Source: Methanocalculus alkaliphilus (GTDB taxonomy: Archaea > Halobacteriota > Methanomicrobia > Methanomicrobiales > Methanocorpusculaceae). From it: 64,000 nt of DNA. Below, piece by piece: positions 1 to 64,000 of this stretch (the first letter of the stretch is position 1; each line of letters starts with the position of its first letter). The translations under genes and the position numbers were made by a program. The notes below the pieces were generated by a model. That model was given only the letters and a program-made list of their open reading frames with translations. It did no database searches and was not told the origin of the DNA. Location: assembly GCF_024170505.1 (NCBI RefSeq), contig NZ_JALJYG010000004.1:62001-126000 (forward strand). The letters are read 5' to 3'.

Positions 1-892
1 TGTTCCGTCTCCAAAGTCCCAATCCCATGCATCAGGTGTGCCTGTGGAGGTATCGGTAAACTGGATGATTAATGGGATCTCTCCTTCGGTAGCGTTTGCA
101 ACAAAGTTAGCTACCGGGAGTGGATCAACCGGGTTTATAACGATGATGAAATTCTCTTTTGTTTTAATACTACTCCCATTCGGGTTTGATGCCGTCAGGG
201 TGACGGTGAAGGAACCGGGACTACTGAATGTATGCATCGGGTTTTGTAGGGCAGATATATTCCCGTCACCGAAGCTCCAGCTCCACGCCGTTGGCAGCCC
301 GGTGGATTGGTCGATGAACTGTACAGTAAGTGGGGGATATCCTGATGTGGTGTTGGCTGTGAAGTTTGCTACCGGCACCTCAGAGGGATCCGGAATCCAT
401 CCTCCTCCGGCGATTGTCTTTCCAAACACCAGAACATCAGCATCGGTATCAACGATTATAAGATCTATTGACCGCCCCCCGAATCCAAGGGAGGTCATGG
501 CAGATGTCCGATTGGTTGTGATGACCGGGCCTGTTGATGTGGTATAGATATACAATGTCTGGCCGGCACCCCAGACAATCGGACCATCAGGCTCTGCACG
601 TATCTGCTCTCCACCCGCATGAGTGATCCTGACATCGATCTTCGGGCTCCGTTCAGCACCAGATCCATTCAGGGCTACGGTATCCCCGTTCTTATGATGG
701 AGTGTTATATAATCAGAACCATTCATTGACTCAACATTTGACTCAACTGCAATATAGGCAGTTTTCGTTAAACCCCCGGGGATTCCGTACACGAGGGCAA
801 ATACAATAGCACCGAGGGCGAGCACCATGAGTATAATCAGGATGGTACTGACAACCGCTGTCACTGCTTCTTCATTCAATCCTGACGCCATC
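1..892 (-). CDS. PKD-repeat surface protein with type IV pilin-like N-terminus (partial)
   Basis: The frame is open to the window edge, so the C-terminus is missing; about 297 codons are visible. The start is an ATG with GGAGAG four bases upstream. A short head (MASGLNEEAVTAV) runs into a Leu/Ile/Val-rich helix at residues ~12-36, the pattern of archaeal class III (type IV pilin-like) signal sequences. After ~130 residues of unassigned beta-rich sequence come PKD domains at ~170-250 and from ~257 to the edge, each with the WxFGDG/WDFGDG signature. It is probably exported and assembled on or anchored to the cell surface. It is the first of four neighbouring minus-strand genes with the same N-terminal architecture. 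The ligand or role is unknown. Confidence 0.8.
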
Positions 893-1062
893 TTTCTCTC
901 CAGGTTGATTATTGCATTGATAGAGTGATATATGGTAATAATGTTACAGTGAGTTTATTAATATTTTCATCCAACATTTGAAGTATGATATATGTTTGAA
1001 ATGAACATTGTTAAGAAATAAGGTTTCTTTTTATAATATTGGTGATCTTCATAGTCTTCTCC

Positions 1063-3369
1063 TCAGAATGGGTAATCATTTGGGTCTCCGATGTATTGGT
1101 TGAGGTTTTTAAAGGTGACACGTGTCCCCTCATTTCCAAAGAAGAACCCATCACGGGCGATGACAACACCTTCAAGAAACTCCCCTCCGAAGATAACTTT
1201 GCCTTTTGGTGCAAAGAAAACGCCGGTAATCCCCTCGGCCCCTAATCCTGTAATTATGATGTCACCTGAATGTGCAATGATAATGACATTTTCATATGGA
1301 GGAGGATTTGGCCACCAACTAAAGGTTCCGGTATAGCTTGGAGCATATATCTTTAATCCATCCCTCAGCTCTCCCCCAGAGACATACCCGCGTGCTGCAT
1401 ACCACTCAGCGGCTTTTGTCGGAGAGATCTCCTGACCCGGCATATCGAATCCGGGGACCGTTGGCTGGTGGATGCATTTGGCAAGAATATTAACATCATA
1501 ATTTGCTGGATGCGTAATCGCTCGGGTATAGTATATCCGGGCATCATCTGCAAGCCATGGTGTCCATCCCAATTCGAGATCCCCATCGACATAGACGTTC
1601 CCATGGATACGGGCATCTTTCAATCTGAAGTCTCCGGCAACAAAGACATCACCGTAGATGTTTCGTGTTCCTGTCCACAAGTCAAGATTTCCATTTACAT
1701 ATATATTCCCAGGGTGGCTCTGGGATCCAAGGCCTGCAGATCCATCGCTTAGCGCTACATCGCCATTGATGTAGATGGTGGTGACATCAATTGAAGCTCC
1801 CAGATTTGTATCTCCCGTATCCAGCCCACCGGTTATCACCACAGTCGATCCCGGCCCGGTGACGTCGTCTCCTGCAAAACTGAGCACGTTCCCGTACACA
1901 AAGACATTCTCATTAATAATGAAATCAACAAATGACTCTTGACCAGCGACGACAATATAGCCGACTTTCGTTGCGGTCTCCTGGACCCCACTCTTCGTCA
2001 CCGTCAGGCTCACTGTATACGTCCCTGGTGCCAGATAGGTATGGGTTGGATTCCGGGCTGTGGATGTGCCTCCATCCCCAAAGTCCCATGCCCATGTGGT
2101 CGGAGCATGCGTCGTCAGATCGGTAAACTGAACAGTCAGCGGTGCAGTTCCTGTCGTGACATTGGAGGTAAAGTTAACCACAGGAGGGCATCCGGCATTG
2201 TACCGGTCGAGGATCTCCTCTGGTGTGAGTGCCCGTTCATGTGTCTGAAGGCAGAGGATGTTGCCGTCGAACTTCCTCCTGTCAGTCTGTGTTGTGAACC
2301 AGGTGATCCCGTCCGGGCCTCCGACCTGGTACAGATTCGGTGATGGGATAAGTCCTGCGGTGCTGATCGCACCAAACTGTTGTCCGATATCCGGGACGCC
2401 ATTGACATAGAGCACAATCTCCCCAAGGGTCTGATTGTAGACACCGGCAACATAATACCAGGTATCACGCTCCGGTGTGGTGGCTGATCGAACAATACTC
2501 TGGCTGCCCGGAGCAGCCTCCCCGGTTCTCATGACAAGCTCGAACTTTGTATTATTCTCGATATGCTGCAGGTGATACCGCCTGTTGGTATCATTTGTTC
2601 CATCAACGACAATGGTGGCAAAATTGTGCGTCCGGTCCGGAGGTGCTGGATCCCGGTTCCACCTCACCCATGCCTCCACAGTGAATCCGTCGGCCTCCAC
2701 CTGAACGAAGTTTGCAACAAGGGCTACATCTTCTGCCGGCATCGTGAAGGTGAATGCTGAGGTATTGGCTATCTCCACGCCATTTCGTGTCCAGTTAATG
2801 AACTGGTAGCCTGCGCTGGGCTGTGCAGATACGAGAACTTCTTCTCCGGCCTCATACTGGTCTGCACCATTGACGGTTCCACCCTCATCCGGTTCAGAAA
2901 CCAGCATCAGATTATATTTCTCCGTTGGATCCGGCCACGGACCCGGCGGTACCCCGATATCCCCAATTGTGAAGAGAAGTGCCGGGAGATCCGGTGCGGT
3001 ATGGACGATCTGCACACTGATATCATTCCGGTGGGGCATTATTGTAGGAGGAAGGACAAGCCAGTCTCCGGCACCATATTCCGTCCATCTCTTACCTTCA
3101 GGAGTAGTAAAATTCGGAGTATGATCCACGCCATCCACAAAAAGCCTGGTCTTCTCCCGGAAGAGCGTATCTCCTCCACGATGGATCAGAACCAGCTCTT
3201 TTGAGTCATTATGAATATCCACCCGGAGTGCCGGCACCGCCCCTGGAGGTCCCTGGGAGAGGAGACTCACCGCGACGATCCCGATGACAAGGATGATGAG
3301 GGATGTGAGGATCAGTGTTCCGACCAGTTCTGAGGCGGCGGTTGTGTGAATATTCTTTCGGCTGACCAT
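1063..3369 (-). CDS. Large surface protein: pilin-like N-terminus, repeat, LamG and PKD domains
   Basis: 768 residues. Residues ~10-40 are a hydrophobic pilin-like segment (ASELVGTLILTSLIILVIG). Then follow an unassigned region, an InlB/Listeria-type beta repeat at ~150-222 (EPDEGGTVNG, GYQFINW), a LamG/concanavalin-A-like lectin fold at ~225-390 (FTVEAWVRW, WYYVAGVY, GEIVLYVNG), one PKD domain at ~395-475 (WAWDFGDGG), and a ~290-residue Gly/Val/Asp-rich C-terminus with many short GNVYVDGDL-like strands, which looks like a beta-solenoid. The domain mix suggests a carbohydrate- or surface-binding adhesin. It lies 24 bp downstream of the next pilin-like gene in the same direction, so co-transcription is likely. 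The specific function is inferred only from domains. Confidence 0.8.
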   Translation of the reverse strand: MVSRKNIHTTAASELVGTLILTSLIILVIGIVAVSLLSQGPPGAVPALRVDIHNDSKELVLIHRGGDTLFREKTRLFVDGVDHTPNFTTPEGKRWTEYGAGDWLVLPPTIMPHRNDISVQIVHTAPDLPALLFTIGDIGVPPGPWPDPTEKYNLMLVSEPDEGGTVNGADQYEAGEEVLVSAQPSAGYQFINWTRNGVEIANTSAFTFTMPAEDVALVANFVQVEADGFTVEAWVRWNRDPAPPDRTHNFATIVVDGTNDTNRRYHLQHIENNTKFELVMRTGEAAPGSQSIVRSATTPERDTWYYVAGVYNQTLGEIVLYVNGVPDIGQQFGAISTAGLIPSPNLYQVGGPDGITWFTTQTDRRKFDGNILCLQTHERALTPEEILDRYNAGCPPVVNFTSNVTTGTAPLTVQFTDLTTHAPTTWAWDFGDGGTSTARNPTHTYLAPGTYTVSLTVTKSGVQETATKVGYIVVAGQESFVDFIINENVFVYGNVLSFAGDDVTGPGSTVVITGGLDTGDTNLGASIDVTTIYINGDVALSDGSAGLGSQSHPGNIYVNGNLDLWTGTRNIYGDVFVAGDFRLKDARIHGNVYVDGDLELGWTPWLADDARIYYTRAITHPANYDVNILAKCIHQPTVPGFDMPGQEISPTKAAEWYAARGYVSGGELRDGLKIYAPSYTGTFSWWPNPPPYENVIIIAHSGDIIITGLGAEGITGVFFAPKGKVIFGGEFLEGVVIARDGFFFGNEGTRVTFKNLNQYIGDPNDYPF

Positions 3370-3393
3370 AATTTTATCCCTTCTTTAATCAAG

Positions 3394-4503
3394 CTACGGT
3401 CTTGACCAGTAGAGTACGTCATTTCGTTCTATCTTGGATACATTTCCGATGAATTGCAAGTAACCATCAGCATTTTTCCTTGGGAAATTAAATATCAGAA
3501 GCGATGGTTTTGCGGGTTCAATATTATAGAATTTCCATCTATTGGTGTCTGGGCCCTCCACTTCCGGGTTTGTCTGGTTTCTAATAAATAACCGTGTAAA
3601 TGTATTTTGGGGTGTTCCACCCACCTGGAATGTGAGGGTCGAATCATACCCATCAAAGGATAAAATCCAGCTATCAATGAGATTTGTATTTGTGAATGAT
3701 TCCTCATCTGGTTGACCTGGATTAATGTAAATATTTGTGTTATCCCCGGCAAATGCCCAACCTTTCCCTCCTACGGAGAAGATATTCGCGCTGGCCTGAT
3801 TGCCATCTACATACTGAATAGCCAGTCTGTCATTTACATTGAGATCTGTTATGACTGGAGGGTTATTTCCCTGACCTGGTGTGACAATATACGAACCTGT
3901 GCTATTAATTGTCATATTTACCCAGCCTGAAATTGAGGCTGAATTCCCGATCCTGTATCGTGTAAGGTATATCGCGTCGTTATTCAGCTCTTCAGAAAAT
4001 TTACTGATATATGTGCGGTTAAGATATTCCTCCAGCTCTTCTGGAGTGCACTCGCCTGGTGTCGGTGTTGGTCCTGGGGTCAGCGTTGGTCCGGGAGTTA
4101 CAGGTGCACCCCCTCCTGTCACCTGCCCGATACCTGTCTCTCGGATAAGATTCTGTTGCCCCCCGCTTAGGGAGACGATCTGGATACGCTGTGGCTCTTC
4201 GTCAACATTGTCGATTGGATACCTCTCTCCAACCTTCCATTCTGCCGTTGGAAAAACTTGTCTCTCATTGTCGATCAGGATATAATACTCCCCTGGCAGC
4301 ATCAGATCCCCCCCATCGTGGAGGAGGTACAGTGTCCTATTATCTTTATCATATCCTGCAATCACATTCAGACTCTGTGTCTGCACAGGCGGTGGCTGAG
4401 AGAGGAACCCGACACCAATAATAGCCACAGCAAGGACGACCAGGGATATTAATAGAATTGAACCAATGACTTCCGATATAGCCTCATATTGCCTCTGCCT
4501 CAT
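3394..4503 (-). CDS. Type IV pilin-like N-terminal domain protein
   Basis: 369 residues. It opens MRQRQYEAISEVIGSILLIS followed by a long hydrophobic stretch to ~35, the typical archaeal pilin/flagellin-like N-terminus, in which cleavage would fall before the hydrophobic helix. A Thr/Pro-rich linker (TPGPTLTPGPTPTPGE) at ~140-155 separates an N-terminal beta-rich domain from a C-terminal domain (~155-369) that I do not recognise. The downstream neighbour in transcription begins 24 bp away and the upstream gene ends directly at its start, so the three likely form one operon. It is probably a secreted minor pilin or surface protein. Confidence 0.75.
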   Translation of the reverse strand: MRQRQYEAISEVIGSILLISLVVLAVAIIGVGFLSQPPPVQTQSLNVIAGYDKDNRTLYLLHDGGDLMLPGEYYILIDNERQVFPTAEWKVGERYPIDNVDEEPQRIQIVSLSGGQQNLIRETGIGQVTGGGAPVTPGPTLTPGPTPTPGECTPEELEEYLNRTYISKFSEELNNDAIYLTRYRIGNSASISGWVNMTINSTGSYIVTPGQGNNPPVITDLNVNDRLAIQYVDGNQASANIFSVGGKGWAFAGDNTNIYINPGQPDEESFTNTNLIDSWILSFDGYDSTLTFQVGGTPQNTFTRLFIRNQTNPEVEGPDTNRWKFYNIEPAKPSLLIFNFPRKNADGYLQFIGNVSKIERNDVLYWSRP

Positions 4504-5442
4504 TTACTCCACCCCTGATGCAATTGACTGGACTGAAACGACCAACTCAACAATGTGATAGCTGACATCATTCTTGTTATCCGGACGAGTGATTGTAATA
4601 ACCTTATCATTGGGTGGCAGATCTATACTCACATTGCTGGTTGTTAAATCAGCAAGCTCCCGCCGCTCCTTCAGTATGTTTGCCCACCCTTTTGCCGCAT
4701 TTGCATCCCTTAGTTCAAAAATAATTGGCATCGTACCTTCAGTTAGTATTTTGTCGGCTCTATTCAACTCCGTATCCACCCTGACCGGTCCCTGTCCGGA
4801 CATCCCCGAAGCCCTCCTTGAGGTAATCTGGACGATCACAATTTCAGTATGATCCTGAGAAAAATGTATCAATGGAGCTACCCGTGCAACCGTTCCCGCG
4901 GGCTGTCTGAGGAAAACCCCTCCCATCTGATAGTAATATGACTGTGGTATCCAGTAGTTATTCGTTGTCTCAAATTCCAGAATTGACAATGGATAACGCT
5001 CGCCACCAATGACGATGAACTCACTCTTGTTTGTCACCGCAATTCCCCCCGTCGATCCTATCGGGTTCATCACCGGCATAAACAACCCCCCTGCCTGTGT
5101 CGCCCCCCCCTGCGACCCGAGCACCAGGGAATTTGAAAAGGTCATCCCGGTCAGCGACTTATCATCCCCATGATTGATCCAGAGCGAATCCGCCGTCACC
5201 TTATACTGCGTAAACCAGTCCCGGACATAATTCATATGCTCGATCTCCTGCTGCCGCCCCTCAGCCGGAACGACATATGTCATCCAGATTGAGAGAAATA
5301 TCGCTATCAGCGCGAGGATCAGGATAAACCCGATAACCTCTGAGAGAGCATCATCTGCGTCTCGTCTTTTGGACCGGTTTGGTCGCTTCGGCATACTGGT
5401 AGATGGTATCATTACCATTAATAATCTACGTATCCGGGACAT
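4504..5442 (-). CDS. Type IV pilin-like N-terminal domain protein
   Basis: The frame is open back to 5505, but that ATG would overlap the divergent radical SAM gene. I prefer the ATG at 5442, which has AGAGG nine bases upstream; the ATG at 5394 is another candidate. The protein has a basic head (KRPNRSKRRDAD) and then a pilin-like helix, DALSEVIGFILILALIAIFL, followed by ~250 residues of beta-rich sequence with no domain I can name. The stop directly abuts the next gene's start. Its position at the head of the cluster suggests a core or minor pilin shared by the larger adhesin-like proteins downstream, but that is inference. Confidence 0.7.
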   Translation of the reverse strand: MSRIRRLLMVMIPSTSMPKRPNRSKRRDADDALSEVIGFILILALIAIFLSIWMTYVVPAEGRQQEIEHMNYVRDWFTQYKVTADSLWINHGDDKSLTGMTFSNSLVLGSQGGATQAGGLFMPVMNPIGSTGGIAVTNKSEFIVIGGERYPLSILEFETTNNYWIPQSYYYQMGGVFLRQPAGTVARVAPLIHFSQDHTEIVIVQITSRRASGMSGQGPVRVDTELNRADKILTEGTMPIIFELRDANAAKGWANILKERRELADLTTSNVSIDLPPNDKVITITRPDNKNDVSYHIVELVVSVQSIASGVE

Positions 5443-5503
5443 CACCCATTGCCTCTCAGGGTACTGTTTTACTCCCTGCCGCACAATATAGAGAGAGACC
5501 TTC

Positions 5504-6541
5504 ATGACGCTATCTCCGACAGACCACTATCCAGAGCATCCATCCGAACCCCTCATCCCCGATCTCCCAAGTGAGGGCTGCATACTCTGCTTTCAGGGTG
5601 CCAAGCTCGTCCTCTTCGTCACCGGCCTCTGTGACCGGACCTGCTGGTACTGTCCCCTCTCTGTCGAACGAAAGGACCTCGATGTCATCTTTGCAAATGA
5701 TCGTGAGGTCTCCTCGGAAGCCGGAATTATTGCCGAAGCAGAGGCGATGGATGCCCTCGGCACCGGCATCACCGGAGGCGAACCGCTCCTTGTCCGGGAT
5801 CGTGTCGTCTCGTACTGCCGGCTCCTGAAAGGACACTTCGGATCCGATCACCAGATCCATCTCTATACCGGCCGGGCACCAACAGAAGAGGATCTCTCTG
5901 CCCTCTCCGGTATTGTCGATGAGATCCGGATGCACCCCCCGTATGAGGTCTGGGATCATATCATGGAGACCGACTACCCACAATCCGCACGCCTCGCAAA
6001 AGAGATGGGATTTGCCATCGGGATTGAGGTTCCATCCCTTCAGGGGATCGCCAGTCTCAAACCGATGCTCCCGCTCCTCGACTTCTTCAATATCAATGAA
6101 CTCGAGTGGGGTGAGACCTGTGCCAATGAGATGCGGAGACGGGGGATGGAGCCGACTGATGACCTGCATAACGCAATCGAGGGTGCTGCCGGGTGGGCAG
6201 AAGAGATCACCGGCGATCCAAAGGTTCATTTCTGTTCATCAGGGTTCAAGGACTCCGTCCAGCTGAGGGAACGCCTCATCCGGATCGCAACCATGACCGC
6301 CCGCCCCTTCGATGATATCACCGATGATGGCACCATCACCTATGGGATCATCAGATCCGATGGCGACCTGAGAGACATCATCGCCGAGTTCGATGAAGAG
6401 AGCTATGAGATGCAGCAGGATGGCAGCTGTGAGTGTGCATGGTGGCTCCTCGATGAACTTACAGAGGTCTCAGGACTTGAACTCTCAATAATCGAACGGT
6501 ATCCAAACAGAGGAATGATCGTTGAGGTGAACCCGCTGTGA
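5504..6541 (+). CDS. Radical SAM protein, COG2108-like
   Basis: 345 residues. The radical SAM cluster motif CxxxCxxC is at C43, C47, C50 (CDRTCWYC), preceded by a CxxC pair at C26/C29. A GITGGEPLL motif follows at ~86, typical of the SAM-binding GGE loop. The family resembles archaeal proteins related to pyruvate formate-lyase activating enzymes, with no settled reaction. The stop codon overlaps the GTG start of uppS (GTGA), so the two are translationally coupled. The start lies only 62 bp from the preferred start of the divergent pilin gene. Coupling to a polyprenyl synthase hints at a role in lipid or glycan-carrier modification, which is untested. Confidence 0.8.
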   Translation: MTLSPTDHYPEHPSEPLIPDLPSEGCILCFQGAKLVLFVTGLCDRTCWYCPLSVERKDLDVIFANDREVSSEAGIIAEAEAMDALGTGITGGEPLLVRDRVVSYCRLLKGHFGSDHQIHLYTGRAPTEEDLSALSGIVDEIRMHPPYEVWDHIMETDYPQSARLAKEMGFAIGIEVPSLQGIASLKPMLPLLDFFNINELEWGETCANEMRRRGMEPTDDLHNAIEGAAGWAEEITGDPKVHFCSSGFKDSVQLRERLIRIATMTARPFDDITDDGTITYGIIRSDGDLRDIIAEFDEESYEMQQDGSCECAWWLLDELTEVSGLELSIIERYPNRGMIVEVNPL

Positions 6542-7314
6542 GTTTCAGAACCCTCATCGAACCGGTCTACTATCGGATCCTGAGAAACAGCATCACCCAT
6601 ATCCCCTCCCATATCGCCATCATCCAGGATGGGAACCGGCGGTACGCAAAGGAGCATGGGCTGCATGATGGCTATGGGCATCGGCAGGGTGCCGACACAA
6701 CCGAGACGATGCTTGACTGGGCACGTGAATTTGGGATTAAGCATATCACCCTCTATGCCTTCTCAACCGAGAACTTCAAGAGGAGTGATGGCGAACTCAA
6801 AGAGCTCTTTGCCCTCTTCAAGGATCGATTCATCAAAGTCCTCAGTGACGAACGTGTGCATAACAACAAGATCCGGGTCAGAATGGTTGGTGATCGGTCA
6901 CTCCTGCCAGAGGATCTCCTCAAATGCATAGAGGATGCAGAAGAAGCAACAAAAGAGTACAGCAATCACTTTCTGAATGTTGCCGTTGCTTATGGTGGGA
7001 GAAATGAGATCGTTCATGCTGCCCGTCGGCTGGTCCAAAGGGTGAAGGATGGGGAGCTGACTCCTGGGGAGATCACCCCGGCGATGGTTGAGGCAAACCT
7101 CTATGGCGGCCTCGGCCTCCCCCCGGTCGATCTCATCATCAGGACGGGGAATGATTACCGGACATCAAACTTCCTCCCCTGGCTGGCAAATGGCAATGAA
7201 TCTTCAGTCTACTTCTGTGCCCCCTACTGGCCGCAGTTCCGAAAGATCGATCTCCTCAGGGCAATCAGGGTCTTTGATCAGCGCTGCTCAGGCGCCAAAT
7301 CTCCGTGTACGTGA
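6538..7314 (+). CDS. uppS: Cis-prenyltransferase (polyprenyl diphosphate synthase), catalytic subunit
   Basis: 258 residues, with a GTG start inside the stop of the radical SAM gene. It carries the family hallmarks: HIAIIQDGNRRYA (catalytic D31 with GNRR), TLYAFSTENFKR at ~78, YGGRNEIVHAARR at ~155 and DLIIRTGNDYRTSNFLPW near 200. It should condense isopentenyl diphosphate onto an allylic primer to make the long polyprenyl carrier lipid used for archaeal N-glycosylation. The C-terminus ends QRCSGAKSPCT and lacks the RxG motif found in homodimeric enzymes. A paralogue with the opposite pattern lies convergently next to it, so a heteromeric enzyme is likely (see findings). Confidence 0.92.
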   Translation: MSFRTLIEPVYYRILRNSITHIPSHIAIIQDGNRRYAKEHGLHDGYGHRQGADTTETMLDWAREFGIKHITLYAFSTENFKRSDGELKELFALFKDRFIKVLSDERVHNNKIRVRMVGDRSLLPEDLLKCIEDAEEATKEYSNHFLNVAVAYGGRNEIVHAARRLVQRVKDGELTPGEITPAMVEANLYGGLGLPPVDLIIRTGNDYRTSNFLPWLANGNESSVYFCAPYWPQFRKIDLLRAIRVFDQRCSGAKSPCT

Positions 7315-7881
7315 CTGGTAGTCCCGGAGCGCACGGAGAAAATCTGTCTTTCTGAAGAACTCCCAGTTCATATCAAGGAAGAATAATTCCGAATAGACCG
7401 ACTGCCAGATGAGAAAGTCGGTCAGGTGACTCCCTCCGGTCTTGATAATGAGATCAGGCGCACACCTGAAGGTGAGATGCTCCTCGATCATCTCCTCGGT
7501 AATGTCGCAGGGATCCACCCCCTCTTCTGCTATCCTCCGGATACTCTCGGTCACTTCCCATCTGCCACTCTTCCCGATGACGACCATAACGGAGAGCCCC
7601 TTCCCTGCCTCAAGATATTCTTCTCCCTGATGGAGATGAAGATGGGCAATCCCCGACACCTTCCTGATCTCCTCAATATAAGGCTCGCATACTGCAGGAT
7701 CCTCAGTATCGATATGAAAGGTCACCATCCTGATCCCGGCCACCTCAAGAGACCATGTGACGATATCATAGATACGATCCGGGGCGGATCCGAGATCATC
7801 GATCGTCAGCATGAAGCAGATCTCTGCCGGAACTGTTGTAAGATCCCTCAGAAGCAGGTATTCATATATGGTGTGTATCAT
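7288..7881 (-). CDS. Degenerate cis-prenyltransferase paralogue, probable non-catalytic partner subunit
   Basis: 197 residues from an ATG that overlaps the polX stop as ATGA; the frame extends to 7944 but that would intrude into polX. The C-terminal half clearly matches UppS: APDLIIKTGGSHLTDFLIW and EFFRKTDFLRALRDY align with the catalytic neighbour. At the N-terminus the DGNRR catalytic loop is replaced (ICFMLTIDDLGS), so it should not bind diphosphate normally. It ends TRRFGA, keeping an RxG motif (R194-F-G196) that the neighbour lacks. This is the pattern of NgBR/Nus1-type partner subunits of heteromeric cis-prenyltransferases, known also from Methanosarcina. The 3' ends of the two genes overlap by 27 bp. 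Confidence 0.78.
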   Translation of the reverse strand: MIHTIYEYLLLRDLTTVPAEICFMLTIDDLGSAPDRIYDIVTWSLEVAGIRMVTFHIDTEDPAVCEPYIEEIRKVSGIAHLHLHQGEEYLEAGKGLSVMVVIGKSGRWEVTESIRRIAEEGVDPCDITEEMIEEHLTFRCAPDLIIKTGGSHLTDFLIWQSVYSELFFLDMNWEFFRKTDFLRALRDYQSRTRRFGA

Positions 7882-9608
7882 CGGAAGAAGTCCATCAGCT
7901 GACTCAGAGTCTTTGTATTCAGAATAGTATCCGTCCTGCACCATCCCCGGCGTGCCGTCGTCACTCCATATCGCATATGTGCATACTCACCGGGCCGGTG
8001 CGCATCGGTTCCGATGGCGATCATCACTCCTAACTCTATTGCATTCTTCAGATAAATATCATCAAGGTCGAGTCTGTAGGGTGATGCATTCAGCTCCAGC
8101 GCCGTCCCTGTCTCTTTTGCGGCTGCCAGTATCCTTGGCATATCGATGGCAGACGGCTCCCTCCTCCCGATGAGCCGGCCGGTCGGGTGTCCGATGATAT
8201 CGACATGCTCGTTCTCCATCGCTGTGATCATCCTCCTTGTGATGGTATCTGTCTCCTGATGGAGCACTGAATGGATTGAGGCGATGACACAGTCGAGATC
8301 TGCGAGTACAGCATCCGGGAGCCCCAGACGCCCGTCTGCGAGAATATCAACCTCGATCCCCCTCAGAATCCGGCATGTATGATCCCTGTTGGCGATCTCA
8401 ATCTGATGTGCCTGCCTCTTCAGCCCATCCTCAGAGAGGCCGCGTGCAACACCGAGAGATGCCGAATGATCTGAACAGAGGATATATTCATAGGAGAGCC
8501 GATCCCCAAGCTCAGCCATCTCGCTGATGGTCATTGTCCCATCCGATCCGGTCGAGTGGGCATGAAGATCCCCGCGTATATCTTTCTGCTCGACAAGAGA
8601 TGGAAGTGTATCGGATTCTGCCCTCGCCACCTCACCCCGGTCCTCGCGGAGTTCCGGAGGGATGAAGGAGAGGCCGAGCTGTCTGAAGATCATCTCCTCG
8701 TCAGGGTACCGGATCAGCTCCTTTGTTTTCTGATCAAGGAGGCCGTATTCATTCAGCCGAAGCCCGCGGGCGATTGCCCGTTCCCGAAGCCTGATGTTGA
8801 ACTCTTTTGATCCGGTGAGGTAGAGGAGTGTCGCACCATACTCTGCTGGGTCAGCAAACCGGATATCGATCCGCTTCCCCTTGAAGAAGAAGGATGTCTT
8901 TTTGGTTCCTTCATCGATCATCTCTGAGGCAATGTCTCTCAACCCGGGGTTCACCGATACCGCCGGGTTGGTTGTGACAATGTCAATATCCCCTATTGTA
9001 CTTCTTCCTCTGCGGAGTGATCCAGCAAAGGAATACCTTCCAGGGGGGAGAACTCCAATAATCTCCTCTCCTATCGCTTCTGCGTCTGAGAGGAGCATCC
9101 TTCCGGATCTGTTCTTATGGACCGTGACAGCACGGAGGATCTCTTCCTCCTTCTTTGCCCCAAGCCCCCGGACCGAGCGTATCCGCCGACTTCGCGCCGC
9201 GTCCTCCAGCTCCTGGATCGAGGTGATATTCAGATGCCTCCAGAGCTTCTGGACTGTTTTTGGACCAATTCCATCGATCTCCAGGAGCTCCGGGAGATCC
9301 GGGGGAATCTTCTCCATCAATGACTCAAGCTCATTGCAGGTGCCTGTCTCAATGATCGAGATGATCGCCTCAGCAATCCCTTTACCAACCCCCCTGATCT
9401 CCAGGAGATCCTCCCGTCTCATCTGGCTGATCGGCTGCAATGACTGCCGTACCGCCTCGGCCCCCCTCTGATAGGCCCGGATTTTAAAGGTGTTCTCATC
9501 CATGATGAGGAGCAGCTGTGCAATGTGCTCAAGCTGATCTGCAACTCCGGCGTTCTCACCCCATCCCATACGGGGTAATTGGAAGTGGCTATTAATAGAA
9601 TCATCCAT
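7878..9608 (-). CDS. polX: DNA polymerase/3'-5' exonuclease PolX (POLXc plus PHP domain)
   Basis: 576 residues from the ATG at 9608, chosen because GGTGATC lies nine bases upstream; the frame extends to 9668. The N-terminal helix-hairpin-helix region (EHIAQLLLIMDENTFKIRAY, then LLEIRGVGKGIAEAI and LLEIDGIGPKTVQKLW) is followed by the Pol beta palm (FAGSLRRGRSTIGDIDIVT, with GS and DxD) and a C-terminal PHP phosphoesterase domain (GDLHAHSTGSDG, EYILCSDHSA, IIGHPTGR, AIGTDAH). Members fill short gaps and process 3' ends in base-excision repair. All metal-ligand motifs of the PHP part look intact. It is coupled by ATGA overlap to the UppS-like paralogue downstream. Confidence 0.93.
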   Translation of the reverse strand: MDDSINSHFQLPRMGWGENAGVADQLEHIAQLLLIMDENTFKIRAYQRGAEAVRQSLQPISQMRREDLLEIRGVGKGIAEAIISIIETGTCNELESLMEKIPPDLPELLEIDGIGPKTVQKLWRHLNITSIQELEDAARSRRIRSVRGLGAKKEEEILRAVTVHKNRSGRMLLSDAEAIGEEIIGVLPPGRYSFAGSLRRGRSTIGDIDIVTTNPAVSVNPGLRDIASEMIDEGTKKTSFFFKGKRIDIRFADPAEYGATLLYLTGSKEFNIRLRERAIARGLRLNEYGLLDQKTKELIRYPDEEMIFRQLGLSFIPPELREDRGEVARAESDTLPSLVEQKDIRGDLHAHSTGSDGTMTISEMAELGDRLSYEYILCSDHSASLGVARGLSEDGLKRQAHQIEIANRDHTCRILRGIEVDILADGRLGLPDAVLADLDCVIASIHSVLHQETDTITRRMITAMENEHVDIIGHPTGRLIGRREPSAIDMPRILAAAKETGTALELNASPYRLDLDDIYLKNAIELGVMIAIGTDAHRPGEYAHMRYGVTTARRGWCRTDTILNTKTLSQLMDFFR

Positions 9609-9709
9609 CTGCTCTTCGATCACCAGAAGATGGTAGTGCTGATGGGCGATTCGAAAGTATGTCCCCATGATTATTTTTTGTTCTCTTCAAAAGGTTAGTT
9701 AAAGATTGG

Positions 9710-10441
9710 ATGGTATACATTCATCATCAAATGTACAGCTACCAGTTTGGTATCCCGGCACTGGATGAACAACTTGGCGGTCTTGTATCAGGTGCAAATG
9801 TCCTGATCCTCGCACCTCCGCTCTCCGGTGCTGAGAGAATAGCATACAATCTCTCTTTCCCCGCAAAGGGTGAATACTGCGTCCTTCTGACTGCCGATGC
9901 ACGGGCTGCCGAGGTAGCAAACTATTTCAAACTGAATGGGACCGAGAGACGGGCTCTGGCGGTCATTGATGCAATTACAAAAAGTGATGCCCCGAATGTC
10001 CCGGATACCGACCGAATGAAGTTCATTGCAAGCCCGGTTGACCTCACCGGGATCAGCATTAAGATGAGCAAGGTCTTCTCAGGCATTGTGGATGAGAGCC
10101 TGAAGAACCCGACTCCGGGTGTTTTTCCTCCTCCAATACGATTCTGCGTCAATTCACTCTCGACCTTTCTGATGTACCGAAAGCTTGAGGTGATGTATCA
10201 GTTTCTCCATGTCATCTCAGCAAAGCTGAAGAAGAATGAATGGATTGGGTTTTATGTCCTGAATAATGAGTCATTTGATGCACGAACCATCTCAGTCATC
10301 AAGCAGCTGATGAATGGTGTTGTTGAGGTCAGGGAAGGAGAGAAGAGTTTTGAGCTTCGGGTGATCGGCCTTGGGGGACGGATGACACCGTGGCTGCCAT
10401 ATACATTTGATCCAAATGGAAGGCTGGTGGTGGAAGGATGA
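9710..10441 (+). CDS. RecA/KaiC-like protein with degenerate Walker A
   Basis: 243 residues; an ATG at 9731 is an alternative start. The opening FGIPALDEQLGGLVSGANVL is the usual KaiC/RAD55 entry, but the P-loop reads APPLSGAER and lacks the GKT/S of a working Walker A, so ATP hydrolysis is doubtful. The remainder keeps the RecA-fold order (CVLLTADARAAEV, IRFCVNSLSTFLMY). The stop overlaps the start of the next gene (ATGA), which carries a second KaiC-like domain fused to a GTPase. The pair probably works as one complex. Its role is unknown; such proteins are often signalling rather than recombination factors. Confidence 0.7.
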   Translation: MVYIHHQMYSYQFGIPALDEQLGGLVSGANVLILAPPLSGAERIAYNLSFPAKGEYCVLLTADARAAEVANYFKLNGTERRALAVIDAITKSDAPNVPDTDRMKFIASPVDLTGISIKMSKVFSGIVDESLKNPTPGVFPPPIRFCVNSLSTFLMYRKLEVMYQFLHVISAKLKKNEWIGFYVLNNESFDARTISVIKQLMNGVVEVREGEKSFELRVIGLGGRMTPWLPYTFDPNGRLVVEG

Positions 10442-11604
10442 TATATACTGGTATAGATGCGCTCGATGGGTTATTGGAAGGCGGCGTCCCTGATGGGAGC
10501 CGTGTCCTCTTTGCGATAGAGCCAGAAGCGGATGGCCAGCATTTTATGATCACGATGCTTCACACGGCTGTGGTCGCAGGAAAAAAGATACTCGTCATCA
10601 CCCCTTTCACTGCAAAAGATGCATATCTTGTCGATGTTGCCGCCCAGAGCCGCTACCACCTCGACTGCTATAAGGATCTCATATGGTACATAGATATGGC
10701 CGGGGTTGAAGCGATTACAGCGGACCATCCGGAGCTCCATGAACGGCGGGATGCGTGGGTCTCGCAGATCCAGGAGCTCGTCAACACCGAAAAGATTGAT
10801 GTAATCTTTGTCTATCTGGATCTCCTCTCGGATCAGTTCGGGTTTGACGGAGCTGTCTCTCTCTTTGATCCCGATACCTTTGATCATTCCGTCACTGTCA
10901 TCTTCGAATATTTCAACCTCTTCGGGGCAGAGATGCTTGACAGCCTGTTCGAGGAGACTCCCTTCAACCTTGTCGTCACGCTGCATGCAGGCTCCGGTGT
11001 CGTCTCCTTCTTTAACTTCTTCTCGATTCATACCGTCTCATGGCTCTCGCTCCCAACCCGTTCCCTCCCCTATGTCGCAACTGACGGCCATATCATTCCA
11101 TATATTCCAAAGATCGTCGTCACCGGTCCCCCGGACACGGGCAAATCCACTTTTGTCAGGAATGTCTCAGAGGCGGGGATGTCGGTCGATCGCCTCGGTC
11201 TCCTCGGAACCCCGACGACGGTTGCCCTTGATATAGGGCATATGGCAAGCAAGGGCTTTGATATCAATATCTATGGCACCCCTGGCCAGGAGCGCTTCGA
11301 TCCGATCATCCCGCAGCTTGCCAGGAATGCAATGGGTGTCATCCTGATGGTCGATGTCACCCGGCCCGATCTGATGCCACGGGCACGGCAGCTGAAAGGA
11401 ATTGTCGAAGGAAATACAGTTGTCCCGATCATCGTCGTTGCAAATAAGGCAGATCTCGATTATTCTGTGACTGAAGAGATGATACGCTCAGAGCTACAGG
11501 TTCGGGATGACACCCCGGTATTCTTTATCTCCGCGTATGAGCACCATCAGTGCCGCGATGTCATCAATTCAATGGTTGATCAGATAACAAAATTTTCATT
11601 TTGA
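10438..11604 (+). CDS. KaiC-like domain fused to a small Ras/MglA-type GTPase
   Basis: 388 residues. Residues 1-~210 form a second RecA/KaiC-like domain ([20 protein letters not shown]), again with no proper Walker A (IEPEADGQ). Residues ~224-388 form a small GTPase: G1 GPPDTGKS (230-237), G3 YGTPGQERF (from 279), G4 NKAD (336-339) and G5 SAYE (365-368). The GTPase resembles predicted archaeal/bacterial GTPases related to MglA and Arf. Every GTPase motif is intact while the ATPase half is not, so GTP is the likely energy or timing source. It is translationally coupled to the upstream KaiC-like gene and lies 8 bp from dph5. Confidence 0.78.
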
Positions 11605-11612
11605 GGTATGAA

Positions 11613-12374
11613 ATGCTGACATTCATCGGACTTGGACTTTATGATGAACATGACATCTCCTGTAAGGGCCTCTCTGCGATCCGTGCAGCTGACGCTGTCT
11701 TTCTTGAGTATTATACCTCCCGGCTGATGGGAACTGATATCCCTGCGATGGAGTCACTCTATAGGAAAGAGATCCACCTCCTCTCCCGTGAGGATGTGGA
11801 ACAGCACCCTGATCCCATCCTCGATGCTGCTGAAGGGGGATCAGCAGTCTTTCTTACCGGGGGAGATACGATGGTCTCAACGACACATGCTGATCTCCGG
11901 ATTCGTGCTGCCGAACGGGGGATCCCCACACAGATCATCCATGGGGCCTCAATCTCAAGTGCGGTATGCGGCCTCTCCGGTCTTCAGAACTACCGCTTTG
12001 GTAAATCCTGTTCTCTCCCCTTCCCTTATGGAAAATGGATGCCCACGACACCTGTTGAGGTGATTGCCGGCAATCTTGCCCAGAATCTTCATACCATCGT
12101 CTATCTTGATATCCAGGATACGCGGTACATGCAGGTACCGGAAGCGATCGCGATCATGGAGGAGATAGCTGAAAAGAAAGGTGTCAGGATACCGTTCTAT
12201 GTCGGGATAGCACGGGCCGGATCTGATGATCCGGTTGTCCTTGCCGGGGAAGCTTCCACCCTCTCCTCTTCAGACTTTGGTCCCCCCCTCCATATCCTGG
12301 TTGTTCCGGCCGAGCTGCATATGATGGAGCGGGAGTTTCTCGAACGCTTTGCCGGTCTTGCCCCATCACCATGA
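11613..12374 (+). CDS. dph5: Diphthine synthase (diphthamide biosynthesis methyltransferase)
   Basis: 253 residues. The start is the ATG at 11613, five bases after GAGGT; a longer TTG-started reading adds four residues. [16 protein letters not shown] and [20 protein letters not shown] are the SAM-dependent tetrapyrrole-methylase-type fold signatures of Dph5, and [20 protein letters not shown] is also diagnostic. It trimethylates the modified histidine of elongation factor 2 on the way to diphthamide. The amidation enzyme candidate, dph6, is elsewhere in this window. Its stop overlaps the DUF357 gene start (ATGA). Confidence 0.93.
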
Positions 12375-12949
12375 CATCCCCTCTTCTCCTTCTCTTTGAG
12401 AGGTATACGCAGGCACTTGAGCATGCTGTGCCCTCCCTTCCAATTCCGTCTCCATACAGGGCTGTTGCAGATCAGATTCTGGAGATGGCATGGGCATACC
12501 AGAGTGATGGAGAGATCTTTTTACAGTCCCGGGATCCGGTCAATGCCCTTGCAGCGTGGTGTTATGGATATGGATGGCTCAATGCAGGCCAGTATCTTGG
12601 TATTATATCAGGATCTGCTCTCTTTCCGGAGATCAGCCTCCTGCATGGGATCATCCCCCCATCCGATCATGACAAACTTGGAGAGAAGCGATCACGATAT
12701 CACCAGATGCTCTCCACTGCACTCACCTCAATTGAGTCTGCCCCGGATGAATCAAGCTTTTTATCGTCCATATCCGCTGATATAAACACAATTGCAATAG
12801 AGTGGTTAAAGGCAGGAGAGTTGTGTAGTATTGAAGGAAAATCAGAATCAGCGCTTGCAGCATTCAGCTATGGATACGGCTGGCTGGATACCGGCGTCCG
12901 GGCCGGCCTCTTTCGGATCACCAAAGACCGCCATCTCTTTACAGCCTGA
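12371..12949 (+). CDS. Tandem DUF357 protein
   Basis: 192 residues. The archaeal DUF357 core appears twice: [20 protein letters not shown] at ~57-76 and [20 protein letters not shown] near 165-185, each preceded by a helix starting with a run like [13 protein letters not shown] or [13 protein letters not shown]. Most DUF357 proteins I know of have one copy, so this looks like an internal duplication. The first copy has diverged more (N, Q and Y in place of D, V and R). It is coupled to dph5 by ATGA overlap. The fold is helical; the function is unknown, and the link to diphthamide or translation rests on position only. Confidence 0.75.
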
Positions 12950-13015
12950 CTTCAGAAGATGTTTGTACTTTGTCGCCAAATTCCTACAAAAGTAATTCGA
13001 TCATGGTAATGCACA

Positions 13016-14065
13016 ATGAACCCTCAGCATAAGAAGTGGATCTGGATATCAATCGGCCTCAGCACCGTCTTCCTTCTGGGGCTCCTGTATTTCACCTATG
13101 ATGAGGCGACGCTCATCGCCCTGCAGAATCTCAGCCCGACGATACTTCTGCTGGCACTCCTCTCTCATATCATCGCTCTGGTTTGCTGGGCACTTCGTAT
13201 TAAGATGATGAGCTATTCACTTGGATATCGTGTCGGGTTCGTCCATTGCTTCAATCTTGTCTGTGCAAACCTTCTTGTTGCGGCCATCACCCCCTCCCAG
13301 GCAGGGGGTGAGCCCGTCCGAATTCATGAACTGTATCGGGCCGATGTGAAGCTTGGAGATGCAACAGCAATTGTGATTATGGAACGGGTCCTTGATGGGA
13401 TCGTCCTTGGACTGGGGGGTGTCATATCACTCTTCCTCCTTGGGGGTGTCTGGCAGTCAATCAACCTTCCTTCTGCCATTATCACGCTGATATATCTGAG
13501 CTGGTTCCTAGTGACGATATGCCTGGTCATCTTTGTTCTCTCTGTCAGGAACCCTCTCTTCCTGAAACGGCTCATCCGCTTCATCTCACGGATTGTGACG
13601 AAGAAATGGGATATGGCACGTGTCGAGCGGTTCCTTGATAAGGTTGATCGTGAGGTTGATAACTTTCACTTCAGCCTTGGAAAATTTATTGGAAGAGGAA
13701 AAGTGGGTCTCCTTATCGGGCTCATCATGACCTGCTTCTTCTGGTTCTTCCAGTTTATCATCGCCTCAATTCTGCTCATCGGGCTTGGAGTCGGACCGCA
13801 TTATCTGGAATCGTTTGTATCCCAGCTGATCATTGCTGTGATCATGATGATCCCGCTGACCCCTGGTGGTGCAGGTGTTGCCGAGGTCTCTATCTCAACG
13901 GTATATGGTCTCTTCATCAGCACCTCTGTACTCGGGGTTTTCGTCCTGCTCTGGCGTTTGATCCTCTACTATCTCAATATCGCCATCGGTCTTGTTGCAA
14001 GCCTGATCATTGTGAGGCGTGAAGTTGGCTCAATCGGGGATGACCAACAACTTGATAATACCTGA
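13016..14065 (+). CDS. Flippase-like integral membrane protein (UPF0104/LPG synthase TM family)
   Basis: 349 residues with about eight predicted membrane helices. The family signatures are visible: LRIKMMSYSLGYRVGFVHCF, LLVAAITPSQAGGEPVRIHEL (the PxxxGG-EPxR loop), VIMERVLDGIVLGLGG, and MMIPLTPGGAGVAEVS near 280. This family includes lysylphosphatidylglycerol synthase membrane domains and glycolipid flippase-like AglD-related proteins. In archaea it is usually proposed to move or modify lipid-linked sugars. No soluble synthetase domain is present. It stands alone between the DUF357 and BFN-domain genes. Confidence 0.85.
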   Translation: MNPQHKKWIWISIGLSTVFLLGLLYFTYDEATLIALQNLSPTILLLALLSHIIALVCWALRIKMMSYSLGYRVGFVHCFNLVCANLLVAAITPSQAGGEPVRIHELYRADVKLGDATAIVIMERVLDGIVLGLGGVISLFLLGGVWQSINLPSAIITLIYLSWFLVTICLVIFVLSVRNPLFLKRLIRFISRIVTKKWDMARVERFLDKVDREVDNFHFSLGKFIGRGKVGLLIGLIMTCFFWFFQFIIASILLIGLGVGPHYLESFVSQLIIAVIMMIPLTPGGAGVAEVSISTVYGLFISTSVLGVFVLLWRLILYYLNIAIGLVASLIIVRREVGSIGDDQQLDNT

Positions 14066-14081
14066 CCGCATCTGAGACGAT

Positions 14082-14531
14082 ATGGAGCTGATCACCTGTC
14101 ATATCCAGGGAGTTTATTTCGCAACCAGCGATCTTGGGGTGGCTCCGGTCGTTCTTCTTGAGACACCTGATCACCTCTATCTTCCCATCTTCATTGGGCT
14201 ATATGAGGCAATATCGATCAGTAACGCGCTTAACGGGCCCCGTTCAGCCAGGCCTATGACGCATGATCTCTTTGCTGACACGCTCAATCAGCTTGAGACA
14301 ACGATCCGTGAGATTACAATTGATACCCTCGAAGACGGGGTCTATTATGCAACCATCTCCCTGGAATCGGCGTCAGCTGTGCTCTCGATAGATTGCCGCC
14401 CAAGTGATGGGATCGCCCTTGCCGTCAGGCTGCAATCACCAGTTCGGGTGGATGCCCTGCTTTTACAGGATGCAGCGGTACCCTCGGATCAGCTCCCGGA
14501 ACTCCATGATATCTCTGCCGGGACAGGATAA
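14082..14531 (+). CDS. Bifunctional nuclease (BFN/DUF151) domain protein
   Basis: 149 residues. VVLLETPDHLYLPIFIGLYEA, RPMTHDLFADTLNQL and CRPSDGIALAVRL are the conserved blocks of DUF151/BFN proteins (P-I-x-I-G, R-P-x-T-H-D, R-P-S-D-x-I-A-L-A). Plant members have reported nuclease activity, but the archaeal members are uncharacterised. It follows the flippase-like gene by 16 bp in the same direction and may be co-transcribed with it. It converges on hisE. Confidence 0.85.
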   Translation: MELITCHIQGVYFATSDLGVAPVVLLETPDHLYLPIFIGLYEAISISNALNGPRSARPMTHDLFADTLNQLETTIREITIDTLEDGVYYATISLESASAVLSIDCRPSDGIALAVRLQSPVRVDALLLQDAAVPSDQLPELHDISAGTG

Positions 14532-14558
14532 GAGACGAGCGTGCATCATGAAGAATAA

Positions 14559-14870
14559 TCAGTCATGGAGATTCATTCCGGCTCTCCGCTTTTCTAACTC
14601 TTCTTTCACCTGATCAAAGTGAATCTCCGCTGCCTTCAGGCTCACCATCAGGTGGAAGATGAGATCTGCAGCCTCTGAAACGCTCCGCCCGGTATCCCCG
14701 TTTTTAATCGCAAGGATATACTCAACTGCCTCTTCTCCAACCTTCTCAAGAGATTTATCAATACCCTTCTCGTGGAAGAGGAGTGATCGGACATATGATC
14801 GCTGCTCATCAGATCCGCCCGCCCTCTCTTCAATGACCTTCCAGAGTTCGTCGAGAATATCAGGCTCCAT
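14559..14870 (-). CDS. hisE: Phosphoribosyl-ATP diphosphatase
   Basis: 103 residues from an ATG with GAGG six bases upstream; a longer in-frame start at 14909 exists but lacks this site. The MazG-like motifs are present: VIEERAGGSDEQRSYV, EKVGEEAVEYILA (metal-binding ExxE) and SEAADLIFHLMVSL (ExxD). It catalyses the second step of histidine synthesis, PR-ATP to PR-AMP. The start overlaps the end of the NusA-like gene by 11 bp. Other his genes in the window (hisG, hisA, hisB) are 32 kb away. Confidence 0.92.
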   Translation of the reverse strand: MEPDILDELWKVIEERAGGSDEQRSYVRSLLFHEKGIDKSLEKVGEEAVEYILAIKNGDTGRSVSEAADLIFHLMVSLKAAEIHFDQVKEELEKRRAGMNLHD

Positions 14871-15309
14871 GATCTTCCTCAATAGAGATCTCTCCCGTTT
14901 CATTACCAAAATATCGACGGGTGATAATACGGGCTTTTTCTATCGTACAGCCACCTTTGCCTATGGCGATACCGACGTCGCTTTTACTCCTGACATTGAC
15001 GCGTATCCCGTTATTGGTATCCTGTGGGAGATGAACGGCTGTCACTTCTGCAGGTTTGAAGATGTTCCGGATGAAATCCACCGGTTCATCTGCATATTCA
15101 ACCATCTCTATCCGCTTACCAAGTACTTTCTGCATTTTACGGATATTATCGCCATGTTTTCCAATAGCGATCCCCATATCCCCAGGTTTTATGATATATA
15201 TCACACGATCAAAACGGTCATCGATGATACAGTCGATTGCAGTTGATTTGGTGAGGATACGGAGCTCTTCTATATAACGGCGTTCTTTAAAACTTATTGT
15301 ACGCTCCAT
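14860..15309 (-). CDS. nusA: NusA-like KH-domain transcription factor
   Basis: 149 residues, the short archaeal form with two KH domains and no S1 domain. The KH GxxG loops are IGKHGDNIRKM at ~70-80 and IGKGGCTIEKAR at ~115-127; KPGDMGIAIGKHGDN is the classic NusA signature. It binds RNA and is thought to act in transcription elongation or termination. In many archaea it sits beside ribosomal or RNA polymerase genes; here the downstream partner is hisE, which is unusual. Confidence 0.87.
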   Translation of the reverse strand: MERTISFKERRYIEELRILTKSTAIDCIIDDRFDRVIYIIKPGDMGIAIGKHGDNIRKMQKVLGKRIEMVEYADEPVDFIRNIFKPAEVTAVHLPQDTNNGIRVNVRSKSDVGIAIGKGGCTIEKARIITRRYFGNETGEISIEEDHGA

Positions 15310-15470
15310 CGTTCTATCCTGAGTTTTCTCTCTTAACTGGTGATCTATTGTAAATCAGACCCATTAAGCATTTGTATTCGTATGATATGCCACCTGGTGG
15401 TGGTGCGGCGATATACCTGTGATGGCAGCCTTCTGAAAAAGTGAATGGGGTGTGGAAGACGGGATGATCG

Positions 15471-16223
15471 TCAACAGAGATATGTTATGGAAACCGTCGC
15501 TGTTACCTTCACCTCGCCGGGTTCAATCGGTGTCTCGGCCCTCTCCATTGCTGCCGGAACCATCATACTGTCGTACATCCGGCTTACAACCGGGTAAAAC
15601 CCTCCTCCAATTGTCACTTCCTTCACATCCCGGACGGTGAGTCCGAGTGCTGCTGCGACAACATCAGCATCTGCACGCGAGTCGGCAACCGCATTCTGAA
15701 GGGCTGTTGCCCGTAAGGCTTTCTCCTTCTCGTCACTTAACGTAAATGAGATATAATTAACCTTATTTGCCCCGTTCTCAACGGCAATATCGATGATCTC
15801 GCCTGCCCGGGCCGTATCCTTCATTGTCACAAGAAGGGTATTTGTGACCCGGTAGACCTCAATCTGTTCTTCAGCCGGTAGGCGCATCCCTGTTTTGGGG
15901 TCAACACTCTTCGTCACCGTGTAGATTGAATACCCGGTTGTTTTCATATCCTCACTTGTCAATCCCGCACGCTTCAGCGCATCCATCGCGCTGCTCATCT
16001 GGTTGGCGTTATCACGCTGGGCTGTCCTGACATCAGCATGCTCGGTTACGACTGCAAGGGATATCTCCACACGATCCGGGGTGGTGATCACCTCGCCGTT
16101 CCCCTGTGTATGGATAACCCGTTCGTTTGAATCGGCTGCCGCAGATACCGGCAGTGAGATGGTACTGATCACCATGAGGATGATCAGTACTGGAACTAAT
16201 AACTTCAGCTGCATAGCGATCAT
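15471..16223 (-). CDS. SIMPL domain (DUF541) secreted protein
   Basis: 250 residues. A signal peptide (hydrophobic LKLLVPVLIILMVISTISLPVSAAA, residues ~6-30) is followed by the SIMPL/DUF541 domain: VIHTQGNGEVITTPDRVEIS, DALKRAGLTSEDMKTTGYSI, GVNKVNYISF-like and AVADSRADADVVAAALGL. Such oligomeric proteins are found in bacterial periplasm and archaeal cell envelopes, with no fixed function. An ATG at 16214 is an equally good start. No clear ribosome site is visible, so the transcript may be leaderless. Confidence 0.87.
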   Translation of the reverse strand: MIAMQLKLLVPVLIILMVISTISLPVSAAADSNERVIHTQGNGEVITTPDRVEISLAVVTEHADVRTAQRDNANQMSSAMDALKRAGLTSEDMKTTGYSIYTVTKSVDPKTGMRLPAEEQIEVYRVTNTLLVTMKDTARAGEIIDIAVENGANKVNYISFTLSDEKEKALRATALQNAVADSRADADVVAAALGLTVRDVKEVTIGGGFYPVVSRMYDSMMVPAAMERAETPIEPGEVKVTATVSITYLC

Positions 16224-16383
16224 ACAATCAACTGCTTGCTCAAGAGATATAGGTTCCTTTGACTGCGAAGAAATTAGCAGTTAAATCTTGCAACAGGCTT
16301 CAAATAAAGCTTATTCCTCTCTTCATCAACGGATGATGATCTTTATTCATCTGTGTGCAGATGATATCCATACAGAGAGTCAT

Positions 16384-17007
16384 ATGCAGGATCTTGTCAC
16401 TTTCTTCTCTCTTGGTCTCATCATCGGGCTCACCGGTGCACTTGCTCCAGGTCCCACACTGATCGCAACAATCAATGAGTCGGTTACATCAGGGTGGCGC
16501 GCAGGACCGCTCGTCAGCATTGGCCATGTAATCGTCGAGATAGGGATTGTTCTGCTTATCGTTGGAGGTCTTGGCTCATTCATCGATTCAGCAACATGGC
16601 TTATCAGCCTCTTCGGGGGGCTGGCCCTCATTATATTCGGGTATCTGACCCTGTCCTCTGCACGTGGGGCTGTTATACCCAAAGCCGGTGCCGGGACCAG
16701 TACCGGCCGTCCGATCATCGTCGGGATGCTGACGAGCATATCCAATCCCTACTTCTGGATATGGTGGCTCTCTATCGGTGCAGCTCTTCTCTGGAGCTCT
16801 CTTGAAGCGGGTATGATAGCCGGTCTCTTGTTAATCGCCGGTCACTGGACAGCCGATGTCGGGTGGCTGACGCTCGTCTCTTCAGGGATACATAAAGGAC
16901 GGTTCTTCCTCTCAGACAGAGGCTATCGCCTGATCCTCTCTGCGTGTGGAGTATTTCTACTGATCTTCGGATGCTGGTTCCTCTTCAGCCCCCTTCTGTC
17001 GCAGTAA
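16384..17007 (+). CDS. LysE family transporter
   Basis: 207 residues from the ATG at 16384; the frame extends to 16288 but the extension reads as non-coding. MQDLVTFFSLGLIIGLTGALAPGPTLIATI is the LysE N-terminal motif (G-x-x-x-A-x-x-P-G-P), followed by about five further membrane helices and a SISNPYFWIWW motif typical of the family. Members export basic or other amino acids or small metabolites; the substrate here is not predictable. A short A-rich tract follows the stop. Confidence 0.85.
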   Translation: MQDLVTFFSLGLIIGLTGALAPGPTLIATINESVTSGWRAGPLVSIGHVIVEIGIVLLIVGGLGSFIDSATWLISLFGGLALIIFGYLTLSSARGAVIPKAGAGTSTGRPIIVGMLTSISNPYFWIWWLSIGAALLWSSLEAGMIAGLLLIAGHWTADVGWLTLVSSGIHKGRFFLSDRGYRLILSACGVFLLIFGCWFLFSPLLSQ

Positions 17008-17042
17008 ACCGGTGACACGCCTGGTATAAAAAAAGTGTGGGA

Positions 17043-17969
17043 TTAATGGTACATCCGGTACAGTTCCCACTCATCGATGACAGTCCCGTTTGGAAGAATG
17101 GCAACGCCATACTCACCATCAGGCCCTGATCGGATCTCATACTCATAGCCGAGTTCTTTCACAAAGACTGCGGCAGGATTTGGCATTCCAGGCATATCAC
17201 CTGCTTTCTCAATGGCGATGATCGTGATTGGCTGGCCCCACTGCTGGATGGTGACGATATCCCGTTCCATCGTGCCGGTAAAAGAGACCTTCAATCCATC
17301 CACCTTATGCTCCTCTGCAAGATTCAGTGGGAGATACTGTCCTCCATCATCCCCAATGATTCCATAAAACCCGCCTTCAAGGTCGATGTAGGTGATAGTA
17401 CCTGTTCCGGCGACGATATCTTCAGTCTCATGAAGGGACATCGCGATGATCTCAACAGGCTGTCCCCACATCTGGATCGTCGCTACATCCTGGGGCTCCG
17501 CCTCAAATGAGACTGCCAGCCCGTCAACCTCAAATGCTTCATCAAGGTTTAATGGAAGGTATTGCGTGCCATCTTCAGCGATGATTCCATAGAATCCTCC
17601 TTCAAGATCGATGTAGGTGACAACACCACTCGTTCTGATGTACGGCTCTTCCTCCTCTTTGACGATACTTGTGATCCAGAGGGGAGTTCCCCATTGCTGT
17701 ATCGTTACAACATCATCCCTGATCTCCCCGGCAAAGACGACTTCTGTTCCATCAACTTTAAGCTCTTCAGGGAGGTTCATGGGAAGGTACTCTCTTCCAT
17801 CATCTGCAATGATTCCGTAGAACCCACCTTCAAGATCGATATATGTCACAACACCGATCCCGCTGACATCAACGGGGGGCTCCTCTGTGACACAGCCTGC
17901 ACCAAGGAGGCAGCAGGCAGCCAGGACCAAAACTGCTCCGGTAAGTATTTTTCCTCTCATACCTATCAT
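17043..17969 (-). CDS. Lipoprotein with three ~75-residue repeats and a DUF333-like tail
   Basis: 308 residues. The signal peptide ends in a lipobox (LLGAGC, Cys 26), so it is probably lipid-anchored outside the cell. Three near-identical modules follow at ~40-115, 116-190 and 191-262, each starting VTYIDLEGGFYGII, passing YLPxNL...KVDGL and ending TIQQWGxPxxIIAI. The DNA also repeats with a period of 225-228 bp. The last ~44 residues (NPAAVFVKELGYEYEIRSG, NGTVIDEWELYR) match the DUF333 pattern. The repeat resembles small beta-barrel modules; ligand and function are unknown. It converges on lysE. Confidence 0.82.
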   Translation of the reverse strand: MIGMRGKILTGAVLVLAACCLLGAGCVTEEPPVDVSGIGVVTYIDLEGGFYGIIADDGREYLPMNLPEELKVDGTEVVFAGEIRDDVVTIQQWGTPLWITSIVKEEEEPYIRTSGVVTYIDLEGGFYGIIAEDGTQYLPLNLDEAFEVDGLAVSFEAEPQDVATIQMWGQPVEIIAMSLHETEDIVAGTGTITYIDLEGGFYGIIGDDGGQYLPLNLAEEHKVDGLKVSFTGTMERDIVTIQQWGQPITIIAIEKAGDMPGMPNPAAVFVKELGYEYEIRSGPDGEYGVAILPNGTVIDEWELYRMYH

Positions 17970-18060
17970 GAGGATGATGGTTCTTCTGATAATAAATATA
18001 TGCCTTTAACTGCGGTCATTTCCGCAGTTATCTGTTTATATTCAATAGAATGTCGAAATA

Positions 18061-18999
18061 TCATTCAATTTTTGTATTGATCCCTCTCCTCAGCCCGGCC
18101 GCTCCTGCACTCCTGATTGCATCCTCATATTCCTTCCCGGTTATCCGACGCTGAAGGGATTGATATCTCTGCTCCAGTCTCCCAACCCTGAATGCCGGCC
18201 TGTACTGGGGCATGATGTTCGTATATGTATTCGTTGAGATCTCCTCTGCGATGAACGCAACCACCGCCCGGGTACCGGAGAGATCATCGGGAAGGACGAG
18301 GTGCCGGATGATCATACCCCGCTTGGCAATACCATCCCGTATCACAAGATCTCCAACCTGCCGGTGCATCTCTTTCAGCGCATCGTGCATCTTTTCAACA
18401 TAATCCGGTGCTCCTGAGAGATCGTTGGCAATCTCATCATCTCCATATTTTGCATCCGGCATATAGATGTCAATGACACCATCAAGGAGTTCCAGGGTCG
18501 TGACAGCATCATACCCCCCGGTATTATAGACGATGGGGATCGTCAATCCATGACCCGCAGCTATATCGATTGCTTCAAGAATACCAGCCACCTGGTGTGT
18601 TGGTGAGACGAGATTGATATTATGGCATCCCATCTCCTGAAGCCTTAGCATTATCATTGCGAGATCATCAGCAGATATTTCGTACCCTCTTCCTTCCTTG
18701 CTGATATCATGATTCTGGCAATAGACACAGGCAAGATTACAATGGGTAAAGAATATGGTTCCTGACCCTCTCTTTCCAACGAGTGGCTCCTCCTCCCCAT
18801 AGTGTGGGGAGAAGCTTGAGACGACCAGTGTATCTCCGGTTCTGCAAACTCCCCTCTCACCAGCAGTTCGGTCAACATGACAGGCATGTGGGCAGAGGGT
18901 GCAGTCTCTGAGTATCTCTGCTGCCGCCTCTGCTCTCTTCCTCAGGATACCGTCCTGGTGAAGATCAGGATATCGTTTCTCTGTATGGGTCTGGTTCAT
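18061..18999 (-). CDS. Radical SAM protein, PflA-like (COG1313 type)
   Basis: 312 residues. Residues 33-52 hold four Cys (CTLCPHAC, later GVC) that may bind a second metal or cluster; the radical SAM triad is C87, C91, C94 (CNLACVYC). The following SADDLAMIMLRLQEMGCHNI and VYNTGGYDAVTTLELLDGVIDIYMPD are typical of the family related to pyruvate formate-lyase activating enzymes. The substrate is unknown. It is transcribed alone, away from the nitroreductase gene on its other side. Confidence 0.88.
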   Translation of the reverse strand: MNQTHTEKRYPDLHQDGILRKRAEAAAEILRDCTLCPHACHVDRTAGERGVCRTGDTLVVSSFSPHYGEEEPLVGKRGSGTIFFTHCNLACVYCQNHDISKEGRGYEISADDLAMIMLRLQEMGCHNINLVSPTHQVAGILEAIDIAAGHGLTIPIVYNTGGYDAVTTLELLDGVIDIYMPDAKYGDDEIANDLSGAPDYVEKMHDALKEMHRQVGDLVIRDGIAKRGMIIRHLVLPDDLSGTRAVVAFIAEEISTNTYTNIMPQYRPAFRVGRLEQRYQSLQRRITGKEYEDAIRSAGAAGLRRGINTKIE

Positions 19000-19139
19000 C
19001 TATATCACCGGATTACCGCCGTCCCTTCTCTGAACTCTTCGTGCAGGGACGCCCCCCTGTGGCTCTGTGTATATCTCCTTTCATCGGTTGCATATATCTT
19101 CCTGTGGTGTATGGATGGGATTTGGACGCAGACTGCTGA

Positions 19140-19775
19140 ATGGTTATTGTGGATAAGCGTCAATCACCAGTGATGAACGACTGCATCAGACGCCTCACCC
19201 TGAAAAGCAGAAGTACACGTCGGTTCCGTGAGGATCAGCGAATACCAATGGAGACGCTTGTTCACCTCATCGATATCGCCCGTTTCTGCCCGTCTGCAAG
19301 AAACCGCCAGCCACTCAGATATATTCTCTCTGTTGAGGAGAAAGAGACGGTGCAGATACGATCCTGCCTTCTCTTTGCCCTTGATCTCCCGGGATGGGAT
19401 GGCCCGGCAGAAGGAGAGCGTCCGGCCGCATATATAACCATCATCGCCTCAAAGGGGGCAGAGCCTGACCCATCAATCGATCTCGGTGTCGCCGCGCAGA
19501 CTATTCTCCTGGCTGCTGCCGAGAAGGGTATTGCCGGGTGTATGTTCGGCTCGATCAGGCGGACGGAGCTTGCAACCCTCCTTCAGATCCCGGACGGCTA
19601 CCAGATCCTCCTTGTTATCGCCCTTGGCTATCCTGGTGAGGAGATCCGAATCGAAGAACCGGGAGAGGACGGGGATACCCGGTACTGGAGAGATGATCAG
19701 GATATCCATCACGTTCCAAAACGGTCCCTTCAGGATTGCATTCTTATGGCGGGATCTGGTGATCATGTATCCTGA
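19140..19775 (+). CDS. Nitroreductase family protein
   Basis: 211 residues; an ATG at 19173 is a possible shorter start. SRSTRRFREDQRIP and FCPSARNRQPLRYI form the FMN-binding N-terminal motif, and LGVAAQTILLAAAEKGIAGCMFG and ALGYPGE complete the fold. It is an FMN-dependent NAD(P)H or ferredoxin-linked reductase of unknown substrate. A second, different nitroreductase lies at 29.4-29.9 kb. The C-terminal ~35 residues are acidic and lie outside the usual domain. Confidence 0.85.
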   Translation: MVIVDKRQSPVMNDCIRRLTLKSRSTRRFREDQRIPMETLVHLIDIARFCPSARNRQPLRYILSVEEKETVQIRSCLLFALDLPGWDGPAEGERPAAYITIIASKGAEPDPSIDLGVAAQTILLAAAEKGIAGCMFGSIRRTELATLLQIPDGYQILLVIALGYPGEEIRIEEPGEDGDTRYWRDDQDIHHVPKRSLQDCILMAGSGDHVS

Positions 19776-19825
19776 GCTGTAGCAGCAACTGAAGTCTTAT
19801 ATATAACACCGATTTACTACTCTCC

Positions 19826-20392
19826 ATGAGCGAAGGGAAGAAGGAGATTCGCGACAGGCTCCGCCATATAAAAGAGATGCAGACGCCGGAAGAGCGGTTT
19901 GAAAAGAGCAGGGCAATTTGCAGACACCTTATGGGGCTGATTTCATCTGGCGAGACGGTGATGGTCTATACCTCAAAAGAGAAGGAGGTCAATACCGTTC
20001 CACTCATAACGATGCTTCTATCATATGGGTATCCGGTTATTGTTCCGATCATCCAGAGCGACGATGTCAGTCTACGGCTCTCATATCTTGAGGATATGAT
20101 GGTCCTTGTTCCAAGTACGTTCGGGGTTCCCGAACCGATCGGAAATGAGATCCCGGCAGATGGTGTAGATGTCGACACCATCATCCTCCCCATGCTTGGA
20201 TTTGACCGGAGTGGGGGGCGTATCGGGTATGGTGCCGGATATTATGATCGCTTCCTTGCACAATATCCTGATCTCAGAAAGATCGGGATCGCCTTTGCCT
20301 GCCAGGAGGTTGACTCCCTTCCTCTGGATCCCCACGATGTCGTCATGGATGCTATCGTGACCGAGGAGGGTGTCGTCTACCGGAGGGTGTAA
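19826..20392 (+). CDS. 5-formyltetrahydrofolate cyclo-ligase family protein
   Basis: 188 residues. KKEIRDRLRHIKEMQTPEER, VMVYTSKEKEVNT and the C-terminal IGYGAGYYDRFLAQYPDLRKIGIAF (GxGxGYYDR ATP-binding signature) define the MTHFS/5-FCL family. In bacteria it converts 5-formyl-THF to 5,10-methenyl-THF with ATP. In a methanogen that uses tetrahydromethanopterin the physiological substrate is uncertain. It ends 3 bp before the ftr gene, another C1-formyl enzyme. Confidence 0.9.
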   Translation: MSEGKKEIRDRLRHIKEMQTPEERFEKSRAICRHLMGLISSGETVMVYTSKEKEVNTVPLITMLLSYGYPVIVPIIQSDDVSLRLSYLEDMMVLVPSTFGVPEPIGNEIPADGVDVDTIILPMLGFDRSGGRIGYGAGYYDRFLAQYPDLRKIGIAFACQEVDSLPLDPHDVVMDAIVTEEGVVYRRV

Positions 20393-20395
20393 TGT

Positions 20396-21286
20396 ATGAT
20401 GCTTGGGGAGACGGTGATCCTTGATACCTTTGCAGAGGCATTCCCCATCTGGGTATCACGCATCATCATCACGGCAGATACCATGGAGTGGGCATATACA
20501 GCGGCACAGGAAGCAACCGGCTTTGCAACCTCCAAGATCTACTGTCCCTGTGAAGCCGGGATTGAAGGAGTTGTTCATGATACCCCTGATGGCCGTCCCG
20601 GCGTCTCAATCCTCATCTCTGCTGAGAAGAAACAGATGCGATCCAATGTGAGTGACCGCATATCACAATGTATTCTCCCGGCACCGACGGCATCGGCATT
20701 CGATGGCCTCCCTGACGCGGTCGATCGCTTCCATACCCGTATGCACTATTTCGGGGATGGTTATGAGGAACGCTGTATCGTCGGTGGGAGAAACTGCTGG
20801 CGAATTCCTGTGATGGAGGGGGAGTACATCGGAGAGGAACGATATGGAACGGTGAAGGGGATCGCAGGAGGCAACTTCCTTGTCATGGCAGCGGATCGGT
20901 TGACGGCCCTTACCGCAGCCGAGGCCGGGGTCCGGGCTATCGAGCCTCTCCCTGATGTGATCACAGGCTTTGCAGGGGGGATCGTCGGCAGCGGATCAAA
21001 AGTCGGATGCAAAAATTATCGTTTCCCGATGCCCGCAAGCACAAACCATGCCTGGTGCCCGACCCTGAGAGGCACAATCCCTGACTCCGAGGTTCCTGAT
21101 GGAGTCAACTCAATCTATGAGGTGGTCATCAATGGCATCGGTGAGGACGCTGTAAAAACGGCGATGAAGGCAGGGATTGAATCGGCTGTCGAAGCGGGAG
21201 GGGTTCTGAATATCGGGGCATCTAACTTCGGCGGGAAGCTTGGGCCGCACCGGTTCATGCTCCGGGAACTCTTCTCTTCAGAATAG
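20396..21286 (+). CDS. ftr: Formylmethanofuran:tetrahydromethanopterin formyltransferase
   Basis: 296 residues, the family's normal length. DTFAEAFPIWVSRIIIT, EATGFATSKIYCPCEAGIE, DTPDGRPGV, GIAGGNFLVMA, LTALTAAEAGVRAI, GSGSKVGCKNYRF and NFGGKLGPHRFMLREL are all Ftr blocks. It moves the formyl group from formylmethanofuran to H4MPT, the second step of CO2 reduction to methane. A GGAGGG site sits upstream. The sequence departs from well-known Ftr proteins at several positions (for example MEW and PIWVSR in the N-terminal block), so it could be a second, divergent copy rather than the main one; I cannot tell from this window. Confidence 0.93.
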   Translation: MMLGETVILDTFAEAFPIWVSRIIITADTMEWAYTAAQEATGFATSKIYCPCEAGIEGVVHDTPDGRPGVSILISAEKKQMRSNVSDRISQCILPAPTASAFDGLPDAVDRFHTRMHYFGDGYEERCIVGGRNCWRIPVMEGEYIGEERYGTVKGIAGGNFLVMAADRLTALTAAEAGVRAIEPLPDVITGFAGGIVGSGSKVGCKNYRFPMPASTNHAWCPTLRGTIPDSEVPDGVNSIYEVVINGIGEDAVKTAMKAGIESAVEAGGVLNIGASNFGGKLGPHRFMLRELFSSE

Positions 21287-21346
21287 TACGCCTCCCCCCT
21301 CCTTCTTTCAAGAGAATGTGATGCGATCATTCTGTTCCGATCCCTT

Positions 21347-21368
21347 GGTTAATTTAAACATATTAACT
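21347..21368. promoter_or_regulatory. Imperfect dyad upstream of the tungstate-type operon
   Basis: GGTTAAT and ATTAACT form an inverted repeat (6 of 7 positions) separated by eight bases, 56 bp before the tupA ATG in a 138 bp AT-rich intergenic stretch. The placement suits an operator for a molybdate/tungstate-responsive repressor or a promoter-proximal site. There is no direct evidence for a binding protein. Confidence 0.35.
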
Positions 21369-21423
21369 AAATGGTAAAAGACAACTCATATATTGATCCA
21401 TCACCCATCTATCTCTGTTGCCT

Positions 21424-22347
21424 ATGAAAAAAATACGGACATTCACTATCATGGGGATTCTGATCCTCACACTCCTTTTCGCCGGATGCACCGGGATTGA
21501 TGTGTTTGGGTCACCATCAAAGAACGAGCTCCGAATCGCAACGACAACCAGTCTCTATGATACCGGGCTTCTGGATCATCTCCAGCCGATCTTTGAGGAG
21601 AGATATGATGCAAGGCTCCTGATCGTATCCGCAGGAACCGGGAAAGCACTTGAGTATGGGCAGAGGGGGGATGTTGATGTGATGATGGTGCATGATCGAT
21701 CCCGTGAAGATACGTTCATATCAGAAGGCCATGGCGTTGAACGCCGTGTCGTAGCCTATAATTACTTTATTCTTCTCGGGCCTGAATCGGACCCGGCCGG
21801 GATTCGTGGAGCAGAACCTGAGGAGGCATTCAGGAGACTCCTTGAATTGGGAACTGCCGGGGATTTGGGTATTGCTTTTATCTCCCGGGGGGATGAGTCA
21901 GGTACTCACGCAAAGGAGAAGGCGATCTGGCGGTCTGCCGGATATGATTATGCCAGAGATATTCAGAATTCCGGATTATGGTATGTTGAAGTCGGACGTG
22001 GGATGGGTGAGACCCTCGTGATGGCAAATGAGAAGGAGGCATATACCCTTTCGGATATCGGTACCTTCCTTGCATACAAGGGAGACCTTGGGATCGTCCC
22101 GATCGTTGCTGAGGGGGATATTCTTCTGAATGTCTACTCCACCATGCTGATCAATCCAAAGACGCATACAGGGATTGATATTGATCTTGGAAAAACATGG
22201 ATCAACTTCCTCATCTCTGATGAGGCACAAGAGGAGATCGCTACCTTCGGTCTCCCCGAATATGGCGAACCTCTTTTCTTCCCTGCACAAGGCAACTGGG
22301 AGATCATGGGTGTTCCCCAGTCTGAAGTGACAGAGCCGGTGCTCTGA
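21424..22347 (+). CDS. tupA: Tungstate-type ABC transporter substrate-binding lipoprotein
   Basis: 307 residues from the ATG at 21424 (a TTG six bases earlier also opens the frame). It has a lipobox signal peptide (LLFAGC) and then the TupA pattern: LRIATTTSLYDTGLLDHL, SAGTGKALEYGQRGDVDVMMVHDR, AYNYFILLGP and SRGDESGTHAKEK. TTTSLYDTG and SAGTG contact the oxyanion in this family. Substrate assignment (tungstate over molybdate) is by family resemblance; tungsten is used by formylmethanofuran and formate dehydrogenases in methanogens. It leads a three-gene operon. Confidence 0.88.
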   Translation: MKKIRTFTIMGILILTLLFAGCTGIDVFGSPSKNELRIATTTSLYDTGLLDHLQPIFEERYDARLLIVSAGTGKALEYGQRGDVDVMMVHDRSREDTFISEGHGVERRVVAYNYFILLGPESDPAGIRGAEPEEAFRRLLELGTAGDLGIAFISRGDESGTHAKEKAIWRSAGYDYARDIQNSGLWYVEVGRGMGETLVMANEKEAYTLSDIGTFLAYKGDLGIVPIVAEGDILLNVYSTMLINPKTHTGIDIDLGKTWINFLISDEAQEEIATFGLPEYGEPLFFPAQGNWEIMGVPQSEVTEPVL

Positions 22348-22397
22348 CAACACCATCTTTTTCTTCGCTATCGGCGTAGTAAACAGGGATTATCTGT

Positions 22398-23084
22398 ATG
22401 AATGAGATCGTCAGCGGCTTCCTCACCGCTCTTCACCTGATCATCACCCTTGACCCCGAAGTGATCGAGATCTCGATCCGCAGCATTGTCATCTCCCTCA
22501 CTGCAACGCTTATCGGCGCCCTGATTGCAATTCCTATCGGGGCGACCATCACCTTCTCAGAATTTCCGGGGAAACGGGGTCTTGTCAGCTTCATTCAGAC
22601 ACTCTATGCCCTCCCTACCGTCCTCGTTGGTCTCTTCGTCTTTTTATTGATCTCCAGAGCAGGCCCGTTCGGTTTCCTTCGCCTCCTCTTTACCCCGGAA
22701 GGGATGATAATCGCCCAGACGATCCTGATCCTTCCGATTCTCATAGGGCTTACCATCTCTGCCCTTTCTAATATTGATCCTATGATCAGGGATACCCTCC
22801 ACTCGCTTGGCGCGACACGGATACAGTTCCTCCGATCTATTGTATCTGAAGCACGATATGCGATCATGGCCGCTGTTGTGCTTGGATTTGGACGTGCCAT
22901 CTCGGAAGTCGGAGCAGCAATCATGATCGGAGGGAACATCAAGGGGCACACCCGTGTCCTGACGACCGCGATCTCACTTGAGACGTCTATGGGCAACATC
23001 TCCGTCTCGATTGCACTTGGTATCATTCTCCTGCTGATTGCACTTGTGATCAATCTCCTCCTTGCGATAGTCCAGAACCGGTGA
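22398..23084 (+). CDS. tupB: Tungstate-type ABC transporter permease
   Basis: 228 residues with about five to six membrane helices. The N-terminus RSIVISLTATLIGALIAIPIGATITF and the permease EAA-like loop DTLHSLGATRIQFLRSIVSEARYAI (~135-160) followed by GFGRAISEVGAAIMIGG are characteristic of TupB/ModB-type permeases. It lies 50 bp after tupA and 3 bp before the ATPase gene. Confidence 0.9.
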   Translation: MNEIVSGFLTALHLIITLDPEVIEISIRSIVISLTATLIGALIAIPIGATITFSEFPGKRGLVSFIQTLYALPTVLVGLFVFLLISRAGPFGFLRLLFTPEGMIIAQTILILPILIGLTISALSNIDPMIRDTLHSLGATRIQFLRSIVSEARYAIMAAVVLGFGRAISEVGAAIMIGGNIKGHTRVLTTAISLETSMGNISVSIALGIILLLIALVINLLLAIVQNR

Positions 23085-23087
23085 TAT

Positions 23088-24164
23088 ATGATGCTCAGAA
23101 TAGATGGGATATCCAAACGATTTGGTGAGACTGATGTATTGTCCGGCATCTCCGCTGATATTGAACAAGGAGAGTTCTTTACAATCATCGGACCATCCGG
23201 GGCAGGGAAATCGACCCTTCTTCGGTTGATCAATCTCCTTGATACTCCCACCGGAGGTTCCATATCCCTTGATGGTATTTCCATTCATTCGGACAGATCC
23301 CTTGAGGTTCGCCGCCGGATGGGGATGGTCTTCCAGAAACCTGCAGTCTTTAAAAGTACGGTCTATGAAAACATCGCTCTTGGCCTCAGGTTCAGGCATG
23401 AACCCGAATCACGTATAAAGGAAAAAGTCTCTGAATCACTCGATCTCGTTCAACTTGGCGGTTTTGAAGGCCGAAAGGCGGTCACTCTCTCCGGCGGTGA
23501 GATGCAGAGGGTTGCCATCGCACGGGTGATGGTGACAGATCCCGATCTTCTTCTCCTTGATGAGCCGACGGCAAACCTTGATCCCGTCTCGGTCGGGGTG
23601 ATAGAAGATCTCATTATCAGGATTAACCGGGAATTTGGGACGACGATCATCATGTCAACTCATGACATGTTCCAGGGCCAGCGACTCGCCCATCGGATGG
23701 GGGTGATGGTTGATGGAACGTTTGCTCAGATCGGTACATCCCGTGAGATCTTTACGACTCCCCATGACCGGTATGTTGCACGCTTCGTCGGGATCGAGAA
23801 TCTCATTGATGGGATTATCTCATCCACTGATGGCGGGATTGCCACCATCGATGCAGGTGGTGTCAAGGTTCAGGTTGTGACCCCTCTCTCTGCCGGAAAC
23901 AGGGTTACCGTCTGCCTCAGGCCTGAAGATATTGCTGTTGGATTACACCCTGATCATGCAGAGAGTGTCAGAAATGTTCTGCAAGGAACTGTTGTCTCAA
24001 TTACAGCGATGGGGCCACTCACCAGACTGACACTGGACTGTGGTATTCGTCTCGTCGCTGTTGTGACATGGAAAGCGGCAGAGGAGCTTGGTATCGAGGA
24101 TGGATCAACGATTTCTGCATCCTTTAAGGCGACAGCTGCCCATGTTCTCCCTCTGAGCCGGTGA
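23088..24164 (+). CDS. tupC: Tungstate-type ABC transporter ATPase
   Basis: 358 residues. Walker A is GPSGAGKST (~37), the Q-loop lies around GMVFQKPAVF, the ABC signature is LSGGEMQRVAIARV, Walker B is LLLLDEPTANLD and the switch His is in MSTHDM. The last ~110 residues form an OB-like TOBE regulatory domain (RVTVCLRPEDIAV, GTVVSITAMGPLTRLTL), often seen in oxyanion importers. GGTGAT overlaps the previous stop just ahead of the doubled ATG start. Confidence 0.92.
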   Translation: MMLRIDGISKRFGETDVLSGISADIEQGEFFTIIGPSGAGKSTLLRLINLLDTPTGGSISLDGISIHSDRSLEVRRRMGMVFQKPAVFKSTVYENIALGLRFRHEPESRIKEKVSESLDLVQLGGFEGRKAVTLSGGEMQRVAIARVMVTDPDLLLLDEPTANLDPVSVGVIEDLIIRINREFGTTIIMSTHDMFQGQRLAHRMGVMVDGTFAQIGTSREIFTTPHDRYVARFVGIENLIDGIISSTDGGIATIDAGGVKVQVVTPLSAGNRVTVCLRPEDIAVGLHPDHAESVRNVLQGTVVSITAMGPLTRLTLDCGIRLVAVVTWKAAEELGIEDGSTISASFKATAAHVLPLSR

Positions 24165-24202
24165 GGGGGTGAGAGTTGATTGATCACGTTATCTGCGTAA
24201 AG

Positions 24203-24216
24203 GAACTTTTATATAA
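24203..24216 (+). promoter_or_regulatory. Probable TATA box for the small ORF/receiver-kinase unit
   Basis: AACTTTTATATAAT is an archaeal-type TATA element in the 248 bp between tupC and the receiver-kinase gene. A start site about 25 bases downstream would exclude the TTG-started reading at 24176 and leave the short ORF at 24290 as the first cistron. Confidence 0.45.
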
Positions 24217-24289
24217 TCTACAAATAGACCACCATATATCGAAAGACTGTATCCGGTTCCGGTCGATATGTGTCTGGTATCTGGCTCCT

Positions 24290-24415
24290 ATGACCCAGCT
24301 CGTAGAAGAGAAGGTACGAATTCTGTTTCCCTCTTCAGAACCCGGGATTCTGTTTTCCCTGGAGCTGCATGAGATAGAGGGGTATTTCCGGTTTCCTTCA
24401 GAAGAGGTTCAATGA
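24290..24415 (+). CDS. Possible 41-residue protein coupled to the receiver-kinase gene
   Basis: A short frame, MTQLVEEKVRILFPSSEPGI onward to EEVQ, whose TGA overlaps the ATGATG start of the following gene. The frame can be read from a TTG at 24176 but a TATA-like element at ~24205 argues against that. The composition (acidic, FPSSEPG, ELHEIEGYF) is plausible for a small protein. No ribosome site is strong and no family is recognised. It could be a real leader cistron or only a chance frame. Confidence 0.4.
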   Translation: MTQLVEEKVRILFPSSEPGILFSLELHEIEGYFRFPSEEVQ

Positions 24416-25503
24416 TGACAGAGAAAAAAGTCTGGATAGTGGAAGATGAAGCGATAATCGCAATGGATCTGAAGAAGCGCCTTCAGGCGATGGGCTATAC
24501 CGTCCTTGGTATATCCGGGTATGCCGAAGATGCCATCGAAAAGGTACGGCAGTACACACCAGATCTTGTGATGATGGATATTATCCTGAAAGGTGAGATG
24601 GATGGTATTACGGCAGCAGAGATCATCAGGCGTGAATTGAATATCCCGGTTGTCTATCTGACAGCATATGATGATGAGAGAACGGTTCAAAGGGCTGAGG
24701 AGACCGAACCTTTTGGATATATCGTCAAGCCTTTTGAAGAGCAGAATCTCAGGATGGTCATTGAGATCGCCCTTTATAGAGAGCTCGAAAAAGAACTTGA
24801 GTTCTTTGCCCGGGAGGTCAACCAGTATGCACAGGACCTCCAGGATACGGCAGCCCTCCTCTCATTCTCAAACAGGAAACTCACCGTCATATCCGAGATC
24901 ACCCTGCATGACATTCTCAATAAGATTATGACGATCCAGGGATGTCTGGATCTGGCTTCTGATAAGAAGGTGGATAGCGAGCTTGCCGGATACCTCGATG
25001 AGATGCACCAGGCGGTCACCGATATACAGAAGCTGATCAGTTTTACCCGCAAATACGAGAAACTCGGGGCAGAAAAACGTACCTGGGTTCCTGTATCCGG
25101 TATCATCACCACAATCTCTGATGATCGGCTCCCTATCCGGAACCACTGTTCATCCCTCTCAATCTATGCAGATCCGATGCTTGCAATGGTCTTTGCAAAC
25201 CTTATGGACAACACCATCCGGCATGCCGAAGGTGCAACTGAAGTTAACCTCAATTGCGAAACCACTGATGATGGATTGCTGATCATCTGGGAGGATGATG
25301 GAACCGGGATTCCGGAGGATCAGAAGGAGAAGATCTTTGAGAAGGGTTCGGGAGAGGGTACTGGATTTGGGCTCTTTCTCGCCCGTGAGATCCTTTCGCT
25401 CTCCGGCATCACAACGCATGAGACCGGGATTCCTGGCAAAGGGGCGAGGTTTGAGATTATGGTTCCAAACGGGGCATGGAGGATTGAGAGCGGAAAAGAA
25501 TAG
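24412..25503 (+). CDS. Response-regulator receiver / histidine kinase hybrid
   Basis: 363 residues. The N-terminal receiver domain (residues ~5-120) has the acidic pair ED, phospho-acceptor D56 (LVMMDIIL), T84 and K106. A coiled linker (~120-150) leads to a dimerisation helix with H166 (SEITLHDILNKI), then a HATPase domain: N-box LMDNTIRHA, G1 DDGTGIP, G2 GTGFGLFLARE. It is soluble and has no sensor domain, so input probably arrives by phosphotransfer to the receiver or from a partner. This REC-first order is common in methanogens. The output partner is unknown. Confidence 0.9.
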   Translation: MMTEKKVWIVEDEAIIAMDLKKRLQAMGYTVLGISGYAEDAIEKVRQYTPDLVMMDIILKGEMDGITAAEIIRRELNIPVVYLTAYDDERTVQRAEETEPFGYIVKPFEEQNLRMVIEIALYRELEKELEFFAREVNQYAQDLQDTAALLSFSNRKLTVISEITLHDILNKIMTIQGCLDLASDKKVDSELAGYLDEMHQAVTDIQKLISFTRKYEKLGAEKRTWVPVSGIITTISDDRLPIRNHCSSLSIYADPMLAMVFANLMDNTIRHAEGATEVNLNCETTDDGLLIIWEDDGTGIPEDQKEKIFEKGSGEGTGFGLFLAREILSLSGITTHETGIPGKGARFEIMVPNGAWRIESGKE

Positions 25504-25666
25504 GGGTTCTCCCCAACGTCCCCTCCAACGACATGGTATCGCCCCCGGCAGCATGTGATGAAAGGGTGTTTTTCATAGAAGACCTGGGGCAGACCATCCG
25601 ATCTCTTTGAGCATTCGCTCTTTTATCCGGTGCGTCTTAGAATACTATCATGAAGGAAAATAAGGA

Positions 25667-25740
25667 AGCCTCAGCCGTGATTTGAACACGGGACCTGCTG
25701 ATTACAAGTCAGCCGCTATGCCGGGCTAAGCCACTGAGGC
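25667..25740 (-). tRNA. tRNA-Thr (anticodon TGT)
   Basis: The cloverleaf folds by eye: acceptor GCCTCAG/CTGAGGC, D-stem GCT/AGC, anticodon stem GCTGA/TCAGC with loop CTTGTAA (anticodon TGT), T-stem CCGTG/CACGG with TTCAAAT. The discriminator base is U and no CCA is encoded. TTTTTAA on the minus strand about 31-38 bases upstream may be its TATA element. Confidence 0.95.
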
Positions 25741-25793
25741 AGAAGTGCTCATAATAATAGTCCTTCGTCCTTAAAAAGATCTTCGATACGGGA

Positions 25794-27536
25794 CTACCCG
25801 ATGACCGAGAACATCAGTATCGAGAGGACGAACGCGAGGATGAGCATCCCGAGGCTGAGGGGGGGAATGAAGATGAGCAGCACGTTGACAGTGCTTGCAA
25901 ACTGGACGATCCGCTGTGATCCAAAGATATTCAGCCTCTCACACCAGGTCGTCGTCCCTGCTACTTCGGCGGGCGCAAGGTCTAAAATTGCCTCCATCAC
26001 TGCGGCACGGACATGCGGTATCACCAGCTCAGGGAGTACCGCAAGCCCGATCGGGTTCCTTCCACTGATTGTGTTGACGACATGGGAGTCTGTTGTCATG
26101 ATCTCGGCATCATCCACAAGATCAGAAATCGCGGCCTGAATCTCCTCCCGCGCCCCTTCATGCATATTGTTCCCATCAAAGAGTACATACGCCGTCTTCT
26201 GTTCGCCAACTGCTGTTATGAGTACCTGGACACCCAGGTCACCAAACCCTTCGTCCCGGTTAAAAGGGAGTTGCTGGTGCGATACGCCAACGGAGAGTGG
26301 CTCAAGTGGCATGCCTGCCGCCTCCTCAAGTGCAGCGAGTGCGGCACGATAATACTCTGTGCCGATGAGGGATGCGGGGAGGACAGGCGAGGAGAGCTCG
26401 GTCATACAGTTATGGGCATCCACAAAGACGACGTCCCGGAACCAGCGGTGCCCTTCTGCCATAATTGCAATGCCGATATTATAATCAATATCCTCAGTCC
26501 GTTCGGGTGAGCGTGTGCTCACCATCATCACCGAATCGGTGAATCGCTGTGTCAGGATCCCGACACTTCCATGCCTTGAGCGAAATGATCGTGATGCCCC
26601 TTCTGCAAAGGTGAGATCACCAAACGAGCTCTTTAGTGCCGTTGCAATCTTGGCAGCCTCATCTTCGGAGACAAGGTTAAAGTCATGGGTGGCGCATCCA
26701 TGGGTGACGAAGACCTCCTCGCTGAAGCTGTCATGGAGCATCTTTGGGAGGTTTGCACTCCCTATCTCACCCATCGGACCCGGATGGACGTTGGGAGCGG
26801 TGAAAACGGTATTGGGACGCCCCTGCCGTGAAAAGACGACACTTACCTGGGGAACCGTCACCTCTTCCCCAATATCACGGAAGAATCCCTCGAGCGTCTT
26901 GGATCCATCGGTGATATGTGCAATGAGGGCATTGAGAAAACTGAGCCCCGACACCCCGAATGATCGTTTCAGCGGATGGTCGATGAGCCAGATGAAGATA
27001 GAGCTTCCCATGCCGAAGATCAGGAGAAGGCCGATAGCCCACCAGAGGAACTCAGGACCGAAGTAGAGATACCCTGCTCCAAGTCCTGCAAGACTCTGGA
27101 GCGCTGAAGGAACAATCATTCTATGAAGCCGGTAATCTGCAATGGCGACGAGGACCGGCATCCTGAGGGAGAGGATCACTCCAAGGCTCGTCGCATAGGT
27201 GATAGGGAGGAGAAACCCGGAGTCAGAACCGACTGCGGCAAGAGCCGTCACAATTATCCCCAGAACAACCGCTGAAAATGAGAGAAGCCCCGATCGGTTC
27301 CAGCTCAGATCTTTACCGAGGATCCGGACGAGCGGCCGTGTCGTGAGGAATGCGACGAGGGCGGGAACCGTAAACGCACAGGTTCCAAAGAATAAAAGGG
27401 GTACTTTCGCCCTCAGGAGGGCGAGATCGATGAACAGCCCAAGAGCGATGATGATGACAAGTGATCGTGGCCATGAGGGGGCGGTGAAGATGAACCGTGA
27501 TAACCGCTCCATGCGGATGTCGCCCCGCTCACGCAT
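25794..27536 (-). CDS. DUF2070 membrane protein
   Basis: About 580 residues. The start is the ATG just after the dph6 stop; a GTG three codons earlier and an ATG eight codons later are alternatives. The N-terminal third has about six to seven membrane helices. The long soluble part contains the conserved archaeal motifs FTAPNVHPGPMGEIGSANLP, FVTHGCATHDFNLVS and VVFVDAHNCM, and a final pair of helices closes the protein. The HPGP, HGCATHD and DAHN motifs look like a metal-dependent active site. The function of this archaeal family is unknown. It is downstream of dph6 in one minus-strand unit. Confidence 0.88.
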   Translation of the reverse strand: MRERGDIRMERLSRFIFTAPSWPRSLVIIIALGLFIDLALLRAKVPLLFFGTCAFTVPALVAFLTTRPLVRILGKDLSWNRSGLLSFSAVVLGIIVTALAAVGSDSGFLLPITYATSLGVILSLRMPVLVAIADYRLHRMIVPSALQSLAGLGAGYLYFGPEFLWWAIGLLLIFGMGSSIFIWLIDHPLKRSFGVSGLSFLNALIAHITDGSKTLEGFFRDIGEEVTVPQVSVVFSRQGRPNTVFTAPNVHPGPMGEIGSANLPKMLHDSFSEEVFVTHGCATHDFNLVSEDEAAKIATALKSSFGDLTFAEGASRSFRSRHGSVGILTQRFTDSVMMVSTRSPERTEDIDYNIGIAIMAEGHRWFRDVVFVDAHNCMTELSSPVLPASLIGTEYYRAALAALEEAAGMPLEPLSVGVSHQQLPFNRDEGFGDLGVQVLITAVGEQKTAYVLFDGNNMHEGAREEIQAAISDLVDDAEIMTTDSHVVNTISGRNPIGLAVLPELVIPHVRAAVMEAILDLAPAEVAGTTTWCERLNIFGSQRIVQFASTVNVLLIFIPPLSLGMLILAFVLSILMFSVIG

Positions 27537-27538
27537 AT

Positions 27539-28192
27539 CTACCACAATCCATCCAGGATAAGTTCACTTCTGCCCGGAGAGACGAGCCGCTCCTCCCCCT
27601 TCCAATGGATGGGTTCGGAGTAAAATGGTGCATTCAGGGTGAGTGTCTCATACTCTCCCCCTTCCCCGGCGATATGGATCCTGTTTCTTGATGAAATCCT
27701 TTTGAGGCGGTCTATCAGTGCCTCATCGATATGTGCCCCAAGGAGATCGTCACCAAGCCCGTCTGCAGCGCAGACGACGATGATCGCATCCAGCCGTTGT
27801 GCGACCTGTTCCATGATCCATTCGGGATCTCTCTCCCAGAGTGGAGCGAAGATCTCAAGGTCGAGGGCTTTTGCGATCTCCCCGACCCGTTCATACTGGT
27901 ACCTGGATGCTATGGCACCAGCGATCAGGCCGGTGATTGGGAGGCTTTGAAGCCCATTCTTCAGATCAGCAAGCTCCTCCTCTTTCCGTCCATGTGACCG
28001 TATCTCGACGTACTCCATCTGACCCCGGCTGGCAATCAACCTGACTGCATCGAGATTGGATGAATGAAACATATACGAATCGGGATTCTCAGGCCTGACA
28101 CAGACGATATAGCCGACATCAAGCCCTTTGTCCATGGCCATCTGGATCGAGAGGACCGAATCCTTTCCACCTGATGTCAGCGCTGCATACAT
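27539..28192 (-). CDS. dph6: Diphthine-ammonia ligase family (ATP-PPi loop)
   Basis: 217 residues. It opens with the PP-loop SGGKDS (MYAALTSGGKDSVLSIQMA) and carries ITGLIAGAIASRYQYERV, APLWERD and GEGGEYETLTLNAPFY, the hallmarks of the Dph6/MJ0570 family. It amidates diphthine on EF-2 using ATP and ammonium, the last step of the pathway for which dph5 is also in this window. It lies 2 bp from DUF2070 and 6 bp after the PfkB gene. Confidence 0.9.
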   Translation of the reverse strand: MYAALTSGGKDSVLSIQMAMDKGLDVGYIVCVRPENPDSYMFHSSNLDAVRLIASRGQMEYVEIRSHGRKEEELADLKNGLQSLPITGLIAGAIASRYQYERVGEIAKALDLEIFAPLWERDPEWIMEQVAQRLDAIIVVCAADGLGDDLLGAHIDEALIDRLKRISSRNRIHIAGEGGEYETLTLNAPFYSEPIHWKGEERLVSPGRSELILDGLW

Positions 28193-28198
28193 GGTGCC

Positions 28199-29068
28199 TC
28201 ACCTGAAATATGCTCTATACCGCTCTTCCACCTTATCCCAGGTAGGGAGATTCGTCTGGCATCCGACAACTTCTATGACAAACGAAGAGCATATCGTTCC
28301 AATCCTGCAACAATCAGTAAGAGAGCGCTTTTTCTGATATGCTGTCAGGAACCCCGCCCGGTATGCATCTCCTGCACCGGTCGGATCGACAAGCTGAACA
28401 GGAACTGATGGTACCTCTGTCATCCTGCCATCCTCGTAGAGCCTGCTCCCCTCTTTTCCTCGTGTAAAGATTGCAACAGGAACACGGGCGGCAAGCTCCT
28501 CTTCGGAATGGGAGAGCACCTCACCCATAATCTCCGCCTCAAAACGGTTTGCAAAGAGAATATCAATCGAGTTGAGGAGATCCTCAAACTGCTCAGCGGT
28601 ATACTTGTGAATGTCCTGGCCAGGATCAAAGGATGAAAATCCTGCACGCCGGGCAACCCGGACGTTGTATGAGGGATCAGCGGTTGCCATATGGACGAAG
28701 TCAAATGAGGGGGGATCTGCGGTGGTAAAAGCTTCCGATGCACCCCACTCAAAGAAGGTGATCTGATCCTCACTATCGTCAGTGAACATGCAGGCAAGGG
28801 GGGTGTGCGCCTCCTCCTGTATATAGAAATACCTGTTGACATGGTGTGAATCAAGCCATTTATCATATTCAGATCCGGCAAAGTCTCCTCCCACTGCCGA
28901 GACCAGGGTTGATTCACCACCAAGTTTTGCGATACCCACCGCGATATTTGCTGCTCCCCCACCAAAGAAGATCTGGTGATCAAGGATCTGTGTCGATGTG
29001 TTCCTCTCCGGGAGGCGGGGGACACGGAAAATATGATCTGTTGCGGTGTGGCCGACCACATGAATCAT
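28199..29068 (-). CDS. PfkB family carbohydrate/nucleoside kinase
   Basis: 289 residues. The N-terminal [27 protein letters not shown] and the C-terminal [18 protein letters not shown] (GAGD catalytic motif) place it among ribokinase-like kinases. [13 protein letters not shown] is also typical. The substrate (sugar, nucleoside or cofactor precursor) cannot be read from the sequence. The start overlaps the UPF0212 stop (ATGA). [18 protein letters not shown] stretch gives an unusual number of Cys near the end. Confidence 0.9.
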
Positions 29069-29403
29069 ATCTCAATCACATCCACCACATGAAGTGGAAT
29101 CTCTCGAAGTGCCCTTCCGATGGTTGATTTTGCTATCCGCTCGGCATGCTGGCGTGATTCCGCCTTGAAGACCTTCATATCAAGTGTCAGGCCCACAAGT
29201 GCGGTATTTGCAACCATAAGGGCGTTATTTAGTTCTTCTTCACAATTTGGACAGGATGTTGCGCCAATCTCGACTTCAACGAACTTTGCCGTCGGATTAA
29301 GTCGCTTTCCTGCCTCACTGATGGCAATTCCGATCGCATCGTCGATGGTTTTTACATCCTTCACGATCCATGCCGATTCAAGTATTACATGATAATCTGC
29401 CAT
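29065..29403 (-). CDS. UPF0212 (DUF555) protein
   Basis: 112 residues from the ATG at 29403, which has GGAGAT six bases upstream. [48 protein letters not shown] and [16 protein letters not shown] are the conserved blocks of this archaea-specific family. A CxxC pair (CPNC) could bind zinc. Function unknown. It is translationally coupled to the kinase gene downstream. Confidence 0.9.
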
Positions 29404-29417
29404 GTTATTATCTCCAT

Positions 29418-29945
29418 TTACCAATAGTCTTCATGCAGGTGTTCGTGTGGGGGCATCCTTTCTGGAGATCCCGGCTGTTCTTCTGCCTCCCCTACCAGGA
29501 GCAATGCGATGGGGCGGGCGTGTTGCGGAATCCCGAGGAGCTCCCGCACCTCATCCTCATCGAATGCCCCTACCCAGCATGTTGCATATCTGAGTGCATG
29601 TGCTGCAAGCATCATGTACGTTCCTGCAATTGTTGCATCCTGGACTGCATAGAGGATTCCACGTTCACCATATCGGGACATTGATCTGACGTAGTTGGCA
29701 CAGATGACAATGACAGTTCCTGCTTCCCTGATGAACTGCTGGTCAAACGCCGCATCTGCCAGCGATTCAAGGAGATCCTCCTGCTGGCAGACGATCATAT
29801 CCCATGCCTCCCGGTTTCCGGCAGTCGGGCACGTTCCCGCAACTACAAGGAGATACTCTATCTCATCCCGTGAGATCTTCTTTCCGGTATAGCTCCGGAC
29901 AGAGCTCCTCGCCTTCAAAAAACCAAGAAATTCAGAGGACTCCAT
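29418..29945 (-). CDS. Nitroreductase family protein
   Basis: 175 residues from the ATG at 29945; the frame is open to 30029 but that would run far into the next gene. [38 protein letters not shown] and [26 protein letters not shown] are the FMN-binding blocks of the family. It differs clearly from the other nitroreductase at 19.1 kb. The C-terminus is Pro/His/Glu-rich ([14 protein letters not shown]). Substrate unknown. The start overlaps the preceding small gene by 14 bp. Confidence 0.87.
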
Positions 29946-30288
29946 GTTCACTGAGAACTTCCCAGGCATTCTGGGCGACCGTCGTGGCAGCTGAGATACC
30001 TTCGCCTGCACGCTCGGTGGCAAGACCAAACTGACTGCTCTCGGTGAGGCTGATCATCTCTGAAAGAGCGTTTGATACCTTTGTAAACCCTGCATTGCCG
30101 GTTGCTGCTGCTGCAGTCTGGGCATCTGCCCGAAACTCTTCAATCATTGCGATGAGCATTCTGCCTGCGCCTTTTCTTTCTTCCTTCGGATAGTCCGGCA
30201 TACTCATGAGCATCTTTGAGATCGAGATTATCCCGGCCTTCTGACGCTCAGCATACTGCCATGAGAGAACTGCGTTCCTGAGATCCAT
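29932..30288 (-). CDS. Conserved-looking helical hypothetical protein
   Basis: 118 residues, mostly helical and rich in Ala, Met and Glu (SKMLMSMPDYPKEERKGAGR, AQTAAAATGNAGFTKVSNAL). A TATA-like CTTTTTATATTC lies ~25 bases upstream, so the transcript may be leaderless. It shares an overlap with the nitroreductase downstream. I do not recognise the family. The regular helices suggest a small bundle or a partner protein for the neighbouring flavoenzyme, which is inference. Confidence 0.7.
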   Translation of the reverse strand: MDLRNAVLSWQYAERQKAGIISISKMLMSMPDYPKEERKGAGRMLIAMIEEFRADAQTAAAATGNAGFTKVSNALSEMISLTESSQFGLATERAGEGISAATTVAQNAWEVLSEHGVL

Positions 30289-30336
30289 ATGGATATACAG
30301 GTGACAAAAGAATATAAAAAGGTAGGTAATCTAAAA

Positions 30337-30612
30337 TTACCGTCTGGATTTCTGTTTTGCGCCCATCATCGTCTTCTTCGAGCGACGGATGTGGCGACGG
30401 ACACGTGGATCGGCAAGTTTTGGCCCTCTCCCACGGCGACCCTGCTGTGCGGCATTCTCCATCCGCTGTTCAAGCTTCTTGACGACTGCATTTCTCTTGA
30501 ACCGCTGGTTTGGCCCTGGCTTCTTTGCCTCACCACTCTTCTGTGGAACCAGCCGAATCTGTCCCTGGTTCCCTTTTATCTGGTGCCAGTTAATACTGCC
30601 TGTCTTTCCCAT
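30337..30612 (-). CDS. Small basic archaeal protein (DUF5350-like)
   Basis: 91 residues, strongly basic (KKPGPNQRFKRNAVVKKLEQ, RRGRGPKLADPRVRRHIRRS). It opens MGKTGSINWHQIKGNQGQ. GGGAG lies six bases before the ATG. The start resembles small basic proteins of methanogens annotated as DUF5350, but I am not certain of the name. Composition suggests RNA or ribosome binding. It lies between the hypothetical gene and gatE, each with its own spacing. Confidence 0.7.
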   Translation of the reverse strand: MGKTGSINWHQIKGNQGQIRLVPQKSGEAKKPGPNQRFKRNAVVKKLEQRMENAAQQGRRGRGPKLADPRVRRHIRRSKKTMMGAKQKSRR

Positions 30613-30660
30613 GTGAAACTCCCTATAATCATCGCTTGGTATTTTGATAAAGATATCCCT

Positions 30661-32490
30661 TTACAATATCTTTTGTATGGATCGTTTCAGGACATCGGCC
30701 ACAATCTGGCCATCGATCCTTCCGCGAACCTCTTTCATCACCACACCCATCACCGGGCCGAGTGCGGCATCTCCTCGCTCCCGGATGAATGCCTCCCTCT
30801 CCCTGACGATCCTCCAAACGATCTCTTCGAGATCGGCAACAGAAAAGAGTGGGCCGACCGAGGCGACCGCCCCTTCCAGATCCGCACCACCGGCACGTGC
30901 ACGCAGAATATCGGGCATCGCCTCTTTTGCAACGGAACCATCCTCTACGCGCTTCAGGAGATCGAGGATCTCGCTATCCGGGATGCCTCCACAGTCAACG
31001 CCATCCCTGGAGAGCTCCCTGAGGGTTCCAAAGAGTGTTCTCGCCACAAGTGATGGTTTTATTCCGGTGCTGACCGCCTCTTCAAAGAGGGTGAAACGCT
31101 CAGAGAATGCAATCTGCCGTGCAACCGCTTCATCGATGCCAAACTCATCTGCATACCGTCGTGCCTTCTCTGAAAGAAGCTCTGGAAGGACTATTGTGTC
31201 GATCATCTCACTGGTGATCTCCAGTGGCAGGATATCGGTCTCGGGATACATTCTGGCCGCACCGGGGAGTGGCCGCATATACGCAGAACTCCCTTCAGGG
31301 AGCATCTTTCGCGTCTCCTCGGGGATGCCTTCGCATGCCATCCGGGCACGCTTCAGAACAAGGCGTATCGCACAGGATGCCTGATCGGGAGAACCCGAGA
31401 CGATGACGACGCAATCCTCCGGCCCCGCCTGGCACCTCTCCCTGAGGGTTGCCACCTCATCTTCTGTCACACCATACGCCGGCAGCTCGTCGGTATGAAA
31501 GATTCCTCCAACACCGCACTTCTTTGCATAATCCGACATCTCACTCCCAAGACGCCGGTCCGGCTGGATCTCCCTACCGACCATGCCTGCAAACCCGGTG
31601 AGGGTCGCTCCCATGATACATTGTGCCTTCTTCAGGATGGATGATTTCGTGGCTTGGAAGAGGTCGGTGATATCGATCCCGTCCTCAGGGACTGTTGCTC
31701 CACGATCGTTCAACTCATCGCGAATTGCAAGGAGGTGTACCTGCCGCTGCACCTCACGGGATACCACCTCAGGGATGAGATCGAGTTCCTGAACCCCTTT
31801 TATCTCAATCCGTGCACCATCACGGATGGATATATTGACATCCTGGCGGATTGTGCCCAACCCCCGTTTCACCCTCCCTGTTGAACGGAGGATCATCCCG
31901 ATATATGCGGCGACATCCCGAACCTCCTCAGGGGTGTGCATGCAGGGTGCTGTTGTGATCTCGACCAGTGGTATGCCAAGGCGATCGAGGGAGAATGTCG
32001 CATCCGTCACCCGCTGTGCCGCCTCTTCCTCAAGGCAGATCGACTCGATCTGACAGTTCTCTCCGACCGCCCCCTCGACTGCGATAAGTGCAGTACGCTG
32101 GAATCCGGTTGTATTTGACCCATCAATAACCATCTTCCTCATCGTATGCACCTGCCTGATCGGGGTCATCGAGAGGAGCTTTGCGATGGTGAGTGTTATC
32201 CGAAGCGCCTCCGGGTTCATCGGTGCCGGTGGCTCATCATCATCTTCGATGAGGCAGGTACTATCGTATGTGTAATACCGGAAGAAGCGCATCTGCTTCA
32301 TCTCCTCTTCTGCAGCACGATCGATCGTCCCCATCTCAGAGACGGTCGCTCTCAGATACCGCTGTATCTCCCCGTTTCTCTCTTCAATATTTCGAAGGGT
32401 CGTCGGGCAGCGACAGAAGAGCTTCTCCTCTGTGTTCAGCTGCTGATGGATCTCGATCCCGGCTCTCAGGCCCAGAGCTTCATAATCCAT
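30661..32490 (-). CDS. gatE: Glu-tRNA(Gln) amidotransferase subunit E
   Basis: 609 residues from an ATG with GGAGGT six bases upstream (the frame extends eight codons further). MDYEALGLRAGIEIHQQLNT, EEMKQMRFFRYYTYDSTCLIEDDDEPP, GTIRQDVNISI and the C-terminal GatB/YqeY helical region (AALGPVMGVVMKEVRGRIDG) mark GatE. With GatD it converts Glu-tRNA(Gln) to Gln-tRNA(Gln), the archaeal route. The start overlaps the end of gatD by 11 bp, so the two subunits are co-translated. Confidence 0.96.
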   Translation of the reverse strand: MDYEALGLRAGIEIHQQLNTEEKLFCRCPTTLRNIEERNGEIQRYLRATVSEMGTIDRAAEEEMKQMRFFRYYTYDSTCLIEDDDEPPAPMNPEALRITLTIAKLLSMTPIRQVHTMRKMVIDGSNTTGFQRTALIAVEGAVGENCQIESICLEEEAAQRVTDATFSLDRLGIPLVEITTAPCMHTPEEVRDVAAYIGMILRSTGRVKRGLGTIRQDVNISIRDGARIEIKGVQELDLIPEVVSREVQRQVHLLAIRDELNDRGATVPEDGIDITDLFQATKSSILKKAQCIMGATLTGFAGMVGREIQPDRRLGSEMSDYAKKCGVGGIFHTDELPAYGVTEDEVATLRERCQAGPEDCVVIVSGSPDQASCAIRLVLKRARMACEGIPEETRKMLPEGSSAYMRPLPGAARMYPETDILPLEITSEMIDTIVLPELLSEKARRYADEFGIDEAVARQIAFSERFTLFEEAVSTGIKPSLVARTLFGTLRELSRDGVDCGGIPDSEILDLLKRVEDGSVAKEAMPDILRARAGGADLEGAVASVGPLFSVADLEEIVWRIVREREAFIRERGDAALGPVMGVVMKEVRGRIDGQIVADVLKRSIQKIL

Positions 32491-33706
32491 GGACCGACCT
32501 CCTGTTGATCTCACCTTTCAGATTCGCCTGCATCATCCTCTTTATCTCCTCCTGATCGTCGGTCTGACCGAGAACCCACATCAGCTTGACAAGGGCGATC
32601 TCAGGGAGCATATCCTCGCCTCCGATGACGCCTGCTGCCATCAGATCTCTTCCGGTATCATACACGCGGTCACAGACCCGTCCCTGGAGGCACTGTGTTG
32701 TCATAATAACTGTTGTTCCGTCCTCAATGAGCTCCCGAATGCCACCGATCAACTCAGTGCTGGTATGCCCAAGCCCGGTCCCGGTGATGACAACGCCCCG
32801 GCATCCACGGTACCCTTCAAGGATCGCAGGGGACATTCCGGGGTGGAATGAGATGAGACTGCATCGCTCCTCGAGCCTGTCTGCAAGGGATGGCTCATCT
32901 GAAGCACGCCGTATGGCATCGGGGCCTGGTGTCACCTGAAGATCAGGATATGAGACTGTCGCAATCGGAGGGATGCCGATGCTCTGGAATGCATCCCGGC
33001 GTGAGGTGTGCATCTTCCTGACGCGTGTTGCACGGTGGATGGCACAGATATCATCACTCTGGGTTGCATGCATACACACAGCAACCTCCCCGAGATCCGA
33101 ATCCGCAGCAGCAACACTACAGAGTGTATTCATGACATTGTCACTGCTTGGTCGATCCGCCGATCGCTGTGAGCCGACGAAGATGACGGGCACCGGGTTT
33201 TTGAGCATGAAACTCAGGGCTGAAGCCGAATATGCCATTGTGTCGGTTCCATGGGTGACGATGATACCACGGGCGCCATTGGTGATCTCCTCATAGACAG
33301 AACGCGCAAGATCCATCCACATTGATGGCTGGATATTCTCTGAGAGTGTTATGAATGGCTGCCTGGTACGATACCGGCCCAGTGTTGCCAGCCGCGGAAC
33401 TGCCCTGATGATCTCCTCAGCAGTTGACTGGCTCGTTACTGCCCCGGTCCGGTAATCGACACGGGATGCAATCGTCCCTCCTGTTGATATAATGGAGAAT
33501 AACGGAAGGTCCGGGTTCTGGGTCACAGAAGGGGGCTGCATCATCATCTCCTCACCTGAGCTGATGAATTCTATATCTGATGCAGGCACCCCGATGTTGT
33601 ACCCTGACTTGAGTTTCACCACCGCTATTCCATCTCTCTCTGCGATAAAGACACCCTCGGTCCCCTCTCTCCCGGGAGAGCAGCGAACCCGATCTCCTGC
33701 CTTCAT
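32480..33706 (-). CDS. gatD: Glu-tRNA(Gln) amidotransferase subunit D
   Basis: 408 residues. An N-terminal small beta domain (GDRVRCSPGREGTEGVFIAE) precedes an L-asparaginase-like domain with the two catalytic Thr motifs STGGTIASRVDYRTGAV and VTHGTDTMAYSA, and later SQRSADRPSSDN. It releases ammonia from glutamine or asparagine for GatE. It is sandwiched between argH (4 bp overlap) and gatE (11 bp overlap) in one operon. Confidence 0.96.
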   Translation of the reverse strand: MKAGDRVRCSPGREGTEGVFIAERDGIAVVKLKSGYNIGVPASDIEFISSGEEMMMQPPSVTQNPDLPLFSIISTGGTIASRVDYRTGAVTSQSTAEEIIRAVPRLATLGRYRTRQPFITLSENIQPSMWMDLARSVYEEITNGARGIIVTHGTDTMAYSASALSFMLKNPVPVIFVGSQRSADRPSSDNVMNTLCSVAAADSDLGEVAVCMHATQSDDICAIHRATRVRKMHTSRRDAFQSIGIPPIATVSYPDLQVTPGPDAIRRASDEPSLADRLEERCSLISFHPGMSPAILEGYRGCRGVVITGTGLGHTSTELIGGIRELIEDGTTVIMTTQCLQGRVCDRVYDTGRDLMAAGVIGGEDMLPEIALVKLMWVLGQTDDQEEIKRMMQANLKGEINRRSVHGL

Positions 33707-35184
33707 TCTCCCGCCAGCCTCCGTAGTACTGTCATCAGATCCTCTTCTGCTCTCTGTAGTGCATGTATGTGTGTGGTGATCATCATCTCACTCTCTTTGA
33801 GTGCGTCTCTTCGTCGGAGGATCGCCTCCTGCATGACACCTTTCCCGGGTCCTCCCGCAACCTCCCTGGTATCGATCACCGTATCAGGGTCAAGGGCCTG
33901 TTGGATCCTCTCTGCGGAGAGACCTCTTTCGGCCAGGGAGATTCCCCCCATCTCCCGGCCTGCTTCTTCCAGTGTGGCGGTGGTAATCTCCCCCGATCGA
34001 ACCGCCCGGCCGACGATGTTGTGAGCGGTTCTGAATGGAAGGCCAAACTCCCGCACAAGTGTATCTGCAAGCTCTGTTGCCGTGGAGAAACCCCGGTCGC
34101 TCTCCTCCCGCATCCTTTCAGTATTGAAGGCCGCCGTCCCGATCATCCCGGCAAGGATATCAATACTTGCGGCAGCGTCTTCGATCCCTCTCCAGAGGTG
34201 GGGGGTCAGCGTCTGGAGATCCCGGTTATAGCTCATTGGAAGGCCCTTGACGGAGACGGCCACCGCCTGAAACGCACCGGCTACTGAGCCTGCGTGGCCT
34301 CGCATAATCTCTGCACAGTCCGGATTCTTCTTCTGCGGCATGATGGAGCTCGTCGAGCAGTAGGCATCATCCAGCTCGACAAATCTGACGAAGGCACTGC
34401 TCCAGAGGATCAGCTCTTCGCAGAGACGGCTGACATTTGTCATCATTATCGTCAGCGCAGAGAGTATCTCAAGAGCAAAATCCCGTGCAGACACGGCATC
34501 CATTGAATTTCCCAGAATATCATCAAAACCGAGCAGATCTGCCGTCATTCTTCGGTCAATCGGAAACCCGGTCGATGCAAAGGCGGCAGATCCAAGGGGG
34601 GAACGGTTCACCCGCCGGTATGCATCCAGAAGCCGCTCAGAATCCCTGGAAAAGGCCTCTTCATATGCAAGGAGATGGTGGGCAAGGGTCGTTGGCTGGG
34701 CATGCTGGAGATGGGTGAACCCCGGCATTACTGTCCCGATATGTTCTTCTGCACTCCTGATCAGAATGCTCCGAAGTACTGACAGTGAGCCGGCTATTTT
34801 CAGTATATCCTGGCGCGACCGAACCCTGAGGCATGTTGCGACCTCATCATTTCGTGAACGTGCCATGTGGAGACGCCCGCCAGCCTCGATCCCTGCATCG
34901 GCTATCAGCTCTCCCTCAATACCGGCATGAATATCCTCAAACCGCTCGTCGAATGCCTCTTCCGGAATACCGTTCCTCTTCATCTTCAGAAGAGATCGGG
35001 CTATCATTCCGGCCTGCTCCTCTCCAATCAGTTTCTGATCTGATAGCATGGCGAGGTGGGCCATATCAACGAGGAGATCCGCATGAGCGATCTTCCTGTC
35101 AGCTTCCATTGACGAGAGATACCGGGCAATCTGATCGTTCCGTTCACCAGAGAGCCTCCCCTCCCGTATCTGGTCCTGTCGCAT
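33703..35184 (-). CDS. argH: Argininosuccinate lyase
   Basis: 493 residues. The fumarase/aspartase-superfamily signature SSIMPQKKNPDCAEIMRGHA (~290), HMARSRNDEVATCLR and MPGFTHLQHAQPTT are intact. It splits argininosuccinate to arginine and fumarate. A GGAGG site lies six bases before the ATG. It leads the argH-gatD-gatE unit; the link to amidotransferase genes is probably operonic convenience. The fumarate made here can feed the fumarase encoded 3.5 kb away. Confidence 0.96.
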   Translation of the reverse strand: MRQDQIREGRLSGERNDQIARYLSSMEADRKIAHADLLVDMAHLAMLSDQKLIGEEQAGMIARSLLKMKRNGIPEEAFDERFEDIHAGIEGELIADAGIEAGGRLHMARSRNDEVATCLRVRSRQDILKIAGSLSVLRSILIRSAEEHIGTVMPGFTHLQHAQPTTLAHHLLAYEEAFSRDSERLLDAYRRVNRSPLGSAAFASTGFPIDRRMTADLLGFDDILGNSMDAVSARDFALEILSALTIMMTNVSRLCEELILWSSAFVRFVELDDAYCSTSSIMPQKKNPDCAEIMRGHAGSVAGAFQAVAVSVKGLPMSYNRDLQTLTPHLWRGIEDAAASIDILAGMIGTAAFNTERMREESDRGFSTATELADTLVREFGLPFRTAHNIVGRAVRSGEITTATLEEAGREMGGISLAERGLSAERIQQALDPDTVIDTREVAGGPGKGVMQEAILRRRDALKESEMMITTHIHALQRAEEDLMTVLRRLAGE

Positions 35185-35237
35185 CCTGTTCCTCCGCTAA
35201 AAAGATGGATCCTCGGATCTGATTATCTCTTCGTACG

Positions 35238-35274
35238 GTACGTCCTCACGGGTTTTAGCATTATATGGACGTAC
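35238..35274. repeat. Inverted repeat in the argH/ABC-transporter divergent region
   Basis: GTACGTCC at 35238-35245 and GGACGTAC at 35267-35274 form an exact 8 bp inverted pair 29 bp apart, between two divergent operons. It may be a two-site operator. No regulator is identified. Confidence 0.35.
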
Positions 35275-35351
35275 GTAGTCTGTATAATCTCGCTATGTAT
35301 AAACTCAGGGTATTTTTGTATCGCTTAAGCATGATTATCTACAAATAGCAA

Positions 35352-35362
35352 TATATTATATA
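35352..35362 (+). promoter_or_regulatory. TATA box of the ABC-transporter operon
   Basis: TATATTATATA lies 23-33 bases upstream of the first ATG. That spacing puts transcription start at or just before the start codon, implying a leaderless or very short leader mRNA. Confidence 0.55.
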
Positions 35363-35384
35363 GTCCTCTTTACGATTCCTATAT

Positions 35385-36599
35385 ATGAAGCAGATTATGC
35401 TTGTTTCTCTGGCGGTGCTTCTTGGATTAACACTCCTTGTTGCAGGGTGTGTTGATGAAGCGCCGGTACAACCTCCAAACGGAGTAACCGATGTCGGTAT
35501 TATGTATACCGCTACAGGGCAGATGCCTGTCCTTCTCTCAACAGGTCAGATCGACGGATATATGGTCTGGCAGCCCTTCGTCTCGGTAGCCGAGGTCTCC
35601 GGCATAGGAACTGTCGTCAGCTACTCCCAGGATCTTCCGCCTGCCGGAACCTGGACGGATCACACCTGTGACGCCCTCTCTGCACGCGAGGACTTCATAG
35701 CAGCAAACCCGGATCTTGTGAATGCGATTGCTGCCCTCCTTATCCTCTCAGGCGACTATGTTCAGGAGAATCCTGATCGTGCCGCCGAGGTCTCTGCCGA
35801 CTGGCTCTTTGGCGGTGGAGATATGACCTTTGGCGATGTCAGGGTCAGCTCAAAGGATGTGCTTGCCCACTCCATACCAACGATCCGGTTCTCAACCGAG
35901 CCCTCTGAGGAATGGCTGCAGAGCAATGATCGTTTCATCGAGGCTCTTCGGGATATCGGGTATCTGACAGGCGGTCTCAAAGATGCCTCACCTGCTGAAG
36001 TCCGCGATTCACTCTATGACTTCTCCCATTATGAAGCCGCCGTGGCTATGGTCGAAGCAGGCGAGATCGTCACTCCTCCGAAGCGTACCAGACCTATGTC
36101 GCTTGGGTACCTCCCATCGGATCATGATGCCCCCCTCTTTGTTGCCATCAAGGACTGGGAATACTTCAATGATACCTTCGGCATCGCATTGAAGCCGCGG
36201 ACCACTGCCCCGGGCAAGGTTGATGTCGCGGATCTCATCGTCAATGGTGAGACGATCACCGAAGTCCGGCTTGTGCAGGGTGAAGGTGGCGCCCAGCTGA
36301 TGACCCTCATGGGAACAGATGCTATCCAGATGTCATATGCCGGCACTCCACCGACCATCTCAGCGGTTGACAGGGGAATGGCTATTAAGATCCTGCTTCC
36401 AACACAGAATGAAGGATCAGGCCTCGTTGTTGCGGCATCTGCTCCGGTCGATGACTGGAATTCATTCATTGCATGGGCTGATGCACGATCCGCAGAGGGT
36501 CGGCCACTCAGGATCGCCGCACCAATCCGTGGCTCGATCCAGGATGTGCAGATTAAATACGCACTCCAGGACAGCGGTGTGGTGGTGAAAGAAGTCTGA
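35385..36599 (+). CDS. ABC transporter substrate-binding lipoprotein with swapped lobe order
   Basis: 404 residues, lipobox LVAGC at Cys 22. Residues ~36-215 look like the second (C-terminal) lobe of an SsuA/TauA/NMT1-like protein: MPVLLSTGQIDGYMVWQPF, then REDFIAANPDLVNAI and SGDYVQENPDRAAEVSADW. Residues ~237-404 look like the first lobe: MSLGYLPSDHDAPLFVAIKD, LMTLMGTDAIQMSYAGTPPT and RIAAPIRGSIQDVQIKYALQ. In ordinary family members the second block comes first. The protein's end (VVVKEV) would join naturally to its mature start. It should bind a sulfonate, nitrate-like or pyrimidine-type ligand; which one is unknown. It is followed directly by permease and ATPase genes. Confidence 0.82.
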   Translation: MKQIMLVSLAVLLGLTLLVAGCVDEAPVQPPNGVTDVGIMYTATGQMPVLLSTGQIDGYMVWQPFVSVAEVSGIGTVVSYSQDLPPAGTWTDHTCDALSAREDFIAANPDLVNAIAALLILSGDYVQENPDRAAEVSADWLFGGGDMTFGDVRVSSKDVLAHSIPTIRFSTEPSEEWLQSNDRFIEALRDIGYLTGGLKDASPAEVRDSLYDFSHYEAAVAMVEAGEIVTPPKRTRPMSLGYLPSDHDAPLFVAIKDWEYFNDTFGIALKPRTTAPGKVDVADLIVNGETITEVRLVQGEGGAQLMTLMGTDAIQMSYAGTPPTISAVDRGMAIKILLPTQNEGSGLVVAASAPVDDWNSFIAWADARSAEGRPLRIAAPIRGSIQDVQIKYALQDSGVVVKEV

Positions 36600-37360
36600 T
36601 GAGATGGTATCTGAAATTATTACCCCCCCTTTTTCTTCTCCTTATATGGGAAGTCGCATCGATACTGATTAATAACCCATTTATTCTTCCGACACCTGCA
36701 TCTGTCATCTCGGTCCTGATGACCCCTTCGGCAGATATTCTGGGAAGCGGGAGTATCATCGATAATGCACTCCTATCCATATGGCGGGTTATTCTCGGGT
36801 TTGGTCTTGCTGTTCTCTGCGCGGTACCGGCAGGGATCATCATCGGCCGGTACCGGACGATCGATGAGCTTCTTAATCCGCTCATCCAACTCCTCAGGCC
36901 GATCCCCCCCCTTGCCTGGGTTCCGCTCGCCCTTGCCTGGTTCAAGATTGGCCTCGCCTCAATCGTCTTCATCATCTTCATCGGCTCATTCTTCCCGGTC
37001 CTGATCAACACAATCGATGGCGTGCGGCGCGTGAACCGGACCTGGATAGAGACAGCCCTGATTTATGGTGCGAAAGGATGGAAACTCCTCGTCTATGTCA
37101 TCATTCCCGCCGCCGCTCCGGCTGTATGGACCGGTCTCCGGGTCGGGTTTGGTGTTGCGTGGATGTGTGTTGTGGCGGCGGAGATGCTCCCTGGCACCAC
37201 CTCAGGGCTCGGATACCTGATCATGTACTCATATAACTGGGGGCAGGTTCCGGTGATCATCGCGGGGATGATCGTCATCGGTATCATTGGAATTGGTGCC
37301 GATCTCCTCTTCAGAGGTGTTGAAAAGAGAAAATTCCAGTGGCAGGAGATGAACAGATGA
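36599..37360 (+). CDS. ABC transporter permease (SsuC/TauC-like)
   Basis: 253 residues with about six membrane helices. PTPASVISVLMTP, GIIIGRYRTIDELLNPLIQL, LRPIPPLAWVPLALAWFKIG and the EAA-type loop TALIYGAKGWKLLVYVIIPA (~145-165) are typical of the SsuC family. The start codon overlaps the binding-protein stop by one base, and its stop overlaps the ATPase start (ATGA). Confidence 0.93.
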   Translation: MRWYLKLLPPLFLLLIWEVASILINNPFILPTPASVISVLMTPSADILGSGSIIDNALLSIWRVILGFGLAVLCAVPAGIIIGRYRTIDELLNPLIQLLRPIPPLAWVPLALAWFKIGLASIVFIIFIGSFFPVLINTIDGVRRVNRTWIETALIYGAKGWKLLVYVIIPAAAPAVWTGLRVGFGVAWMCVVAAEMLPGTTSGLGYLIMYSYNWGQVPVIIAGMIVIGIIGIGADLLFRGVEKRKFQWQEMNR

Positions 37361-38115
37361 CTGTTGTTATCCAGAATGTCGGCAAGATATTTGAGACACG
37401 CACCCGCGATCCGGTCATCGCGCTTGATGACATCTCTTTTGAGATTCAGAAGGGTGAGTTCATCGCCATCCTCGGCCCCTCCGGCTGTGGGAAGACGACA
37501 CTCCTTCGTATGATCGCTGGTCTTGATACGCCGACCACTGGCTCAATCCTTGTCGAGGGGAAGCCGGTCACCGGGCCGGACCCCCGGCTTGCAATGATAT
37601 TCCAGGAGTATTCGCTGTATCCCTGGCGCACCGTCCGCGCTAATGTTGCCTTTGGCCTTCAGATGCGTGGAATGGAGAAGGAAGAACGCAATCGGATTAC
37701 GGACCGGTTCATCCGGCTTGTTGGCCTTGATGGGTTTGCAGATAGCTATCCATATGAGCTTTCAGGGGGGATGCGGCAGCGTGTTGCCGTGGCACGGGCG
37801 CTTGCAACTGATCCGGCTGTTCTCCTGATGGATGAGCCGTTTGGGGCCCTTGATGCCCAGACCCGAAACCGGATGCAGAAGGAGCTGCTGGAGATCTGGG
37901 AAAGTGCCAGAAAGACTGTTGTCTTCGTCACCCATAGCGTTGATGAAGCCGTCTATCTGGCGGATCGGATCATTGTCCTCTCTCCCCGGCCCGGACGCCT
38001 CTCGGCGATATATGATGTCAGCTTTTCGCGGCCTCGTGACAGGACGAGTGTTGAGTTTGCCTCGCTGCGCCGTGATGTCCTTGAACTGATTGATCACCTC
38101 GAGGAGAGTCAATAA
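37357..38115 (+). CDS. ABC transporter ATPase (SsuB/TauB-like)
   Basis: 252 residues from the ATG that overlaps the permease stop. Walker A GPSGCGKTTLLR, Q-loop MIFQEYSLYPWRTV, ABC signature LSGGMRQRVAVARAL, Walker B VLLMDEPFGALD and switch TVVFVTHSVDEA are intact; LSPRPGRLSAIYDV is the usual SsuB tail. It energises the permease above. There is no extra regulatory domain. Confidence 0.95.
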   Translation: MTVVIQNVGKIFETRTRDPVIALDDISFEIQKGEFIAILGPSGCGKTTLLRMIAGLDTPTTGSILVEGKPVTGPDPRLAMIFQEYSLYPWRTVRANVAFGLQMRGMEKEERNRITDRFIRLVGLDGFADSYPYELSGGMRQRVAVARALATDPAVLLMDEPFGALDAQTRNRMQKELLEIWESARKTVVFVTHSVDEAVYLADRIIVLSPRPGRLSAIYDVSFSRPRDRTSVEFASLRRDVLELIDHLEESQ

Positions 38116-38116
38116 C

Positions 38117-38126
38117 TTTTATACCT
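38117..38126 (+). promoter_or_regulatory. Probable TATA box of rpl10e
   Basis: CTTTTATACC lies about 52-60 bases before the rpl10e ATG and directly after the ABC ATPase stop. A GAGGAG site precedes the ATG, consistent with a leadered transcript. Confidence 0.45.
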
Positions 38127-38176
38127 TATACCATCCATTTTATTAAGCACGTTCTGATAGCGAGGAGTTTTTTAGC

Positions 38177-38677
38177 ATGGTACGAAAGCCAGCAAAGATG
38201 TACAGGTCGATCTCAAAGAAGGCATATACGCGAAGGAAATATATGGGTGGTGTCCCAGGTCTCAAGATCGTCCAGTTCGATATGGGCAATCTCAGAGAGG
38301 AATTTCCTGTTGCCCTCCACCTTGAGGTGGAGGAGGCATGCCAGATCCGGCACACCGCACTTGAGGCGGCCCGTGTCAACATGAACCGCCGTCTGATGAA
38401 AGAAGTGGGAAGGAGCAACTTCCACCTCAAGCTCCGCGTCTATCCGCACCATGTTCTCAGGGAGAACAAGCAGGCGACAGGTGCTGGTGCAGACCGTGTC
38501 TCGGAAGGAATGCGGCTTGCTTTTGGAAAAGCTGTTGGAACAGCCGCCCGTGTCCAGGAGAAGCAGCGTGTCTTCACCATCTGGACGTCCCCACAGTACG
38601 TGGACAGGGCAAAGTACGCCCTTCTGCACGGCGGACACAAACTCCCCACCCCTGTCAGGGTGGTTATTGACAACTAA
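38177..38677 (+). CDS. rpl10e: 50S ribosomal protein L10e (L16 family)
   Basis: 166 residues. [59 protein letters not shown] and [17 protein letters not shown] are the archaeal/eukaryotic L10e signatures. It binds 23S rRNA near the peptidyl-transferase and factor-binding regions. It is transcribed from its own promoter and is not in a ribosomal-protein cluster here. Confidence 0.97.
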
Positions 38678-38738
38678 CCCCAAATCATACTTTTTTGCAT
38701 CCATTCTGTTTTATCTTCTCTCCCGTTGATAATGGGGT

Positions 38739-39578
38739 ATGGATGCCCATGGTGTGGAAGCGCTCAGAAAGGCAGTAATGGATGCAACTCTTGCCTGTAT
38801 CCATGATGCCGAGGTCTTTCTGCCACCTGATGTGAAGGAGGCGATTGATGCATCGTATGCGGCAGAGACTGATCCGGTCGCCCGCGGAGAGCTTGCGAAT
38901 ATTCGTGCAAATATCGAAACTGCTGAGAGATTGAACCTTCCTCTCTGCCAGGATACGGGGATCGCCGTCATCTATGTCACTGTTCCGGACAGCTTCACAT
39001 TATCGAGGACAGATATCTCTTCCGCCATCAGGGAAGCGGTTCGTCTGGCTACCGATGCGGTTCCGCTCCGTCCAAACGCAGTCGATCCGCTGACACGGGA
39101 GAATAGTGGCGACAACACCGGAGTTTCGATCCCGACGATTCATTTCAGTGAAGGATCTGAACTATCCATCACCGTCCTTCCAAAAGGGGCAGGCTCGGAA
39201 AATGTATCCCGAATCGGAATGCTTCTTCCCTCTGAGGCGGGCAGCGTCGTATCATTTGTTGTTGAGACGGTCCTCCTTGCTGGTGGAAGGCCCTGCCCGC
39301 CGGTTGTCGTTGGTGTCGGCATCGGCGGAACCTTTGATCTTGCCGCAACGCTTGCCAAGGAGGCGCTTCTCCTCCCAATCGGAACGATGGATGATTTTGA
39401 GTCGGAGATCTGTGAAGCCATCAACAATCTTGGTATCGGCCCGATGGGGCTTGGAGGGGATACGACTGCACTGGCGGTGAAGGTACAGAAGGCTCACTGC
39501 CATACAGCCTCTCTCCCGGTTGCGGTGAATATTCAGTGCTGGGCCTGCCGGAGGGCAACACGGGTGGTGACCGTATGA
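38739..39578 (+). CDS. Fumarate hydratase class I, alpha subunit
   Basis: 279 residues. PLCQDTGIAVIYVTVP (first cluster Cys), AVRLATDAVPLRPNAVDPLT, GVSIPTIHFSEG, and later VGIGGTFDLAATLAKEALLLP and GIGPMGLGGDTTALAVKV mark the [4Fe-4S] alpha domain. It hydrates fumarate to malate reversibly; in the reductive direction it makes fumarate from malate. The start is 61 bp after rpl10e, and the stop overlaps the beta subunit (ATGA). Confidence 0.95.
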   Translation: MDAHGVEALRKAVMDATLACIHDAEVFLPPDVKEAIDASYAAETDPVARGELANIRANIETAERLNLPLCQDTGIAVIYVTVPDSFTLSRTDISSAIREAVRLATDAVPLRPNAVDPLTRENSGDNTGVSIPTIHFSEGSELSITVLPKGAGSENVSRIGMLLPSEAGSVVSFVVETVLLAGGRPCPPVVVGVGIGGTFDLAATLAKEALLLPIGTMDDFESEICEAINNLGIGPMGLGGDTTALAVKVQKAHCHTASLPVAVNIQCWACRRATRVVTV

Positions 39579-40129
39579 ATATCAGGACACCGCTTGGGAC
39601 CGAGGTCCTCTCACTTCGTGCGGGAGATCGGGTCCTTCTCTCCGGACTCATCTATACAGCACGGGATGAGGCCCATCTGAAAATGATGGAAGCTGGTATT
39701 CCCTTTGATCCAGAAGGTGCAGCAATCTATCATTGCGGTCCGGTGATACAGGGGGAGCAGATCATCGCAGCAGGACCGACGACATCCGCACGCATGAACC
39801 ATCTCACCGGATTCCTTCTTGATTCCGGTGTCCGGTGCCTCATCGGGAAAGGCGGAATGGATAGTGGTGTCCGCGAGGCTCTTCGGGGCCGTGCCGTGTA
39901 TCTTGCATTCACCGGTGGGTGCGCTGCACTTGCCGCATCCCACATGAAGCTTCAGGGGGTACACTATCCGGACCTCGGCATGGCCGAGGCGGTCTGGATC
40001 ATCGAGGTGACCGACCTTCCGCTCGTTGTTGGTATTGATTCGCATGGTGGTGATCTCTTCTCAAAGATTAACGATCGGGCGGGTATGCGTTTTGAAGAAT
40101 GGAAGAAGAGTTCCCGGCTACAGGGATGA
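39575..40129 (+). CDS. Fumarate hydratase class I, beta subunit
   Basis: 184 residues from the ATG that overlaps the alpha stop; the frame extends upstream only through alpha-coding sequence. GDRVLLSGLIYTARDEAHLKM, YHCGPVI, AGPTTSARMNHLTGFLLD, LIGKGGMDSGVREALRG and AFTGGCAALAASHM are the class I fumarase C-terminal blocks. It forms the heteromeric enzyme with the alpha subunit. It is followed 61 bp later by the kor operon. Confidence 0.95.
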   Translation: MNIRTPLGTEVLSLRAGDRVLLSGLIYTARDEAHLKMMEAGIPFDPEGAAIYHCGPVIQGEQIIAAGPTTSARMNHLTGFLLDSGVRCLIGKGGMDSGVREALRGRAVYLAFTGGCAALAASHMKLQGVHYPDLGMAEAVWIIEVTDLPLVVGIDSHGGDLFSKINDRAGMRFEEWKKSSRLQG

Positions 40130-40190
40130 GTGTCCGGGGGCAAGTGCTTATTGATAATCATTAACAATATATACAGGAGGATTCCGTCGC

Positions 40191-40463
40191 ATGAAACTGG
40201 TCATCGATGATGTACGATGTAAAGGGTGTAACCTCTGCGTGATGGTCTGCCCGTATCATATTTTTCAGGAGGGTCAGCGGCCGAACCGGCGGGGTGTTTT
40301 TGTCCCCGATCTCGATCGCCCTGAGCGATGTACGAACTGCCGTCTCTCTCAACTGTACAAACGTCGTCTCTGTGGTGTATGCCAGACGATCTGCCCCGAT
40401 CAGGCGATCAAATGGGTTCCGGAGGCAAAATATGAACCTCACAAGGTGGTGATTGAGTATTGA
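40191..40463 (+). CDS. korD: 2-oxoglutarate:ferredoxin oxidoreductase, delta (ferredoxin) subunit
   Basis: 90 residues with Cys-rich motifs CKGCNLCVMVCPYHIF and CTNCRLSQLYKRRLCGVCQTICP, a variant double-cluster 4Fe-4S ferredoxin with an insertion between the second group's Cys residues. AGGAGG lies ten bases upstream. It carries electrons for the kor complex encoded directly downstream. Its stop overlaps the TTG start of korA. Confidence 0.9.
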   Translation: MKLVIDDVRCKGCNLCVMVCPYHIFQEGQRPNRRGVFVPDLDRPERCTNCRLSQLYKRRLCGVCQTICPDQAIKWVPEAKYEPHKVVIEY

Positions 40464-41560
40464 CACGTGTTGATTTCATGCAAGGGAACATCGCATCTGC
40501 AGAAGGTGCAATCGCGGCAGGATGTCGCTTCTTCGCCGGATATCCCATCACACCGTCATCTGAAGTGGCCGAACAGATGGCACGGCGCCTGCCGAAGGTC
40601 GGTGGGAAGTTCATCCAGATGGAGGATGAGATCGCGGGTATTGCGGCAACCATCGGTGGTGCCTGGACCGGTGTCCGGTCGATGACAGCGACGAGCGGCC
40701 CGGGCTTTTCACTGATGATGGAGAATATCGGATATGCCGCCTTCACCGAGACCCCCTGTGTCGTCGTGAACATCCAGCGTGGTGGCCCGTCGACCGGACA
40801 ACCGACACTGGCTGCGCAGGGCGATATGCTTCAGTGCCGGTTCGGCTCACATGGTGATTACAGCACCATTGCCCTTGCACCATCGAGTGTTCAGGAGATG
40901 TTTGACCTCACCGTCAAGGCATTTAACCTCGCAGATCGCTTCCGTACCCCGACCTTCCTGATGGCAGACGAGATCATCGGCCATCTTCGGGAGCGGGTTG
41001 AGTTTCCCGATACCGTCGAGTGCATCCCCCCACGACCGATCCGTGAGGGCAAGCTTCCGTTCGAACCTGAGGAGGATCTCGTGCCTGGTTTCACGCCGTT
41101 TGGCCATGGCCACCGGGTCCATGTCACCGGTCTGACACATAACGAAAAAGGATACCCGGCATCGACTGACCCGGATCTCCATGAGAAACTGGTTATGCGG
41201 CTTATCGAGAAGGTGGAACGCGCCCGCCATGAGATTGCAGACTATGATATCCAGAACCCTGATGCCGAGGTGGTCTTCATCTCTTACGGTGTTCCGACCC
41301 GCTCTGTTCGCCAGGCGCTCCTGGATGCCCCTGAGGGTCTCTATGGTCATCTGAATCTCCGGACAGTCTGGCCGTTCCCTGAGAACCTGTTGAAGAAGTT
41401 TCCGAATGCCCGTGTCTTCCTTGTCCCTGAACTGAATATGGGGCAGATGGCACGTGAGATAGTACGCCACTGTGATCAGCCGGTCATCTCTCTCCCCCGA
41501 CTTGGTGGCGAACTTCATACACCACGCTATCTGCTTGATCGAGCGGAGGAGTACCGATGA
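40460..41560 (+). CDS. korA: 2-oxoglutarate:ferredoxin oxidoreductase, alpha subunit
   Basis: 366 residues. The start is TTG, six bases after GGTGAT and overlapping the korD stop; an ATG at 40478 is the alternative. FMQGNIASAEGAIAAGCRFFAGYPITPSSE, MEDEIAGIAATIGGAWTGVR and GPSTGQPTLAAQGD are the alpha signatures that distinguish this family from pyruvate:ferredoxin oxidoreductase. It acts with korB to carboxylate succinyl-CoA reductively to 2-oxoglutarate in autotrophic methanogens. Confidence 0.93.
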   Translation: MTRVDFMQGNIASAEGAIAAGCRFFAGYPITPSSEVAEQMARRLPKVGGKFIQMEDEIAGIAATIGGAWTGVRSMTATSGPGFSLMMENIGYAAFTETPCVVVNIQRGGPSTGQPTLAAQGDMLQCRFGSHGDYSTIALAPSSVQEMFDLTVKAFNLADRFRTPTFLMADEIIGHLRERVEFPDTVECIPPRPIREGKLPFEPEEDLVPGFTPFGHGHRVHVTGLTHNEKGYPASTDPDLHEKLVMRLIEKVERARHEIADYDIQNPDAEVVFISYGVPTRSVRQALLDAPEGLYGHLNLRTVWPFPENLLKKFPNARVFLVPELNMGQMAREIVRHCDQPVISLPRLGGELHTPRYLLDRAEEYR

Positions 41561-42345
41561 CCGTTGAGGACTGGTTCAGGCATGATCGCCTCCCGCACAT
41601 CTTCTGTGCAGGCTGTGGGAATGGCTCGATAATCAACAGCACCCTTGAAGCGGTCGACTCGCTCGACTGGAAGGTTGATGAGACGGTCTTCGTCTCAGGG
41701 ATCGGCTGCTCATCCAGGGCACCGGGCTATATCGTGACCGATTCACTCCATACGACACATGGCCGGGCCCTTGCATTTGCAACAGGTGTGAAGATGGCCA
41801 ATCATGATCTGAACGTTGTTGTCTTCACCGGTGATGGTGATCTCTCGGCAATCGGCGGGAACCACTTCATTCATGCCTGCCGGAGAAATATTGATATCAC
41901 CGTCATCTGTATGAACAATCAGATCTACGGGATGACTGGTGGTCAGGGCAGCCCGTGTACACCAACAGGCGCCCTCTCAACAACGACACCGTACGGAATG
42001 GATGAAGCCGCGTTTGATCTCTGTGAACTCGCCACAGCAGCCGGGGCGAACTTCGTCTCCCGCTGGACCTCGTACCATGTCCGGGAACTGACACGGGCCA
42101 TCAGATACGGTCTTCAGAAGCCGGGCCTCTCCTTCATCGAGGTGATGGTCCAATGCCCCACCAACTATGGCAGAAGAAACCGGCTCCGTGATGTTGAGGC
42201 GATGATATCGGTGATGCGGGATAATGCCATCCTCAAAGAGAAGTATGATCGCCTCGTTACAGAAAGAAAACCGATCCCTGAAGGGAGCTTTGTCGTGGGA
42301 ACGCTGACGGATCGGAACCTCCCGGCCCTGGGGGTGAGACGATGA
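41557..42345 (+). CDS. korB: 2-oxoglutarate:ferredoxin oxidoreductase, beta subunit
   Basis: 262 residues. The thiamine-diphosphate site is evident: FCAGCGNGSIIN, FVSGIGCSSRAPGY, VFTGDGDLSAIGGNHFIHA (GDG...N) and NNQIYGMTGGQGSPCTP. It binds ThDP and the catalytic cluster. ATGA overlaps join it to korA and korC. Confidence 0.95.
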   Translation: MTVEDWFRHDRLPHIFCAGCGNGSIINSTLEAVDSLDWKVDETVFVSGIGCSSRAPGYIVTDSLHTTHGRALAFATGVKMANHDLNVVVFTGDGDLSAIGGNHFIHACRRNIDITVICMNNQIYGMTGGQGSPCTPTGALSTTTPYGMDEAAFDLCELATAAGANFVSRWTSYHVRELTRAIRYGLQKPGLSFIEVMVQCPTNYGRRNRLRDVEAMISVMRDNAILKEKYDRLVTERKPIPEGSFVVGTLTDRNLPALGVRR

Positions 42346-42890
42346 AACATGAAGTGAAGTTTACTGGCTTTGGGGGGCAGGGAATTGTCCTCTCTGCCGT
42401 TGTCGTTGGTCGTGCTGCGACGATGTACGATGGAAAACATGCAATTCAGTCACAGAGCTATGGTCCTGAAGCCCGGGGTGGGACATCTTCAAGCACGGTG
42501 ATCATCAGTGATGAGCCGATCCAGTATCCGAAGGTTCTTGAACCGACGATCTATGTCATCATGTCAGAGGCAGGCTTTCTGAAGTTTGGGGCTCATGCAT
42601 CATCCGAAGCTGTGATGATCCTCGATTCGGGAATGGTTCAGTCAAGGCCTGCATTTCCGTGTGTTGAGATCCCAGCCACCATCAAGTCAAAGGAGATTCT
42701 GGGTAAACCGATATTCGCCAACATCATCATGCTTGGAGCACTCGTTGCGGCAACCGGTGTCGTCTCAGAGGAGGCGATGCAGAAGGCGGTGCTTGATACC
42801 GTTCCAAAGGGAACCGAGGATCTCAATATAAAGGCACTTCGCCTTGGAATTGAGCTGGCATCAGGTGGAGGTAACCATGAAGCTGCTTGA
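42342..42890 (+). CDS. korC: 2-oxoglutarate:ferredoxin oxidoreductase, gamma subunit
   Basis: 182 residues. VKFTGFGGQGIVLSAVVVGRAA and QSYGPEARGGTSSSTVIISD are the gamma-domain signatures. It completes the korDABC set. It is coupled on the 5' side to korB by ATGA, and its end overlaps the sucC start by 14 bp. Confidence 0.95.
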   Translation: MKHEVKFTGFGGQGIVLSAVVVGRAATMYDGKHAIQSQSYGPEARGGTSSSTVIISDEPIQYPKVLEPTIYVIMSEAGFLKFGAHASSEAVMILDSGMVQSRPAFPCVEIPATIKSKEILGKPIFANIIMLGALVAATGVVSEEAMQKAVLDTVPKGTEDLNIKALRLGIELASGGGNHEAA

Positions 42891-43965
42891 ATATGAGGCA
42901 AAAGAAGTCTTTTCACACTATGGCATACCAATACCCGTCGGTATCCTGATTCGCTCTCCGGAAGAGGCAGAGGAAGCCTGCCGCTCTGTTGGCGGTTCAG
43001 TCGCACTGAAGGCGCAGGTTGATGTCGGAGGAAGGGGGAAAGCCGGCGGTATTCTGATGGCAACAACAGATGATGCCGTTTCGGTTGCCACCGATCTCTT
43101 TGGAAAGGAGATTAAGGGAATCCCGGTCAGGGAGGTCCTTGTCGAGGAGCGCCTGACAATCGAGAAAGAATACTTCATCTCAATTGCTATCGATCGGAGC
43201 AGCCGATCTCCGATCATCCTCTTTGCAGAAGCAGGGGGGGTCGAGATCGAGACAACTGCCGGTGAACAACCCGGCGCTGTTCGGACGGCCCATGTCTCTC
43301 CCCTCTTCACAGAGGTTCCCGGTTTCATCCTGAGATATCTGACAAAAGGATGTGAGAAGGAGATAGCAACTGTTATATCTTCATTATACCGGGCGTTTCG
43401 TGAGAAAGACGCTCTTCTTGCAGAGATAAATCCCCTTGCCATCACCGGATCGGGTGTCATCGCAGCTGATGCCAAACTGATCATTGATGATAACGCACTG
43501 ACGCGTCAGGGGATTACAGAAAATCGTGATCTGACCGAGCGGGAGGCGAAGGCTGAGCAGTATGGCTTCTCATACGTTGAACTTGACGGCGCGATCGGTG
43601 TCATCGGCAACGGTGCCGGCCTGACGATGTCAACCCTTGACCTGATTGCCCATCATCAGGGATCCGCTGCCAACTTCCTTGATGTGGGCGGTGGTGCAGG
43701 GTCAGAGCGGGTGATGCAGGCAGTTCAGCTTGTGGCATCTGTTCCTTCCGTCAGGGTCATCATTGTCAATCTTCTTGGCGGCATCACGCGGTGTGATGAG
43801 GTTGCCCGCGGCATCCTTGCTGCCGGTGTCTCCCAGAAAGTGATTGTACGGCTTGCCGGAACGAATGAGACGGAAGGGCGTGCTCTCCTCGAAGGAGCAG
43901 GATATATGATGCTTGATACGATGGAAGATGCCGTTCGTGCAGCGGTTTTGGAGGTATCAGCATGA
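42877..43965 (+). CDS. sucC: Succinyl-CoA synthetase, beta subunit
   Basis: 362 residues from an ATG four bases after GGAGGT (a longer reading starts inside korC). The N-terminal ATP-grasp fold MKLLEYEAKEVFSHYGIPIP, KAQVDVGGRGKAGG, AEINPLAITG and the C-terminal GNGAGLTMSTLDLI, GGAGSERVMQAV and NLLGGITRCDEVARGI are standard SucC blocks. It couples succinyl-CoA formation to ATP hydrolysis. It supplies the substrate of the kor complex. Confidence 0.95.
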   Translation: MKLLEYEAKEVFSHYGIPIPVGILIRSPEEAEEACRSVGGSVALKAQVDVGGRGKAGGILMATTDDAVSVATDLFGKEIKGIPVREVLVEERLTIEKEYFISIAIDRSSRSPIILFAEAGGVEIETTAGEQPGAVRTAHVSPLFTEVPGFILRYLTKGCEKEIATVISSLYRAFREKDALLAEINPLAITGSGVIAADAKLIIDDNALTRQGITENRDLTEREAKAEQYGFSYVELDGAIGVIGNGAGLTMSTLDLIAHHQGSAANFLDVGGGAGSERVMQAVQLVASVPSVRVIIVNLLGGITRCDEVARGILAAGVSQKVIVRLAGTNETEGRALLEGAGYMMLDTMEDAVRAAVLEVSA

Positions 43966-44837
43966 TCTATGGTGATAAGCATACCCGGGTTCTCGTTCAG
44001 GGTGCAACCGGAAACCAGGGCGCGTTCCATATCGATCTCATGAACCGGTATGCCCGTGAGGTTGGTGGTGCGGGTGTCGTTGCCGGAGTGACACCGGGAA
44101 AAGGCGGTCGTGAAGTACATGGCCTCCCGGTGTATGACACCGTCCGTGAAGCTGTGGCCCTCCATGACACCACGGCCTCGGTCATCTTTGTCCCTGCAGG
44201 GGCTGCAGCAGATTCGATCATGGAGGCGGCAGATGCCGGTATCAGTACCATCGTTGCCATCACCGAACATATTCCCGTCCATGATGTGATGCGGGCGGTT
44301 GCGTATGCACGGTCCTGCGGTTCGGCAGTAATCGGGCCGAACTGCCCCGGCCTCCTCTCTCCGGGAGAATGTAAACTGGGGATTATGCCGGCGCCACTCT
44401 TCAGACGAGGTCCTGTCGGTGTGATATCCCGTAGTGGCACCCTCACGTACGAGGTTGTTGATGAGTTATCGCGTGCAGGCATAGGCCAGAGTACTGTGGT
44501 CGGGATTGGTGGTGATCCCGTCATCGGGGAGACCTTCGTCGATTGTATAGAGCGCTTCAGTGCTGATCCTGAGACGAAAGCAGCCATTCTCATCGGGGAG
44601 GTAGGCGGTGCACTTGAGATAGAGGGTGCAGAAGCCGCACTCTCGCTTGGCCTCCCTCTTGTCGCATATATTGCAGGTGTTTCCGCACCGAAGGAGAAAC
44701 GGATGGGCCATGCAGGTGCAATCATTGAAGGGGGTGAAGGGGATGCTGCCTCGAAGATCAGGAGGCTGGAATCAATGGGAATACCTGTGGCTCATCGCCC
44801 CTCTGAACTTCCAGGATGTATCTCTGATCTGCTATGA
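43962..44837 (+). CDS. sucD: Succinyl-CoA synthetase, alpha subunit
   Basis: 291 residues. The CoA-binding Rossmann motif VQGATGNQGAFH, IGPNCPGLLSPGECKLG, ISRSGTLTYEVVDELS and the phosphohistidine loop KRMGHAGAIIEGGEG are intact. It pairs with sucC. The start overlaps sucC and the stop overlaps dacZ, both as ATGA. Confidence 0.96.
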   Translation: MIYGDKHTRVLVQGATGNQGAFHIDLMNRYAREVGGAGVVAGVTPGKGGREVHGLPVYDTVREAVALHDTTASVIFVPAGAAADSIMEAADAGISTIVAITEHIPVHDVMRAVAYARSCGSAVIGPNCPGLLSPGECKLGIMPAPLFRRGPVGVISRSGTLTYEVVDELSRAGIGQSTVVGIGGDPVIGETFVDCIERFSADPETKAAILIGEVGGALEIEGAEAALSLGLPLVAYIAGVSAPKEKRMGHAGAIIEGGEGDAASKIRRLESMGIPVAHRPSELPGCISDLL

Positions 44838-45640
44838 GTACCCGAAAAGATGAAGTCCTGATGGCAGCGGCCGTGGAGCTGGCCGAGTCTGTGGATGCTA
44901 TCGCCATCCTCTCTTTTCTCGACCCTGTCCCGGTTGAGGCTGATGTTCCTGTTGTCTGGGTCAGGGAATATCAGCCTGATCTGATGATTAAGCGGAACAT
45001 GCAGGAACTTCTTCTCTTCTGTGAACAGCATGTTCTTGATGCCGTTATCCAGTACCATCTCAGAACCGAGGTCTCATCCGGCAAGATTATTGGTGTATTC
45101 CCGTTTGCAATTCTCATTTATGATGTGGGAGAAGGGAAGGACTACCTCGATCTCGCCAGCTATCGTGATATTGTCGCACCTGAGATACTTCACTCAGCTC
45201 TCTCCCTCGCCCTTGAGATTGCTCATGAAGGGAGGGAAGGGAGAAATATCGGAACTGCTTTCATCATTGGTGATGGCTCATCCCTGCTCTCACGATCACA
45301 TCAGGCGATATTGAACCCGTATGCAGGCCATCCCCTCTCTGTCTGTGATGTGAGGAATCGGGAGAACTGGGAGAGCGTGAAGGAGTTTGCCCAGCTTGAT
45401 GGTGTCTTTATTATCACGAAAGAAGGGTATATCGTCGCTGCTGGCCGGTATATCGATGCGGACGCACGGGGTGTTATCCTTCCGTCAGGCCTCGGTGGCC
45501 GTCATATGGCGACTGCTGCCATAACACGGGATGTTCCCTGTGTTGGTATTACGGTATCTGAGAGTGGTGGCCTTGTCCGGGTCTTTCGTGACGGGGTCTG
45601 CAGACTGACTCTGCGGTCCGAGGTCTCATTAAAGCGATGA
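44834..45640 (+). CDS. dacZ: Archaeal diadenylate cyclase (DacZ)
   Basis: 268 residues. The N-terminal ~100 residues form an alpha/beta domain as in archaeal DacZ; the DAC (DisA_N) domain follows at ~130-268. Its two motifs are altered in detail: LDGVFII (D189-G190-V191, usually DGA) and GGRHMATAAITRD (R223-H224-M225, usually RHR or RHH). SESGGLVRVFRDG completes the site. It should make c-di-AMP from two ATP. The ATG overlaps the sucD stop, placing it as the last gene of the kor-suc string. Confidence 0.87.
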   Translation: MSTRKDEVLMAAAVELAESVDAIAILSFLDPVPVEADVPVVWVREYQPDLMIKRNMQELLLFCEQHVLDAVIQYHLRTEVSSGKIIGVFPFAILIYDVGEGKDYLDLASYRDIVAPEILHSALSLALEIAHEGREGRNIGTAFIIGDGSSLLSRSHQAILNPYAGHPLSVCDVRNRENWESVKEFAQLDGVFIITKEGYIVAAGRYIDADARGVILPSGLGGRHMATAAITRDVPCVGITVSESGGLVRVFRDGVCRLTLRSEVSLKR

Positions 45641-45702
45641 ACAGTGTTATATCAAATCCGGTCATTTTTTATGTACGTAATGTATCCTGACAGAGGCATT
45701 TT

Positions 45703-46908
45703 ATGAAACGAAACATCAACGTCGTACAACTTACACAGACACCAATTGAAGAACAGCAGATTGAGCTTGTCGAACGGAAATGCATCGGGCATCCGGACAG
45801 TATTGCAGATGGTGTTGCCGAAGCTGTCAGCCGTGCACTCTGCTGTGAGTATGAGACATATTGTGATGCAGTGCTTCACCACAACACCGATCAGGGTGAG
45901 GTTGTTGCTGGTGCCTCGATACCATCATTTGGCGGGGGGACGATCGTCCGTCCGATATATCTCCTCCTGACCGGCAGGGCAACGAAGCACTTCGAGGGGC
46001 ATGTCATCCCAACCGATGCGGTCTCGGTCGAGGCCGCACGGCGGTATCTCGCAGAGACCCTGCCAACCCTGAACATGGAGCGGGATGTCATCGTTGACTG
46101 CAGAATGGGAGATGGATCAACTGACCTCTGCGATGTCTTCAAAACCTGCGGCCAGAATTTTGTTCCGCGAGCCAATGACACATCATTTGGTGTGGGGCAT
46201 GCTCCATTCTCCGAGGTCGAACAGATAATCCTTGCAATGGATAAGGAGATTGCAGAGACGCTTCGTCCAAAACATCCGATGATCGGCTATGACATTAAGA
46301 TCATGGGTCTCAGGAATGGTGATCAGATGACCTTCACCATCGCCTCTGCAATGGTTGACCGGTACTGCTCATCGATTGATGATTATGTTAACATGACTGC
46401 TGTCATGTCTGAGGAACTCCGGTCAGTCGCCCGGAAATATACCAGCCGTCAGGTCGAGGTCGCGGTGAACACAGCCGATGACATTGCCAGTAACAGTATC
46501 TTCCTGACCGTGAATGGAACCTCGGCAGAGATGGGGGATGACGGTTCCGTCGGCCGTGGCAACCGGGTGAACGGACTCATCACACCCAACAGGCCGATGA
46601 GCATGGAAGCCGCAAGCGGGAAGAACCCAATCAACCATATTGGCAAGATCTACAACCTCCTCTCGACCGAGATTGCACAGGAAGCCTGCATGAAGGTCGA
46701 TGGGATCACCGAGATGTATGTCCGACTCCTCTCCCAGATCGGAAAACCGATCGACCATCCCCTTGTCGCCAGCGTCCAGATCATCCCGGAGAGGGGCGTG
46801 GATTTCAAATCGGTCTGTGGTGATGTTGAGGAGATCGTCAATGACAGACTTTCGAATATCACAAATATCACTGAGAGGGTAATCAAAGGTGAGCTCAAAA
46901 CCTTCTGA
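45703..46908 (+). CDS. mat: Archaeal-type S-adenosylmethionine synthetase
   Basis: 401 residues. [34 protein letters not shown]-like [24 protein letters not shown], and [18 protein letters not shown] are specific to the archaeal MAT family, which differs strongly from bacterial MetK. It makes AdoMet from Met and ATP. AGAGG lies six bases before the ATG. Its end overlaps the hisG start by 20 bp. Confidence 0.96.
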
Positions 46909-47767
46909 TCTGATCAGGCTTGCTATCCCGAATAAAGGGAGGATCGCAGATCCGATCGCCGACATTATCGAAAAAAGCGGTCTGCACATTCATAGTGGCG
47001 GCGACAGGCAGCTGATAGCAAAGACGGTGGACCCGCATATAGAGATACTCTATGTCCGGCCAATAGACATCCCTGAATATGTTGCCCAGGGTGTCGCTGA
47101 CATCGGGATCACCGGGCTTGACATGGTTGCTGAACGCGGATCGGATGTTGTCGAACTTCTGGATCTCAGGATGGGAAAAGCCCGGCTCGTCATTGCTGTT
47201 CCGGACGAGTCAGAGTATGCGACGCTTCAGGATCTCAGGGGCAGAAAGATCGCCACTGAATTCCCTGGCATAACACGCTCGTTCTTTAGAGAGCATGATG
47301 TTGATGTCAGCATTGTTTCCGTGTCAGGGGCATGTGAGGCGGCACCCCACCTTGGAATTGCTGATGCCATCGTTGACCTGACAAGTTCCGGGACGACTCT
47401 GAAGACGAATCACCTGCGAATCCTTCAGGATGTCTTTCACAGTTCAACGTGGCTTATTGCAAACAGAAGGTCGCTTGTTGATCATGCAGAGAAGATCGAT
47501 GAGATATCCCTGGCTCTTGAGAGTGTGTTATCAGCAAAAGGCCAGTGTTACCTGATGATGAATATCCGGCGCGATCAACTCGATGAGATCCGGTCGATCC
47601 TTCCCGGCCTCTCCGGCCCGACGGTGATGGAAGTAGCTTCAGATGAAAATCTTGTTGCAGTTCATGCGGTCGTTGCGGAGGAACGGATTTATCAGTTGAT
47701 CAATCTCGTTAAGCGCGCTGGTGCAAAGGATATCCTTGTCATGGATGTCCAGCGTATGATTCCGTGA
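46889..47767 (+). CDS. hisG: ATP phosphoribosyltransferase, long form
   Basis: 292 residues with a GTG start inside the end of the SAM synthetase gene. IRLAIPNKGRIADP, YVRPIDIPEYVAQGVADIGITGLDM, KIATEFPGITRSFF and IVDLTSSGTTLKTNHL are the catalytic-domain motifs. Residues ~215-292 form the ACT-like regulatory domain (PTVMEVASDENLVAVHAVV). It is the first step of histidine synthesis. The C-terminal domain implies direct histidine feedback and no HisZ partner. Confidence 0.95.
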   Translation: MSSKPSDLIRLAIPNKGRIADPIADIIEKSGLHIHSGGDRQLIAKTVDPHIEILYVRPIDIPEYVAQGVADIGITGLDMVAERGSDVVELLDLRMGKARLVIAVPDESEYATLQDLRGRKIATEFPGITRSFFREHDVDVSIVSVSGACEAAPHLGIADAIVDLTSSGTTLKTNHLRILQDVFHSSTWLIANRRSLVDHAEKIDEISLALESVLSAKGQCYLMMNIRRDQLDEIRSILPGLSGPTVMEVASDENLVAVHAVVAEERIYQLINLVKRAGAKDILVMDVQRMIP

Positions 47768-48483
47768 TGCCTATGAAAATATTTCCAGCGGTCGATATTC
47801 TGGAGGGGCGGTGCGTCCAGCTTGTTGGTGGAAAGCGCGAGACCGAGAAGGCGTACGGTAGCCCGCTTGCATCAGCGATCCGATGGATTGATCAGGGAGC
47901 AACCGCTCTTCATATCGTCAATCTTGATGGGGCCTTTGGCAATGCTCATGCCAATGCCGATGTGATTCATGATCTCCTCAGATCGACAGATGTGTTTACG
48001 CAACTGGGCGGTGGGATCCGGTCCGAATCTGATGCAGCCGGATGGCTGAATATTGGTGTTGACAGGGTCATCATCGGCACAGCCGCAACCGAAGATCCAG
48101 GTATTATCAGGAGGCTTTCAGAGGAGTTCGGGTCCGATCGGATTATGGCCGGAGTTGATGCCCGGGGAGGCGAGATTGCGATACACGGTTGGGAGAGAAC
48201 TGCCGGTGATGTCTCTATCTGGGCTGCACGTTTCGAGGAGGAGGGTGCAGGATCTCTCCTCTTTACCAACGTCGATGTAGAAGGGCTCTGTAGTGGGATT
48301 GTACGTGAGCCGATTGAGAGGGTGATCGGATCGGTGAAGATCCCCGTGGTGGTCTCTGGAGGCGTCTCAACACTATCTGATCTTCGAACCCTTCTTGAAC
48401 TTCGTGCAGAAGGGGCGGTTCTTGGATCAGCATTATATAAGGGGTTGATCTCACTCCCTGACATTCTGAAGGAGATACAATGA
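47767..48483 (+). CDS. hisA: ProFAR isomerase
   Basis: About 238 residues. The start is ambiguous among GTG 47764, ATG 47767 and ATG 47773, all next to the hisG stop. [70 protein letters not shown] and [13 protein letters not shown] are the HisA (beta/alpha)8 barrel blocks with both phosphate-binding halves. It sits between hisG and hisB. Confidence 0.95.
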
Positions 48484-49058
48484 GAAGAGCAGATATCAGT
48501 CGTAGTACGAAGGAGACCCGCATCTCTGTCAGCTTTGATCCCGATGGCGGGGAGCTATCAGTTAAGACCGGACTTCCATTCCTCGATCATATGCTTGAGT
48601 CATTCGGCCGCCACGGCCGGTTTGGCCTCTCAGTTGCAGCTGCCGGGGATCTCCATATCGATCCCCATCATACGGTTGAGGATATCGGAATTGTCCTTGG
48701 AATGGCAATACGTGAGGCGATAGGTGATGGAAGAGGAATTGGCCGGTTTGCTGATGCGGCAATTCCCATGGATGAAGCCCGTGCAACCGTCATTCTCGAC
48801 TGTGGCGGGCGAGGATATCTCGTCTTTGAGGGCCATTTTCGTGGAATCGAGACGGGTGGAATCCCAAATGATCTCTTTGAGCACTTCTTCTCATCACTTG
48901 TCCACAAGGCAGGTATAACAGCACATATCTGCTTTACCGGACGATCTGACCACCATATATGCGAGTCGATCTTCAAGGCATTCGGTATTACCCTTCAACG
49001 GGCACTTGAAAAGAGTGGCAGCGATTCGGAGATCCCAAGTACAAAGGGAACGTTTTAA
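48480..49058 (+). CDS. hisB: Imidazoleglycerol-phosphate dehydratase
   Basis: 192 residues. [33 protein letters not shown] (metal His cluster), [15 protein letters not shown] and [14 protein letters not shown] (second His cluster) are intact. It is the single-function archaeal form with no phosphatase domain. It overlaps hisA by ATGA. A T-rich tract follows the stop, shared with the convergent histone gene. Confidence 0.96.
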
Positions 49059-49078
49059 CTTTTTTTAAAAGAGGGGAG
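49055..49078. terminator. Bidirectional T/A-rich terminator between hisB and histone
   Basis: TTTTAACTTTTTTTAAAA gives a U-tract for both convergent transcripts and contains a short TTTTAA/TTTAAAA near-dyad. Archaeal transcription commonly stops at such tracts. Confidence 0.5.
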
Positions 49079-49080
49079 AT

Positions 49081-49290
49081 TTATGCCTCGCTCTTTGCTG
49101 CGAGTTCGATATCTTCCTCTTTAATCGTCTTTCTTCCTGCGTGAAGGGCATACTGGTTTGCCTTCTTCGTCAGTTCAGCAATATAGGCTTCAGCCTTCTC
49201 GACAAGTGCATCAGCTGCATCGCTTCCGACGCGTTCTGCACCATTTTTCTTTGCAATCCTTACTACGGCTGCGATTGGTAGGTCTGCCAT
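49081..49290 (-). CDS. Archaeal histone (HMf family)
   Basis: 69 residues, a single histone fold: ADLPIAAVVRIAKKNGAERV, SDAADALVEKAEAYIAEL and HAGRKTIKEEDIELAAKSEA. The RT/RKT and histone-dimer motifs are present, so it should wrap DNA as dimers and longer stacks. GGTGG lies seven bases before the ATG. A strong consensus promoter lies just upstream. Confidence 0.97.
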   Translation of the reverse strand: MADLPIAAVVRIAKKNGAERVGSDAADALVEKAEAYIAELTKKANQYALHAGRKTIKEEDIELAAKSEA

Positions 49291-49324
49291 GTAAATTCCA
49301 CCATTGAAAGAGTATATTGTTAAA

Positions 49325-49339
49325 TATTTATATCTTTCG
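49325..49339 (-). promoter_or_regulatory. BRE/TATA promoter of the histone gene
   Basis: CGAAAGATATAAATA on the minus strand is a near-consensus BRE plus TATA box, 35-49 bases upstream of the histone ATG. It predicts a short leader of about 10-15 bases, consistent with the GGTGG ribosome site. Confidence 0.65.
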
Positions 49340-49404
49340 GAATTTTAGCGACTTTTTAACTTCCAATCCCCGGTTCCTCTGCATTGTAAGGTTATTCGGG
49401 ATAA

Positions 49405-49466
49405 AGAATATAAAAAATATAAAAATCCTTAAAAACGCCTTAAAAAGCAAAAAAATCCATAATTAA
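49405..49466 (-). terminator. Multiple oligo-T terminator after the marker 4 gene
   Basis: On the minus strand this carries at least five T-runs of five to seven bases within ~60 bp, immediately after the mtxX stop. It matches the oligo-T type of archaeal termination. Confidence 0.55.
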
Positions 49467-49468
49467 AG

Positions 49469-50218
49469 CTATTTTTTTCGGATGAGGTCTTTGGCAAGCC
49501 TGATTGCATTTCCAAAACCCTCTGTTGCGCGCGAAGTATCCACGAATGGTACATCGATATTTACGACAGGTGCGCCATGTCCGGTGCCCGATCCCAGGAG
49601 GACGAGGGTACGAAAGATCAGGTTGCCGGATATACCATCCGGAGCGATGACAATACCATATTCTCCGACGACCTCTTCGATCAGTATTTCACAATGATCT
49701 CCTCCGCTACACCGTGCAATGAGTTCAGCGTCAGCCAGGCTCCTGTCCACATCCGGATTGCGGCCGATATCCTCAAGTCTTCCTCCGGAGAGGATGGCGA
49801 CTTTTTTGTTCCGTCCAGTCTGCTCTGCCAGTTTTATGGCCTTCTGAATCAGCTCTATCCTGGATTTGATGGTGGATCCCTCGTCGATACCGACTGGTGC
49901 AAGCAGAAACTGCCGTCCGTCACCTGTCTCAAGGAGAGCAACACGCTGGAGGTGATCAACTCCGGCAGCCTCCCTGAGATACCTGAGTGTGGAATGTGCT
50001 GGCAGTGTTCCTCTGACAGCAGCATCGATCTGACCACCCATCAGGGCATCCACAAGATCACGTTCAGGATTGTCTGAGACCCTGCATGCTATGCCTGAAA
50101 TCTCAGGGATTGATCTGGGAGCAAATAGTATGGGGGTGATGCCCTCGTTTGCCACCTCCCTGACGGCGTGAACCAGATGATCATTGGGCCTGGCCAGTCC
50201 GATACCGATCCGAATCAT
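49469..50218 (-). CDS. mtxX: Methanogenesis marker protein 4 (MtxX)
   Basis: 249 residues from an ATG that overlaps the stop of the marker 2 gene (ATGA). [75 protein letters not shown] and APDGISGNLIFRTLVLLGSG place it in the phosphate acetyl/butyryltransferase-like fold of MtxX. It is conserved in methanogens but its reaction is unknown. It is the second gene of a two-gene unit. Confidence 0.92.
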   Translation of the reverse strand: MIRIGIGLARPNDHLVHAVREVANEGITPILFAPRSIPEISGIACRVSDNPERDLVDALMGGQIDAAVRGTLPAHSTLRYLREAAGVDHLQRVALLETGDGRQFLLAPVGIDEGSTIKSRIELIQKAIKLAEQTGRNKKVAILSGGRLEDIGRNPDVDRSLADAELIARCSGGDHCEILIEEVVGEYGIVIAPDGISGNLIFRTLVLLGSGTGHGAPVVNIDVPFVDTSRATEGFGNAIRLAKDLIRKK

Positions 50219-51219
50219 CTCTGTCTGCACCCATCGAAGATGCCGATGATTCCATCCACCGAAAAGTCAAAGACGCTGGTCTTCTCTCCCTGGTACGTCA
50301 GGGTCAGCTCCCTTCCATCGGTCACCGTTCCTATCACCTGTGCAGCCATACCAGCCACCCTGAATCGTCTGCAGACCTCATCGACATGCTCCTGGCTCGC
50401 GGTGAGAATAAAGCCCATGCCTGGATACATTCTGACCCAGTGCTCAAAGGTGATGCCATGCTCATGCAGGTCTGGCATCGGTATTGCATGGAGATCCACA
50501 AGGGCTCCCTTTTCACTCATCTCAAGGAGCATCCCAAGCGTTCCGATCACACCGGGATTGGAGATGTCCTTGGCAGCGGTGACGAGATTATCTTCTCCAA
50601 GACCTTTCATGACACGAATCTGTGATCTGAGCGTCTCTCCGTCTTTCATCGTCACTGAATCCCAGTTCATTGCACATGAGGGGTGAACACGGCCTTTTAT
50701 GTCTATTGCCGCGATGATTGCATCACCTGTCTGCGCCTTGTCACTGTAGATAATCTCATCTATCCGGGCGGTTCCGAGGATCGCAATATCGATGACATTA
50801 TAGGGTGTATTTGGGTGAAGATGCCCACCAACGATCGGTACATTGAATCGTACAGCTGCATCGGCCATACCACGTGTCACCTCAGCCATCAGCTGATCGT
50901 CGGTGAAGGAGAGGATATCGACCATTGCCAGGGGCTCACCCCCCATAGCTGCAATATCATGGATATTCACCAGAACAGCGCAGAACCCGGCCCAGTATGG
51001 GTCTGCCTCCATTAATTTATTCCATATTCCGTCTGCTGCGAGAAGAAGGCCGTTTTCTCCCTGACGGATAACCGCCGCATCCTCCCCAAAAGATGCGACC
51101 ACATCAGGTCTGTCGAGTCGTAATGAGCGAATAATCTCACCGATAGCATGCTTTCGTGTCACACCTTCGTATTCTCTTACCGCTGTTGCTACTGATTGAG
51201 TGGAGCAGTTCTTTGCCAC
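50215..51219 (-). CDS. Methanogenesis marker protein 2 (AIR synthase-like)
   Basis: 334 residues from a GTG that has GGTG six bases upstream; the frame opens four codons earlier. [65 protein letters not shown] and [12 protein letters not shown] are the PurM/SelD-like ATP-binding motifs. It is restricted to methanogens and has no proven reaction; PurM-like enzymes activate a substrate with ATP. It is coupled to mtxX. Confidence 0.92.
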
Positions 51220-51335
51220 AATAAACACCAATATCTGATTAGTGACTATGGTTTCTGCTTCATCTGAGATAATGTATTTGTTCTTATTATTCTGATAATC
51301 TCAGAAGCTATTTTTTATCAGACCCTCAATAGATC

Positions 51336-52706
51336 ATGATTATGGACTGGGCAGAGAAGTACAGGCCGAAGGAACTTGCGGATATTGTCGGCAACAGATC
51401 CGCAGTTCATCAACTCCTTGACTGGGCGAAGGACTGGACATCGGAGCACAAGCCTGTTCTTCTCTATGGCAAGCCCGGTATCGGGAAGACATCGACTGCG
51501 TATGCTCTGGCCCGGGATCTCGGATGGGAGATTATTGAACTGAATGCGAGTGATCAGCGGACAAAAGGTGCAATTGAGCGGATAGCGGGGAGCTCAAGTG
51601 TGACTGCCAGCCTCTCTGGTGCCAGGCGGCGGCTGATCCTCCTTGATGAAGCCGATAATCTTGAGGGTAATGCCGACCGCGGGGGGGCAAAGGCGATAGC
51701 AGATATCATCCGGCATTCACGCCAGCCGATTATTCTGATCGCAAATGATGCATATGGGGTCGCACCCGAGGTCCGGAAGCTCTGTGAACAGATACAGTTC
51801 CGGGCCGTCCCTGCCCGGTCACTTGCCCCGTATCTCAGAGGGATCTGCGCGTCAGAGGGTCTGCACTGTGATGAGGAAGCGATTCGGATGATCGCCGAGG
51901 ATGCCCGGGGGGATATTCGATCAGCCCTGAATATGCTCTTTGGAACGTCGGTTGGCAGAGATCGAATAACCCCTGCCGATCTTCATGCCCATCAGAAAGA
52001 TTCCCGCTCCACGATCTTTGATCTCATTGCAAAGACCATCTCAGGGAGCCCGGATGATACACTCATTCGTCTCTCGTATGAGGTTGAGGATACGCCTGAT
52101 GCTGTTATTCAGTGGCTTGAGGGTGCTGTCGCCCAGCACCGGGAGGGATGGAGGCGGGCGTCCGGACTTTCCATACTTTCTCGTGCCGATCTCTATATTG
52201 GCCGGACATTCAGACGCCAGTACTATACCCTCTGGAGGTATGCGTCTGCGATTATGCTGATCGGATCATCCACAATCTCACATGGAAGCGGGCTTCGGCC
52301 CCGGCTTGCCCCTCCCGGCCGGTGGCAGAGGATGGGGCAGGCGCGCAGACAGAAACAGGTGCGCCTCTCTCTTGAGAATCGCCTCTCAGAGGCATTTCAG
52401 ATACCACAGAGGACCATCTCTGAAGAATATCTGACATTTATTTCAAGGATTGCCGATTATAATCCGACACAGGTAGTCCGTCTTCTCAATCTTGATACTG
52501 ACCAGCTCGGTCTCCTTATTCACGACAAGGTGCGTGCGGGGAAGATCATAAAAGAGATGGAAAAAGAGGCGAAAGACGAAGCGAAACGAAAGAAGGTGGC
52601 TCAGAGGGGAAAAGAGGAGCAAAAAACCCTGGAGAAGACGCCATCTTCAGAGAAGAGCGCTCCTGAGAAGAAACAGCCTTCTCAGTCCACCCTCTTCTCC
52701 TTCTGA
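51336..52706 (+). CDS. rfcL: Replication factor C large subunit
   Basis: 456 residues. Walker A LYGKPGIGKTSTAYALA, Walker B LILLDEADNLEG and the AAA+ sensor region FGTSVGRDRITPADL are visible. A charged Lys/Glu-rich tail (~400-445) ends in the PIP box QSTLFSF, the sliding-clamp contact. With RfcS it loads PCNA. The gene converges on UPF0146 with a 25 bp overlap of coding ends. Confidence 0.95.
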   Translation: MIMDWAEKYRPKELADIVGNRSAVHQLLDWAKDWTSEHKPVLLYGKPGIGKTSTAYALARDLGWEIIELNASDQRTKGAIERIAGSSSVTASLSGARRRLILLDEADNLEGNADRGGAKAIADIIRHSRQPIILIANDAYGVAPEVRKLCEQIQFRAVPARSLAPYLRGICASEGLHCDEEAIRMIAEDARGDIRSALNMLFGTSVGRDRITPADLHAHQKDSRSTIFDLIAKTISGSPDDTLIRLSYEVEDTPDAVIQWLEGAVAQHREGWRRASGLSILSRADLYIGRTFRRQYYTLWRYASAIMLIGSSTISHGSGLRPRLAPPGRWQRMGQARRQKQVRLSLENRLSEAFQIPQRTISEEYLTFISRIADYNPTQVVRLLNLDTDQLGLLIHDKVRAGKIIKEMEKEAKDEAKRKKVAQRGKEEQKTLEKTPSSEKSAPEKKQPSQSTLFSF

Positions 52707-53107
52707 GACCTGACATACCGGCGGAGTATGACGCCACAGTTGATGATCTCACCACCATCTGCATATATCTCGCACCCAAGGTGATAGACGAGAAGATCTG
52801 CTCCAACTGTTGTGGCAATCCTGATGAGGTCGGGCATCATCTCAATTCCCGGCCTGACTGCATAGATGCAGTCGGCCTCCTGATAGAGATGCAGGTCAGG
52901 GCTATGAATATCATCGATAGCCACATCCAGTCCATTTCTGCTGGATATTGGTTTGATATCAATACAGAGGATTGATCCTCCCATATCTCTGATGATGCTT
53001 GCGGAGGTTATATTATCCCCCGATCCGACTTCTACGATGTTTTTGTATCTCTTTCCAATATAGAGCCCGATACATTGCTCAATATGTTTATACCCACGCA
53101 TTTCCAA
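52682..53107 (-). CDS. UPF0146 protein
   Basis: 141 residues. YKNIVEVGSGDNITSASIIR and SILCIDIKPI resemble a Rossmann-like methyltransferase core but are shorter, as usual for UPF0146. LVYHLGCEIYADGGEIINCGVILRRY closes the domain. Function unknown. The 3' end overlaps rfcL. Two ATG starts (53107 and 53101) are equally possible. Confidence 0.87.
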   Translation of the reverse strand: MEMRGYKHIEQCIGLYIGKRYKNIVEVGSGDNITSASIIRDMGGSILCIDIKPISSRNGLDVAIDDIHSPDLHLYQEADCIYAVRPGIEMMPDLIRIATTVGADLLVYHLGCEIYADGGEIINCGVILRRYVRSQKEKRVD

Positions 53108-53116
53108 TCTACAGGT

Positions 53117-53647
53117 ATGGGAATACTGGTTTATTGGGACTTTCGATCACCGGATGGTATTCAGACTCCGGTACACCGGATTATCTCGGGTCTGATCGGT
53201 TGTCCTGCTGACCTTATTCCTGGCGATCACTTTCCCCTTGATGGGTATCACCGAATTCGAAGGCAATATGATGCTAGTCGTATACTTGACAGGATCAGTC
53301 TCTTCAAACGTATGCATGCCATCGATACCCCGTTTCTTCTGGTGATACCGGATGATATCTACACCGAATCCTCGGACTTTGTCTTTGGTCTGGCACGCTC
53401 ATCCACCGGATCGGCTGTTGTATCGACTGCCCGCCTTGAGAATGAATACTATGGTCGTGATGAAGATACCGGCCTGCTCATCGAGAGGATCGCAAAAGAA
53501 GGCCTGCATGAGATCGGCCATCTGTTTGGTCTGACTCATTGTTCCATACCCGAATGCATCATGTTCCAGCCAGGTACCATGGGTGAACTGGATCGCAAGC
53601 AAAAATGGTTCTGCCCGGGATGCCGATCACTCCTTCCGACACTCTGA
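53117..53647 (+). CDS. amzA: Archaemetzincin-type metalloprotease
   Basis: 176 residues from the ATG at 53117; the longer reading at 53075 would overlap the divergent UPF0146 gene. The active site is HEIGHLFGLTHC (HExxHxxGxxH plus Cys), followed by the family's four-Cys zinc site (Cys in HCSIPECIMF and WFCPGCRSLL). It is a zinc metalloprotease of undefined substrate. The gene lies 84 bp upstream of the Cas1 homologue in the same direction. Confidence 0.93.
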   Translation: MGILVYWDFRSPDGIQTPVHRIISGLIGCPADLIPGDHFPLDGYHRIRRQYDASRILDRISLFKRMHAIDTPFLLVIPDDIYTESSDFVFGLARSSTGSAVVSTARLENEYYGRDEDTGLLIERIAKEGLHEIGHLFGLTHCSIPECIMFQPGTMGELDRKQKWFCPGCRSLLPTL

Positions 53648-53731
53648 TGGAATCGCATCGGAGTACTTTTCCAAAGTTTAATCTCCAGAACACGGTATAA
53701 TATACAGTAATTCTGTTGTTGAGGTTTGGTT

Positions 53732-54667
53732 TTGGTTCAGAAGAAGGTTCCATGGCATGCTATATGGGGGTATGGGGCACATATCAAGTCAACTCCAGGG
53801 CTGTTATATGTTCAGAAACGCTCGTTTCAGTCGAGTTATCCTTTGGATGACATAAAGCACCTCCTGCTTGTGGGAGGGCACACAATCCAGACGGCAACGA
53901 TCAACCGCCTCCTTGAAAAGGGATCATGGTTATCGTTCTTTGATGCACATGGCACCCCTCTGGGTACTCTCAGGCCATTTGGAGGAATTGGGAATGAGGA
54001 TATATCCTGTCTTCAGACCTCAGTTCCCTCTCATCGGTATGTGGTTGAGTTTGCAGCATCCTCGATGCGCTCACGGCTTCTCTGGCTGGAAGAACTTGAT
54101 TCCAGACACGAGACAGGTCTCTTCTATCGTGGAGAACAGGATTTCCTTCATCAGGCGCTACATGAGGTGGAATTCCTCGTCAGGATCGAAGAGATTCGTC
54201 GGATTCATTCTTTGTCGACGACGATGTATTACGAGATCCTCTCAAGGCTGGTTCCTCCGGAACTGGAGTTTCGGAGAAGAACGCATCGCCCCCACTTTGA
54301 TCCGATAAACGCGATGCTCTCCTTTGGCTATGCCCTGCTCTTTGGAAATGCCTGTGTAGCTGTTATTGGTGCCCATCTGGATCCTGATCATGGCCTTCTG
54401 CATCAGGGGGGAGGAGGCTTTATTTATGATATCATCGATCCACTGAAGCAATCTATGGTTGACTCTGTCGTTCTGGATATTGCGCAGAACGCAAAAGTCT
54501 CAGGAAAATTTGAATTAAGCCAGACCCGGTGTGTACTCGGGGATGATCTCATCTCACTCCTTCTGGAGAGGCTTTATTCCACAATCAACCAGAAGATGAT
54601 CGATGAGAATGTTTATTCATATCTCCAGTCTCTTCATGGTGGAGAGTTTACGATGTATTACCCGTAA
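53732..54667 (+). CDS. cas1: Stand-alone Cas1 homologue
   Basis: 311 residues from the TTG at 53732, seven bases after GAGG; another TTG is at 53726. Cas1 blocks are clear: HLLLVGGHTIQTATINRLLE, GSWLSFFDAHGTPLG, HRPHFDPINAMLSFGYALL, LDPDHGLLHQG and FIYDIIDPLKQSMVD. Of the usual metal ligands, His and Asp remain (H226, D235 when numbered from the first TTG), but the position normally Glu (GIEGxAAxxY) is His (RIHSLSTTMYY, H161). No cas2, other cas genes, CRISPR array or PolB lie in the window, so it is neither a CRISPR adaptation module nor a casposon here. It may be an integrase or a repurposed nuclease. Confidence 0.9.
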   Translation: MVQKKVPWHAIWGYGAHIKSTPGLLYVQKRSFQSSYPLDDIKHLLLVGGHTIQTATINRLLEKGSWLSFFDAHGTPLGTLRPFGGIGNEDISCLQTSVPSHRYVVEFAASSMRSRLLWLEELDSRHETGLFYRGEQDFLHQALHEVEFLVRIEEIRRIHSLSTTMYYEILSRLVPPELEFRRRTHRPHFDPINAMLSFGYALLFGNACVAVIGAHLDPDHGLLHQGGGGFIYDIIDPLKQSMVDSVVLDIAQNAKVSGKFELSQTRCVLGDDLISLLLERLYSTINQKMIDENVYSYLQSLHGGEFTMYYP

Positions 54668-54942
54668 TTTGCTTTTTTTATCGAGAAGTCGGTAAACGGG
54701 GTGTCAATATAGTGGTATACTTCTATATCCCTGATTATGGCCCGTGGACATCCATACAGCATCGATACAAACTTTTCAAGGATGACACCATCGCCTGTTG
54801 CAAGTATGCGAACCCTCCCATCGGTCAGGTTTTCAACCTCCCCTGCAACACCAAGATTGGTCGCGATATGTCTGGCACAGGCACGAAATCCGACTCTCTG
54901 TACTTTTCCTGAGATAATGACTTCAATCGTCTTCATGATCAT
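54658..54942 (-). CDS. acyP: Acylphosphatase
   Basis: 94 residues (or 92 from the ATG at 54936). GKVQRVGFRACARHIATNLGVAGEVENLTDGRVRI has the catalytic Arg (VGFR) and the Asn in ENLTDG of the family. It hydrolyses carboxyl-phosphate bonds of small acyl phosphates. Its 3' end overlaps the Cas1 gene end by 10 bp. Confidence 0.93.
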   Translation of the reverse strand: MIMKTIEVIISGKVQRVGFRACARHIATNLGVAGEVENLTDGRVRILATGDGVILEKFVSMLYGCPRAIIRDIEVYHYIDTPFTDFSIKKANYG

Positions 54943-54993
54943 ACCATAGTATGGTGGTGCTCTTTGCCGTGTTTCTGGCCGATCTATCCTGTC

Positions 54994-57900
54994 TTATTCA
55001 ATTCTGTATCCGGGATTTGATATTCCCTCGTCATCCATCTCCTGGATCAGCTGCATCGCCACATATAGTTCGCTGATTACCTCATCACGAACTTCCGGGG
55101 TAATAATATTTGTTGCTGTGGCCATTGCCATATCAAAGAGGTTGCCTCCATGCTCGTACTCTCCATTGACAAATGAAACAAGGGCAAGATCACAGAGAAT
55201 AAATGCACGGCGGGGGAGAGGGCGAATGATGCTCGCCTCCCGTATTGCCTGTTGAATCAGCTGCTCCACCCTTCTGCTCTGTGAACGGCGCTGGATAAGC
55301 ATGGCTATTCCAAGATAATACTGCGCCCGAACACCCCTGTCATGGATCTTCTGGATTTTTCGTTCGATGAGAGCAACATCTGCTATCCGCCCCCCTTCAT
55401 TCAGATGTTGTTCAAGGAGAATCCGTGGTATGTCTGTCTTAAGATCTGTTGATCCAAGCATAACCATCAGTCCCAGGTCTTCGGCAATGCTCATCCTGAC
55501 CGTCTCATCAGATATGCTCTCAAGCAGTTCAATGATCAGTTCGCCAATGTGATTCTCCTGACTGGTACTATATTCATTAACAAGATGTGTGATAATGCGC
55601 TTTTTTATTGTTGCAATAATGAAAGGAACCTTAATACTTTCACTTGACTGGATTGCTGATCGGATACAGGCCTCCTTATCCTCCCATGGCATCTGAATCT
55701 CAGAAGAGAAGGCAAAGTCAATGAGTAAGGTGGCCCGATCGTAATGAATGGGAATCGCATTCATCTTCTCATATGCTTTTTTAATAAGCTCCCTCTTCTT
55801 TGAAAGGCTCGAAATTATTTTAAGCACAGGAATTGTTGCATAGACAAATTCAATTGGATCTGTTATATCCTGAAGGAGTTTCTCGGGATCCGGGAGATCG
55901 CTTGCCTCCCCGAACATCTCCGTATATGCGACGATGGCCGTTGCGAGCTGGCGTCGTGCATGATCCTTCGTCTCTGGTGAAATTTTTTGTATACGGTGCA
56001 GTGCCTCTACGATACACTCTCTGGAAGAAAGTGAGTTCATCTCTGTCAGAAGAACCGCTGTTCTTGTTAGGATCTCATGCGCCTCTTCGGGATTAAGATC
56101 ATCAACGCCATACCGGATCTGAAGGAGTATCTCACCGGCTGTATTGAGTTCTCCGATGTCAAGGTGGGCGCGTGCACTATCACAGAGTTTTATACTCCTG
56201 ATGAATGGATCCTCAATTGCAGTTACTATCTGCCTGATGAGTGCAAGGGTCGTGGTTGACTGTGCTGTTATTGAGAATGACTGGATGATGGTTGCTATGG
56301 TTTCATAAGGACTGCTCATATTCATATCAATCTGATTGAGAAGAGGGCGAATCCTTGTGGAGCAGCGAAGGATAATTGCCCTTCTGTTGATTGCATCATC
56401 GACTTCAAGGATTAACATCGATATAGGGATGATATATGGGACCGGATCAGTCTTCTGGCTGTAATCCATGATTGTATCAATACCATTTGTGATGGTTCTG
56501 TGCCGATCCGGTGAGCTGATCTCATTCCTCAGAATTGATAATGCGGTAAGGAAGGGTTCTATTGCCCATTCAAGGGATTCAACCGATCTCATGATCACCG
56601 GCTGTTCGAGGCGCTTACACCCTATGGTTATATAGGTGCTGATGCATGACTCCAGCTGTTCTCTCCTTTTTTTGGTGTCATGTACTGTTTGTATCATCTC
56701 ATGTGCTTTGGTCAGCGCATCAGTGGATGACATCTCTCTGGCAAACTGTATCATCCCTTCGATGATTGTGTCAATGGCAACTGATTGAAATTCTCCGGTA
56801 AGAAGATCTTTCCACCATGTATTTACACGAACCAGAAGATTGAGATCCCCCTGCACAATTGCAAGCGAGGCTATCTCGTATATTATCTGGACAATTGCAT
56901 CAGATCGGGTCTTCTCATCGGCAATCATGCACCCGATAGCAACAGCATGCTGGATAATATCCCGGTTTGCCTCATTGACCCCTTCCCGTGCAATTTCGAT
57001 AATAATCTGGGCAATCGACTGGTCCTGCTTCATTGGATGGTGTATCTGCTGAACCAGGTCAAGCAGTGAGGAAGTATGCTGGTGTATGACAATATCACTG
57101 TCAATCAGGGAACCAAGGATGTGGATGACGGCATCATCCGGTGATGAATGAAAGGAGGAGAGGTGGAGAAGCGTCTCCCTTCCTTTTTTGAATGAATCTA
57201 TTCCATCCTCGCTGAGATATGCCTCCTGTGATGTGACGATCAGATCATCCAGGAGATCCTGCTGGCCGGAGAAGAGTGGAAACAGGTTTTGTTCTGCATC
57301 TGCAAGATTACCATCCTGAATCGATCGTTTGAGCAGAATTGTTGCTGTCTGCATCCCTTTCCCGATCAATGCCTCTCCCCCGGCAATGATTCGGGCAAAG
57401 AGAAGATACGCCTCATGTATGTACCCGGCAGAAGATAACTTTTCGATGAGCTGAAAAATTATGCGCGTGTTTGTATGGATACATGGTTTATCTGCAATAA
57501 TATGGTAGATTTGCAGCAGCTGATCATTTCGGGGCGGATACTCCTCCTTAGCGACGGCAACCTGAATGAGCCTTCTCAAATGCCCGTCTCCATAGGGGGT
57601 TATGTCCTTTTTCATCTCAGAAAGGAGTGTATCAAGGATATATCCGGCAGGATCGTCTTCTATTTCCCTGAGTATACCTGTAATTATCTCCTGATAGTAC
57701 TCTGGCGCTATCCCGAAGAGTTTTTCCAGATCAGCTTTAAGACTCTCATTCCTTCTCTTTTTTGCAATAAGAACTGTAGTGAAGGCTGATATGTATTCGA
57801 CTCTGCTTTCCGGGGGTATCTCTTCAAAAGTGTTGTGAATAAACCCGTTAATGTCAACGAGGTATTCGGCTCCTTCCATTGCTGCGATACGGTGAAAAAT

Positions 57901-58620
57901 TGTTTTAAAGGCCTCTTCTCCAAGACCTTTCTGTGGAATTTCTGTGGCCCGATGAAATGCCTCATCAAGGATACCCATATCGTTGTTTGAGATGCCAATT
58001 GCTGCGAATGCATCAATAATTTGAAGATTTAAAGTGGATTGTGTGCTCATCTCGCGAATTTCCTGGATAATATCTGAGCATAGTATAAGGAGATCGCGAT
58101 CCTGGGTGGCTGCTGCATATTGTGTAAGACCTGGGATAATCTTCTTGATCGCCTCGGAACGGTTTTTCTTAAAGTCAATATCACGAATGTATGTAATACC
58201 CGTCCTGATAAGGGATGGATCGTCCCGTCTCTTCCCCTCTTCAATGAACCGTTCACCAATGGAAGCAACATAATTGGATCTCTGGCTCTTGCGTTCGATG
58301 AGATCCAAAAGCCGATCTGAACGCCTGAGCCACTGGTTGTCATTGGAGCTGAGGTACTCCTCTACACAAAGAAGTGCGATCTCACCAGGATTTTTTACTT
58401 TTCCGTCTATTCCAAAATCTATATATTCTGGTTTCTTTCTTTCAAAAGCTGCCTTAAGAAGGGTATCAATAACTTTCTCTATTACCTCGCTCCGCTCACG
58501 CTTGACGGATATTGCTTTTATTTCCTTGAGAAAAGCTGAGATACCATCTATATCGTCGGCCTCAATTAAGGAATAAAAAACTTCCGAAGAATTGGCCGGG
58601 ATTTCTTCATTGGTAAACAT
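54994..58620 (-). CDS. Giant alpha-helical (solenoid-like) protein of unknown function
   Basis: 1208 residues, almost entirely predicted helix with 30-45 residue helical-pair units of TPR/HEAT character. Examples are DDIDGISAFLKEIKAISVKR, ARRQLATAIVAYTEMFGEAS and RAQYYLGIAMLIQRRSQSRR, and the recurring unit ends in AxAxxxxxxG-like turns. No signal peptide, membrane segment or catalytic motif is seen, so it is probably a cytosolic scaffold. An AT-rich TATA-like tract lies ~30-50 bases upstream and no ribosome site is visible. The codons are more AT-rich than in the neighbours. It is not a family I recognise. Its nearest neighbours are acyP/cas1 and glmM. Confidence 0.8.
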   Translation of the reverse strand: MFTNEEIPANSSEVFYSLIEADDIDGISAFLKEIKAISVKRERSEVIEKVIDTLLKAAFERKKPEYIDFGIDGKVKNPGEIALLCVEEYLSSNDNQWLRRSDRLLDLIERKSQRSNYVASIGERFIEEGKRRDDPSLIRTGITYIRDIDFKKNRSEAIKKIIPGLTQYAAATQDRDLLILCSDIIQEIREMSTQSTLNLQIIDAFAAIGISNNDMGILDEAFHRATEIPQKGLGEEAFKTIFHRIAAMEGAEYLVDINGFIHNTFEEIPPESRVEYISAFTTVLIAKKRRNESLKADLEKLFGIAPEYYQEIITGILREIEDDPAGYILDTLLSEMKKDITPYGDGHLRRLIQVAVAKEEYPPRNDQLLQIYHIIADKPCIHTNTRIIFQLIEKLSSAGYIHEAYLLFARIIAGGEALIGKGMQTATILLKRSIQDGNLADAEQNLFPLFSGQQDLLDDLIVTSQEAYLSEDGIDSFKKGRETLLHLSSFHSSPDDAVIHILGSLIDSDIVIHQHTSSLLDLVQQIHHPMKQDQSIAQIIIEIAREGVNEANRDIIQHAVAIGCMIADEKTRSDAIVQIIYEIASLAIVQGDLNLLVRVNTWWKDLLTGEFQSVAIDTIIEGMIQFAREMSSTDALTKAHEMIQTVHDTKKRREQLESCISTYITIGCKRLEQPVIMRSVESLEWAIEPFLTALSILRNEISSPDRHRTITNGIDTIMDYSQKTDPVPYIIPISMLILEVDDAINRRAIILRCSTRIRPLLNQIDMNMSSPYETIATIIQSFSITAQSTTTLALIRQIVTAIEDPFIRSIKLCDSARAHLDIGELNTAGEILLQIRYGVDDLNPEEAHEILTRTAVLLTEMNSLSSRECIVEALHRIQKISPETKDHARRQLATAIVAYTEMFGEASDLPDPEKLLQDITDPIEFVYATIPVLKIISSLSKKRELIKKAYEKMNAIPIHYDRATLLIDFAFSSEIQMPWEDKEACIRSAIQSSESIKVPFIIATIKKRIITHLVNEYSTSQENHIGELIIELLESISDETVRMSIAEDLGLMVMLGSTDLKTDIPRILLEQHLNEGGRIADVALIERKIQKIHDRGVRAQYYLGIAMLIQRRSQSRRVEQLIQQAIREASIIRPLPRRAFILCDLALVSFVNGEYEHGGNLFDMAMATATNIITPEVRDEVISELYVAMQLIQEMDDEGISNPGYRIE

Positions 58621-58723
58621 TTAACTAACGAGTAATTATGTAAATGTCATCATTATTAAATATATTTATTTAGTTCTGCCCGACCATATAACTTCAATTC
58701 GTTTCTTTTAATTTTGGGTTCTA

Positions 58724-60064
58724 TCAATGATTGATTTGGTCAAGGATGGTTTTTTTCTTCTCTTCAGCCTTTATCGGATCCCTGGATTCGACATAGAGCC
58801 TCACAAAAGGTTCTGTTCCGGAGGGGCGAAGGAGTGCCCATGCATCTTTCCACCGGATACGAATACCGTCCGTCTCATCAAGAGAGATTCCATCGGCACA
58901 CTCTTTCATTTTGCTGATGAGTCGTTTGGGGTCACGCGTATGTATCTTCTCCTTCAGCATGGTGTATGACGGGAGCCTCCCTGCAAGGCCGGATATGGGC
59001 TCTGCAGTCCCGGCGATCAGGGCAGCCATCGCAGCGGCTGTCATTCCCCCATCACGGCAGAACTGGTGATTTGGGAAGATGAGGCCGCCATTCCCTTCTC
59101 CCCCGAATGCAACTGTATGTCCTTCTTCGATATACTTCCGCATTGTTCTGGCGACATATATGCTGCCGACCGGTGTTGTGATGGTTCTGCATCCACATGC
59201 GGAGGCGACGTCAGCTATCAGATCTGAGGTGCTGACGGGAGTGATGACAAGTCCGGTCTTTTCTTTACAGGCTGCCTCAGCAAGCAGGGCAAACGTAACG
59301 TTCTCATCGACAAAGACTCCCTTCTCATCGACAAAGACTGCCCTGTCGGCATCCCCGTCATGGGCTACACCAAATGCTGCTCCGGTTGCACGCACCATCT
59401 CTGAGAGTGGTGCCAAACCTTCAGGTGTGGGTTCAGGGAGGCGTCCTGGGAATGTGCCATCGAACCTGGCGTTGATGGTATGAATGGCTGCACCCATCCT
59501 CCTCAATATTTCCGGGGTTGTCGTTGCAGCGGGTCCTGAACCCGGATCAACAACAACGGTCATCCCCTGACATATCTTCTCCGGGAACTGTGTCACGATT
59601 GAGGAGATATACTCCTCTACCCTCTGGCTTTCATCGGTCAGTCTCCCGACGGCTCTCCAGTCAGCCACCGTGACGTCCCGTGATTTGATGAGTGCTTCAA
59701 GCTGGATGGTCCGATCATCACCCATCTCTGTTCCATCCCCCTCGATCACTTTTACACCATTATATTCAGGGGGGTTATGCGAGGCGGTGATCATTGCCCC
59801 TCCGTCATAATGCTCTCTGACGAGGTACTGAAGTGCGGGTGTGGGGAGTATACCAACATCGACGACATCACATCCGGTGGACAAGAGGCCTGCTCGCATC
59901 GCTGAAGCGAGCGCCTCACCGGATGTTCGCGTGTCCCGCCCCACGGCGATTCTGCCTTTGATCATTGTCCCGAGTGCAGATCCGATTCTCATAACAAGTT
60001 CGGGGTTCATTTCAGTTCCGATAACGCCCCGGACACCATTGGTGCCAAAGAGCTCCTTTGCCAT
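58724..60064 (-). CDS. glmM: Phosphoglucosamine/phosphohexo-mutase (GlmM-like)
   Basis: 446 residues from the ATG at 60064, which has GGAG nine bases upstream; an ATG five codons earlier overlaps the previous stop. The family start KELFGTNGVRGVIG, the phosphoserine loop MITASHNPPEYNG, the metal site HDGDADRAVF, sugar loop GGEGNGGLIFP and phosphate loop RPSGTEPFVRLYVE are all present. It interconverts hexose 1- and 6-phosphates, probably glucosamine, for cell-surface sugars. It is coupled to the DUF5806-like gene. Confidence 0.94.
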   Translation of the reverse strand: MAKELFGTNGVRGVIGTEMNPELVMRIGSALGTMIKGRIAVGRDTRTSGEALASAMRAGLLSTGCDVVDVGILPTPALQYLVREHYDGGAMITASHNPPEYNGVKVIEGDGTEMGDDRTIQLEALIKSRDVTVADWRAVGRLTDESQRVEEYISSIVTQFPEKICQGMTVVVDPGSGPAATTTPEILRRMGAAIHTINARFDGTFPGRLPEPTPEGLAPLSEMVRATGAAFGVAHDGDADRAVFVDEKGVFVDENVTFALLAEAACKEKTGLVITPVSTSDLIADVASACGCRTITTPVGSIYVARTMRKYIEEGHTVAFGGEGNGGLIFPNHQFCRDGGMTAAAMAALIAGTAEPISGLAGRLPSYTMLKEKIHTRDPKRLISKMKECADGISLDETDGIRIRWKDAWALLRPSGTEPFVRLYVESRDPIKAEEKKKTILDQINH

Positions 60065-60068
60065 CTTT

Positions 60069-60659
60069 TTATTCTCCATCTTCCGGCTCCATTGTGGTGG
60101 GTGATACCTGATTGTCTGGCGCAGGCCGCTCTGCCCGCTCTCTCAGAAGGACATTTGCAGAGTCGCCAAGTCGCCGCATGATCTCGGTGATTCGATCCTC
60201 AATTTCGATCTCGTCATCAATCTCGATTGAGGTGCCTTCGACCTCCAGAAGAAAGCGGGCTATTTCACTTGACTCAAAGAGGATATCATCGAGTTCGTCA
60301 AGCGTGAAGAAGCCACACATTGCTCCATAAAAGAACGTGGCTCCCGACTTTCGGACTTTCCGCTTGAAGGCTGTGCGTGCCTGGTTGACTGCCTGCGGTG
60401 AGTAGGGTTCCTGCATGAATGGAACGAGCTGTGGGAGGTTTTCACCGATAAAGGTCATCTCTGCCCCCGCCGTCGTCTTGAAGTCCGAGCAGAGGCGTGC
60501 GATTGCCCATTCACGTGCGGTGATGTAGGTGTGCTTTCTCAGAAACTGGTTGACCTTCCGGTATGTTGCGCCATCAACCTTGCGGAACTTCCGGTATTTT
60601 GAGATCTCCTCGCTCCGATCATCGCCGCCGGGATCACTCCCTCCCTCTGCATAGCTCAT
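60069..60659 (-). CDS. Conserved archaeal protein (DUF5806-like)
   Basis: 196 residues from an ATG with GAGGT six bases upstream; the frame extends to 60779 but without a site. The core SKYRKFRKVDGATYRKVNQF, FLRKHTYITAREWAIARLCSDF, AEMTFIGENLPQLVPFM, and RKSGATFFYGAMCGFFTLDE is shared by archaeal proteins annotated DUF5806; I am fairly but not fully sure of the number. The N-terminus is acidic and Gly-rich and the C-terminus Pro/Glu-rich, both likely disordered. Function unknown. The stop overlaps the longer glmM reading. Confidence 0.82.
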   Translation of the reverse strand: MSYAEGGSDPGGDDRSEEISKYRKFRKVDGATYRKVNQFLRKHTYITAREWAIARLCSDFKTTAGAEMTFIGENLPQLVPFMQEPYSPQAVNQARTAFKRKVRKSGATFFYGAMCGFFTLDELDDILFESSEIARFLLEVEGTSIEIDDEIEIEDRITEIMRRLGDSANVLLRERAERPAPDNQVSPTTMEPEDGE

Positions 60660-60985
60660 TTCGTTACCTCGTTTGTCTTCTTCCCGCATGAAGGTTGTCT
60701 GTTCTCCTGATGCAGTTTCTGCCTTTTGTACATCCGGTTTTTCGTATATGGCAGGGTGCTCACTTCTCCTATGTAACATATAGCATCATATGGTTTATAG
60801 GTGGTGGTTTCTCTCCCGGGTATGATCGCCAGTTTTAAAAATGGCTCTGATCGCGTGGCTTGGATCACCGCTGGTGCTGATAATCTGCGATATCGGTCGG
60901 TCCTTTCTGGTTGTCATAGATGCTGAAGCGCCTGTCTCTGACGATACGAGTCAGAGTGGGGGCTGTCTGCTGATGGTGTCTTTTG
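60660..60985. other. Intergenic stretch upstream of the DUF5806-like gene
   Basis: About 325 bases without a supported gene. It holds the likely promoter of the minus-strand unit (an ACCTATAAACC TATA-like element near 60795-60805) and, at its right edge, host sequence flanking the TnpB element. An in-frame extension of the DUF5806-like ORF covers part of it but looks non-coding. Confidence 0.5.
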
Positions 60986-61110
60986 TCAACTACCCACGGC
61001 TAAAGCCGTGGGCTTGCCCTTCCATCTTCCTGAGCGCTTTGGTTCAGGACGGAGTGCGATAGGCTGGTTGACATCAGCCCTTGATGCAATGTTTTTTGCG
61101 GCATTGATAT
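60966..61110 (-). ncRNA. Predicted omega/re RNA overlapping the 3' end of tnpB
   Basis: In IS200/IS605 elements the guide RNA of TnpB is made from the right end, overlapping the last part of tnpB and running into flanking DNA. Here the hairpin at 60993-61012 sits just inside the tnpB stop, and the minus strand continues GTTGACAAAAG into host DNA, which would be the guide. Placement is by analogy; limits are approximate. Confidence 0.35.
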
Positions 61111-62104
61111 CCGCATTATCCGTATATCCACATTTGATACAGAAGAAGTCAGACTGGGTTTTCCGATTTTCCCTGCTCGTATATCCACAATGGGAACATT
61201 CTTGGGATGTATAGTGGGGATCAACGAGGTAGACCGGGAGACCAGCCATATGTGCTTTATATCGGATGTACATTGCTATCTCATAAAACGCCCATTTACC
61301 GATTGCCGCTGCTAATGCCTTATAACCGGGTGTCCGATCACGGATACCTGTCAGATCTTCCAACGCGATACCGGATTGTGTGCCTTTGGCTTCAGCGACG
61401 ATCTGTTTGCTGATACAGTGGTTTGTATCATTCTTGAATCGGCGTTCTTTTCCACTGAGTTTTTTGAGATGTTTTTTTGCGTCCCATGTACCAACGGATT
61501 GAAGATCCGCTTTAATACGGGTGTATCTCTTTCTGGATTCAGTACATTTCTGCCCGGAGAAGGTTTCACCTGTCGATGTTGTTGCGATATTGGCGATACC
61601 GAGATCGACTCCGATGATCTCCTCAGGCTCAATCTGTGGTTCTTCAGGTACGTCCACCACGATCAGGAGATAGAACTGGTTCTTGATGAGGGCGAGATCA
61701 GCCTGACCCTTTACCCGTTTGAGATCGAGAGGCTGGTATCTGCCGTATGACATCGATACCATCTCTCTTCCGTCAAGTGTCAGGATAGAACAGGTATCAG
61801 GAGTCTTTATCGTCAGGAGACGTTGATCATAGATGATTGCTCCATGAGGCCTGAACTCATGGTAGCCGGATCGATCCGCAAGGTAACTTTCGGATACTTT
61901 GCCAATCGCACGAATTACCATTTGAGATGACAGGGAGAATGTACCGCGAATTTCATAGTACAGGTTCTTTTGAAGTTCGACTTTGTTAAAAACCTTGTTT
62001 CTCCAGGCAAATTCTGAAATATAGTTACATGCTTCGTTGAAATGCTCCATTGTACGGAGCAGTTTCTGGTGCTGATCCTCGGTTGGATGGAGCTTCACCT
62101 TCAT
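60986..62104 (-). CDS. tnpB: RNA-guided endonuclease TnpB (IS605 OrfB family)
   Basis: 372 residues from the ATG at 62104 (MKVKLHPTEDQHQKLL, the usual family start); the frame reaches 62152. The RuvC-like nuclease is complete: GVDLGIANIA (D167), ALEDLTGIRD (E249) and DNADINAAKNIA (D332). A zinc ribbon CSHCGYTSRENRKTQSDFFC...C lies between the last two. No stops or frameshifts interrupt it, so it could be active. The C-terminal RPEPKRSGRWKGKPTALAVGS is encoded by the right-end hairpin. It uses guide RNA to cut DNA and promote element retention. Confidence 0.93.
   Translation of the reverse strand: MKVKLHPTEDQHQKLLRTMEHFNEACNYISEFAWRNKVFNKVELQKNLYYEIRGTFSLSSQMVIRAIGKVSESYLADRSGYHEFRPHGAIIYDQRLLTIKTPDTCSILTLDGREMVSMSYGRYQPLDLKRVKGQADLALIKNQFYLLIVVDVPEEPQIEPEEIIGVDLGIANIATTSTGETFSGQKCTESRKRYTRIKADLQSVGTWDAKKHLKKLSGKERRFKNDTNHCISKQIVAEAKGTQSGIALEDLTGIRDRTPGYKALAAAIGKWAFYEIAMYIRYKAHMAGLPVYLVDPHYTSQECSHCGYTSRENRKTQSDFFCIKCGYTDNADINAAKNIASRADVNQPIALRPEPKRSGRWKGKPTALAVGS
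60993..61012. repeat. Right-end hairpin of the TnpB element
   Basis: Perfect inverted repeat CCCACGGCT/AGCCGTGGG with an AA loop, inside the last codons of tnpB. It is likely both the transposition end and part of the guide RNA scaffold. Confidence 0.8.
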
Positions 62105-62168
62105 CGTCAGAAGCATTAAATATACATATCCCACAACTATATTTAAATACATCTATGTCGGCATTCAT

Positions 62169-62188
62169 CCCACGACTGAAGTCGTGGG
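62169..62188. repeat. Left-end hairpin of the TnpB element
   Basis: Perfect inverted repeat CCCACGACT/AGTCGTGGG with a 2-base loop, about 64 bp upstream of the tnpB ATG. It differs from the right-end hairpin by one compensated base pair and the loop. Confidence 0.8.
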
Positions 62189-62538
62189 CTTCCTGCCTGT
62201 TAGATCGTGATCGAGCGGGGCTTACCGGACCTCTGGATGCGTCAGGTTGCTCCCTCTGGCTATGCCTCAATACCTGGATGGCGTGCCTCTCATGCTCATC
62301 ATTGTTCTCTTCTTCTGGGGCTGGTTTGACCAACGAGCTTTGTGATGATGGTGAGGGCAACCAAACCTGATTATCTAAGGGGGGCAGCATGGTCTTTGTG
62401 CTGGAGGGTCCGGGGGGAGAGCGTATCGGATGTAATCGGGGGAATAAGGAATCGTAACAACCGCTATTCGATATTTTGTGCGGGTCGCATCCAATAACTG
62501 CCCATCGTCAATGTCGGTTTCCCTTTTCCCCGGTTTCA

Positions 62539-62610
62539 TCGGGGTAAAAATACCCAAATCCGTCGGGATAAAATTCCCCATTTTGTGTCGGAATAAAAAT
62601 CCCCAATCTG
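62539..62610. repeat. Three-unit ~24-25 bp tandem repeat
   Basis: Units begin at 62539, 62563 and 62588 (TCGGGGTAAAAATACCC, TCGGGATAAAATTCCCC, TCGGAATAAAAATCCCC). Each is a near-dyad of the form GGGN(T/A)8CCC. They are too few and too spacer-free for a CRISPR array. They resemble multiple end repeats of some transposons (for example IS21-type) but no such transposase is seen. Confidence 0.7.
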
Positions 62611-63227
62611 CAACCAGAGAGTATCTGGTTTTCCTTGTATCGCAGAACGAAAACAATGGGGGTTCAATATCTATAGGGTAGGCCTCAGAGGGGTGTGGGC
62701 GACATCAGGGTGGGTTTTTCCCCGCCCTTCACATCATTCTTACATCATTCTTGGCAAAATGAAACTCCTTGTGAGTGGGCGATGATTTGATTGGAATATT
62801 TGCCTCCTGGATCCTTTTTTTATGGCATCCGAATAGATTGGAGGTATCTGTCGGTATCCGGACTCATGTTGTCCGGTGGGGTAATTGCACATACCTCCCT
62901 GTGGTTCGGGGCGCTCAAACCTGCTATCGGAGGTTGGCTGGATCGCCCGGGGGATTCTGTTCTTCAGGCCGGTGCTCTTGTTTGGAGATCTCTTTTTTTG
63001 CAAGCCGGGTTTGGTCAGTCCGGGGTGTTGATCTGATGGCTTCCATGATGGTGGATAACCGTTTGGGGTTATGGGCAATGATGGGCTGCATGGGCTGGAG
63101 GGTGTGTTGGATCCTGTTGCCGGTCAGGCGCTGCATGATCGGGTCGGGTCTTCTGGTCTGGGGTTTTGATTTTGGGTATCGACGGAACTGGTGCAACTGC
63201 CTCTTCTGACCCTTTTCTGATCTCAAA

Positions 63228-63253
63228 TTGCGCAGAATAGCAATTCTGCGCAA
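63228..63253. repeat. Perfect 11 bp palindrome with 4-base loop
   Basis: TTGCGCAGAAT and ATTCTGCGCAA flank AGCA. It is followed by three related AT-rich units (ATAACCCTATTG at 63256, ATAAACCTATATTG at 63281, ATAACCTTTATTT at 63311). It could be a strong hairpin in RNA, a transposon end or an operator upstream of the minus-strand frames. Confidence 0.75.
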
Positions 63254-64000
63254 AAATAACCCTATTGTACTGCTGGATAAATAAACCTATATTGCCATCA
63301 GATATCGAAAATAACCTTTATTTAAGGTTTTTATGATCGCACTCATCTCTTCATCTCTTCGATGGATTCTGTTCGTTGATCTCCCGGTGGCAAGGTGGCA
63401 CATGGTACCTGCCTCCAATCCCTTGTGGATCAGATCGGTTGCCGGGTATATAAAGGATCGTTCTATCGTCGATGTAGTGGACTTTTCGGTGCAAAAGGTA
63501 TTGTCGGTAGGTCTCTCCTGAGAACATGGCTCCAGATGGCGATATGTGGGTGGTCATTTTGGATCCCGGGGTTGGCTGGTCTGCCTCTTCCGGGTCGATA
63601 TCCTGAATCGGATTGGGCTGATCTTCATCGGAGTTCATCCGGAGGTGCCGCTCTGAACGATCGGTAATTGCAGGGGTGGACTGTGGCGCGGGATATCTCC
63701 TGCTCCGTCACGATCCCTGGCTGGGATGATGCCTGGTCTGGTGCTGAAGGTGCAGCGTTGGCGACTTCTGAAGATTGAAGAGATGGTCCTCTATGCTGGT
63801 GGTGATGGTCCTTGGCAATGATGTGGTGTCTGGGCACTCTGTGCTCGCCAGATGGCCGGGTGATGGGGGTGGTGCCTCCCTGTCTTTCGGAGGGGTGCCC
63901 CTTGGCATCGTGATCTGGATATGGATATTGCAGGCTCTCTTCTCGTACGCTTGAGTCGCTGATACATTCTGATGGTTGGGCTGGTTCTCGGTGGTGGTCG

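Follow-up and report, generated by a model that had tools for sequence, protein, structure and literature searches.

Why should Methanocalculus alkaliphilus keep a gene for a full Cas1 that has lost its catalytic glutamate and has no CRISPR array beside it? The gene, cas1-solo, lies at 53732 to 54667 on the forward strand of the window (the whole stretch of 64,000 nucleotides that was analysed) and encodes 311 residues plus a stop codon. An alternative in-frame TTG at 53726 would give 313 residues; residues are numbered from it here, and the H226 and D235 named in the original prediction fit the same start. Of the two, the TTG at 53732 is the more probable start, because a GAGG at 53721 to 53724 (forward strand), a probable ribosome-binding site, lies 7 nt ahead of it and because the arrangement of GAGG followed by TTG is kept in orthologues of the Methanocalculus clade. 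A TATA-like stretch, TATAATATA, at 53696 to 53704 on the same strand is a candidate archaeal promoter element, picked out by eye only. Low expression had been read from the non-ATG start, but this does not follow, since orthologues outside the genus mostly start with ATG while the genus itself conserves the ribosome-binding site.

The identity of the product is clear. Cas_Cas1 (PF01867) matches the whole protein (profile positions 3-280 of 283, E 7.7e-45), TIGR00287 matches over the model's cut-off (E 5e-36), and the nearest named relatives are those of other Methanocalculus species, with 89% identity to M. chunghsingensis. An AlphaFold2 model from a 66-sequence alignment reached a mean pLDDT of 91.5 and matched Cas1 structures in a fold comparison, A. 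fulgidus Cas1 (4n06) best (E 3e-18); 4n06 is also the best PDB match by sequence profile (E 2e-31), and the TM score against 6opm_B is 0.82. As the model shows, the window protein is predicted to fold as a normal Cas1. The profile matches, together with the column comparison below, confirm the earlier description of a full Cas1 that keeps its His and Asp ligands (H226, D235). A. fulgidus Cas1, in contrast to the window protein, is an active nuclease with an intact site.

No other Cas1 is present in the genome (a 2.09 Mb assembly, 99.89% complete). The assembly gave no match to the Cas2 family, to the RAMP families or to Cas7/DevR, and the window holds no CRISPR-like repeats, which bears out the view of this gene as a solo Cas1 without CRISPR context; these absences and the lost glutamate also separate it from CRISPR-associated Cas1. 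That stand-alone cas1 genes occur in some methanogens was likewise correct, as they match the known Cas1-solo group 1 (PMC4046053). This group is described as exclusive to Methanomicrobiales, as without evidence of horizontal transfer, and as having no member that retains every active-site residue, which makes endonuclease activity unlikely (Krupovic et al., 2014, citing Makarova et al., 2013; PMC4046053). The window gene is a member of group 1, assigned by the group's described features: a Cas1 domain that spans the whole protein, no association with CRISPR-cas, an incomplete active site, restriction to Methanomicrobiales and vertical inheritance. Among the papers searched, none dealt with the function of the group. 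A more recent publication terms the Cas1-solo outgroup "probably vestigial" and speculates that group 1 may be a recent ancestor in Cas1 evolution (PMC9755687).

The distribution of the gene is that of a core gene. All 61 sampled relatives, from 17 genera, have an orthologue, and so does each of the 55 order members in a phylum-wide sample (E 1e-89 or better), the best match outside the order being a CRISPR-type Cas1 at 2e-48. Of 232 genomes of the order, 219 carry some Cas1; among the 135 with a completeness of 90% or more, 134 do. When GTDB contigs were scanned with a pattern, 80 loci were recovered, all titled as Methanomicrobiales, as genera of the order or, in a few cases, as 'Euryarchaeota' MAGs. 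Viral carriage was rejected, as the pattern scan found no relative of the solo Cas1 among viral contigs, and the best plasmid matches are CRISPR Cas1s of about 27% identity. The solo proteins form a single clade (100/100) and neighbourhoods are conserved within families, so that the prediction of a vertically kept non-CRISPR Cas1 is upheld; Methanocorpusculum branches apart from Methanocalculus in the solo tree, which is not fully congruent with their membership of one family. The solo Cas1 is thus a stable, vertically inherited core gene of nearly the whole order, also in members without CRISPR.

This last point bears on whether the protein could act as a regulator or dominant-negative partner of CRISPR adaptation, pairing with an active Cas1 to modulate spacer uptake. 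Cas1 proteins dimerise, and many genomes of the order carry both a solo and a canonical Cas1. However, about 103 genomes of the order have exactly one Cas1, which scores in the solo range (a hand count from the table), and in these, as in the window genome, the gene is under strong selection with no other Cas1 to pair with; the window genome also lacks Cas2. We therefore regard a role in adaptation as very improbable.

The neighbours of the gene speak to its age rather than to its function. As predicted, it lies between archaemetzincin and acylphosphatase genes: amzA upstream at 53075 to 53647, in the same direction (forward strand; PF07998, E 4e-21), and acyP at 54658 to 54942 on the reverse strand, convergent with it (PF00708, E 2e-17). 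At their 3' ends cas1-solo and acyP share 10 bases (54658-54667). A UPF0146 gene on the reverse strand (52682-53117) overlaps the 5' end of the long amzA reading frame (forward strand, TTG 53075), and the start of amzA is probably the ATG at 53117 rather than that TTG. Next to acyP lies a gene for a repeat-like protein of 1208 residues (54994-58620, reverse strand). Among about 60 loci of the order, the downstream genes shared by several families are acyP (26 loci), the gene for the 1208-residue protein (21) and a phosphoglucosamine-mutase-like gene (22), whereas upstream amzA (27 loci) and UPF0146 (23 loci) are confined to the window's own family and other families have other upstream genes. 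The proposed synteny thus holds across several families for acyP, but for amzA only within the window's family. The conserved neighbourhood indicates that the locus is stable and old, and this stable synteny makes a mobile element unlikely. In most families cas1-solo is probably its own transcription unit, and its neighbours give no hint of function.

Is the gene then a relic, as proposed (PMC9755687)? The loss of catalytic residues is what a vestigial gene might be expected to show, but selection on the rest of the protein contradicts this. No stops or frameshifts were found in the 61 orthologues. By the Nei-Gojobori method, dN/dS across 324 solo pairs with dS below 1.5 has a median of 0.15 (range 0.04-0.33), and 19 positions are invariant in a set of 32 solo sequences spanning families. 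Between the window and M. chunghsingensis the value is 0.053 for cas1-solo, as compared to 0.059 for acyP, 0.079 for the gene of the 1208-residue neighbour, 0.112 for rfcL and 0.118 for amzA. Given this purifying selection and the near-universal presence of the gene, we reject the notion of a vestigial gene without function, which retains next to no credibility. Strong purifying selection shows instead that the solo Cas1 has a cellular function independent of CRISPR.

This function is unlikely to be the ancestral one, judging from an alignment that combined 135 distinct solo proteins, 45 CRISPR Cas1s and 6 casposases, whose active site has been described as E162, H232 and E247 (PMC6977970). 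At the position of the catalytic glutamate the window protein has His161 (codon CAT, 54206 to 54208, forward strand), with the family-invariant tyrosine at +7 (Y168). All 45 CRISPR Cas1s and all 6 casposases have E and H in the catalytic columns, so that the change from Glu to His is not an alignment artefact, and here the original prediction was right. His226 (54401 to 54403), the ancestral catalytic histidine, is kept in the window protein but lost in about half of the group, while the ancestral acidic pair (D235 to D238, 54428 to 54439, both features again on the forward strand) is largely retained, with D235 in 130/135 and D or E at 238 in 129/135. Column by column, the 135 solo proteins have H59 S30 F20 Y13 A3 Q3 N3 E3 L1 at the glutamate, H69 Y26 N11 R9 S8 T5 F3 K2 Q2 at the histidine, D130 E5 at the first acidic position and E84 D45 A3 G3 at the second. 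The entropy of the glutamate column lies at the 65th percentile in solo proteins versus the 0th in CRISPR Cas1.

It had been suggested that the protein still works as a nuclease or integrase, with metal bound at a remodelled site that includes His. The window protein does carry H161, H226, D235 and D238, a state that recurs in 21 of the 135 solo proteins. However, the glutamate column accommodates nine different residues, including Phe, Leu and Ala, and the catalytic histidine is present in only 69/135. It is kept in 29 of the 59 proteins with His at the glutamate position and in 40 of the 76 others, which indicates that His161 and His226 are not maintained together. Since one function in one vertical lineage should require a constant site, we reject a His-based metal site and consider an enzyme of this kind improbable. 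His161 is, as far as the alignment tells, one of several tolerated residues and no conserved new ligand. A takeover of catalysis by another glutamate was rejected as well: the invariant E170, nine residues past 161 on the same helix, points 180 degrees away.

A complete E-H-D-D/E set occurs in one solo protein and is incomplete in the other 134 of 135. The exception, L154 (5001-5918, in the LacPavin MAG of Methanomicrobiales), has a full E-H-D-E set, and Glu at the old position is found in three related orthologues (L154, L143 and L172). L154 forms a small subgroup with the other two, in which its full set seems to have been either regained or preserved, and some activity is conceivable in a few species.

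If catalysis is not what selection maintains, what is? An answer is suggested by where the conserved residues of the solo group now lie. A motif R159-x(7)-M167-Y-Y-E170-xxx-R174 (54200 to 54247, forward strand) is invariant in 135/135 solo proteins. Its residues R159, M167, E170 and R174 lie on one face of the helix 154-175, opposite the old catalytic glutamate position, which the same helix carries. On this back face the mean entropy is 0.53 bit in solo proteins versus 2.75 bits in CRISPR Cas1, with the caveat that the solo set is shallower and its entropies are lower in general. The shift is directional: on helix 154-175 it points -161 degrees from residue 161 (permutation p<0.001), and none of the other eight helices reaches a permutation p of 0.05. 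Clustering of the solo-specific invariants along the sequence was not significant (p 0.39); only the helical-face test was. This comparison shows that constraint has shifted from the catalytic side of the helix to the side that faces away from it.

A new face might still serve DNA. It is possible that the solo Cas1 is a non-catalytic binder of DNA structures, a dimer that would hold branched DNA or 3' overhangs and, at forks or junctions, protect them or recruit repair factors without cutting. E. coli Cas1 acts on branched DNA (PMC4046053), the Cas1 fold is intact in the model, residues invariant in all Cas1 (Q97, Y168, R185, N195, D246) are kept in the solo group and several invariant arginines are new (R117, R159, R174, R184, R268). 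The charge of the protein argues otherwise. Solo proteins have a median net charge of -5, as compared to +4 for the order's canonical Cas1s and +8 for casposases; 86% of the solo proteins are acidic, and in 12/12 same-genome comparisons the solo protein is more acidic than the canonical Cas1. The closest CRISPR relatives are only near neutral (-8 to +1), and part of the solo acidity may be inherited. In addition, constraint on the old active-site face has been lost, and linkage to repair genes is absent outside the window's genus. On balance we hold a DNA-structure binder to be a tentative, rather unlikely alternative.

A more appealing scenario, to which we assign a probability of roughly 0.6, is that the solo Cas1 is catalytically dead and serves as a non-catalytic scaffold or adaptor with a Cas1 fold, which would hold a conserved protein partner or a small anionic ligand via its new face; given the acidic charge, we hold either to be more probable than DNA. 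A Cas1 lineage would have given up its role in CRISPR or as an integrase before Methanomicrobiales diversified and would then have been inherited vertically as a core gene. Since the catalytic Glu is lost, and the catalytic His too in roughly half of the species, it would most probably be neither an integrase nor a nuclease. The scaffold, presumably a dimer, would most likely act through a putative binding surface formed by R159, L163, M167, E170 and R174 on the rear side of the helix that once carried the catalytic Glu, a surface to which other group-specific invariants (R117, E137, R184 and R268) perhaps also belong. The retention of D235 and of an acidic residue at 238 counts against a dead scaffold, as some metal binding may persist.

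From which Cas1 did this lineage arise? A tree of 83 sequences was rooted with casposases, identified as such by the similarity of L252 to 6opm (1e-192); in this tree the solo clade and the Cas1s of type III loci are sister groups (99/91). When seven more type III relatives were added, the solo group fell within their clade, with 99/99 for the union. Casposases form a separate clade (100/100) and the PolB genes of the genome sit on contigs other than the window's, in keeping with the claim that this is a non-casposon Cas1; a casposon origin was rejected on the grounds of the separate clade and the lack of PolB nearby. Casposases (Cas1-solo group 2; 6opm) share the Cas1 fold and the lack of CRISPR association, but they have a full active site, about 400 residues and a PolB within a mobile element, unlike the window protein with its 311-313 residues and its stable locus among housekeeping genes. 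The tree places the solo group with type III CRISPR Cas1 rather than with casposases, and descent from CRISPR is favoured on phylogenetic grounds. However, a topology that unites all CRISPR Cas1s and leaves out the solo group was not rejected by the AU test (p 0.29 and 0.41), so that a basal position is compatible with the data, and the solo stem is very long (1.7-2.15).

The closest sequence relatives are the type III CRISPR Cas1s of Methanosarcinaceae and some Methanomicrobiales (L213-L216, L218, L269-L274), with E values of 1e-34 to 1e-48 against the solo profile. Unlike the solo group, those of L213-L216 and L218 have complete catalytic residues. CRISPR arrays lie beside L214-L216: L214 has a III-D-like effector beside it (Csm3-like, Csm2 and Csx1 genes) as well as Cas2, and L216 a III-B effector (Cas10b and Cmr3). 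L213, L214 and L215 are type III-D-like loci of one family (coded f8, probably Methanosarcinaceae) with Cas1 and Cas2, and with long arrays for L214 and L215. Elsewhere in the phylum, two Cas1-like reading frames of L231 (5758-7504) lie in tandem next to a CRISPR array, with an overlap of a few bases. Whether a type III adaptation enzyme lost catalysis and was permanently exapted to an order-wide, CRISPR-independent core protein that acts through a new binding face at the back of the helix is, in our judgement, evenly balanced.

In earlier work, Cas1-solo group 1 served as a candidate ancestor of CRISPR Cas1 and was set aside as vestigial. The locus described here resembles the group as known in its lack of CRISPR association, its confinement to Methanomicrobiales, the lack of any sign of horizontal transfer and its incomplete active site; what is added is the universality across the order, the strong purifying selection, the R-x(7)-MYYE-xxx-R face and a possible relationship to type III systems. 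The gene is thus of a known kind, and the new evidence is for functional exaptation over a relic. A Cas1 match alone should not be annotated as CRISPR in Methanomicrobiales methanogens. If our reading is true, an immune integrase would have been domesticated for housekeeping in a whole archaeal order, and R-x(7)-MYYE-xxx-R would be a precise motif to mutate.
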